From: Cloeon dipterum
Lineage: Eukaryota > Arthropoda > Insecta > Ephemeroptera > Baetidae
Direction of reading: 5' to 3'
Assembly (NCBI RefSeq): GCF_949628265.1
Contig: NC_088787.1
Span: 29,440,501-29,504,500 of the forward strand
Length of the DNA: 64,000 nucleotides
The position numbers and the translations under genes are program-made. Under the pieces are notes generated by a model. It saw nothing but the letters and a program-made list of their open reading frames with translations. It did no database searches and had not been told where the DNA came from. Position 1 is the first letter of the stretch. Each line of letters opens with the position of its first letter. This document shows, piece by piece, positions 1 to 64,000 of this stretch.

Positions 1-9621
<9,621 letters not shown>

Positions 9622-10310
9622 GGTCGATCGCTGTCAAACTAACAGGGAGTATTGTAGTCTTGTGCTTCAGTCGGCTCGTATTCGCTCCGTTTTTCCTGAA
9701 AAACGACATCCACACAAACACACGATAAGCCCAGCAACCACTAGATGCACACAATTAATACAGAATACGGGGGTAGAACAACCGGGTGTATGGGTGCGTG
9801 CACCCACTTAAGTATGCACATGTATGTATATGTAACTAGCCGGGGGTTGCAAATTAATCGGCGGCTGACAGAAACGACGGACGGAGCCGCCTCTGTCCAG
9901 CTCGTCCGTCAGCTGGGGCTGACGCCGCGTCGAGATTCCACGAGCACGCACCTACCTTTCCAGGCGCACTACTGTCTCTAATGTTGATGAAGTAACGAGC
10001 CTCGCAGCTATAAAGCCATCACTATAGAACTAGGGCACCAACTGGTTCGCCAACAGGCGCCGCTTGCAGCTCCCGACCGCAGCAACAGCCGAAATGCTGA
10101 GATCAGTGCACGCACAATGCCCCACAGGCCGATATGTCGCGCCCTCGCCGACTCAGCACGCGGCACAATTATATCGAATTTACGGTCACAATCTGCCTCG
10201 CCGCGATTGCACTCCGACTCTGATTGAGGGTGAGGTACTCCGACACCGAGCCCGTCGAGGTGCTCAGGCGACTATCACTATGTAGTGTGCGGTGCCTCTG
10301 TTGTTAACGC
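9622..10310 (-). promoter_or_regulatory. PMCA 5'UTR and probable promoter island
   Basis: The start codon at 9621-9619 lies in an exon whose upstream end is probably a splice acceptor at 9696-9697 (TTTTTCAG on the minus strand), so at least one untranslated leader exon should lie further right. Bases 9700-10290 are clearly more GC- and CpG-rich than the AT-rich DNA on either side, and short spurious reading frames appear there on both strands. This fits a CpG-rich promoter for PMCA, possibly shared with the divergent PDZD8 gene. The promoter role is inferred from composition and position only. Confidence 0.45.
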
Positions 10311-12176
10311 CCATTTGCAACGTTGCCAGCTGGTTTTTCGATGCGCTTCAATGAAACAGTATCAGAACCGGTACCGTCATTTTTGCTTTCAAAGGTAAAT
10401 ACGACATTGCCCGTTTTAAACGGATGAGCTTGTGGGCCAAATACATACAGGTCAATTTTGTTTCTTATTATATCGCTTGAGAAGATAGTTTCCAATGCTT
10501 TGACAAAATAATTTTCAAACTCAATTCATTTGTGAATCGGTTGCCGGTGGATTTTAATAATCATGCAACGTTGCGTTCAACCTATCCCTATCCCAATCCT
10601 TGTCTCCTGTAGACTGTTATCACTTTTAACAGGACTGGTACAAACGACATTTTAAAATTTGCTTAACTATGGTTTAGATTCTTGACTCAATGGTTGTGTA
10701 ATGAATAGTGGGGATTGAACGTGGCGTCTTATCGATCCTTGTTCGTTCTTGTTAACAGCTTAACAGCCGAACCAGAGCCAAACTCGCACTTCCAGATGAT
10801 AGCAGTAAATAAAGGGATCGACGAGGAATGTCACTGACCTTGTGAGGTATATTATAAAAATTGTTCATTGTGGATTTTGGCGTGTCTATTTTACAGTCAT
10901 TCCCTGGTATCATATCTATATATTTGAATTAGAGTCAAGTTTTCAAATTGGAGAGAATAACAAGAGCTTCCAGTTCAAGTGGAACGTGCAATAAATTTAC
11001 CAACAGCTTTTATGTATTGAGTAAAATAATTATATAATTTTGCTTCAGATCATGTGCGCCGTGAAATTTATTATTATCCAACACGTCACGATTGATTTAT
11101 AATTCTTACTTATCTGTGCACTTTAGAATCATGTTGCATACATACCATGGAATCGCGTTATCGATCATGCATGTTGAATAGCGATTATTTTCAAAGACCG
11201 AACTCTGCAGAATTTTGTTCAATTTTCGCTTTTCTTTATAACTTTAAGTACATCGTGTGCAGTGCACTGTATAAAAAATAAATGTTTGTATTGGTTTGAA
11301 AAAGGCCAATTTTTGCCACCAAACCCAAATTGTCAATCGTGTCAATCAAATCTTTTTTAAGTTCACAGAGATATATGGATATTAATCTTACTTGTAAAAG
11401 TCATAAAATCCCAAAGGAAACCTTTTTCTTCTTATAAAAATTATTCAAAAAATTTTGACCACTACTGGATGGAAAATGGATGCATTTTTGTTTAAATTTT
11501 ACTAAATTTTCGCAGAAAACACATTACCTTTCCCAGCATAAGAGCTCCCAATATATATATGTTCTTTTTCCAGCTATTTGTTCAACTAATTGTAAGATCA
11601 AGTAGTATGCTTGAATAAAACTGCTAAACATTCAGCATTTTAAAAAAATACAGGATATTATTCAATCAAATTGAAAAACCACATAAAGATTACCAATACC
11701 TCAGACAAACAACAAAAAGCGGTTCCATCAGGAAGTAGACCTGAATCAGTACTGAAAAATACGACAAAATAATTTTTATCTCTGGTCTGAAAATTGGGAA
11801 AATTTTCCCATGTTGCCGTGGAAATCCTTGAGAAGATGAAGCGGCAAGCACTATGTATCTCTTTAGTGGAGATTTATTTCGCCAGAAGTGAAATTAACCC
11901 CATAATCGCACACCATTGGATAGGTCGCGACGAGAGGAATCAAATTAATATATGGAAAATCACTGACAACCTGTTTAATTTGTCAATAGTTTTTTAAAAT
12001 TTGAAAGCTGTTTGATTTTTTCACGTTTTTTGAAACTGGCAATATTTAATAAATTGATAACTTTTATTGAGCAATTTAAATTAATTTGAATTATTCCACT
12101 TTGAACCAATATGACTCGACATGTATAATAAAACAATTTAGTTTGACACTTAACACAATGACTTCTTTGATTTCAG
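10311..12176. other. Divergent intergenic region between PMCA and PDZD8
   Basis: AT-rich sequence with no recognisable gene. The PDZD8 start-codon exon begins just after a TTTCAG acceptor at 12175-12176, so an untranslated leader exon of PDZD8 should lie in this interval, but I could not place it. The two genes point away from each other, so both 5' control regions are probably here. Confidence 0.5.
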
Positions 12177-12191
12177 GACTTATAACAACAC

Positions 12192-15100
12192 ATGATGAAC
12201 CTAGATTTAGTGTGGCTTATTGTGCTGTCCGTCTTTTTCGGAGCCTTCATCGCAGTTGCGGCTCTGCTGTTTGCGCTGCACTACTACTTAAAGCCAAAGT
12301 CAAACCAAACCTTATCTTCCGAGTATGCGCTAGAAACACCAAATTTTGAGCAGTTCCAACTGCCACAGGCAAGTTGCAATCCCAAAAGCTTGTGTAATAC
12401 ATAATACAAAAACTGCCCTGTACCTTATAGAGCCTGCTACAAATCATCAACACCACGGAATCGCCGAAAAAAGAGACTTGCGTTGCCCTGAACCTTCTCT
12501 TCCACTTTTTGTACTACGAACTGAGAAATTCCGAGGAGGTCCGTCTCTGGTTTCTCAAGAAACTCACTCTAGAATTTGATGAGTTGCTGACAAGAACCAC
12601 AACTGGGAAATTTATCGATAAAATTTCTGTCAGATAATCAAGAAGTTACATTTGTTTCGGTTTGTGAACATATTTTTAATTTTTAGATAAAGGAAATTGA
12701 CTTGGGTTCCAAGTTTCCCATTTTCAACGGGATCAGCATTCAAGATGTCGTTCTGCATCCTACGAAGAAGTACATTGAAACGCTAGACCTTAGTGTGGAC
12801 CTGCACTACGAGGGAGGTTTTCAGCTTGTAACCAGCGTCCGCCTAATCCTTGGTGCTCCAGCAAAGATCACCGTTAAAGGTTTCCACGAGCATTCAATTT
12901 GTGTATGGAAAGTTATTAACTTTGGATATAGTTTGCCATCTTTCCGGCCGTGCTCGACTTAGGTTCACTCGACAGCCATTCTCCCATTGGTCTTTCACTT
13001 TCTATAATGAGCCTAGTTTGGAGCTCCAGGTCGATTCGCACTTCCAGGGAAGACCTGTTCCTCAAGTTACCTCATTGATAGTTAGCCAGGTAAGTAATTA
13101 TTTTGTCTCAAAATCAAGCAGGTAAACATTTTCAATGCAGATACGCAAAGCGGTGAAAAAGAAGCACACGGTACCGCAGTTCAAAATGCGCTACAAGCCG
13201 TTTTTCCAAGCTCCGCTGCAGACTTCTCCGTCATTCTACGATCAATTTGACCAGTCTGACGTTGCGAAAATTCCACCTGGAGTGCTGAAAGTTTCTTTGA
13301 TCGAGTGTACAAGACTGAATTCGGAACTAGTTGCTGGAGATGTGTATTGCACATTGGCTGTGGGTAAGTTGCATAGTTAATTTGTTATTTTCCATTGGTT
13401 GATAATCCAAAACTATAGATGAGGCTCCGTGGACTGAACTCGTTCTCTCAGATTCGTCTGCCGTCATGACTCTTGATTTAATAGTGTTCAGGAAGCCTTC
13501 TCAGAATCTAGGAGTCACTTTCAAAACTGAGCAACAAGGTATTGAATCTCATTCACGACATGTTTTCGGGAAAAAAATTCGAATGGTTTTGAATCTTAAA
13601 AGTTTTATATAAAATTAAATTAAAAACAGAGTTTTTTAATACTTTGGCTATTGAAATTACTATTTCAAGTGGTATTATTTTCAGTTTTGGTTGCTGTCGA
13701 TACTGTGGAACGAAATTCGCCAGGATACTTTTCCAAACTGAAGAAAGGTGATATTTTACTATCGGTTCAAGGAACAAAGGTTGTTTCACTAAGCCAGGCG
13801 AGCAAATTGCTGAGAGCTGCTCCTCGCAGGTTCCCTATCAGAATTGAGAGAAGACGGTCACGTAAGCTAGACATAGTAGGTATCTCAGAAATTCATAAAG
13901 ACCTCAATTATGTTGTTGATTTAAACATAGGAAACTGCTAAGGAGGTGGATGAAAATGGGGAGAAAAGTGTCAAATTGAGCCCACACAGCAGTCCTATTG
14001 GCGTGCGACGTCGCCTCACCTTGACTGAGCCTGACCCAGTTGGTTCAGTTGAAACTGAAAGTAGTGGTTCCAGCACAGCATCACCGTCAAGTAAGCAATC
14101 CTTTCCTAAACATGAAAAGTTTTAATTTAATAAAAAAACTAGGCTCTCCTATCAAGAAGCCGGCTGCAGCAATGAAAAATTTGCAATTGCCTGAAGAGGT
14201 GCCAGTGGTAGAGGGTCGACGGTTGAGCTCACAATCAGCACCTGCAATCCAGATTTATCGGACAAAGGAACTTACTTTTTCTTCTGTAGTATATCACATT
14301 CTGTATAATTCCCATTTTCATTTCACTTTTCTCCTCAGGATCTCAATTTCAATGAATCTGTCACATTCCAAATTGGTGATAATGTCAAGTACTTTAACTT
14401 TGGAGTGTGGTCAGCTCACAGCGGGTCCAGTGACGGGAAAGACGTTCTCATGGGCCACTTGAGCATTCCTTTACACAAAATAATTGACAAGTGCACCATC
14501 ACTGGACTGGGTCATTTGATCAAGAAGTGGCAGCTCTTGGAGCCTTGCGTCTCACAGTAAGACCATCTGTTTTTGACCCTATTTTAAGATTTAAACTGGG
14601 CTTTTGATAGATCCCCACATACCCTGACGGATCACTCCGGGTTTGATCCTTCCTTTTGCTTTGGAGATGCTCTGTTCTGCTTCATCCTTCTGCAAGACGC
14701 GCAGTCTGAAAAGTACAAACCCAGTTCTGCAAGAACCTCGTTTTCTGGTAGGGGCGACGCTGATAGTGGTCTTAATGAAACACCAACAAGCACACCAGCT
14801 GGAAAAGAGTCTCCAGCGCATGAAACTTCAACACCAAATATTTCCCTTCTAGGGGGCTCTGATGAGTCAACTTCACATGACTTTGTCAGGACTCATTTCT
14901 CGCGAACCACCCTTTGCGACTTCTGCTGCAAAAAGGTAAATAGGCTCCAACCCCCCTGAACGTTTTATGGAATCAAAGGTACTAAATTTCTATGAAACGA
15001 TTTTCAAATCAAAATAAACGCGCAAAGCTTGCTTTATTCAACAGGCACCAATCAAAAAATAAATTTAAAAACAGTGCCAAGAAAAATATTAAATTTATTG

Positions 15101-18100
15101 TGGCATGCAAAGTTTGACCATTGGTCAAAATTTTAATTTTTAGTGTAAAATAACATATGTTTCCAGATTTGGCTGAAAGATGCTGTCCAGTGTCGGTCTT
15201 GCAAAATGACGTGTCACAAAAAATGTGTCGTGAAATGTCAAGCGACTGCCGTGTGTGTTCCTATTGAAGAGGACCAGTGCTTGCTCCAAGGAATGTCTCC
15301 CACCAAAACTCCTGAAATTGTAACAACTGAAGTCGAAGGTGGCGAAGGGGTTACTATAGAAGCACCGACGACACCTCAAGTAAAAATTGATTGTTTTAAA
15401 AGGTGGGAAATCCTTATTGACGGTTTTAGAGTTCCAAGCGTGGACTGGGCGGTCTACTCGCATCTGTTGCTAACGCTGCTCAGAGTAGAAGCATCAAAAG
15501 GGCCGGCTCGGCAAGCAGCCTCGCTCCCCCAAATGGCGCAAATTCGACGCCAACTGCGCAGAGCGGGAATACAACACCCTCGCTCTCGCTCAGCTTCTCA
15601 CGCAGTCTGCCACATTCGCCACAGGTCTCGCCCTCCTCAAGCAGAAAGGTGGTTTACTTGCCTATCAATTGTAGTTATTCTGGAACCACTTTGTATTAGG
15701 CGTCAATTGCCGACCCGGCCTTATTATTTGAACTCCCAACCGGTCTCGCTGCTCTGGATGACTCTGTTGACGAGATTCTGATTGAAGAGGCTATGGAGCA
15801 ACTTCTGCAAAGGTCATTCGACAATGAAGAGGCCATGTCGTTGGCCAAAGACACGGGCAAACAGCTTTACAGCGGACAGTCAGGCCGCAAGGAAAAAATC
15901 AACAAGCTGGTAAGTGACGCATAGTTTTATTCTTCCCATATTTATACGAGTGGATAAATTTTTCAAACGACTGTATCCTCTACGGCATGCTATAAATTTT
16001 TAATATGCATTGCCAGTTTAAATAATTAAAACTTAGAGGTCTCAGCCTGCCGCACTGCGCTGCGTCATCCACCGTGACTTTGGCCACGCTAGCCGCAGGT
16101 AAAAAATGCCAGAGAAAAAATTAGCACATGTTAAGCACTACTGAGACCTATTTTTTAAAGAAATTGTTTGATTATGTTTGAAACAATTTGGATAAATCAG
16201 GAAGTTTTACGGTAATTGATAGCCCAGTTGTTTGCAAATTGTTGTTCGCAGTAGGCGAGAAACTGACCGTTCTGAACCGCACCAAGAGCGCCGATCCGCT
16301 TGATCAGAAGCTCCACTGTCTGGGGTTCGGTCTTTTCTCTGGCACAGGGTATAGTATGAGGATAGTGACACCCATGTTATTGCGTTTAGTTTCAAATCAA
16401 TGATGGTCATTGAAAAATACCCCCTGAAATTTATCGAGTCTGCTAAGGGCGCTAAACTGAATTCATCCAATTGATAATTTTGTAGGAGCATGAAAGGAAA
16501 GAAATCATTTGTTGAAAATTACATTTTATTTGCAATTAGTAATTAATGAGAGGAGCTAAGTCTGTTTCTTCTTAATATGTACACAATCTTCAACACTGGA
16601 GCAATTTATTAAAGATTAAAGTCCGGCCACTTTCCGATATGAGGCAAAGTGGTCAAGGTACTGCTGGATTGTGTCCAAAGGCTGATACACGTCGTTCAGC
16701 CTGTTGTGCACCTGGAAGTATGGTGGCGGCGTGTTTTGCACCACGCTACCAAGGAAGGACTGCATGAACTCGCGCATCAGTTCCCAACAGTTGCCCGCAA
16801 TAAAGCATGGCCGGTACTCCACCTCGACCAGCACTCCCTTAAAATTGGAGCTCATGGTGACTGTTCCGATTTTAACGAGAAAGTCTGCGATCTCGAAGCG
16901 GGTGCCCCTGGCCTCCATGCGAGTTTGCTTCTTGCTGGCGTAGATGCTGCTCATTTTGAGCATCAGCAGGTCGAAGAGGCCGTCGGCCACCAGCGGCACT
17001 GTCTTCGGCGGCGGTCCAGGACTCTCGAGCAGCGCGAACACAGCGGCTGGCTGCTCAGAGTTGTGCAACACGTGCACTGTGCGCGGCGGGCCGCCCATCG
17101 TCGGTCCCGAGCTGAACGTCTCGCAGTCGACGAGAAACTGGCCGCTCTGAACCGCACCAAGAGCGCCGATCCGCTTGATCAGAAGCTCCGCGGTCTGCGG
17201 GCCGGTCTTGTTCTCTGGCACAGGGTACGATAGCAGGATAGTGACGCCCATGTTATTGCGGCTAACAAGGCCTTTCACGTGGAATGGGATGGCCGAGTCC
17301 ACTGACCTGTGTAGATTTGATGGCCTTTAAACCTAAACAGCTTTAGTTTTGCAAGTGGAATGATTGAACATCAAATTTACCAGCTGCTAGTTCAATGTCT
17401 GTCACTGCTGATGCTGATGTTTACAATTTGGAGATTTTCAGAAAGCTAGAGAAGGGGAGGGGATGTTAGAACACCGGTTATTTTCGTTTGTGTAACCGAT
17501 TGTAGTGGCGCGAAGCAGCAAAGGGACTGATTTCTTTCACAAGTTTTCCAGAATTTCAATACGCGAAAGCGACTGGGAAAACGAGGGGGGACTCATGAAA
17601 TTTACCTTTGCTTCAAAATCAGGGTTTTACTGTAAAAAATGTTCAAAAAGCGAAGAAAAATATAATTTGCAAGGTAGGGCTTACATTTTCCATTCTAGAA
17701 GTCATTATGCTCGATTTTGTGTCAACTAATGTATCGACTCATATTTAAATTCACGCATTTTTGGGTTACAGGCTACAAGCTGGTTTTAACTATAATAATT
17801 TATTTATAAGTATGTATTTTAAGTATGTACAACTTTAAATTTTAATATTCCTGTTTTGCATAACAAAATTTTGTGTCCGCACTTGTTCCAGATCTCAAAG
17901 CTAAAGATCTCGATGGATAGAGAAATGCAGATTCAAGAGGCAGTGCAGGCTGAGCCTGAAGACGAGAGTGAGAAAATATCGCGAGAGATTTTACTCAACA
18001 GATCCGAGAAACGGGTTCAAGCGATCACGGTTTTGATGCTGCACTGCTGTTCTGGACTGCAGCACGTTCAAGACACTGAGGTGAGCACGTATTTAAGTAA

Positions 18101-18412
18101 GCGTAACATACTTCACAACACGCGATGCGCTAAAAAAGTATTTTACTGTCTGAAAACTATTTTCGGCACTAAGAATTTTGAATCGTTAACCTTACGGCAT
18201 CTTCTGGCCTCTAGAAACAACTATAAAGGAATAGATATGAAAATTTTGAGCCGTGGGACATTTTGCTGTCCACTGTTCAGGTTTTATTCAATATCGGCAT
18301 TCTAAAAACTGTATTTTTACCACATTATTTGGTCATGCAGGACGATGAGCTTGGAACCCAAAGAGTTGCGACTGATGAAACAAACGCTGCGACTAACAAC
18401 ACTGCAGGATAA
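12192..18412 (+). CDS. PDZD8: PDZ domain-containing protein 8, ER membrane-contact lipid-transfer tether
   Basis: Sixteen exons: 12192-12368, 12431-12628, 12687-12879, 12932-13089, 13141-13363, 13419-13538, 13685-13875, 13931-14090, 14143-14285, 14339-14556, 14611-14935, 15167-15379, 15430-15648, 15700-15909, 17892-18080, 18341-18412. They give 1002 residues. Order of parts: an N-terminal transmembrane anchor (LVWLIVLSVFFGAFIAVAAL); an SMP lipid-binding domain (LLFHFLYYELRNSEEVRLWF through SHWSFTFYNEPSLELQV and GRPVPQVTSLIV); a PDZ domain (VERNSPGYFSKLKKGDILLS); a C2-like segment; a C1 zinc finger (HFSRTTLCDFCCKKIWLKDA, then CRSCKMTCHKKCVVKC); and a helical C-terminus. This is the PDZD8 domain order. 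The family bridges ER to other organelles and moves lipids. The first intron uses a GC donor. The 2-kb intron 15910-17891 contains MED20 on the opposite strand. Exon ends at 12628, 13875 and 14285 were set by phase and are less certain. Confidence 0.93.
16034..16151. mobile_element. Short MITE-like inverted-repeat element
   Basis: It begins AGAGGTCTCAGCC and ends CTGAGACCTA, so the ends are inverted copies (GGTCTCAG / CTGAGACC). The interior is GC-rich in an AT-rich intron. A related element with the same end sequence sits at 61095-61422, and both contain a GCTGCGTCA-N-CCAC core. There is no coding capacity. The class (non-autonomous DNA element) is inferred from structure only. Confidence 0.45.
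16246..16386 (-). pseudogene. Truncated, frameshifted copy of the MED20 5' end
   Basis: About 141 bases align almost end to end with 17121-17260, the first codons of the intact MED20 gene 0.7 kb away, in the same orientation. The copy keeps the start codon and then MGVTILILYPVPEK. One base is missing relative to the parent (GGTCTT-TTCTCTGG against GGTCTTGTTCTCTGG on the plus strand), which shifts the frame and soon gives a stop. Homology ends sharply on both sides. It is read here as a dead tandem fragment, not an alternative exon, because MED20 is otherwise a single exon. Confidence 0.8.
16616..17251 (-). CDS. MED20: Mediator complex subunit 20 (TRF-proximal protein homologue)
   Basis: A head-module subunit of Mediator that links transcription factors to RNA polymerase II in the nucleus. 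It is an intronless frame of 211 residues, the usual length for the family. It starts MGVTILLSYPVPENKTG and carries the family segments LVDCETF, VHVLHNSEQPAAVFALL, RGTRFEIADFLVKIGTVTM, VEVEYRPCF and LMREFMQSFLGS. An in-frame Met 17 codons upstream (17302) exists, but family members start at MGVT, so that start was chosen. A poly(A) signal (AATAAA on the minus strand, 16605-16610) lies just past the stop at 16618-16616. The gene is nested in a PDZD8 intron on the opposite strand, so the two transcripts are antisense there. Confidence 0.95.
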   Translation of the reverse strand: MGVTILLSYPVPENKTGPQTAELLIKRIGALGAVQSGQFLVDCETFSSGPTMGGPPRTVHVLHNSEQPAAVFALLESPGPPPKTVPLVADGLFDLLMLKMSSIYASKKQTRMEARGTRFEIADFLVKIGTVTMSSNFKGVLVEVEYRPCFIAGNCWELMREFMQSFLGSVVQNTPPPYFQVHNRLNDVYQPLDTIQQYLDHFASYRKVAGL

Positions 18413-20926
18413 CTATAGTAAAGAACACCAAAACAATTAAATGTGGAAAACATAAAAAAATTTGCCTAAAGGAAATAATTACATTATTCAAGCGATGCAT
18501 CGCATTTTGTTACTAGTCTCTTTGTTGCGTGATAATACAAACAAGTATGCCGCACCTTTTAAAGATTTGAAGCGGGCGTAATCGGATAAACTTACAGTTA
18601 TCAGTGGCATTTATTGATTATATTCTTGTATTCCTTTGGTTGAAATGAACCAAAGTGGTCATGTCTCATATATCTGTATCATTTTTTTTAGAAACGTCAG
18701 CTTTTGGCCTTATTTGGCCTCAATTGAACGATTGTTACAAAGCGTATGGTAGTATAGTTATATTAAATTTAAAACTTGTATATTTTTTCCTAATATTGAG
18801 CGACATCCTTTTATCAGAAGCGTTTTCAAAGAAAAATTGAGGAGCACATACATGTTAAAGATACGAGTTCTTCGTCTCTTAATGTTTCTTTTATAATAAT
18901 TATTAAGCTTCGGTTTTATACTTAAACTATATTGAAGTACAGCACTTCTTACTTAAATTAGCTATGCTCTGTATGAAAATCTTTTTGACAGCAGCAGCTG
19001 AATATGAGAAACTTTTTATTTCAGTGTCTGTGGTTTGCAAATATCTCAAATCACACTTAATTATTTTTGATAGATTTTTTAGATGTATCTCCATTGAAAA
19101 ACGTGAAAAAATTGCCGTGCAATCAGAGATTTGAAAGTTTGAGATGGCAAAATTCCCCCTTGTGCAGCATATATTCGAGCAAGGGACATAGGACGTCTTT
19201 AGGAAGTTTTCTTTCCTAAATAAATTTTTCATAATTTTTCCTTGTTTTAATTTTTTTCTTGGCAATTCTTTTATCAGCAGATTACTATTTCTCAGGTGTT
19301 AACATATAGCGTTATTATTATATGCAACACAAAATACTTGCAAGTAGTGTTTTGGGTGATTTCTTTATAAGTTAGTGATGATCACTTGTAAAAATCTCAT
19401 CAAAATAACTATTTTTATTTTTTTACATTATACTTTTTCATCAAGTACGGACTTTAAAAGTTGGATGACAAAACCATATTTATTTGTATTGAAAAATGAC
19501 ACTCCTTGATCTGCTAGAGAGATATGGAATGATGCTTTGGAATATATATTTTTTCAAGCGAGGCCCATTTGATCTAAATATTTATTTGTTACAATTTTAG
19601 CGAGTTAGCTTATAATGTTCAATGAAATTACCGTTTGTATTGTATGACTATTTCGTCACATTCAATTAATTAGATGACTTATGTGCTGTAATGAGCCTGT
19701 GATTATATTAACTATTAATATATCGGAATGTACCCCTAAATCACAAAAAATATCGTTTTCACGGACTTGGTTTGTGTGCTTGAGAATGGTAGAGTTTACC
19801 TGGAATAATATTGATTTAGTATACTTTTCGTGTGCGCGAGGATTATATTATAATTTGTAAGAAATTTCTGGTAAAACTGAAATTATCAAATTTGCCATCA
19901 GTTTTTGACATAAAAAACCAGCTGTATATGTATATAATAATCATCGTTCCAACACTACACTTCCATTCCATTTCCATTTCAGTCGTTGATAATAGGTAAA
20001 TAATGTAGTTTGATCTTAATTGTCAGGTGAAATTTCTGATATCATATATACTGTCATTAAAAATACGATAAAAACTATGTCACATATCATTGCGTAATAA
20101 ACATTTTTGACATCGTATATCACTTCAAGGCATTTTATTTTTATTATAAAACACACACAATGTTTGTTAACCAAATTTACTGTTAACTTTAAAAACTAAT
20201 ATTATCAGACGACTATCGCATTTAAATTGAAATTGTTGTTCATCTCAATCTCGACTTCCCGTCCTACTTGTGACAAAAAGCTTAATTATTACGGCATTTA
20301 CGCAGCGTGGGATCCCGCTGGCCTGTATATTAAGTTTTTCGTTCTCGGCGTTCTCCCATCAAAGTGTGGGACAATTACAAATAAAAGAGCACTCGAGGAA
20401 AAAGGCGGCTAATTGAGGATTTTTGCGCGTACGCGAGCCAGCCATTAATTTTTGTCTAATTTAATCTGCATTTGCAACAATATATACCCTCTGTCTAGGC
20501 TTAGACTAGGTATAAGATTTATGATTTATTGAGTTATGCCTGTACGCACCCCCTGCATGTATGTGCTGTGCACCTTCACATCACACGACATAATTTTTTC
20601 GAAACATGCATCACGCATCACCATGCACAGCCATCCAATAAAAAGTTCGTAAGCCGATCTCCCATTGGACGTCGCAGAACAACATGCGCAATCGCTTAAC
20701 TTTGAAACTGCACGACGCACGTCTGCATAAAGTCCTCCCCTCTACCTATATTCGCCTGTACGCGCAGCTTTTTTAGACCTAATTACTGTACCACACCTGA
20801 CGTTACCTGTCAATGGATCAATTGGCTACTATGCAAGCATCGTAAACAAATTACATAGACGCCTAGAGTCGCCATGCAAGAGACTGCTGTCGTTACCTCG
20901 CGCAGGTAACAAACCACCAGTTAACC
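18413..20926. other. Intergenic, PDZD8 to ABHD8
   Basis: A strongly AT-rich spacer. An ATTAAA at 18436-18441, just after the PDZD8 stop, may be its poly(A) signal. No gene is recognised in 18.5-20.2 kb. From about 20.2 kb the base composition becomes more balanced toward the ABHD8 start, which probably marks its promoter and 5'UTR. Confidence 0.55.
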
Positions 20927-23233
20927 ATGCCGGATGCTGCATCAGGCGAGGGTTGTGCGCGCTCAGCACCGCGCATTCGGCGCTGGCTGGCTCGCTGGTG
21001 CAACAGGTGCATTCCATCCTCGCTGCGCAGACACCACAAGGTGGGCGCGATTGAGGTGCAGCAAGCGGACAACCACATCGAGTACCTTCAGCTGAACCCT
21101 GAGAGACGCATCAGGGTGCTGCATCTCTGCCCGGAAGACCTGGCCGCCGAATCCAATGGACAGGTGGCTGAGGGCGAGACGCCAGCTGAGCTGGAGCCGC
21201 CGGTCCCCGAAAACGAACAGTACTGGTTTGTCCGAGGCTCCCACTGCTCTTACAGGTGAAAATCTTTGAAAATTATGGAAATTCAAAAATATATCTGAAT
21301 AACAAACAAAATTCCAGGCTAATGAAAAACAAGGCTAAGGCGAAACAAAAACAGTTGGAAGCATTTATCAGGAGGGATTCCGTGCGTTATAGCTTCCATA
21401 AAAAGGAATCGGAGCGGAAGTTGGCTGACTCACAGGAAGCAACAGCTTCTACTCCCTCAAATGGTAATGAGGAAGGGATTCTAAAAGTGGCAAGTGACCT
21501 GCTGGATAAGGTATTCAAAGATGCGGTCGCGGTTGCATCTGAAAAGCTGACCAAGTGTGGTGACAAAGAAATTGACGAGGACGTTGTCGACGCTGCTGAG
21601 ATTAATATTTCGATGGAAAATAGTTTTGTAAATGAGGCATATGTCAGTGATGAGCCTAAAGGAAGCACTGACGCACATAACGAACTTTCAAAGTCTGCAA
21701 AGGTGACGGATGATGTGAAAATCAAAAAGGGTTCTTTCAACGAAAGCAGCTCAAACTTGGTAATTATCAAAATAATATTTTTCTTGTTTTATGATTTTTA
21801 TATTAAAGTGTTCGAACAACCCTAATATGGATTGCATATTTTTATTTCTTGCACAGAGTTAGAATATGTAAATTAAATTAACTTTTTCTAACTTTTGTTT
21901 ACTTAATTTAGATGCCATTATTAATGTTGCTGCATGGAGCATCATCAAGTGCTGATGTGTGGACGTCTCTCATTGATTATTTCGCCATTGCTGGCTACGA
22001 AGTTTGCGCCCCCGACATGCTTGGACATGGTTACAGTTCAGCACCTAATTCGAAGAAGGCATATTCTTTTGCTTGTCTCCTGCAGGACGCCCTTCAAATT
22101 TTTGACACCTATGTTAGTGGAGACAAAAAATGTGTCATCTTAGCGCATGGATATGGGTAAGAACATGATATATTTAACAGATCAATTCTTGGCTTTTAAT
22201 TTGGATTGTTAGTAAAATCGAAACAAATTAAAGACTTATTTAATTTCTAACTTGTGGAAAACTCAGTCTACCTTAATCAATTTATAGTTGCTAATAGAAT
22301 CTACAAAATGGTTTCGCCATATATCTTGAATTGATCGAGCGTCTGCTAAAAAAAACAGTGTCTAAATTGTGGACTCCAAATTCACTCCTTTGATATCCTA
22401 ATCTAAGGAAATTTTCAAATATTTACAAACCCAATTTTTCACTCCTGAAGTTCTGTCAATAAATTATATTTTTTAATTAGGTAAAAATACTTATTGTGTT
22501 TTTTTAATTAGGTGCAGTTTTGGAGCAGCAGTAGCCAGGTACAGACCTCAAAACGTGGTTCAACTAGTGCTTATAAGCGGAGGCGGTCCAACCCCTTTGG
22601 CACCCCCTAGTGGTATTTACTCGTTGCCAAAATTTTTGCTTGGCTGTGCCAAACCACTGTTGCTCTGTGGCTTTAGGAGGTATAATGACGAGTGTTTTAT
22701 TATTTTGCTCGCCATAGCGTTCAATTTTTCATTTCAGAGATTACTTTTACGCGGCCAGAGGAAAGAATCTGATTTTCTGTGATAGTGTGGATACTCCACC
22801 CAAGGTGCTGGAATATTTGAGGCAAGGCCAGCACTGGCCTCAAGGCGACTCAAGTTTCCATAGACGAATTTCTATTCCGACTCTATTGGTGCATGGAATG
22901 AACGACCCGTATATAACACTAGTTGAAGAGTGTGAAATGGAAAGAGTAAGTTACTTTTTACAGTTTTTGCCTTTCCACTGCAAAGTCAAGACCAAAATTT
23001 TGGCTATTGATTCTTTTCTGTCCTTAATTATCGCACATTAAACCTGAAGAAGCCAAGTTAAAAAAACCACACTGACGCTACCTTTTGAATTTTTTCAGAC
23101 GATCCCTCGCTCATTTCTGGAAATTATTCCAGGAGCATCTCACTTCGCCATGCAAGAAGAGCCAGATGATTTGTGCCACATGATACACTGTTTTATAACG
23201 TTGTGGGAAAAGGGTAAAGGATTGAGCAAGTAG
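20927..23233 (+). CDS. ABHD8: ABHD8-like alpha/beta-hydrolase-fold protein, nucleophile Ser replaced by Gly
   Basis: Six exons: 20927-21255, 21318-21759, 21912-22156, 22512-22679, 22738-22945, 23099-23233, giving 508 residues. The hydrolase fold begins in exon 3: LLHGASSSADVWTSLIDYF (oxyanion-hole HG), then CAPDMLGHGYSSAP. Exons 4-6 give ISGGGPTPLAPP, GQHWPQGDSSFHRR, PTLLVHGMNDPYITLVEE (acid Asp) and IPGASHFAMQEEP (His). These match ABHD8 segment by segment. The nucleophile elbow, GHSYG in ABHD8, reads AHGYG here (codon GGA, 22149-22151), so classical Ser hydrolase chemistry looks lost. The N-terminal half has the weakly conserved IEVQQADNHIEYLQLNPERR segment, then an acidic, Lys-rich, low-complexity exon (21318-21759) with no match I recognise. 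A short extra exon in 21760-21911 cannot be excluded. The natural substrate is unknown. Confidence 0.87.
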
Positions 23234-23283
23234 ACATGTTAAGAGACTCAATAAGCTCTCATTAGCTTTTAAATATTGGAGAA

Positions 23284-23303
23284 AATAAATTCACAATAAT
23301 AAA
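23284..23303 (+). terminator. ABHD8 poly(A) signals
   Basis: Two AATAAA hexamers, 23284-23289 and 23298-23303, lie 51 and 65 bases after the stop codon on the coding strand. This is a typical position for cleavage of a short 3'UTR. Confidence 0.65.
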
Positions 23304-24345
23304 TGACTGTGATGCCTTTCCAAGTATTAAGAGACAATGTTGACGTTTCTGAAAAGCTGAACTGCTGCAAGTATCTTATATTGCATGTTAATTATGGGAA
23401 ATTTTAATGCAAGAATGACATTATACCTCTTAATCTCTTTATAATAGAACTACAAAATAAATTATTTTTTCCGAACAGTAAAAGACTATTATTAATAAAT
23501 CTTCATGAAAATTTATTCAAATTACCTATATTCAATTGAAATTATGGATAGATGAATATTTAATTAATCACTTAAAGTGCAGCAGACAAGGTAAAGTACA
23601 TTATTTATAACCTTACTGTACTATAAATTTAACATTAAATATAGAATTTTGCAGCTAATGGTAAAATTGGCCGCAGAAATATTACTAAACCCGCGCGATT
23701 TTTAGTCAAAAGGCTGAATACTTGATTAAAAATAAAATTATATATTAATATATAAAAAACCATAAACCTATAAAAATGTAGATTATTTTAGTTAAATATT
23801 TCGCTAATCACCATATAATAGGCGACGATACTCTCGCAGGAATAAATTAAGCAACAAAACCTAACAAATTTCATAACACGAAAAAATAGCAATCAGTTTA
23901 TCATTCAAAGAAGATGACACATAAAACTTTGCTGCAATTTTAATTGGTCTATCTCTATAATTCGTTCAGTTAATTTTTGACTCGGTCTTCTTTAACTCGG
24001 CGAAAATATGAAAAATAACAAAAAAAAATGGTTTGGAAGAAAGGTAACGCAAAATATTATGCAATCAGTTTCTCAGATAACTGAATGAGGAAACCGGTAT
24101 GTATATACCGCAAAGTTAAACCGCTTACCAGATAAATCAGAACCTCTTTCTCTGGCCCCTCCCCTTATATTTGTATTGTGTTTCTTCTGCAGCTGATTGC
24201 ATGTTAGCCGTACATAGCAGGGAAATACGGGAGAGGACAGTCTCACAGACAGTCAGACACCATTTTTCAGATGGAAGTGCTGCGAGTTTGAGTCGCAGTT
24301 AAATAACATAAGAACTTTTCCTGCCGTACCTCCTTCGAGATCAAA
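23304..24345. other. Intergenic and TSC2 5' region
   Basis: AT-rich until about 24.1 kb, then more mixed. A TATA-like string inside a near-palindrome (CGGTAT...ATACCG, 24096-24112) precedes the TSC2 start by about 240 bases, and a run of short CAGTC/CAGAC-like strings lies at 24230-24260. This is probably the TSC2 core promoter and 5'UTR. No other gene is seen. Confidence 0.4.
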
Positions 24346-27300
24346 ATGAGCTCAAAGGACAAGGACAAAACTCTGCAGGACAAGTTAAAGCAGTTTTTTC
24401 GCCTGAACAAAGGGAATGCAGGTAAATCATGAGTTTATTCTTATTGCCATGCGTGCCACCGGCACTGCGTCCTCAAGTCTTTAATTTTTAATTCTTCTCA
24501 AACGTCAATTTGAATCTTGTTTCTAGGCACTGTTGTCGAGCGATTAGATTTTTCACTGTCTCCAGATATCGAGCTTGCCATTGGGCCACACTCGATGAAT
24601 GTCAACGAAAGAGTGAAAAACCTGAAAGACATCAGTAACGTTGTGCTTCAGAAGAACTTGGAAGAAGTATGGCTTTAAGATAACATGTAAGATGCGATGC
24701 TTAAATTTAACATTCTTAATTATAGCATGCCGTTGAGAAACTATGGTCCCTGGTGCAAGACCTGCTCCGCGAGGATGTGTCCAAAGAGCATCGACACATC
24801 GTTTTCCAGTTCTTGTGCAACCTGGCGCAAGGGCAAGCGGACAAACTTGGCATTATTAGAGGACATTTCTTCAGACTGATCCAGACGCACCCTTTGCGAG
24901 AGGACGTAGGACCTCGCCTCGACCTCCTGAGGGCATTGACGGACAATGGCAAGGATGTTCTCTACATGGAGACCGAGGTTGCACCGTTCCTGCTCTCGTG
25001 GATGGCTGAAGTTTCCCATGCAAATAAAACTAATGACCTCTTGTCATTGCTAGTTAACGTTGTTAAATATAATGCTGGATTTGTTGAGGATGAAATTATA
25101 AGCGGCCTGATTCAGTAAGTTCTCAACATTCTGATCGACACCTAACTTTTATATTGTTTATCCCAATCACCAGAAACGCATGCTTTCTGTGCTCATGGAG
25201 CCAGCATGAAGAAGTCGTGTTTTCCAGCCTCGCTCTTCTTGATGTAATAGTTTGCTACTCGCAAATTTCGCCCAACATGCTGGAGACGTTTGTTTTCACT
25301 CTCTGCAATTTGGTCAACAACAAGACCTACAGTCAAAGCTGTTGGAAGGTGCCCTTAATTATGTCGGAAACTAATTTTATCATTCTCAAATGTGCCCTTC
25401 GCAGATCATGAAGAAAGTACTGGGAACTCACGTAGGTCACAGTGCCCTCTTCCAGATGATTTCACTTTTGAAGGATCGGAAGTTTAGCAACAATTCAATG
25501 ATGCTGCGAGGAGCTATTTTTTACGTCAGCATGGGAATGTGGGGAGGGCAAAAGGTTACTTCGCTTAATACAACAGCCTGCACAGTGCTTCCAGCGTACA
25601 TGGAGGTATTTTATATTTTAGGCTCTTTGGAGGACCAAAATCATATATGTGATAATTTTATTATAGGCGATCAAGCATGGTCACACTGTTGTCACTTACG
25701 AAGTTCTCATTTGCTTGCACAAATTGATTGTGCACAGTCCGAGTGACCTCAGTGATCCTGCCTGGAATAATGTGCTTGGAATTCTCGAAATAGCGATGAT
25801 TTTAGTCCAGAGAATGAATCCACCTGTATCTCACGTAATTAATGTTGCCCATGACCTTCTCACGGACATTGAAGCACTGCACGAGCGAGGTGACTTTCGC
25901 GGTGATGTTGCTCGCTTTTACAACATCATCGCATCTTGCGCTGCCACCAGACCAGTAATAGCTGTGATATTTTAAAAGCATCATTTTTTGACCGCGGTGA
26001 TTCATTTGCAGGAAATCTCGATTTTGCACTTGATTACATATTTGGCTGCTGACTTCACTCCTACCAAGCACAAATGGTTGACCAAACTCAATGACTTCAT
26101 TGAACGCTACTTTTGGCAGGAGACTCGATCTAACATCAGAGTCAAGGTCCTGGATGTTATTTCCTCTGTGGTTCACGCTAACAGGTACTCTTGATCCTTT
26201 GCTTAAAGATAAAAATTTATTAAAAATTGCTATTTGAAGCATATTTTTTTGAAAAGAATCACCACCAAAACGAAACATGCATTTTTTAGAGCCTTGTATG
26301 AAGAAGAACTGCTAGAGAAAGTTCTGAACCAATTAGAACCAGCAGTGGCCAGGGATCCAGATCTAGTCGTTCGCAATGCGTCAGTTCAACTCTTGGTTGA
26401 ATTATGCCTCGAGTGTGAAAACAAACGGTGCTTGGAACTGCTAGATTTGATTGATGAGGTAAATAACTACAGAGTCGAATTTATTTGCATGCCTCACTTG
26501 TGTTCTTCTCAGTTTCTCCATAGACCTTTTGAAATCTATGAAGCAACCTCTGCTGTAATTGTCAATGAGGCGGACGTTCTTGACGTGAAAAGTGCTGCTT
26601 TGGGCATGATCAAGATCTTCCATAGCAAAGCGTACCAGTTACCTTCAACGCATGCCATCAGAGCATATAAAGCCCTAGTTACTCACCTGGAGAACCATTA
26701 CAAGAAGCCAGCTGTCTTTGAAAGTTGCAATGCTATAAGATTTCTGGTATTCCTTTGTTTCTTGACTTTGACTGTCATTGTTTAAAATTGAATATTTTTG
26801 ATCAGATTTTCAAATGCTTCTTGCAAATAAGAGCTGACTCTCTTTACCACCTGGGCATGCCGGACCCTTTAATTCTTGACAATGACACTCCCTGCAGTGC
26901 CAAGAGAGTTACTAGATTCAGTCCCTATCTGGCAGTGGACCACCGTCTTGGCGAAAAACCTAGTGCGTCTGTTGCAGCTGGTTCAGCCTCTGGATCAGCA
27001 TTTCCAGCGCCTACTGTGACCTATTTGTCACTCACTCATGCCTGCAGTGCTGTGATAATCTGCCTGAACAGTGAAAAGGGTATGTATATTTGCGGGTTTT
27101 TTCAATGAGAATTAAGAATTTAATGAGATTTTCTCTACCCAATCATTTTCGCTGGTTGTAAAATGTAGAAAACTTGCACTTTACTTTGAAAAATTATGAA
27201 ATGTGAAATAAGCATAAATTGTTAGGAAGTATTGTCAAACTTTGAATAGGATGTCATGTTCTAATCTGTTGTCTGTGATTTTCTTCTGATTAAAGATTGG

Positions 27301-30300
27301 CGAGTACTCACATTAATTTTGTCTGAGCTACCACAAGTGATGCAAAACAAATCGCTGATTTTGTCAAAGCACGGCAATGATGTAGAATACTTGGCAAGCG
27401 CTTTGTACACCATGGTAACATCGCAAGACTAGCATGACATACAATGTTAACTTTCGTTTTGTGCTTGAAGGTCACTGATTTAACCATTGGGGATAAGTTG
27501 AAGACTCTTCCTCCGAAAATGTCGAGATCCGATGCGCAGTCCTTGGTTTTGCTTTCAATGGCCTCCCTCGTTTCCTACCCTCTCGACTCCTCCATGCAGC
27601 AGAAGATCGTCAAGTGTTTGCAGTTAGGCCTAACGACGACAATAAAATGTGCCATCGACTGCATGTCTGCGCTCACCCTGTGCACCTTGGACATGCAAGA
27701 GACCATGTATAAGCTGCTGCCTGAGGTCCTCCTCAAGCTTTCTAAGATTTCGACCACAGTGCACATGGCTATACCAATGCTTGAGTTTCTTTCAAGTAAG
27801 CAGAAATTTTATTCATCTCGCATTTAATTGGAAATGGGTGTCTTCTAGCTCTGACCAGACTGCCGAAGGTATTTGCGTCCTTTGTCTACGATCAGTACCT
27901 GTCGGTGTTTGCAATAGCTCTGCCATACACAAATCCCTTCAAGTTCAGTCATTTTGTCGTTTCCCTGGCGCATCACGTGATAGCAGTGTGGTTCTTTAAA
28001 AGCAGGATGCCTTTCAGAAGCAAGCTCGTTGGATACATAATTAAGGTAATTGGGATATTTTTTTATTCAATCCTTAACTCGATGATCATTTTAGGGCTTG
28101 AAAAACAATCTCACTGGAGAGACCATAGGCAGCAGGCCAGATATGGTGAACGAGGACTCGTCAAACAGAAGGCGAAGCTCCAGCTTGACTGAACAAGGCA
28201 GCAGACACCACAAGGAGCAGCTACGTCAGAGGGTGGAAACGAAGCCGGCCATCGACGAGACAATGATGCTTTTCCATACAGAATTGACCGAAACTTGTAT
28301 TGATATGATGTCAAGGTATACCTTCTCCCGCTGCTCGGCCTTGCCCAAGAGGCCACCAACGACCCAGTGGCTGTTCAATGATGGACAGTCTATGACGTGG
28401 CTGCTGGGTCACAAGCTGATTACGGTTACAACCAGCAACTGCAGCCAAAAGGCGATCAAGTCTGGGCTTTGTGACAAATGCTTGCATTCTTGTCGCCTGG
28501 ACAAGACATCAGGTAAAATATTCAAATCTCTAGTGTTCCTTTACTACCAATTGATACTTCCGTTAAATACTTCAGAAGGTCATAAAAAATACACAACCAG
28601 TATTAGTACTAGACATAGACAGTCCTAGTGAAAAAAATATATTTAATGATACTTAATTTGGATTTGAAGTTAGTAATATAATAGGCTGCTGAGATATTCT
28701 TTCCAAAGTTAATTTAATCAACCTTTTTTCTATCTAAATTTCCTAAATTATTAATAAATTCTATTTAATTTTAGGACAAAGTGCTGCAATGAGCGCTCCT
28801 CAAACACAGCCGCCAACTGCAGCAACTAGCCCAATGGTAGAGAAGGCACCAAGCCCTCCTGTTGATACGGACTTGACACCATCGCGTCGGAGGCACAAGT
28901 CAGCAATCCAAGGCAGCGTGAGTCGAGACAGTGTGGGTATATTTGGACCAAGAACTAAAGATGATCTACACATGAACTCAAGAGCTCCAGACGCTGAAAA
29001 CTCAAGAAATGAGGGCTTCCTTAGTAAAATTATTTTGGTTCCTGTTTTGGACTATTTGCTAAATTTTGTTTTCAGTGATGCAAGTGGAGAAATCTGTGGA
29101 CTTTGACAGAGGAATGTGCACCTGTTGGTGCCAGAGTTGGGCAGAGATTAACATTGGAAGTCCAACAGGTCTGAACAGTCAAATTTGTATGTTGCTTTAT
29201 TGAAATGAATACTTGGTTTAGGTCACGTTTCTTGGACAATGCGGCTCCAAAACCTGCCCTACTTTGATGCCTCAGCTCCAACTGTTGAGTTTCCCCTAGC
29301 GGACGTGTCAACATTTTTTTTCCCAGAATTGGAAAGCCGCGAAGGAAGCAAGTCAAGGATTAGCTCACCTGAGGTATTTCTAGTTTAAAACCCAATTTAT
29401 TATCTCTGACTCAATTTTTTCGCTCACAGATCCAGAACGAGCCGATATTTTCTGAAAGCATTCCAGCTTCTCCAGTGGGTCAAACTCAGCATACAGAAAT
29501 TGCTGAGAAAAAGCCGCAGTCAATTTTGCCTAGGTAAACCACACTTACAACACAAATTCTTGAATAAAATGATTCCTTCTTCAGCCCCAGCCAAGAAGTC
29601 GCTCCAATCAGACCAACTTCCGAGGCAGTGCCCGTGCCCGGCGCTGAGCCAGAGGATTCTGATGAGGCACATGACGAAGAGGAAGGGTTGGAAGGCGATA
29701 GCAGGCGCAGGAATCGCGTGAAAAGGTCCAACTCGAGTCCTGAGATGAGCAGCAGACTGCGCAGTCCGTTGTCTCTGCAGCCTCCAGCCCTGCATGCTGC
29801 CAACAGCCTGGGTGGCGACGACTTGGACAAAAATGCTCCCTTGAGTCCAACTGGAGATGAGAAGAAACTGATGCCAAAGCCACCACCCACCAGGTTAAAA
29901 TTTTATCTTTTTATAATTTAAAATATTTTTAAATAAATTTGAAGTGACACAGTGAAATTTCAAAATGCGAAATATATTATAATTATTGCAGGGTCAGTTG
30001 TGAGGCGATTCCAGAAGAGATGGGTGGCACTTCTCCCCCATCAACATATCCCGCTGAGCCCGTCCTGAAAGTTGTGCAAGCTGCGCAAGTAATCGAGGCA
30101 AAGCCCATAGAACAGGTGTTGCCACCGCAGCCACAAATAATGCCACAGCCCACTCCTCAGCCAGTGGTCAAGCCAGCTCTTGCACCTATGAAATCTGCGC
30201 CGATGGTGCCAGAAAAGGTTTAGTATTTTCAACCCCGTGAAAATAAAATGATTGATTTTTCTGGTGATTTCAGAGAACCGAGAAAAGTCCACCACAAGAT

Positions 30301-31711
30301 GCGAGGCCTGATCCAAGTACCTTACCCCCTCTTTCGTTCCGAGACAGAGGACACACTATCTCGGTGATGAGCCCAGTAAAAAGACCTGACCCAAACCTGC
30401 TGAGAAGAAATGCAGCAGGGGGATCGACCCCTAGAGGTGCAGAACCTGTCATGAACAGTGCAGCAATGAAGCCCAGGTTTGTTGATTATCTTACTACTCA
30501 CCCTTGAGTAAATTTAATTTTAGCTCACCAAAATTCCAGTAAATTACTAATTTTGTATAATCTCTGATTAGAAAACAAACATTAATGTTTTCTGTCCTTC
30601 AGCTTTGTGTTTCTGCAGTTATACCAAACGGCAGGGTTGGGCAGCAAGGGCGAGAAGCCAGTTTTGGTGCCAAAGGATGATGTTGTCAACAGAACTGTGA
30701 AGACTCTCAGTTATATACCACCATATGAAACGCACAAACTTGGCGTCCTGTACGTAGGGCCCAATCAGGCGAACAATGAGACTGAAATCTTGCGCAACAC
30801 TTGTGGATCTGTGCGATACACAGAATTTCTGTCGGTATGTATTTTCTATAAAAACCTCTAAAACAACTAGCCAAGCGCCTTTTTATTTAAGGGCCTAGGA
30901 ACGCTTATTAAGCTGAAAGCAGTGGACTCTCAGACAACATTTCTGGGTGGACTCGACCAATCGGGAAATGACGGGAAATTCGCCTACATTTGGCATGATG
31001 CCATGACTCAGGTAATATTAAGCAGTGGTAAGCAAACCAAAAGTTATTCATGCATTATTTAGGTGATTTTCCATGTCGCCACATTGATGCCAACCAAAGA
31101 AACCGATCCCAGCTGTAACAACAAAAAGCTCCACATTGGAAACGATTTTGTCACGATTGTTTTTAATGAAAGTGGTCAAGACTACAATGTTCACTGCATA
31201 ACGGTTTGTGACCATCTTCCACACCCATAGAACTATTGTGAACTGACGAATATCCGCAGGGTCAGTTCAACTTTGCCTGTGTGGTTGTCACCCCAATGGG
31301 CCATGGAACTAACCAAGTGACGATGAAGATCAAGGAAGATCTTACTGAGCACCTGGGAGCATCGCAAGTGACTCGGATCATCTCTGATCAGAGTTTGCCC
31401 ACCCTAGTAAGGCAACTCGCGCTGCATGCCAATGTGAGCCCCTTTTCAATAATGTTTTGAGATAGCTTTTTCATTTTTAAATATTTTAGCTGGCATCTCT
31501 GATAGTCCGTAACATGAGCAAAAGTGTCCTGTATGCCTCCAATTGGCTGGAGCGTCTGAGGAATATAAAGCGAATCAGGGCCAGAGTACTAGAGAAAGCT
31601 GAGGAAAAGAAGAAGGCGGCTGACATGCAGAACAAGGACCAGGACGATTTCACTGAATTCGCTGTCTACTCTGATCAGCCAGATGCAAAGAACCAGAGCA
31701 TCAAATTATAA
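24346..31711 (+). CDS. TSC2: Tuberin (TSC2, gigas homologue), Rheb GTPase-activating protein
   Basis: With TSC1, tuberin switches off Rheb and so mTORC1. Exons: 24346-24421, 24527-24666, 24726-25114, 25174-25348, 25405-25605, 25667-25954, 26012-26184, 26290-26458, 26513-26746, 26806-27079, 27296-27414, 27471-27795, 27849-28045, 28095-28512, 28775-29023, 29076-29168, 29222-29373, 29430-29533, 29585-29893, 29992-30217, 30274-30476, 30603-30834, 30892-31011, 31063-31203, 31260-31433, 31490-31711. Phase is continuous and gives 1800 residues, close to human TSC2. The N-terminal alpha-solenoid carries the tuberin segments LGTHVGHSALFQMI and SLPYTNPFKF-like ALPYTNPFKFSHFVVSLAHH. A Pro/Gln/Ser-rich linker holds an Akt-type site, RDRGHTIS (Thr near residue 1465). 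The C-terminal Rap/Ran-GAP domain runs from YIPPYETHKLGVLYVG; the catalytic Asn-thumb is in LHIGNDFVTIVFNESG (Asn near 1649). The end keeps the DFTEFAVYS segment. Kozak context ATCAAAATGA. Confidence 0.97.
30334..30366 (+). other. Conserved Akt phosphorylation site in TSC2
   Basis: These codons read SFRDRGHTISV, an R-x-R-x-x-T motif with the Thr codon at 30355-30357 (about residue 1465). Human TSC2 has RPRGYTIS at Thr1462, a known Akt target that inhibits the complex. Sequence and position agree, so insulin/PI3K input to this tuberin is expected. Confidence 0.85.
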
Positions 31712-31808
31712 AACTATATTAAAACTGTATAGTGTGAAAATAGATATATGTCATATTTGCAATTATTCACGCCATCATGTGGCACAACTTATTATAATAT
31801 TCCCTTTA

Positions 31809-31814
31809 AATAAA
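31809..31814 (+). terminator. TSC2 poly(A) signal
   Basis: AATAAA lies 98 bases after the TSC2 stop codon, on the coding strand. It is followed by AT-rich DNA without coding potential. Confidence 0.6.
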
Positions 31815-32199
31815 TTTATTCGCAGCTTACGTAAAACTGTAAAATTAGCCTTTCCTTTCTAATCAAGAAATGCATCAAATTTATTATCTACATATTCATA
31901 ATAATGATTTTTGTTAGCTGATCTGTAGTAGAAAACTTAAGGGATAATAATCGCAGATGGATGTTGAGGTAAATTCAACTATTAGCATTCTTGAAAAATA
32001 ATGAAAACAAATTTCCCCTATATATTTTTTGCTCATCTTGAGTAAAAAACATCAATATCATATATAGTCTTTATTTTAGATTTTGTTTTTTTATCGTTCC
32101 TTTAATAATAAAATTTGGTCGAAAAATCTGACAAGGTTTCCTGATGTGAACGAATATAAAGCCGTTTCCTTTGGGAATACACACATGAAGTTGAGTGGC

Positions 32200-33065
32200 C
32201 GAGCCAGCAGATAATCGATCAGTGCCAGTGCACGTGTGTCGTGTCGTATTGGTGTATGGCAGTAGGGTGCAGACGCAGTAGCGAGTATGAAGCAAGGGAG
32301 CCAAACGCCCCGCGAAGACCATACGGGCGGGCAGCGCGCGAAACGAAAAAGCATTCCGCGCTACGGAGCACCGGCCACCGGCACCGCGGGAGCAGCAAAA
32401 GCAAAAGCATAGCGAGCTAGTGGGGAGGCAGTGGTGCCACCTGTGGAGGGGCGGCGCCACCAGCACCTGGAAGCAGCCGAGCAAAATCGATTTTCGGAAA
32501 CGGCAGGCTGATATATATTTTCGCCGCGACTGGGCCGAAAGTGAGCGAGGTGGCGAGCGCGGGGACTTTGGCCGAAGCCGGGATGGAGTCGAGCCAGTAG
32601 GCAGGCCTGTCGGCATCCGTCGGCGTCGGCAGATGCGCCGAAACTAGCTCCCCGACCGCGACACACTTCCAAAGGTGCGTGAACTCTCGCCTCCGGCGGC
32701 GCGCCTGTGGGGCCCCACGGCCCTCGACAGGTCCCAGGCCGCGTTGCCCCGAGCCCATTCGCTCGACCCGGGTCGCGTGAGTCCCTCCAATGCGCTGATA
32801 GCCCCGTTTGTACGGCTGCAACGAGCACCAATATGGCTGGTTGGCCTCCTGTGGGCCTAATTTGACCTTTAAGGGATTGACTGTTTCGGCTGCGGAAGGC
32901 CGCGGCTCGTGCCTGATTCGGGCACCTCGCGGTACCAGTTTTCGGGTCGTCTGGCGCATCGTGCTGCTGAGTTTTTTTTATTATTGCAGTCTTAATTCGC
33001 AATCGTGCTCTAGTCGGAGGGGTTGATTTGACAGGTGTGAGTGGTGCGCTTTGTTTGTGATTCAA
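32200..33065. promoter_or_regulatory. CpG-rich island, candidate promoter and leader exon of the PKA gene
   Basis: A sharply bounded GC- and CpG-rich block in AT-rich surroundings, with long but family-less open frames on both strands, as expected of GC-rich non-coding DNA. A TATA-like TATATATT stands at about 32511 on the plus strand, and a good donor (AAAG/GTGCGT, exon side ending 32674) follows. It could be the untranslated first exon of the downstream kinase gene, whose start codon directly follows a splice acceptor. No transcript evidence is available; the link is inferred. Confidence 0.4.
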
Positions 33066-36000
33066 TTAGCCTCCTGTTTTGCAGCGAGTGAAGAAAATAA
33101 GCAGCAGAAATTCGATTACGAGCTGTTTTTGCGCCATATGTGTGGCCTGACTTCGCAATTTGGCCAATTTCGGGCCATTTTAATCCTCTTAAAGCGCATT
33201 TGAACTTCCTAAATAATTAATGTTGCTACTTTGGGTTAAAAAATGAGCGTGCAATTTTTATCGATTGGCCCTAAACTCGTGGGCCAGAGTGCATAGCATA
33301 TTATACGTTGACTTGTTTATTAGGAGTGTAACGGATTTAGGTAATTTTGACTGGCCATACATTTTTGCACCAGGTCAGTTTTCTTAAAAACATATACTTT
33401 TTGTGGCACTTTGGTTCTAGTCTAAACGAGTAAAAGCAAATCATTTGAGCAACAACGACACAAAAAATACATTTTAATGACTCTTTCTACTCCTCATACT
33501 GGTTTTAAAAAAGTTTTGCAAAAGAAATTTGAATAATTATTGTTTGATTTGAAATGCAATCAAGCGCGGGATCATCAGGGTTGCAATTGCTTACCACCCG
33601 GTTACTTTTTACGGTTTTCACCACTCAATTTTTACCAAATTCTTGCGCAAGAAATGTATTTATTCCATATTTCCCGAGCGAAAATCTAAAATGTGCGGTC
33701 GGAGTGCTCAAAATTTCCTCTACTGTGCAGATTTTTTCTTTTATATTGACATTTCTAAAAAAAAATATCTGACAAATTTACAAGTCGAGGCTATGAGCTA
33801 ATAATCAGAAAATTGTTGAAAACCGAGGTGCAAGCATTGCCTGTAAGAAAAAGAAACTGGTTAAAATAAAAAAACGCTTTTTACCACTACACTGCATTTT
33901 TTTGTTTAAATTGCGGGTTTTCTGCAACCCTGCTGATCATTTTCATGATATTCCAAATACTATATTGATATGGACGTGAATACACCTTTTTTCAAACCAA
34001 ATTTGAATGCGATTACTTTTGATGGAATGTAGGTTTTTATAAGTGTTAAATTTTATGTGATACTTACTCACTTTAAAAAATATATATATATATATATAAA
34101 TTAAATTTAAACGCAGGAAAATTATATTTTGGATGCTAATCTCTACTGTGGACTAGAAAATAATTGCGGAATATTTTTTATTTTTGTTTTCTGTTATTCT
34201 GTTTAAATTATATGAACAAACAAGAAAGGATATTGTTTTAAACCAGACATAAATTTTTATTACACCTATTCCATTGTCTTTGGCTTTTGGGTATCATTGC
34301 AGCGAGTTAAGATGTGGTTTTGTACCGAAAATAATCGGGTCTGCTGCGGCGGGGCTGGCAGCTAATTGGAAAGATGTTAGAAATGGAAAGAATAAAGCGA
34401 AGAAAGAAAGGGATGAGCAGCGGCTGGCGATAAATAATGACTCCTTTTTGGTGGCTATTTCTGATGTTTGTTGGCAGCAACAGCAAGCGACTGGGGCAAG
34501 AGTAACACACGCACGAATTATCCACCCGTCTGTCCAACACACCCGAATCACGTGACTTGCTACTCAGCAAAAAACACTTAAGACATAATTGCACCAACTA
34601 AATGGTTTCTCTTGTTCTTAACTGCACTCTTTTAAACATTGTGGTATTTAGAAAAGGATCGGATACACATTGTGTCGTTCCTGGAAGAAAGATTTTTTTC
34701 TCAGACCGCAAAATACATGAAAAAATGGTAAATTTGTTTTTTTGTGCAAAAATTTATTTCCTTTTTCACTAGCAATTATTGAAAATAAAAAACTATACAG
34801 AAATTTGTTACAAAATCTAAACGATTTAATCAATTAACTTTGGGAAGTAGAAATGAAATGATTTGCTTAGTTATCAATTCGCTTATCTTTTTTCTCACAT
34901 TTTTAATTTTGTTAAAATATTATGCTAATCTGCTTTCAAAATCATTAATACGTCTGTAACATTTTGAAGTCTCTAAAATCATTTGATGAACTAACCTGTT
35001 GTCTTTGTTACAACATGGTTTGTAAAATTGCGTTAAATAGCATGAATTTAGACAACAATAAGAAAGTACAAACTAAAGCCCCTTGTGGAAGCCCCCTGTC
35101 GTTTGTGGTTCTCGTTTTGCTCTTTATTTTAGGCTGGGTGTTGTCATCAATCGCGTTGTCGCACGGCTGTTCTTTCTCTTTCCCCTCGACTTGTCCCGCG
35201 ACAATTATTAACTGCTTTTTAAGCGTTACGCCCAATTAGTTTCCCAACCCGTGATGCAGCTAAACTAAACAGGCCAATGGCGATTTTTCAGATTGGTAAT
35301 GCAAATTTATGCTGATTAATTGATACTGTTACGAATGTTCAATATCCACGTGTAAATTGATCAATCAAACGTGCTTGAATGCTGGCCTGAGGATGATTGA
35401 TTGTGAGGAGTTTTTTTTAAACAGATTTTACACTTGGATTTTTCCTCACAAAGCAATCTGTCAATGAGGCGTGATGAGCAACAATAATATCATTTAAACA
35501 GTGTCGCAAGACGACAGACTTTCACAATATCGAATTTCTCATGGCTTGTTAGGAGTAAGTTTTCGGAACGTATTTAAATGGAATTTTTTCCTCCGTTGTT
35601 GTTTACAAATTTGCTTCGCTGGCGTGTCTGGCGATTTTGCAAATTAATAGTACTGACGATGAGCAAAAAATGCTTGGTCTTGCGGGGCGACCAGTCGACT
35701 CGCACGACAGCGTCTGTGAGCGGCAATATACGCGAGATCAAACATACATTTCCATGCACACTCGTCAGAAAGCTTCGCGCGTGCATTTGCGTATGCTATA
35801 TTTAGAGCCAGGCTGGCTGTTATTCACAAAAGTTTTCTTTCTTCCCGTCCTCTTTTTTCTTTTTTTCTATCTCTCTCTCTCAAAAGTGCGACTTCGATCA
35901 GACGCTCTGAAGGAATCGCTTTCAAGCCTAAGAGCCTTTCTATCCCGTGGTATAACAAAAATAGCACCGAGTTTTTTAATCTAGAATCCTATAGTAACGT

Positions 36001-37777
36001 GTAGAAAACAGTTTTAGAAATTTAGCAAAATTTTCAATTTCTCTTGTGGGAAAATTGGGGCTGTTCCCAATAAAGTACCCGTTTTTATCTCGTGAGCTCA
36101 CGTACACTTGCACGATTTCACTGTTGAAAGTATAGACAGTGATTGAATCATTCAATCACGATTTGAAGCAGAGTTTTTTACAAATTCATCCTGCGCAACC
36201 TTTCACCGGGGTGCACTTCAGATTTAAACTCTTTTGACGCGCGCTGACTCGTAAAACCGGCAGGAGCGATTGGATTGTCGTAAAGGCAGGCTCTAAATTA
36301 CGGCGAACAGCGACGGCGCCGTCCTCGCGGTGTCTAAACTCCGTCTTCAGGGCAGTAAATCCGCAGCTTGTTTGTTTTGCCCGCTGCAGGACGGAGGCAG
36401 GTTTTGCGAAAGAAAACGCATCGATGCGTGGCGTCGATAAACACCCGAAATAAACGGCAATCGATGCGTGCGATGCCGACTGGGCAGAGCGAGCAAAGGA
36501 GCTGGCCTGCTGGCCACCTGTTGTCGCGCCAATGGCCAAATTCGGCCGACGCCGCCGCTCGCTTTCCCTTGGCGCTTATCGCGGCGCGTGAATCTCGCCC
36601 GGCTCCAGCTTGCAGCAATTAACTCGAGGAATTAACTCGGCGGCCGCTGAATCGCAGCCCTTGTTCCGCCAAATGACGCATGCGACACCCCCGCCCGCCG
36701 ACGTGCCGCCCCCGTCTGCACCGCCAACCCATTATCTCCGCTAATCTGCTCGCGGATTTCGCTGCCGACGCATTTAGCCCCAAGACACGTGCTTCGTGCT
36801 CCGCTGAAATTTCGTTTTGAGCTCGTCTGCCACTGCTTACACGCATTTCATACTTGCATCCAGAAGATGCCTGCGGTAAAGACGCGTGCAAAACGCACTA
36901 ATATATTATTTTTTTTTTTACTTTTCTCCGAGATTCACTAAATAATTACACACTAAACTGTCGCAAATCAGAATATTCAAAATCGTGAAGTTTGCAACTT
37001 AACACTTTTTGGCTATTTTAAAATTAGGCGCACAAAACAACAAATTGTATCAGTATCAGAACGCCAACTCGGTGTTCAAGCTGGAAAATCTTTCTCAGTA
37101 AAGTAATGATGTCACGAAAACTTGTTTTGAATTTTACGAATTTTTTAAGAGTCCCCTCAGAGATTCTAAAAAATCAAATGATTTTATTTCTCACCGCTCA
37201 TTAGTGCTAATAATTGCCCGCTTATTCAAGAAGTGTTATTCTTTATGCAGGCGTCAGTGAAAATATATTGCACGAAAGCAAAACGATAGCAATAACCAGC
37301 GACGTCATTTTTTCAATTTTTTCCGTTAGATTGCAAAAAGCCATCCTCGATATCTGTCGTTCGGCCAAGGATACAAACACATAAAAATGCTAAAAGCGCT
37401 CTCGTCCCGCCATTGAAAAGCGCATAATAATCGGTTATGCAGCGTGGCATTTGCGCGCGTCGCGTCCGCCGTTCATCGCCAGAATGCACCTAATCCACAC
37501 ACAGAATGTCGCAGCAATCGCCCGAAGATCCGCACTCGTCTAAAATCTTCGTGTTCGCGAAATGCAGGCCGACTCACACCCACGATACTTCTTCTCAAAA
37601 TGTTACTTTTTACTGCACTTCACCGTGCATTTCGTACTCCTCGAGCTTTTTCATAACTTCAAGTTGCTCGAGAGAAATTTAGCGGCCAGACTCACGTTAT
37701 TAATTGTACAAAAATTTGTCCCCGCGCCACCCTGCTTTTTCCTTGCCGCAGAAACTGAAAATCTTTTCGTCTCTTGC
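33066..37777. other. PKA upstream region, probably leader introns
   Basis: No protein-coding gene is recognised. 33.1-36.0 kb is AT-rich, with a (TA)n tract at 34081-34098. 36180-36890 and 37430-37560 are GC- and CpG-rich and could be alternative promoters or untranslated exons, as PKA catalytic genes often have several. The open frames here look random in composition. Confidence 0.5.
34081..34098. repeat. (TA)n microsatellite
   Basis: Nine perfect TA units in an AT-rich spacer. Confidence 0.9.
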
Positions 37778-37779
37778 AG

Positions 37780-41280
<3,501 letters not shown>

Positions 41281-44200
41281 AGCCGCAACGAACCCTGACT
41301 GGCCCACACAAAAGAAAGAAAGAAATGCAGGAAATGAATTACAGTTAAAGCTAAGTAGAAAGACGGGACAGGAGCCAACGCCGGCAGCTGGGGTCCGGTG
41401 TGCAGCGGTGACTTCTTCAGCCGAGCTAAACCGAAAACACACATTCCTCCGATTTTGCGTTTTGTTGAGAGCACTCGGTTGCTGGGCCGCCAGAAAAATC
41501 GCCGAACGACACGGGTTGACAAGTTTCATTTTGTGCCATTTCCAAGAACACCTCCCGCCTTTTTGGTTTCCGGGCGCGGTTTCTCCTCCCCCGGCGGCCT
41601 GCTCTGCGAGTGAGAGCGACTTAGGTGTTAGATTTTTGTACTGCCGCGGTCACCGTAGCCCCGAGCCCCACCCGATCGACAAGCGGCCCACTAGCTGAGT
41701 AAGGGTTCTGGTGTAACAATCAAAGATATCAAAACTGAGATACAATCGAGCGGCGAACCGAGCCAGCCGGCGGACAGACAGCGTGCCAAAAGGCGCCTTC
41801 ATTCCAATTTCCGAGCGAGCTTCGGAACGACTTCTTTTCAGCCGAATTCGACCTCATCGGGTTGGGAGGTTCTGGTGCTTTGCGACCCAACGTATTTTAT
41901 CTTGCTTGCTTTGTGATCTCTTGTGCATTTTAAAGCGAAAAGCAACCACCAGGCTAGTCTTCCACCCACCGTTTCACGCAGGGAATCCCAACTTGATTTC
42001 TTCGCGAGTGGAGCACTGCGAATTCCAGGAATGTCCGCCCGCCGTTCTAATGGTGGACACGCTTTCTGGTGTCCGTATTAACTTTCGGATACTTTGCGTT
42101 TCTTAAAACAAATCTAATCGATCAGGAAAGTGTTGCGTGCATCTTTTTGGCTACCCTCCCTGCTTGAAAGCCCCAGAGAAAAATCAATCGTGCATTTTCC
42201 CGGAGATGCAAGCGCCTTACACACACACACACAAACATTCACGAGCAAAGTGGCCTTTTCAGGGGCGCTGTCGGCCGCTCGGTTCTCGGCCAGCCGCGAT
42301 TTAAGTAAGTGTTGTGCTAAAGAGATTCATTCATTCGTTCCCCCGCACCCACCACTTGGCATCCGTAAGGTTAAAAGTCAGTCGATGTTCTCTCCGCTCT
42401 CTTCTCCCGCTATCTCCATCTGTATCTCTGTCCGCGCAAGAAATGGTCGTGCCCTCAACCATCCACTATTATACACATTAATGACAAGTAAATCAATGTG
42501 CTGTAGCTGCAAAAACAAGGAGTTGCTGACGAACAAGACAAACAAACACGAGTAAATCAAAATGTCCAATTATATTATTATTACAAGATATCTCCCGCTA
42601 TCGACTCTATCGCAAGAAGTGCTGCTTGCCCGAAAACTACTCGCTCCATCGAGACGAGCAGGAGATTAGAGGAAATTATTAATATATATTATATTACACA
42701 CACACTACTATTATTATACGAGAAAGGAAGAAAACTACTGAACGAGCCGACGAGTCAATCTGTGTTCACTCTCTGACTATCTTTCCTACTACTGAGCTGT
42801 TGCTGAAATGTAATACACAAGACATGATGAGTTTTGTCGATCGATTTTTGATATAAAACGCAAGCTTCACTCTTGGACCCGCCGCGAGAACAACACTTTT
42901 GTGTGGAAATATAACGCTCTCTCTCTCTCTCTCTCTTCTCACCCTGAAAACGCAGGCTCAAAAAATAACTCAAAACGTTTCGAGAATCTCGCTGTCGTTT
43001 TATCCGTTTTGGTGATGTTCCTGAGCCGCAAATTGCATCGAAAACTACACTATGACAGTCCTCAATTTTGCATTCAAGAATCTCTTTTTCGCCGGTACTT
43101 GAGTAGTGTGTAGACCTGGGAAACAAAGTTTTTGTGTAACTCGGGATCGTCAACCTGTGCCCCGCCCGCCGCCGTAATTTGTAAAGAGAGTTAAATCGTG
43201 TGTATATTTATCGTGGAAAATGTAGCCGTCTTTATCATCTCAACAAACAACATATCTCTGCGCTCTTGGTGGCTCAAAATTATCGCTGGGTTTTTCCGAG
43301 AGGGTTACAAAGTCGGTAGAACGAATTCTCTTGAGCCTTTTCCGTGCATGATCCGAAAAATATTGTTATATAAATGCTGAAAATTCGATTTCTTTCGTTT
43401 TGCGAAATTGGCCGAGTCACAGAACCCTTGCTGGGAGACGAGCAATTGCAGCATGCATCTGGACCACTCTCTTTTATTTTTATCGCTACCTTATATTTTT
43501 GCCGATCGGTCGAAAAGATTCGGTTTTTTCTGCGTTGACCCGTTCGGGTCGTCTCGTAAAGTCATTCCAAGGAAACCATGCTTACAAATTAATCCGCCTG
43601 CACGAGAGTGGTGCGTCAGCTTTTTATGTCCGATTGATTTCTGTTTTTCATAAATCGATCACGATTCGCTTGTCAATGCATTATAAACAAAGCAAAATGG
43701 ATGTATAGCTCTACTTGTGATGTAAATATAAAATGAGCATAACTGAGGCAAAAAGAATCTAAATTCGCTTTTGCGTCATTCCGCAGTGAACGCAACTGTC
43801 AGCCGACGAAGGTGCTGGAAATATTATTTTTCCCTCGATTTGGAACTATACATGAGAATCTCTGCAAGAAAATCAAGATTTTTTACTGTGCCTATTAGTA
43901 GAACATTATACTTGGTGGCGCCGGCAATTTGCAGTTATTTACTCTGCCGAATAACGCAAAAGGCAAAAAATTAAACGTGTAACATCGTTAAACGCTAAAA
44001 CGAGTCCACACACAATACACGCCCGCAATCAAATTCACACTGATGTATTCAATGAAAAACGCTATGGTTGTACGAAGGGAGAAGTTCGACAGAACTCTTC
44101 TTAATCAATTCTTACCTGTTTAGTCACTTACGTTTCAACTTTCTATTTTTAACACAAATACACGTCGCCTTTGTATACCCCCTTGCGTCACTCCCCTGCT

Positions 44201-45040
44201 CTCGTCGTGTACATATTTTATTTGTTATTAGTTGTTGATTAATAAATTAATTATTGTTAATTTTTGTCGATAATAATGTGATGGATACTTCATATACTCA
44301 TTTCTTTCGAAAGAAGAAACAAACGAACGTGCACAGATGCCATTTAATTTAACTTTTGACGAGTAAAATGTCTTGTTGATTAATTTTAATTCCTGTTTGC
44401 TAGTCTGTGGTCGAAACTTTGAAATTTGTGTTTATTGGCACGATGAAATTAAGTATAAATTTAATATTATATTCTATTGAATGTTGACCAATTGGTGAAT
44501 CGATGAAAATTGTTTTGATCGTCTAATCTCATGTCTGTCAAAATTTCCGCCTGTCTTTCGAGCTGATGAGATTTCTGGAAAGAGAACCAATAAAATATGT
44601 AATGTTGTACTATGCTGTTTGGGTTGTGGATTATAATTAGCAGCATGAATTAAATGCGCTGGATGTGTTACATTGAATAATAATTATTTTTCAATTAAAT
44701 GGATCAACTTGTATCACTATGGTGTGGCAGCTTCTAAATGTGGGAGAAAATTCTATAGATAGGGTTGAGATGTTTTCGTGATTACAAAATGGTTAAAATG
44801 CAGATTAAACAGAAGCAAACACACACAAGAATTGTAACATTCAAACACTGCGAGTGAAAAAACTTTATAAGTTTTTAAAATCTGTGGAAGTAATTGCTGA
44901 TTAAAAGTTAAGAACATATGTACTAAATAATATATGTTTGAGACAAGACGATTTTCATATTTAGAGCTCTATTATTAATGACAAGTATTTGTTTGTCTGT
45001 AATATTGTACTGAAGTCTTAATAAATTATGATTGTTATGA
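41281..45040 (+). other. PKA 3'UTR and downstream region
   Basis: About 3.8 kb between the kinase stop and the MTG2 end, without a recognisable gene. It holds (AC)n at 42219-42233 and (CT)10 at 42917-42936. AATAAA signals on the plus strand occur near 44241, 44588 and at 45020-45025, so the 3'UTR may be long and have several ends. The 41.3-42.5 kb part is less AT-rich than the rest, in keeping with transcribed UTR. Confidence 0.5.
42917..42936. repeat. (CT)10 microsatellite
   Basis: Ten perfect CT units inside the presumed PKA 3'UTR. Confidence 0.9.
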
Positions 45041-45057
45041 TCCCCGAAAACGCAGGT

Positions 45058-45063
45058 TTTATT
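45058..45063 (-). terminator. MTG2 poly(A) signal
   Basis: AATAAA on the minus strand, 37 bases past the MTG2 stop at 45102-45100. The plus-strand AATAAA at 45020-45025 lies just beyond it, so the two convergent genes would end within tens of bases of each other. Confidence 0.6.
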
Positions 45064-45099
45064 GTGTTAACAATTTTTTTTTATTAAAATTCATAACGA

Positions 45100-48000
45100 C
45101 TACAAATCATCTTCGTCAGACATAAAACCACCCTCTTCTGCCAACTTTCGCATTTCCTGTACGAGCGTTGCAGTTCCCTTACCAGTCATTGCAGAAATTG
45201 GAACAATCACAGATGGCAATGGCTCCCCAGGGTAAGCTAGAGTTTCTTCAGCCTCCTTCATTAGGAGAGGAAGATTTTCCTGCAATATATATTCAACACT
45301 TTATTTATTGAATTAATAATAAATGGTGGCGAATTAGATATTTCATTGGTGTACGTACGTCAATTGTAATTTTGTTTATATTTGATTAGAATTGGCTTCC
45401 AGAATAAACTGATGCTTTAATTTTCTTGAGTAAATTTCTACAATATTAATGATAGTGTCAATTTTAAAAGGTTCCAAAATTCTGACCTTCCAAACTTAAA
45501 TATTTAATTTAACAGTACTCTCCGAAAAAATCATAGTAATACAAACAAAATCTTGAAAGAGCACTAACCAAAACAACTCAGATTTGGTACATACCACCCC
45601 AGAATAATTTCAAAAATAAATTTTTCTTGTAAAAATAAAAAAAATTTCACCTAAAAGGGCAAAAATACTGACAAGATTTCGACTTGCTCTGACAGCTAAG
45701 TCATATATAATAGTGATATATCGGGGACACGCGTTTTAAAAATAATACCTGCGCAAGGTTTTGGTCGATTTTATTCGCTGCGATGGCCCAAATTCTCTGC
45801 TGCGCAACCGTCTCGCTGTATTTTCGCAATTCGTCCCTCAGGGTGTACAGTTCGTCCAAGGGTTGGGGCCAGGGTTGGGCCAAGTCCACGACAAAGAGCA
45901 AGGATAAGCAGCGGGTCGAGTGCCGGAGAAACGCGTGGCCGAGACCTCGATTCACGTGCGCACCCTGAATCAGGCCTGGCAGGTCGGCAACTACAATTCA
46001 ACACAATCAGATATCATTTTAATCAACCATTGCTAGTGATGGCGCCTCACTGATCAACTTTCTGTAGTCGCTAAATGGAATCACTCCAAGGAAAGGACTG
46101 AGAGTGGTGAAAGGGTAGGAGGCAACCTTAGGTCGTGCCCTCGTCACCGACTGCAAAAGCGAGCTTTTCCCTGCGTTTGGAAAACCGATCTGGAAAATAT
46201 CTATGATCAGTTCATAAAAATAGCACGTGAAAAGGGAATTAGTTGATGAGCAATGAAGAGCTTGGTAACGCTTCGTATCCGTTTTATTATTATCAATCAT
46301 TCTGCACTATATACAAAAAGAAACACACTTTGTGTAAAACCTGAGACGCCACAACTTACGAAATGTATACCCCATAATGCGAACACAGTTCAAAATGCTC
46401 GAACTTAAAATTGTAACCTCCACACGCTTGAATAAGAATCACAAAGAATTAGATACAGGATCACTGGCACTTGATCATCCTCTTTCAATCACTGTAAAAC
46501 TGGAATGAATTTTAACAAACGTGTGTCAACAGCAAGCCTCGATCTTTTTCTGATTTAATGCGCTTATAAAGTTTTTTACAAGATAACCAAAGTAAAATTT
46601 AAATTTGAGTTTGGAAAATTAACACATTAATTAAAAAATGAATCCAAAGTGAAGTCACATGATGATTTGTGGCTCTGTGACCGAGGCGGCGATGCTCTTG
46701 TGAGGGAGCACCTGGCCCCCGTTGATGTACAATTCGTCCTTGACAATCACGTCTTCACCAAGCACCGTGTTGTTTTCCATGCGCACCCATCGTCCTACTA
46801 CCGAACGCCAGCCAATTATACAACCTTCCAACCAAGAGTGTGAGCGAACAGTTGCACCCTGAAATTTTAAAAGGCATTTAAACTTAATAATCAGTGTTGT
46901 GGCTTAATTAGTTTTGTCTTGTTTTGTTTGGAAGAATTTTTATAAAATTCTAACAAAAGAAATCGTTGGAAAAATATAGAGCTGCCTTTTTTTCTTACCC
47001 ACAAAAAAATAGTTTCTCTTTTCTTTGAATTTAAAACCAAATTTAAAAAAAGCAATTTCATGTGAGCACAATTTAAATTGAAATTATCTGCATTGATGCG
47101 AAAATTGAGCAATATAATTTCAAATTATTTTCTAAGCTGGTGGTTACCTTGAGTATGACACTTCGTTTGATACAAACGCCATCCTCAACGCTGACGTCAG
47201 GTCCAATAGCAACATTTGGTCCGATTCGGCAGTTCTGACCGATCCGCGCAGAAGGGTCCACAAGTACATTGCCGACAACTCCTGGGCCGTTGTACAGCGA
47301 GTCAGGATTGCTCTGTCGAACGGATCCTAAGTAGAGTGAGAGGCCAGTGAGGAAATCACGTGGCTGGCCGACGTCCATCCAAAAGCCGGGCAGTTCCATT
47401 GCGAACAACGCCCCATCAGCAGCCATGTGAGGAAACACCTTAAAATTTTAAAGAAAATAGTTAATCAGGAAAATGAGAAACGTCTAATTTTGATACATTT
47501 TAAGGACATTTCTCTCGTTTTAGTTCAAGCTTTTAGAAAATTTACTTTTCAGTGTTGGTAATTTGTCTAGATGCCAACCAACAATAATTTTAACTTTGAT
47601 TTTGTCAGCTATTTTTATTTAGCTAAAAAGAATATGCATAAAAATTTACGCACAAACAAGGTATGACTCCAAGGCACCAAACCCTTTTGTTAAATAAAGA
47701 CTTAAAAATATCTTTTGCCTTAAGATATTCACAAAAATGATTTTCTACCTGCATCTTAGACATTATATGAATGGAATTACCTCTTTTTCAATGGAGGTTG
47801 GTTTCAGTTCTATCCGATCGAGCACTTTAGGGCTGAGGATGTACATTCCCGCGTTGATTTTGTTGGAGACAAACTCCTGCGGCTTCTCGATGAAGCTTTT
47901 AATGCGGCCTGACAATCCGTCGTAGACGACGACGCCATACTTGGAGGGCTCCTCGACCTTGGTCACAGCGATGGTGCCTTCGCCGCCATGTGCCTTGTGG

Positions 48001-50837
48001 AAGGCGATCATTTCAGTGAAGGGAAAGTCGCAGATGATGTCGGAGTTGAGGACGAAAAAGGGCTCGTTGCTCGGGGTGAGCAGTAGCGATCTGGCCAGGG
48101 CTAGAGGACCGGCAGTTCCCAGAGGCTCAGACTCCAAGGAGAACAACAGTTCCACCTGTATCAATCGAATGGAATGAATGAGACATTTTTTATTTGTACA
48201 TTTAATTTCTATATACATGTTACATGGCTAAGAACATTTATATTTTCGAAAATAGCCATTAAGAGAATTCAAACAAGAATTTTAAAATTATGAAAAAATG
48301 TGAAGCAAAAATTGAATGTTCTTATTATGTTGTTGTAATACAATTATTTCAATGTTGCCAATTTCAGCGTTTGGGGGAAGCCATTGTAAAATTGTACCGA
48401 TTTTTCTCCCTTTAAATATTTTTAACTATAAATGAAAATTAATTTAAAAAATCCTCTTGATTCTGAGTTAATATATTTTCTTTATAGGCCCCATTCTTAC
48501 CCTAGAAGAAAATATTTTCTATTAATTTTATTGAAAACAATTAACAACAGTTCTTTTCATTTGAAACTACGTTCAAATTTAAAATAGGTGATAGAACTCG
48601 GTATTTTAATATGAATGAATAGAAATTATGCTCATTTTGTGACGGTGTTAAAGGAAAAATCCTTGACATTCTGATTCACCAGATAGCGCCCACCTCACTT
48701 TATCTCCAAATTGTTGACCGTTCTTTCACGTGAGAAAATAAAAATAAAACACCACAAATACTAGAGCTGTAATTTCATTCTTAAACTGCGCTTTGTGCTG
48801 ATTTTTTCTGAACCAATACGTAAAAGAACAATCATTGAAATTTTTTTAATTTATACCAATGTCAGTCATTTTTTAAAGCAGGCTGATTTTGAGTAGTTTT
48901 TACTGCACCGAAAATTAGTAAAAAGATTGCAGTATACGTGGCTATACCAGTCTGATGTAGTTATAACTATCAAGATTACATATTTCAATAGCGAAGATAG
49001 ATGTCGATGAGAAAAAAATGATCAAAAAGGATTATATTTGATTCATTTATAATTTTAAAATAATAGTCCATAGCAATTCTGGTTATGAGACTATGACTCG
49101 TGGATAATGTACAAAAAACGCAGAAGCTAAAAAATAAAAATTACCCCTAATTTGTCGGCTTCAACTGTAAGCTGCTGCTCCATCTGCTCGGCACGGTAGG
49201 AAACGGCGAGGATGACCCTGCGGACGCCGGCCTTTACAAGGGCCTCGATCTGGTGCAACAGCATCGGTTTGTTGGCGAACTCAACCAGCGGCTTCGGCCT
49301 GCTGAGAGTCAGGGGCCGCAGCCGCGTGCCGAAGCCGCCAACCAGGATCAGGGCGGTGCTCATCTCGTCGGGGTTTTCAGGGTCAGGGTACTCCTTGTGA
49401 GACTGATTGTCTAGTTGCCGACGTCCACATCAACTGAACGAACACGCCAACAGTCCTTGCGTCAACAAAACACAGCTGACGAGACAGACAGCGATTCACT
49501 GGCTTTAACAGCGTAGTGTGTCCTCCATAGCCACGCCCATTCAGCCCTACCTCATCCAGCGTCGCGCACGCACGCACGCTCAACCCACACAACACTCCGT
49601 CGCATTTCTCATTATCTCTCTTTATGATATTATCCCCCTTTGATACTCAGTTAGACGCCACTAATAAATTTTATTATATTTAATTCCGTTCTTATTTATT
49701 TACCAATGGGAGTAGCCATTTTAAAATCAATTAATTAATCAATTTTAAGTCAACATTTTGAGAACAAATTTTGCGTTTTTGAAGTTGAATAAAGCTTGTA
49801 CTTTTAATTAATTATAAAATATTTGAGGCAAAAGGACAAGAAAAATCGCAAAGAATATCAATTCATTAAATTAAAAAATTAATTAGTTAATTGGGTCAGA
49901 TTTTAAGGGTGAAAATTTCACACTTGTCTTGTCTAAAACCGTATATGAGAAAAAACTGACAAAAAAATTGTGGAACAAAAAACCCTCCAACATGAAGAAA
50001 AAACAAGTTTTTTACCAGTCCGATGTGTGCTACGCTCCTGATTTCCAAAGAAAGCACCTTTTGGTCTCCTTCCGTCCCGTGTTCTGCAACTTCAGGCGAC
50101 TGATTTGTGTCTGTGGCAAAGAAACGATTGCCTTTGCCTCCAAGACCTCCACGCGCTGCCACAAATTGCGACCCTTCTTTTGCCAGGTCAATAAGTTCTT
50201 TTCCATTTTCCTTCACTACCGTCCCTATTGGTACCTGAAAGGCAAGGCCAAAGTTAATATTAATTTTTAGCCAAAAAGAGTAATAATTGTTTACAAAGCA
50301 AATTAGTGTATCTAATAAAAATTTTACATGAGAACTGCATCAATATATTAATTTTAAAATACATATACCTTGATGACAAGAGGCTGCCCATTGGCACCAT
50401 GCAGGTCTTTGTTCTTGCCCTTGACTCCAGGAGATGCTCTGAGATCAGTGGTAACACTGTGGAGATCCTTGACATTTGTACACGCCTGAATAGCAGCATT
50501 GATTTTAATTTTCAGCAGAATAATTAGAAAACTAAAGTATTTTTACCTGAAAAATGACATCACCTCCGTTGCCTCCGTCTCCACCGTCAGGCCCGGCTTT
50601 GTCGTTGCTCCACAGCTGAGCGAACGACACGCAGCCGTCTCCACCCTTGCCTGCAAAGGCCTTTACCATCTTGAAGTCCACAAGAGCTTTAGGAGGAATT
50701 AAACTCTGCGACTTTCCTTTCTTCACGCGCAAAGCTTTCGCACCGCCCTTGGAAGATGCAAATCTCGCAAAATTTGTCAAGTTTATCAACGTCCTGCACG
50801 CACAAAACATTTTGACGGTTTGAATGGTCCTAAACAT
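45100..50837 (-). CDS. MTG2: Mitochondrial Obg-type GTPase (ribosome-associated GTPase 2)
   Basis: Obg-family GTPases help assemble the large ribosomal subunit; MTG2 acts in mitochondria. Minus-strand exons: 50837-50547, 50485-50369, 50234-50016, 46189-46051, 45990-45749, 45279-45100, giving 395 residues. The N-terminus ([17 protein letters not shown], Arg/Ser-rich, few acids) looks like a mitochondrial presequence. The glycine-rich Obg domain follows ([43 protein letters not shown]). G-domain motifs: G1 [14 protein letters not shown]2 in [13 protein letters not shown]3 [21 protein letters not shown]4 NKID, G5 SAMTGKG. All phases close. The third intron (46190-50015, 3.8 kb) contains the whole GMPPB gene on the same strand. 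The intron 45280-45748 is AT-rich and empty. Confidence 0.95.
46655..49363 (-). CDS. GMPPB: Mannose-1-phosphate guanylyltransferase, catalytic beta subunit
   Basis: Makes GDP-mannose from mannose-1-phosphate and GTP in the cytosol, for N-glycans, O-mannose and GPI anchors. Exons (minus): 49363-49145, 48155-47781, 47438-47148, 46858-46655, giving 362 residues (human 360). The nucleotidyltransferase start shows the signature [19 protein letters not shown]. It is followed by [60 protein letters not shown] and [15 protein letters not shown]. The C-terminal left-handed beta-helix has [20 protein letters not shown] and ends [10 protein letters not shown]. Introns: 48156-49144 (989 bases), 47439-47780 (342 bases) and 46859-47147 (289 bases), all AT-rich and non-coding. 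The gene lies wholly inside MTG2 intron 3 in the same orientation. Confidence 0.97.
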
Positions 50838-52850
50838 GCTGATGGTATTGTAATTTCAGTCCCCTTCTTGGTTCTTCGGCTATGACAGAAAGTAGTGCAG
50901 AGAGGCTCGACAGTCTCACTCAGTGAGAGATGAGCGATAGTGAGCGAGAGCTAAGTTTCAAATCAAAACAAACCCATGCTGGGAGATTCTTGACCAATCA
51001 AAACAGACAGACAACTGAACCTCCAAGAGCGCGAAACTTGTGCTACATGATGAGATGAGCAGTCGCTACTTGATTTAACGCTAAAAAAAGCTAAAAAGCG
51101 AAAAATGTTATGCGATCCTGGTTAACGCAAGATTTTATTAATAAATTATCACTTCTAGTTTTTAAAGATCAAAGGAACATAAGAGTAGGGTAAAAAAGGG
51201 ACGAAATTTGTGTTTTTATTTGCTTCCCACAAGGAAGTCAACTTATTGTTAATACAGATGAAAAAAATCTACATATTTGAAGAAATGAAGAGATTTTTAT
51301 AGGAGAAATATTTTCTGTGAGGTATTTTTATATAATTATTTATTTTGAAATATTTATTTTCGTTTGTTTAAAGATAAGTGCAATAATAGTATTATTGAAT
51401 ATATGAATAAACCTTCCCTCGAAGCGGTCAAACGTCATCTTCATTTTGCTCATTTATATGTCACAGCCTTTTATTTCCCACCAATAGCATACATGTTCGG
51501 ACTCAAGTATGTCCATGTACACCTCAATGAAGCTTGATCCTCACAATTATTGACATGCAAGTGACTTTTTTAAAAAGAAAAAAACAATGAATCTTCCAAT
51601 AAAATGTCATATGAAAAATATGAGGAAGTGCATTTATTCTATTAAAAATTATTAAAAAAATTAATAACTCAAATGAAATACGGGCATGTCTTGTGTCTGT
51701 TTCTCACGTTCACGCTTTTACTTGCAATTGAAATTTCATGAATATATTGATTAAATAAAAGATGGTAGAGTTGGAAATATTTTGAATTTTATTTTGCATT
51801 ACAATTCCTTTTAACATGCATCAAGATTTTCTTATAAAAATTCTTTTATTGTTACAAGACTTAACAAAAAACTGTTGGCTCGTTTTTATTCAAAAATTTG
51901 AAATAATTAAGCTATCCTGGCAAAATATTACAACTAGATTCGTTTCCAATATTTTGGTGCACTTTAAGTGCAAATCAAAGACGCCGCAAACTCTGCTGTG
52001 AGTGCCAAAATTTATCAAGCTATATATATAGGGTAAGTATCTAACTCATTTATGATGATTTCACAGATTGAATGAATTTTGTTTGCTTTAAACGAGGTAA
52101 CAAGATGCTTCCCGCGTTTTGATTGTAAAATACACATAAAAATATTAGTTTCTAAGATAATTCTCGCCAGATATAAATTTTGAAATATAAACATCAGCCT
52201 AACCATAATATATAATTTTGAATTATATATCCATAGAGCGAATTAGTTTTGACTCAATTACAAATATAGCTCAAGGAGTACAAATATTTTTTATCATTTA
52301 TATAATATCAACAACATTATCAGTGATGAATCCTTTCCTTCCCATCCACTCCAAATTATTTCAAACACAACAACAACTCAACCGAGTAAAAACTATTTTG
52401 TAGCTCTTGGAATGAAAAAAATACCTCTCTACATACACACAAAATTGGGTAAATATAAAACTATTTTAAGCACTTAATCTTTAGATCAAAATGGATGGAA
52501 TCGTTACTAAAAAATAATCAGTTTCAAAAAATATAAACTGCAGCTATTGGATAAAATTAATGTTCCAAAAGCCAAACTATACTGTCGTGGGACTAAGAGA
52601 AAACAGCAGAAAAAGTTCCAGTTCGTGAAAGGCAGAAATAAAATAATAAGAAATATAGGGAATGGTAATAATATCAGTGTCAGCCAGTCTGTCACAACCG
52701 CATTGTGCCTTCCTTACATCATGAATACTGTTGAATTTTGAAAAATTAACTTCTTCAGTGAGAAAAAAGAGGTTGAGACGATGACTGGGATTATACAGCG
52801 CGCAGAATATAATTATGTCAATGAAACGTCTGCATTTGGCTCACTATTGT
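50838..52850. other. Intergenic, MTG2 start to neurexin IV end
   Basis: The right part of this interval is downstream of neurexin IV and probably includes its 3'UTR. The left 150 bases beside MTG2 hold its promoter; repeated GAGCGA/GTGAGAG-like strings occur at 50905-50955. The rest is AT-rich without a recognisable gene. An AT-only run sits near 52018-52030. Confidence 0.5.
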
Positions 52851-55800
52851 TTAGATATAAAACTCTTTCTTCTGGCTCACTTGGTGACCTGTAGCTGCGT
52901 TGATAATGGCTTCATCAGGGTCAAGCGCCTGCTCAGCTCCTTTGTCCTCTTGGGTCAGGTACTCACCCTTGTGCCGGGCCACATATCGACCGATAAGCAG
53001 CAGCATGACAAGAAGGGCAAGGAAAATCAGCGCCAAAACGCCTGGAAATCAAGGTTTAATTTAATTCCTTTTTTTGTATTACACAACGGTATATGTCATC
53101 TTTCAAACCGAACATTTATGCAAAATTGAAAACAGGAAAAATTCCAAAATGGAAATAAATGATACCAAATTTTGGTAAGGACCAACCGGACCAATTTACT
53201 TGTTGATGGTTTAGTGATTTAGGGAAATAATTACAACTACAATATAATTTTAAACTTACTTCCAAGAACAGCTGAATTTGTGCGATTGTAAGCTGCCTCC
53301 AGTTTGTCCTTGTCGACATCAGGAGGAGGCCTAGTCTCCAACTCTGGGGGAGGATGAGTGACTGGCTCAACTCCACAAAAGTCCTCGGTCAGTGTGTCTG
53401 CAAGCGTTGCTTTCAGTTATAAGGCAATCATATTTAAGACTTCAAATAAATCACCTCCACCAGATCGAACATTGGCGGGGCCGTTTTCCTGGAACGCCAA
53501 CTTCAAGGGATAGATGTCGTCAAACTCAACTCTCGAAACGCAACCGACAAAGCCCTCGGTCATGGATTCGTTTTTGCCAATATACATGTACTGGATGTTG
53601 TTGAATTGCGCGTCAGCTGACTGCTTGATGTTGAATTTGAACTCTTGGGGCTCGTTTTCATCAACCTTTAGCAGCGAAGAAGGTTACAAATTGGAATATA
53701 AATGCGCCAATTGCAACATACCTGCAAAATGAGCCTCGAACCAGAGTCTCTTCTGGTGAGGCGAACGTCGTGGTACTGCCCAAGACCAAAGTTGTGGCCT
53801 TGATAGATCAGCTCTTGTCTTTCAAAGCCAAAATCTAAGACGACTCTCAAGTGACCTAAAACGGAAATATAATATGCCGAAAAATGCGCAGGCAAATTAA
53901 ATTACCGCTGTTGGAAACTGCAATTGTCATGTATTCGCCAGTGATGTTTGAGAAGAATCCTAGAAGGAAACCTTTGGGGTTTGTAGTGGTAAATCCAACC
54001 CTGATCTTTTCAGCAATGGTGGAGCGCCAGCTTCCCATGAAATCGTACTTAATATACGAATTAGACCTGAGATTAACTCCGATTTCTGTAGACGAATTCA
54101 CACAAATTAGATTTAACTTGGATGGCACAAATAAACCTCACCATCGGCACAAATAGGTCCTTTGAACGCGGTCCACCTGCAGTCGCAGCTGTATGAATCG
54201 AACCGTTCCCAACAGGTGCCATTGTTCAAGCAAGGATTGCTCTCGCATTTGCCCACGCAGCCAGGAGCAATGCCTACCAGGGCAAGGAAAAAATTAGCAA
54301 CTTTAAAAATCCTAATAACACAGAGAGCCCACCGTATAGTCCTCTTTCTGCGTATTTCTTTAGGTCAACAAGCTCTCCGTTGAGCAGCAGAGCTCTGATG
54401 CAACCAACAAATCCATCTCTGTAGTCAACTGTAGATCCGATGACAAGGTCAGAAGTTAGGTGGAGAGCTCTAACTGGACCGGGAGGTTCCCTAACTCCAC
54501 TCTTGAAAACACCATCAACCGCCATTCTCGCTTCCTTGCGATTTCTTTCGATCAGCACAGAGTGCCAGTTGTTGTCAGCCAATCGATATGAAGTATCAGT
54601 TGTCACTGCCATAGAACCACTTCCAGCCTGATACTGGAACTGCAGTTGATCTCCACCTTAAAATAATTATATGTTAAAACTTGGCAGGCAGAAGGCAGAA
54701 AAACATGACATGATTTGCAAACCAACTCATATATCAATTATTTAACGATCTTATAATAAGATTTTAAATTAGTTTGAAGCTATGATTAAATTTGTACCAA
54801 TGATAGACAACTTGATGAAGTCAGATTCTCCAGTGCTGTGCAGAATGACAGCATTGTCAATGGTGGTCTTGAACTCAAAGTATATATCTCCAATGTGGCC
54901 CATGTCAAACGTGGGTAGATTAATGCTTGCATCAGTGATGCGGAAGGTGACAACGTTGTTGAACAAATCTAAAAGATTAAAATCACTGTGTGAGAAAACA
55001 ACGCGTATATCCCAAATTAAAACTTACTGTCTCCTTCGCATGCCAAGGGCCCCAAAGTGAACATCCCTTCCTTTTCATCAAGAGGAGTGCCAGTGTCTCC
55101 AATTCTCATTTGTTTCACTGGCAAATGCTCCATCTGGGTGATGTCTCCAGAGTCAGCTGACCAAGAGTCTAAGTCAGCGTCGCAATTGCACGACCTGAGG
55201 CATTTTGACGTGTAATTTTAGATTTTCAGGTGTAAGCAAGAAACTTACTTTCTCTCGTCAATGCAGTTGCCCCAGATACCACATTCGCAGCTACGGGAAC
55301 CAGGCAGTGCACCTCCCCAGTAGTCCATCTTTTGGTTATTCTTCGACACCCACCACGAAAACGGACTGAATGTTTCCTGGGTTGCTGCAAAAATCCAATA
55401 TGAATTTTTTAACTGTCACAAATAGCTTTGGTTCTTTTAATTGGTAATCACACAAGTTTGGAAGGCTTAAAATTAAAAATAAAATACTTCCTAGATATTA
55501 CATTTCATAAGATTTCCAATTTCTTCATCACACCAAATTAATTTAATTTTTCTACCTAATTAAAGAGTATAGTCCTATACAAAAGATTATGTCATGGTGG
55601 CTTACCTGGAGAGTTAAAAAGCTTTGAATGTCTGCAGTTGTAAGTTATGCGCTGGTGACAATTTGTTGACCTGTTCATTAGCGCCTCAATTTGGAAATTG
55701 CTTGCTTCATAGACTATGTCCTGCACATGGATAAACAGTAAAAATTGGTGATCATAGGTAAAAATTATAATTAAATACTTGAATATAGCTTCCAGGCTCC

Positions 55801-58800
55801 TGGAATCCATCAACCCTGGTTGGCATTTGGTTATGGTGACCAACAAGAGTTAAAATTCGACCATCAGCTATTAAAAAAATGTCATTTCTCAATTAATCGC
55901 ACAAAAGGAATAACCTTACAGAAAAATTCACAAGTCACTGGGAATGGATCAAGAGGTCCACTACCGTCGACATCAATCAATATCCTGGAGGTTTGGTCAA
56001 CGTGATTTTTATCCTTGTATGCAGTGCATGAGAGAGGATGGAGCGCTAAAATTTAGGAAATGAGAGGAAAGAAAAGCACATTTTCGCAATTTTCTTACAA
56101 ATGTGGCAAACTTCACCAGAATAGCCAGTGTCTACGCATTCACAGAAGAATTCCTTTGAGCTCTGTTTGCAGTTTCCTCCGTGTTGGCAAGGATTTGGGT
56201 TGCAACGGTCAATCATCTGGCATGAGTCAAACACGACCTCATCTTTGCAGCAGTACTCCTGCGTGAAGTAAAATCAGAAATAGTAAAAACAAAACCTCTA
56301 ATCATATTTAGTTACATTATCCTTCCAGTCGACTGGCGGCCTGTAGTTGCCGTTGATGGATATTCTTCTCATACATCCAATGAAACCAGGAGAACCAGAT
56401 CTTCCTCCTTGAAGACAAAGATTGTACGTTAGCAAAGATTTATTCAATGGTCAGTTTAACTTAAGAGTACCTGCTATCAAGTAGTGACTGCCAGTTGAGA
56501 ATTTGAGCTGTTTCGAGGTTCGCATTGGTCTTTCATCCACGTTCAAGATGATTGAATTGGGACTCATAGTTAGAATAACTTGATGCCAACGTCCATCATT
56601 GAAAGTTTCCTCGGGGAAGTTGTCAAGGATAGTTTTGGGCCCATTGACCTTCAATTCAATTTTCAATCTTCCCTTTTCAAGGTAAAGCTAAAATCAAGGA
56701 TACTCGTATATAACCTAAGCAAACCAATGGGGTTCAAAGTACCATGAAGTAACCGTCAGAGGTGAACTTGTGGTGGACCAGCATACCAATTTCTTCGTAA
56801 GATCGGAAAGAGAGAGACACATTCAGTGTTTGGACACCCTCATAACCAGCCAAGCGAGCGTAAGAGTTACGTGTCAAGAACGTGACAGGAAAAGATTGTA
56901 CTTCCTGCAAACAGACGTAAGGTAAAAAAGGACAGCTAGTCAATTAACACAAAAACCTACAGGACAGCTGAAGAGAGTGTTGATTCTCTCAAAGTGGAAG
57001 CGGTCATCATCCTCAGGAGGGTTTTTGACCGCCCTGATGAAGTTTGTGGCATTCAGGTACAGGTTTTCAACGCAGCCCGTAAAATTTCGGTTGACGACAA
57101 GACCATCTTGCTGGTTGGGCACTCCGCCAATAAAAATCTAAAATAGCATAGTTTAAAATCAATATTCACCACAGACCGACCAATTTATTACGTCTCTGTT
57201 TAAATTAAGTCGGGAAAATTCGCCTTTGATTTTGCTCCGCACAACAACTCGATCCACGGAGAACATGATGTCCCGCTTGTTTCTTGACACAACCACATCA
57301 TGCCATATATTATCGTCCAGCAGGCTTCCCACCGACAAGCTTGTTACAACGCCAGCTCCTGTCGTGGTTTACCCATTTAGAATGGCGACGCCAATTAAAT
57401 CATTCAAAACTTACCAAGATCAATGTTCAGGAGCATTCTGTTGTCCCTCATTTGAAGAGCGTAGTAGTCACCCTGAGAGCCTCTGCCATACAGAATGGCG
57501 CCATCTGCGTGATTTGTTTTGAATCTGAACCTGATGGTTTCTCTTGAGGCAGAAATGGGGTAACGAATCACATCCCATCGGACGTAGCTGCTGCCATTGA
57601 AGTGGAGGTTGTCAGCCACTGAAAGCGATATTGAATATATAATCTGAACTGATCAGTAGAGCTTGCGCATTATTACAATAATCACAGCCGTAGAGCTCAG
57701 CACGGAGAGAAATCCTCTCTCTCCACCTGGTGGGGTTGATTCGGATGTACTGAGCAATAATTGGTACTTCGAAGTTATTTCGATGGATGTCATCTCCGTT
57801 CCAGTTGCCAACAAATGTCTAAAATTAATGATATATGAATTTCAATGTGCGATGAAAATTAGCATACTATAATTAACAATTTTGTGATTTTTACACTCTT
57901 AATTATAAGGTACGTAAATTTTAACCAGTAATTTTTTGGCAATCAGCTTATGGAAGTATCACTTATTGAAAATTAGATAAGATGGATCAAGTTACGATAC
58001 TTAAGTTTTCAATTCGCACTTTCAAAAAGTTAACTTTTATACAAACTTAATTATTATTAACTAATAGTTTTCAATTGTGCCACACTCTTCACAACACCAG
58101 TTAGTTAGTCTGTGCATTTTGTGAGTTAGCAAGGGTGCAGAGGCTAGAAGAGAATTGGATAGTCAGCGAGTGGTTACCTGCGGCATTCCAGAGGCAGTGA
58201 CATATGACCTCCAATTTTCACCGTCATCACCATACTGTAGGATGAATTCAGTGACATACTCTTTGGCGCGTGCCCTGCCAGCAGTGGCTACCGCTGTCAC
58301 TTTTTTGCGAGTCGGCAGCTTGAACCGCACCCACTGGTTGTACGAGCTCTCATCAGATGTCCATGCCGAGCCCCCTGAAGAGTCCATGGCCACCACCGCC
58401 ACCGTCAAGATTAGTAAAGTAAAGAAAGTTGCTTTGTTGGTTAGTGCAAGAGTTAGAAAGAGAGAGTCATATTGGCAATTGAGGAAGAATTTGTTGATTT
58501 AGCAAAGCGATTTTGGAATACATATTTATTACATTTTGGCTCCTCTTCTAGTCAAATAGATAAATTATTATTTACACAAGCGCAAAGTACTGATGCAAAA
58601 GCAATGGCATGCATGTTCTCACGTTCAACAAATGATTCATTTGTTCTCACATTCTGCAGTTACAAACCTTGACGTTGCCGCCGCCTTCCTTGTAGTCTGA
58701 GTAGTCAAGCCCATTGGTACCGTAGCTGATGGTGTACTCTATGATGTACTCGCTGTGCTTTGGCCTGCCCTTGGTGGCAATGGAGGTCACATTCTTTGGC

Positions 58801-60531
58801 TCCTTCAGGTCTAGCACCAGATACTGATCCGTGTCAGAGCTGGCCGCCGTCCACGCACTCAAACCTTAATTTGCGTACACACAAACACACTCAGGTGGAG
58901 GAAAAACTTCAAGAGTGGCTTTTCATGCCAATGGACCTGGCTCTTTCTTCTTAAAATAATTTTCATTTGTAATTCAAAAGATGGAAAATTCCCAGCATAA
59001 CACCACTCTTGATACGCATTCGGTAAATTAAGTAAAAAATAAAAATTGGATGCCTGACTTTTCTACTTCTCACATAACATCAAAAAAGAGGTTGCAAAAA
59101 GTATGGAATGTTGTGCCTTACAGCCAAATTACCAACTATAGGGAGCTGAAACACAAATATTTACCATCGATTTTTGCCTGTTCAGGGCCTCGATCTCGGA
59201 GAGCTGAGGTGGCTGAAAATTTTGCCCATTCCAGAAGCGGCTCATTGCAGTCGTAATCGTCTACAAAATAAAACAATTAATTTATTTACTCTTTGTTTGT
59301 TGACCTTTCATTCTACTGACAGCGAGTCACTTTAGTTAATGTCGATGACGGCGCGTGTTTGTACATGACAATATGGAAATGTCTTTTATCACGATAAGTC
59401 TATAAATTATTATCTTATTATTCATACATTATATCAGTCTAATTTATTTTAACGCCTAAAACTACTTCCCGATTTCAACCAAAATAAAACTGATAAATAT
59501 AATGTCTGGAAACTATTTATAGAAAGCTCAAAGCAGAATAAATGTATTGTATTGAGTGAATATACTAAGTATTGTTCCTTGATGTAGTGCAGGTCATAAA
59601 GTAATAAAGATTAATACTAATATTAATCATCCGAAAACTATAACTGAAAAAATGTATTCCTAAATTCGTCGGTAAAAATCCAGGATAACAAATAATTTCA
59701 ATTATTTTTAAAATAATAAATTATATATATTACATAACATAAACATAAATTACGTTCAATGGTACGAATTACATAATTAGATTAATTTTATGATTTATAT
59801 TTACTTTGAAATTATGTATGACCGATTTTTTATTAATCTAAAAATTATTGCAGTTGAAAAATGTATTATTCTTACTAAGTGTTTGTTTATTTGTCGTTAT
59901 AGTTTAAACAAGGGTTGAAAATTGCACAGAGGGTGAAATGAAATGAGGATTGGTGTTCATGCGCAAATGAACGTTGCGCCTCGTGGCTGTTTCGTGTTTC
60001 CGCAGCTTTGCTCATAAAATATTTAAATTACGCCAGGCAGAAAAATTGAAATTTCGCATATTATGTGCACAGCACGCAAAGCAGTCAGGTCGTTATTCAC
60101 ACCTTCAGGGCCACACCCCAATCTTCTAACGGATAGGTTTGGGTTGAAACATTTTAGTAATTGGAAAAGTCGGTTGTACTGAATAGGACCGCATTGGTTT
60201 GTGCACGTGCCAAATTCGACCGGCTTACTACAAGCAATCTATTTTGAGGCACTGTTTAGACAAAACCAGAATAATGCTCTGGAATGCAGCGGAAAACAAA
60301 GCGAAATCGGGTATGAATCACTGCGAAAACAAGCTTTATGGGCGGTAACGTTCGTAAACACAAGTATTCTAACGATTATTTTTCATTAATTACGAATGAT
60401 TACAACATAAAAAACTGTTTCAGGGGTGGAAAAACCAATAATATAAACAATTGAAAAATCTTACCAGCCTGGACTGCAGAAAATATCGACAAAAACAAAA
60501 TAAATACAGGTAAGAGCTTTACGGCGTCCAT
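52851..60531 (-). CDS. Nrx-IV: Neurexin IV (CNTNAP/Caspr family septate-junction adhesion protein)
   Basis: A transmembrane adhesion protein of septate junctions and of neuron-glia contacts. Exons (minus): 60531-60465, 59260-59165, 58864-58668 (or 58374-58178), 57818-57677, 57618-57415, 57358-57192, 57137-56961, 56904-56743, 56687-56471, 56407-56316, 56258-56099, 56045-55920, 55867-55779, 55720-55606, 55384-55249, 55194-55028, 54968-54798, 54656-54333, 54273-54142, 54085-53906, 53855-53722, 53665-53455, 53397-53260, 53041-52851. Total 1264 residues. Order: signal peptide (MDAVKLLPVFILFLSIFSA), discoidin domain, LamG1, LamG2, EGF (NPCQHGGNCKQ), fibrinogen-C-like region, LamG3, EGF (NPCLNNGTCWERF), LamG4, Pro-rich stalk, one TM helix (VLALIFLALLVMLLLIG), and a short tail with a 4.1-type juxtamembrane basic stretch and the C-terminal PDZ ligand EFYI. 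This is the family architecture in full. Confidence 0.97.
58100..58109 (-). promoter_or_regulatory. Candidate tandem STAR sites downstream of exon B
   Basis: The transcribed strand reads ACTAACTAAC, two overlapping ACUAAC motifs, starting 69 bases after the exon B donor. With the upstream copies, this brackets exon B almost symmetrically. Function is inferred from the motif and from known HOW control of this gene in Drosophila. Confidence 0.5.
58178..58374 (-). CDS. Nrx-IV: Neurexin IV alternative discoidin exon B, mutually exclusive with exon A
   Basis: Exactly the same length (197 bases) and phase as the exon 293 bases upstream, and homologous along its length: GSAWTSDESSYNQWVRFKL, KVTAVATAGRARAKEYVTEF, LQYGDDGENWRSYV. 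Acceptor ACTCTTCAG, donor CAG/GTAACC. In Drosophila Nrx-IV, two mutually exclusive exons at this same place give glial and neuronal isoforms; the same choice is inferred here. Confidence 0.92.
58410..58445 (-). promoter_or_regulatory. Candidate STAR (HOW) splicing sites upstream of exon B
   Basis: On the transcribed strand ACTAAC (58445-58440) and ACTAAT (58415-58410) lie 65 and 35 bases before the exon B acceptor. STAR-family RNA-binding proteins such as HOW/Quaking bind ACUAAY. The second copy may also be the branch point, as the stretch between it and the acceptor is G-rich and a poor pyrimidine tract. Confidence 0.5.
58668..58864 (-). CDS. Nrx-IV: Neurexin IV alternative discoidin exon A
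   Basis: The upstream member of an exon pair, 197 bases. It encodes LSAWTAASSDTDQYLVLDL, then NVTSIATKGRPKHSEYIIEY and ISYGTNGLDYSDY. It enters in phase 1 and leaves in phase 0. The acceptor is ATTAAG, with a weak pyrimidine tract; the donor is AAG/GTTTGT. Using this exon or its partner keeps the frame, but using both or neither breaks it. Confidence 0.9.
59261..60464 (-). other. Neurexin IV intron 1
   Basis: A 1.2-kb AT-rich intron between the signal-peptide exon and the first discoidin exon. No gene is seen. A less AT-rich stretch at 59930-60350 may be regulatory. Confidence 0.6.
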
Positions 60532-62081
60532 GGTGTCATGCTCGAAACTCAACAATTATTTGCACTAGGTGGCACCACCACCGCTAGTAAGTTTCTATTT
60601 GGGAAGATGGCGCGAAATATTTCCTGGAAATTCCTTCCATCCGCAAATTAAATCAAGCTGCTCAAATTGTATTGAAAAATACACATACATCTTATTTTTT
60701 ATTTTTGTTCACACTTCATGGAAAATTTTAAACAAAATTTTGCACACCCCCAGTTAATCTGCAGTTGCTACCAATGATAACTTTTAGATTATGTTAATAA
60801 GCAAGAAGCAAGTTTGAGGTCTGAAGAACTTCTCTCCTGACGTCGTTCTTGATAATGATTTTGTGATTTTTGTTTTTTTGTTGTTCTTTTCAAGCAAGAA
60901 TAAACAACAATTTTATATCATATATGAAATAAATAAAATCACAATTTATTCACACTATATTGTTTTATTGTTACTGACAATTCACTAATTCACACACGAA
61001 TTTTAAATTAAACGATCATTTCATCTATCTTTTTTAAAGATGTTGTGCTTTGTAGCTGTTACAATTATGGAGAACAGAAATTGATGCTTTGGCATATCTA
61101 GAGGTCTCAGCCAACCAAGGTACGCCGCGCCAGCCAGTTGATCATGTGTTCAGCCTCCTTGACTTCAGCTAGCATTATGCTGCGTCAGCCACGTGCCAGC
61201 CGCCATTAAAGTCGGAAAAATTGAATGTACAGAAGGGACAAATTGGCAAACAGCTCTTTGAGCTGTTTAAGCATAAGCACTATTCAATTTAACTTTTAAA
61301 AACGGGCCAGCTGCTCCAGCTGTCAGATGCTGAATGCTCAGCCACCACTAGGGCAATATTCAACTAACAAGCCAGTGCAGCAAACAGCCTCCTCTAAAGA
61401 TCGCGGCTGAGATCTCTACATATATCTTATCTTTAAGAAGAAGAAAGCCAAAAACAAATTCATATTTGAGGTTCGCCAAATTCCACACAGCCCATGAAAA
61501 ATGCTAAAACAAAGTTGAATTTAAAAAGCAATTGAATCAAGAAGCCACAAATCAGAAGCCTCATTTATACACATTTAAACATGCATCTCATGGATAAGTC
61601 AAGCGCTAGAAATTTGATTAATAACATCAAATAAAACAAAAAGCTAGACAAAAGAGTTTCGAGAAGAGGTTCCAACATTAATTTTTGCTTGGACCACACA
61701 AGGTGCGCTGTTTCCAACTCTACAAAGTGATGAAGACTACGAGACTACTGCTTTTTTGCTAGGACTAGAATGCATTTTGGCATAACAAACTTGTCGAAGC
61801 AAAATACGTAGACGGAAAGCAAAGGACAAATTGGTGCTGAATAACTTGAACAACATAGCTTAATTAGAGATTGACAATGAGGACAGCTTTAAATTATTCA
61901 ATCAGTGGACAGGACTTGTGAGTTGAACCTGTCAGCGTCAATCATACACCAAGAAAAGGGGATGTTAGCTATTACCAATTTTCCTTATCAAACGTCCAGA
62001 GTATGAAAGATATTGCTCTAGAAGATATCAAAAAAATTAACATGTACACCAAGATTAAAATTCAGTCAACTGGCGATTCAG
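60532..62081. other. Intergenic, FBXO28 end to neurexin IV start
   Basis: No coding gene. The right part is downstream of FBXO28. The left part holds the neurexin IV promoter and 5'UTR. The stretch 61095-61422 is an inverted-repeat element (listed separately). Confidence 0.5.
61095..61422. mobile_element. MITE-like element with 18-base terminal inverted repeats
   Basis: The left end TATCTAGAGGTCTCAGCC (61095-61112) and the right end (61405-61422) are inverted copies with two mismatches. The interior of about 330 bases is more GC-rich than its flanks and has no open frame of note. Its end and a GCTGCGTCA-N-CCAC core recur at 16034-16151. Target-site duplications are not clear; TA at each end would fit a Tc1/mariner-like or similar element. 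Structure only; the family is not identified. Confidence 0.5.
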
Positions 62082-64000
62082 CTAGACTTTGGCCTTCTTG
62101 CTGCGGCCCCTCGTTGACTTCCGACTTCCTCTGGAATCCAGACTACTCGCGTCCCTCTTCCTCTTTGCCCGAGGCGTGTCCCCAGACGTTGAAGTCGTCG
62201 CCACACTGGCTGGGGCCTCTTCCACCTGCACTGCGACAGACGGTGTGGCGGACTCCTGATTACTCGGTCCGGCCACTGGAGCCTCAAGGATAGCTCCATG
62301 CGCAGGGTGAACCACGTGGCCACAGCTGCCGCAAGTTATTGCTGGCGACTTGGAACGCCAATACTGGAATTCCGTTTTGCACTTGTTCAGTTCTTGCAAC
62401 AGAGTGCCAAACTTTCTCGTCATTTCTTCATTTTTCTTGTCGCACTCATCAATCCTGGTTTTACATTCAGTCAACTGGGCCCGCTGCTCTGTGTTGCAGT
62501 TCTTGAGGTTACGAACTTCGCGCCTCAAGGCAGTTATTTGAGTATTTGACCTGCAATCATTGATACATTTTTAATAGATGCAAGACGCTACACTTCAAAA
62601 CCCTTCTGATAGATGCGTAAAATAATTAATATGTAAAGCTATTCTAAGTCATAATTAGATTTAGGCTCATGCACTTAACAACCCTTGTAATATCTCTATG
62701 CTATTTTAGCATATTATAAAATAAATTTTCGCAATTAATAATAGAATGGATAGGTAATTAAGTTGATAAGATGGCAATAATTAGATACTATAAGGGTTTT
62801 ACCTGGCGATATTGGCGATATTACGATCGCATTAATAATTCTTGTGCACCAATATGTAATGACGTGAATTTTCAGGCGCGCACAGGGGAGAGCGGAGGGA
62901 GAAACTCAGGTATCAATAAAGGCAATGCAAGAGCCTTCCCTCTCGCGAGCACACAACCTGCTTGCACCCACACATTCGCTCTCCTGACAGCATGCGAGCC
63001 AGAGGGTAATTCTCTCGCTCGTCCCTCTGGGGCACACTGAGTATTTGTTTATATATTTAGGTGCGTCAACAGAACGATTTCCAGAGCACATTAGGTATTT
63101 TATATATCACCGTAAGATTCACCTTGCTAAAAGAGACATTACACCGTTAAGGTAATAACCCTAAGCAAATTTCTTTTCATGTCAAGAACAGAAAAACACA
63201 CACACACACAAAACGGATGAACATATTTTTGGTCTTTGTCAGCAATTAATTGCTAGATACCTGTGCAACGTCATTCTCATTCTATTCATTCTCTTCCTCA
63301 ATGCTAAAGCAGTTCTGGTCAGAGCCAGAGCTTGGCTTGTTGAGGGCGGAGTGGATGGGGTAGCTGACGAACAGTGAGATGGACTTTCATCCCCTTTTGG
63401 CGAATCAATTGATGCATATTTAGATGAAGTTCCACCTGAACCACATAGTATATTACATCTATTAGCATCAATCAATCGCACAAAGATGGATAGTATTGTC
63501 AGAAAGTAGTCCAAATAATTAAACTTAAAGACATAATATCTTCTGACTAAATCATTGAAATATACTCAGTAATAAGATTGATAGAAAAGCCACCTTGATG
63601 GTAACCACCAGTGTATTCCAGGAAGTCTGGATCAAAATATGATATTTCAGGCAGTGTGGGCTCAATTTTTTCCTTAAAGTATTCCATGGCCATTGTGGAG
63701 AGGTCAAACAGCTCATCAGTAACTTTGTATGGTCTGGTAAGCTTGGCAGTGCATTCGATGTAAGTTAATATACGATTCACCTCGTCTAATATCTAATACA
63801 AGAGATCATGTTGTTAGAATTAGGTAAAAATCTAGAGCTGTGTGTGGCATCCGTACTTCGCCAGGAAAGAAACAGCAATGCCTGCGCTCGATGTGCTTGC
63901 CGAATGTCATGTGCAGCAACGTGAGTCTCATATGGATTGTTTCAACTATGTCAGACTCGCAAGCAAGGGGGTGATTCCTGCGAGCTGATTCTCTCCTTGG
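62082..64000 (-). CDS. FBXO28: F-box only protein 28, 3' part, truncated at right edge
   Basis: The substrate-binding subunit of an SCF-type ubiquitin ligase. Exons seen (minus): at least 64000-63857, then 63792-63594, 63435-63261 and 62550-62082. The first begins inside RRESARRNHPLACESDIV and continues MRLTLLHMTFGKHIERRHCC and FFPGEILDEVNRILTYI. These match the post-F-box region of FBXO28 (LLNMTF, CCFIPGKVIDEIYRVL) closely, as does LSTMAMEYFKEKIEPTLPE. A Ser/Pro-rich linker, a coiled coil (ITALRREVRNLKNCNTEQR onward) and a basic nuclear-type tail (RAKRKRD, KSTRGRSKKAKV) follow. The F-box itself lies to the right of the window. A CGSCGHVVHPAH cluster interrupts the region after the coiled coil. 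The intron 62551-63260 is non-coding, with (CA)n at 63195-63210. Confidence 0.92.
63195..63210. repeat. (AC)n microsatellite
   Basis: Eight perfect AC units in the last intron of FBXO28. Confidence 0.9.

Follow-up and report, generated by a model that had tools for sequence, protein, structure and literature searches.

Two exons of identical length, 197 nucleotides (nt) each, lie in tandem on the minus strand of the window (the whole 64,000-nt stretch of DNA analyzed here), where they appear to encode alternative versions of the same segment of a neurexin IV (Nrx-IV) protein. The question raised by this locus is whether the two exons are used strictly one at a time and, if so, how the choice between them is made.

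The first of the pair in transcript order, exon A, occupies positions 58668..58864 of the minus strand, and the second, exon B, occupies 58178..58374 of the same strand. Borders of both were read directly, translated, and aligned. Exon A has the acceptor ATTAAG/GT and the donor AAG/GTTTGT (the slash marks the exon border), while the corresponding sites of exon B are CTTCAG/GG and CAG/GTAACC. Both run from phase 1 to phase 0: each borrows one codon base from the constant exon upstream (59165..59260, minus strand) and ends on a whole codon, and each can be joined in frame to that exon on one side and to the constant exon starting at 57818 on the other. Exchange of A for B replaces 65 complete codons and the final two bases of the one before them, in the middle of a discoidin domain that begins in the upstream constant exon and ends in the downstream one (57677..57818, minus strand). 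Borders of the constant exons were picked by reading frame and a splice-site matrix. At the 3′ end of the downstream exon (57818–57677), two candidate donors, GTGATT and GTAATA, lie 9 nt apart at window positions 57676–57685. The latter was chosen because it alone retains the terminal cysteine of the discoidin domain, a conserved residue.

The peptides encoded by A and B share 23 of 66 residues in an ungapped alignment. Their BLOSUM62 score of 116 stands far outside the distribution obtained from 5000 shuffles (mean −55, s.d. 16, maximum 5; z ~10.6). At the DNA level just 85 of 197 positions are identical, so the duplication that produced the pair would be old. No third copy of the exon was found in a six-frame scan of window positions 52500–61000, where the next best score was 36 vs. 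119 for A and B. Across the genome, the DNA of the pair was found at a single location, and a protein query with the pair returned these same exons plus one match of 27% identity on contig C4; both counts are lower bounds, since the genome searches score the best candidates only. The initial annotation, which had placed the two exons here, given both a length of 197 nt with identical phases, and described them as homologous but clearly diverged discoidin segments, is exact to the base in the former respects and well supported in the latter.

A length of 197 nt is not a multiple of three, and the consequences for the reading frame are easily followed. If A and B are joined in succession, a TGA is met within exon B. 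If both are skipped, the frame set by the upstream exon runs into a TGA ten codons past the junction. By contrast, the joined coding sequence, modeled as far as position 55613, stays open for 668 codons whichever of A or B is included. The length of the exons makes double use unproductive, but does not alone stop the spliceosome from making such a transcript. Exclusion could be pictured at two levels. At the first, transcripts with both exons or neither, which carry an early stop as read from the sequence, would be degraded. At the second, a regulator would choose A or B before that fate arises. The exchange would then place two different adhesion surfaces on an otherwise identical septate-junction and axo-glial protein.

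The gene to which the pair belongs extends over 52851..60531 on the minus strand. Its exons were modeled from 60531 to 55613, and the 3′ part is represented by a set of open reading frames (ORFs). The coding part of exon 1 (60465..60531, minus strand) contains the start codon and, as judged by eye, a signal peptide (MDAVKLLPVFILFLSIFSAVQA), and is joined in frame to the next exon by a GT-AG intron. Following the signal peptide are the discoidin exons, then laminin G, EGF, and further laminin G exons. Ten further ORF pieces were scanned, of which five matched laminin G (one of them just below the cut-off), one matched EGF, and four matched nothing. The last ORF, for which no Pfam or PDB match was found, seems by eye to encode a membrane-spanning segment together with a short tail that ends in KKEFYI. 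Nrx-IV/CASPR proteins are expected to span the membrane and to carry a PDZ-binding end on a short cytoplasmic tail.

Completion of the discoidin domain depends on one member of the pair. The Pfam F5/8 type C model scores 96.4 bits with A and 103.1 bits with B, compared to 34.8 bits with neither (cut-off 28.2). In the PDB, the discoidin domain of human CASPR2 matches both isoforms over its whole length, with 88.5 bits for B (E 4e-24) and 79.1 bits for A (E 3e-21). Coagulation factors V and VIII gave higher totals, but these are summed over two domains per chain; taken singly, their domains scored 42–64 bits with B and 44–59 bits with A in the three chains with alignments shown. Lactadherin, of which one domain is matched, reached 80.1 bits with A vs. 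79.1 for CASPR2, so this domain match by itself is not enough to assign the family. The best match of the first 668 residues is neurexin-1-alpha, by way of its laminin G domains. The predicted layout is of the Nrx-IV/CASPR type, because laminin G and EGF domains come after a single discoidin domain at the front. Adjoining ORFs on the same strand (47763–49429 and 49896–50855) seem to resemble a mannose-1-phosphate guanyltransferase and an Obg-type GTPase.

A pair of this kind is well known in Drosophila melanogaster. Exons 3 and 4 of its Nrx-IV gene are described as mutually exclusive, with exon 3 used in septate junctions and glia and exon 4 in neurons, and the choice is said to involve HOW and Cdk12; the primary source is Rodrigues et al. 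2012, as conveyed by the available portions of later articles (PMC11893892, PMC4267209, PMC8891220). Similar Nrx-IV isoforms are reported from five more insects in an excerpt of one of these, a likeness that stands by report rather than by sequence alignment (PMC8891220). Common to Drosophila and the present locus are the same gene, two exons used singly, and two resulting isoforms. The Drosophila isoforms are further characterized by distinct adhesive properties and a STAR-protein regulator, whereas here we infer both the cell-type use and the role of HOW. Exons were matched between the two species by their order. All five of the additional insects are, we presume, Holometabola.

Taken on these grounds, A and B are very probably the mutually exclusive discoidin exons of insect Nrx-IV and the counterparts of Drosophila exons 3 and 4. 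Judged by exon order alone, exon A would correspond to exon 3 (the septate-junction or glial form) and exon B to exon 4 (the neuronal form). The initial annotation had argued that inclusion of both exons or neither shifts the frame, that the pair must be used one at a time, and that Drosophila has the same kind of glial and neuronal pair. The first of these points was borne out by the early stops, the second draws support from the frame arithmetic together with the documented behavior of Drosophila exons 3 and 4, and the third is on record in the literature, as far as the accessible text of the sources goes (PMC11893892, PMC8891220). The pair is a further instance of the documented Nrx-IV switch, to which the motif cluster described below is a modest addition. 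Between them, the exact exon borders, the frame argument, and the candidate HOW sites make the Drosophila barrier-isoform model comparable in another insect.

What might make the choice is suggested by a cluster of CTAAY motifs (CUAAY in the transcript) that straddles exon B. Three of these (TCTAAC, ACTAAC, and ACTAAT; 58410..58457, minus strand) lie 35–77 nt upstream of the exon B acceptor and are candidates for HOW sites as well as for the branch point. Another three (GCTAAC, ACTAAC, and ACTAAC; 58100..58130, minus strand) lie 48–73 nt downstream of its donor and are likewise candidate HOW sites. Exon B has, in total, six CTAAY motifs within 100 nt, three per side, and exon A has zero within 150 nt. 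CUAAY is also the ordinary branch-point motif. The HOW consensus is given as NCUAACN, with ACUAAC bound at nanomolar strength, in the part of the source available (PMC12868882).

With 100-nt flanks, a span that was picked after the motifs had been seen, six or more CTAAY motifs occurred in 0 of 4000 dinucleotide shuffles and 0 of 20,000 mononucleotide shuffles. With flanks of 150 nt, the count was 16 of 4000 dinucleotide shuffles. Stricter motifs gave a similar result at 100 nt: five copies of CTAAC (2/4000 shuffles) and four of ACTAAY (1/4000). When the same frame was slid over both strands of the window, 41 of 127,200 placements reached six motifs, and all 41 represent a single cluster, that at exon B. 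Enrichment was weaker when whole introns were considered. For the intron between A and B, dinucleotide shuffles gave P = 0.0325 for ACTAAY and 0.067 for CTAAY, and for the intron between B and 57818, the respective values were 0.1035 and 0.016.

A plausible source of the regulator is present in the genome. One STAR-dimer exon above the family cut-off was found, on contig C4, and it matches GLD-1 and Quaking. A KH exon lies 7 kb from it on the same strand of that contig. Joined by position, the two would form one HOW-type gene that is likely the HOW orthologue.

Together with the Drosophila precedent, these observations suggest that the choice between A and B is probably made by HOW. In the model proposed here, HOW would bind the candidate CUAAY cluster around exon B and compete with SF1 for the exon B branch point. 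In glia and in epithelia with septate junctions, B would be blocked and A left for use, while neurons without HOW would use B by default. That such a block is the main route by which HOW acts is held more tentatively, at a little short of an even chance. Precedent comes from mammals, where QKI, a relative of HOW, represses exons in competition with SF1 at tandem ACUAAC branch sites, according to the accessible sections of one report (PMC13004596). An example from the same source is RAI14 exon 11, which resembles exon B in having two close ACUAAC-like motifs just upstream of an alternative exon. RAI14 exon 11 differs in being a cassette exon for which the function has been demonstrated, whereas the present exons form a mutually exclusive pair at which a contest between a STAR protein and SF1 would operate by extension. 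If the branch-point model holds, a cell-identity switch of insects would be linked to the mammalian contest between SF1 and Quaking.

The two halves of the cluster do not fit this model equally. The upstream motifs fit a HOW block on the branch point of B. The downstream motifs fit less simply: HOW may loop out B, or B may be favored in other conditions. In muscle, UACUAAY upstream of an exon is reported to accompany skipping and downstream of it to accompany inclusion, with the rule reversed in brain, in the portion of the source available (PMC13004596). By analogy with the muscle rule, the downstream trio at B would be predicted to favor that exon rather than block it, while the brain rule would predict the reverse.

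The best surviving alternative also involves HOW, but has it work chiefly by activating exon A, together with Cdk12 and Prp40, rather than by blocking the branch point of B. This is a serious possibility, although well below an even one. A review, in the passage available, credits HOW and Prp40 with binding to intron sequences and with promoting the use of exon 3 (PMC11893892), and the CTAAY motifs of the intron between A and B are also downstream of A, a position from which Quaking-type motifs can favor inclusion. Their spacing argues the other way, as these motifs are >200 nt from A and 35–77 nt from the acceptor of B, with none within 150 nt of A. Returning to the block on B, a bolder version makes the CUAAY cluster the conserved heart of the switch: dimeric HOW, bound across the tandem ACUAAC branch site and perhaps flanking B on either side, would loop out the neuronal exon or block it. 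This version is doubtful at present, though not far-fetched. If true, the branch-point contest between SF1 and STAR proteins would be the ancestral means by which insects choose between barrier-forming and neuronal neurexin IV.

The introns around the pair offer a further way in which exclusion might be achieved. Those flanking A and B are 300, 293, and 359 nt long (window positions 57819–59164), the next ten modeled constant introns are 52–63 nt each (55721–57676), and intron 1 measures 1204 nt. In place of HOW, the choice could in principle be enforced by introns that compete for RNA base pairing, as in Dscam, a mechanism reported for other insect exon clusters, judging from the part of the source available (PMC8042237). 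Among the three introns of the pair, the best duplexes do not exceed what shuffled sequences give, the same strength being reached in 31, 18, and 16 of 60 mononucleotide shuffles, a test that leaves room for short conserved pairings, and the explanation is very unlikely. Scarcely credible is the remaining proposal, that one member of the pair is a duplicate in decay or serves as an NMD switch and that one isoform alone is productive: the exon A acceptor (ATTAAG) is poor in pyrimidines and, under the splice-site matrix mentioned above, has the lowest acceptor score in the modeled part of the gene, with GTTTGT as the donor, but A and B share the same open frame and length, and with either of them the Pfam domain scores far over the cut-off, which is not expected of a decayed copy.

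The mutually exclusive arrangement was also viewed against the rest of the genome (190 Mb in 10 contigs). PF00754 (discoidin) gave 10 matches, a lower bound, and three of these are Nrx-IV's own. Another three resemble, we believe, DDR. None of the matches outside this gene looks like a second Nrx-IV. Two PF00754 exons ~1 kb apart on contig C4 (~32.545 Mb) were considered as another pair of the A/B kind and rejected, as they look like successive domains, probably of a two-domain protein. A scan of viral contigs for the pair returned five pattern matches, none of which was a relative.

The genome contains other features that bear on the identity of the host. Neither (TTAGG)6 nor (TCAGG)6 was found as an exact repeat in the 10-contig assembly, and TTAGG is reported to be absent in mayflies in the excerpt available (PMC8977481). 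Chemosensory exons detected included 1 OBP match and 5 OR matches in an exon-by-exon search that undercounts such genes; 191 OBP and 49 OR genes are reported for Cloeon dipterum in the available portion of a study that also places the appearance of ORs in insects (PMC7250882). PF07898 has 31 matches in the genome, 27 of which are on contig C5, and 21 of those fall between 12.28 and 12.69 Mb. This model presumably represents the Osiris family. Osiris and Orco are, to our knowledge, specific to insects, and the presence of an Orco exon and the PF07898 cluster indicates that the host genome is that of an insect. The Orco exon is at ~29.672 Mb on contig C2, which also carries the window, ~170 kb away. 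It has eight matches in the PDB, six of them named Orco or odorant co-receptor and one named odorant receptor only, along with a weaker match to MhOR5.
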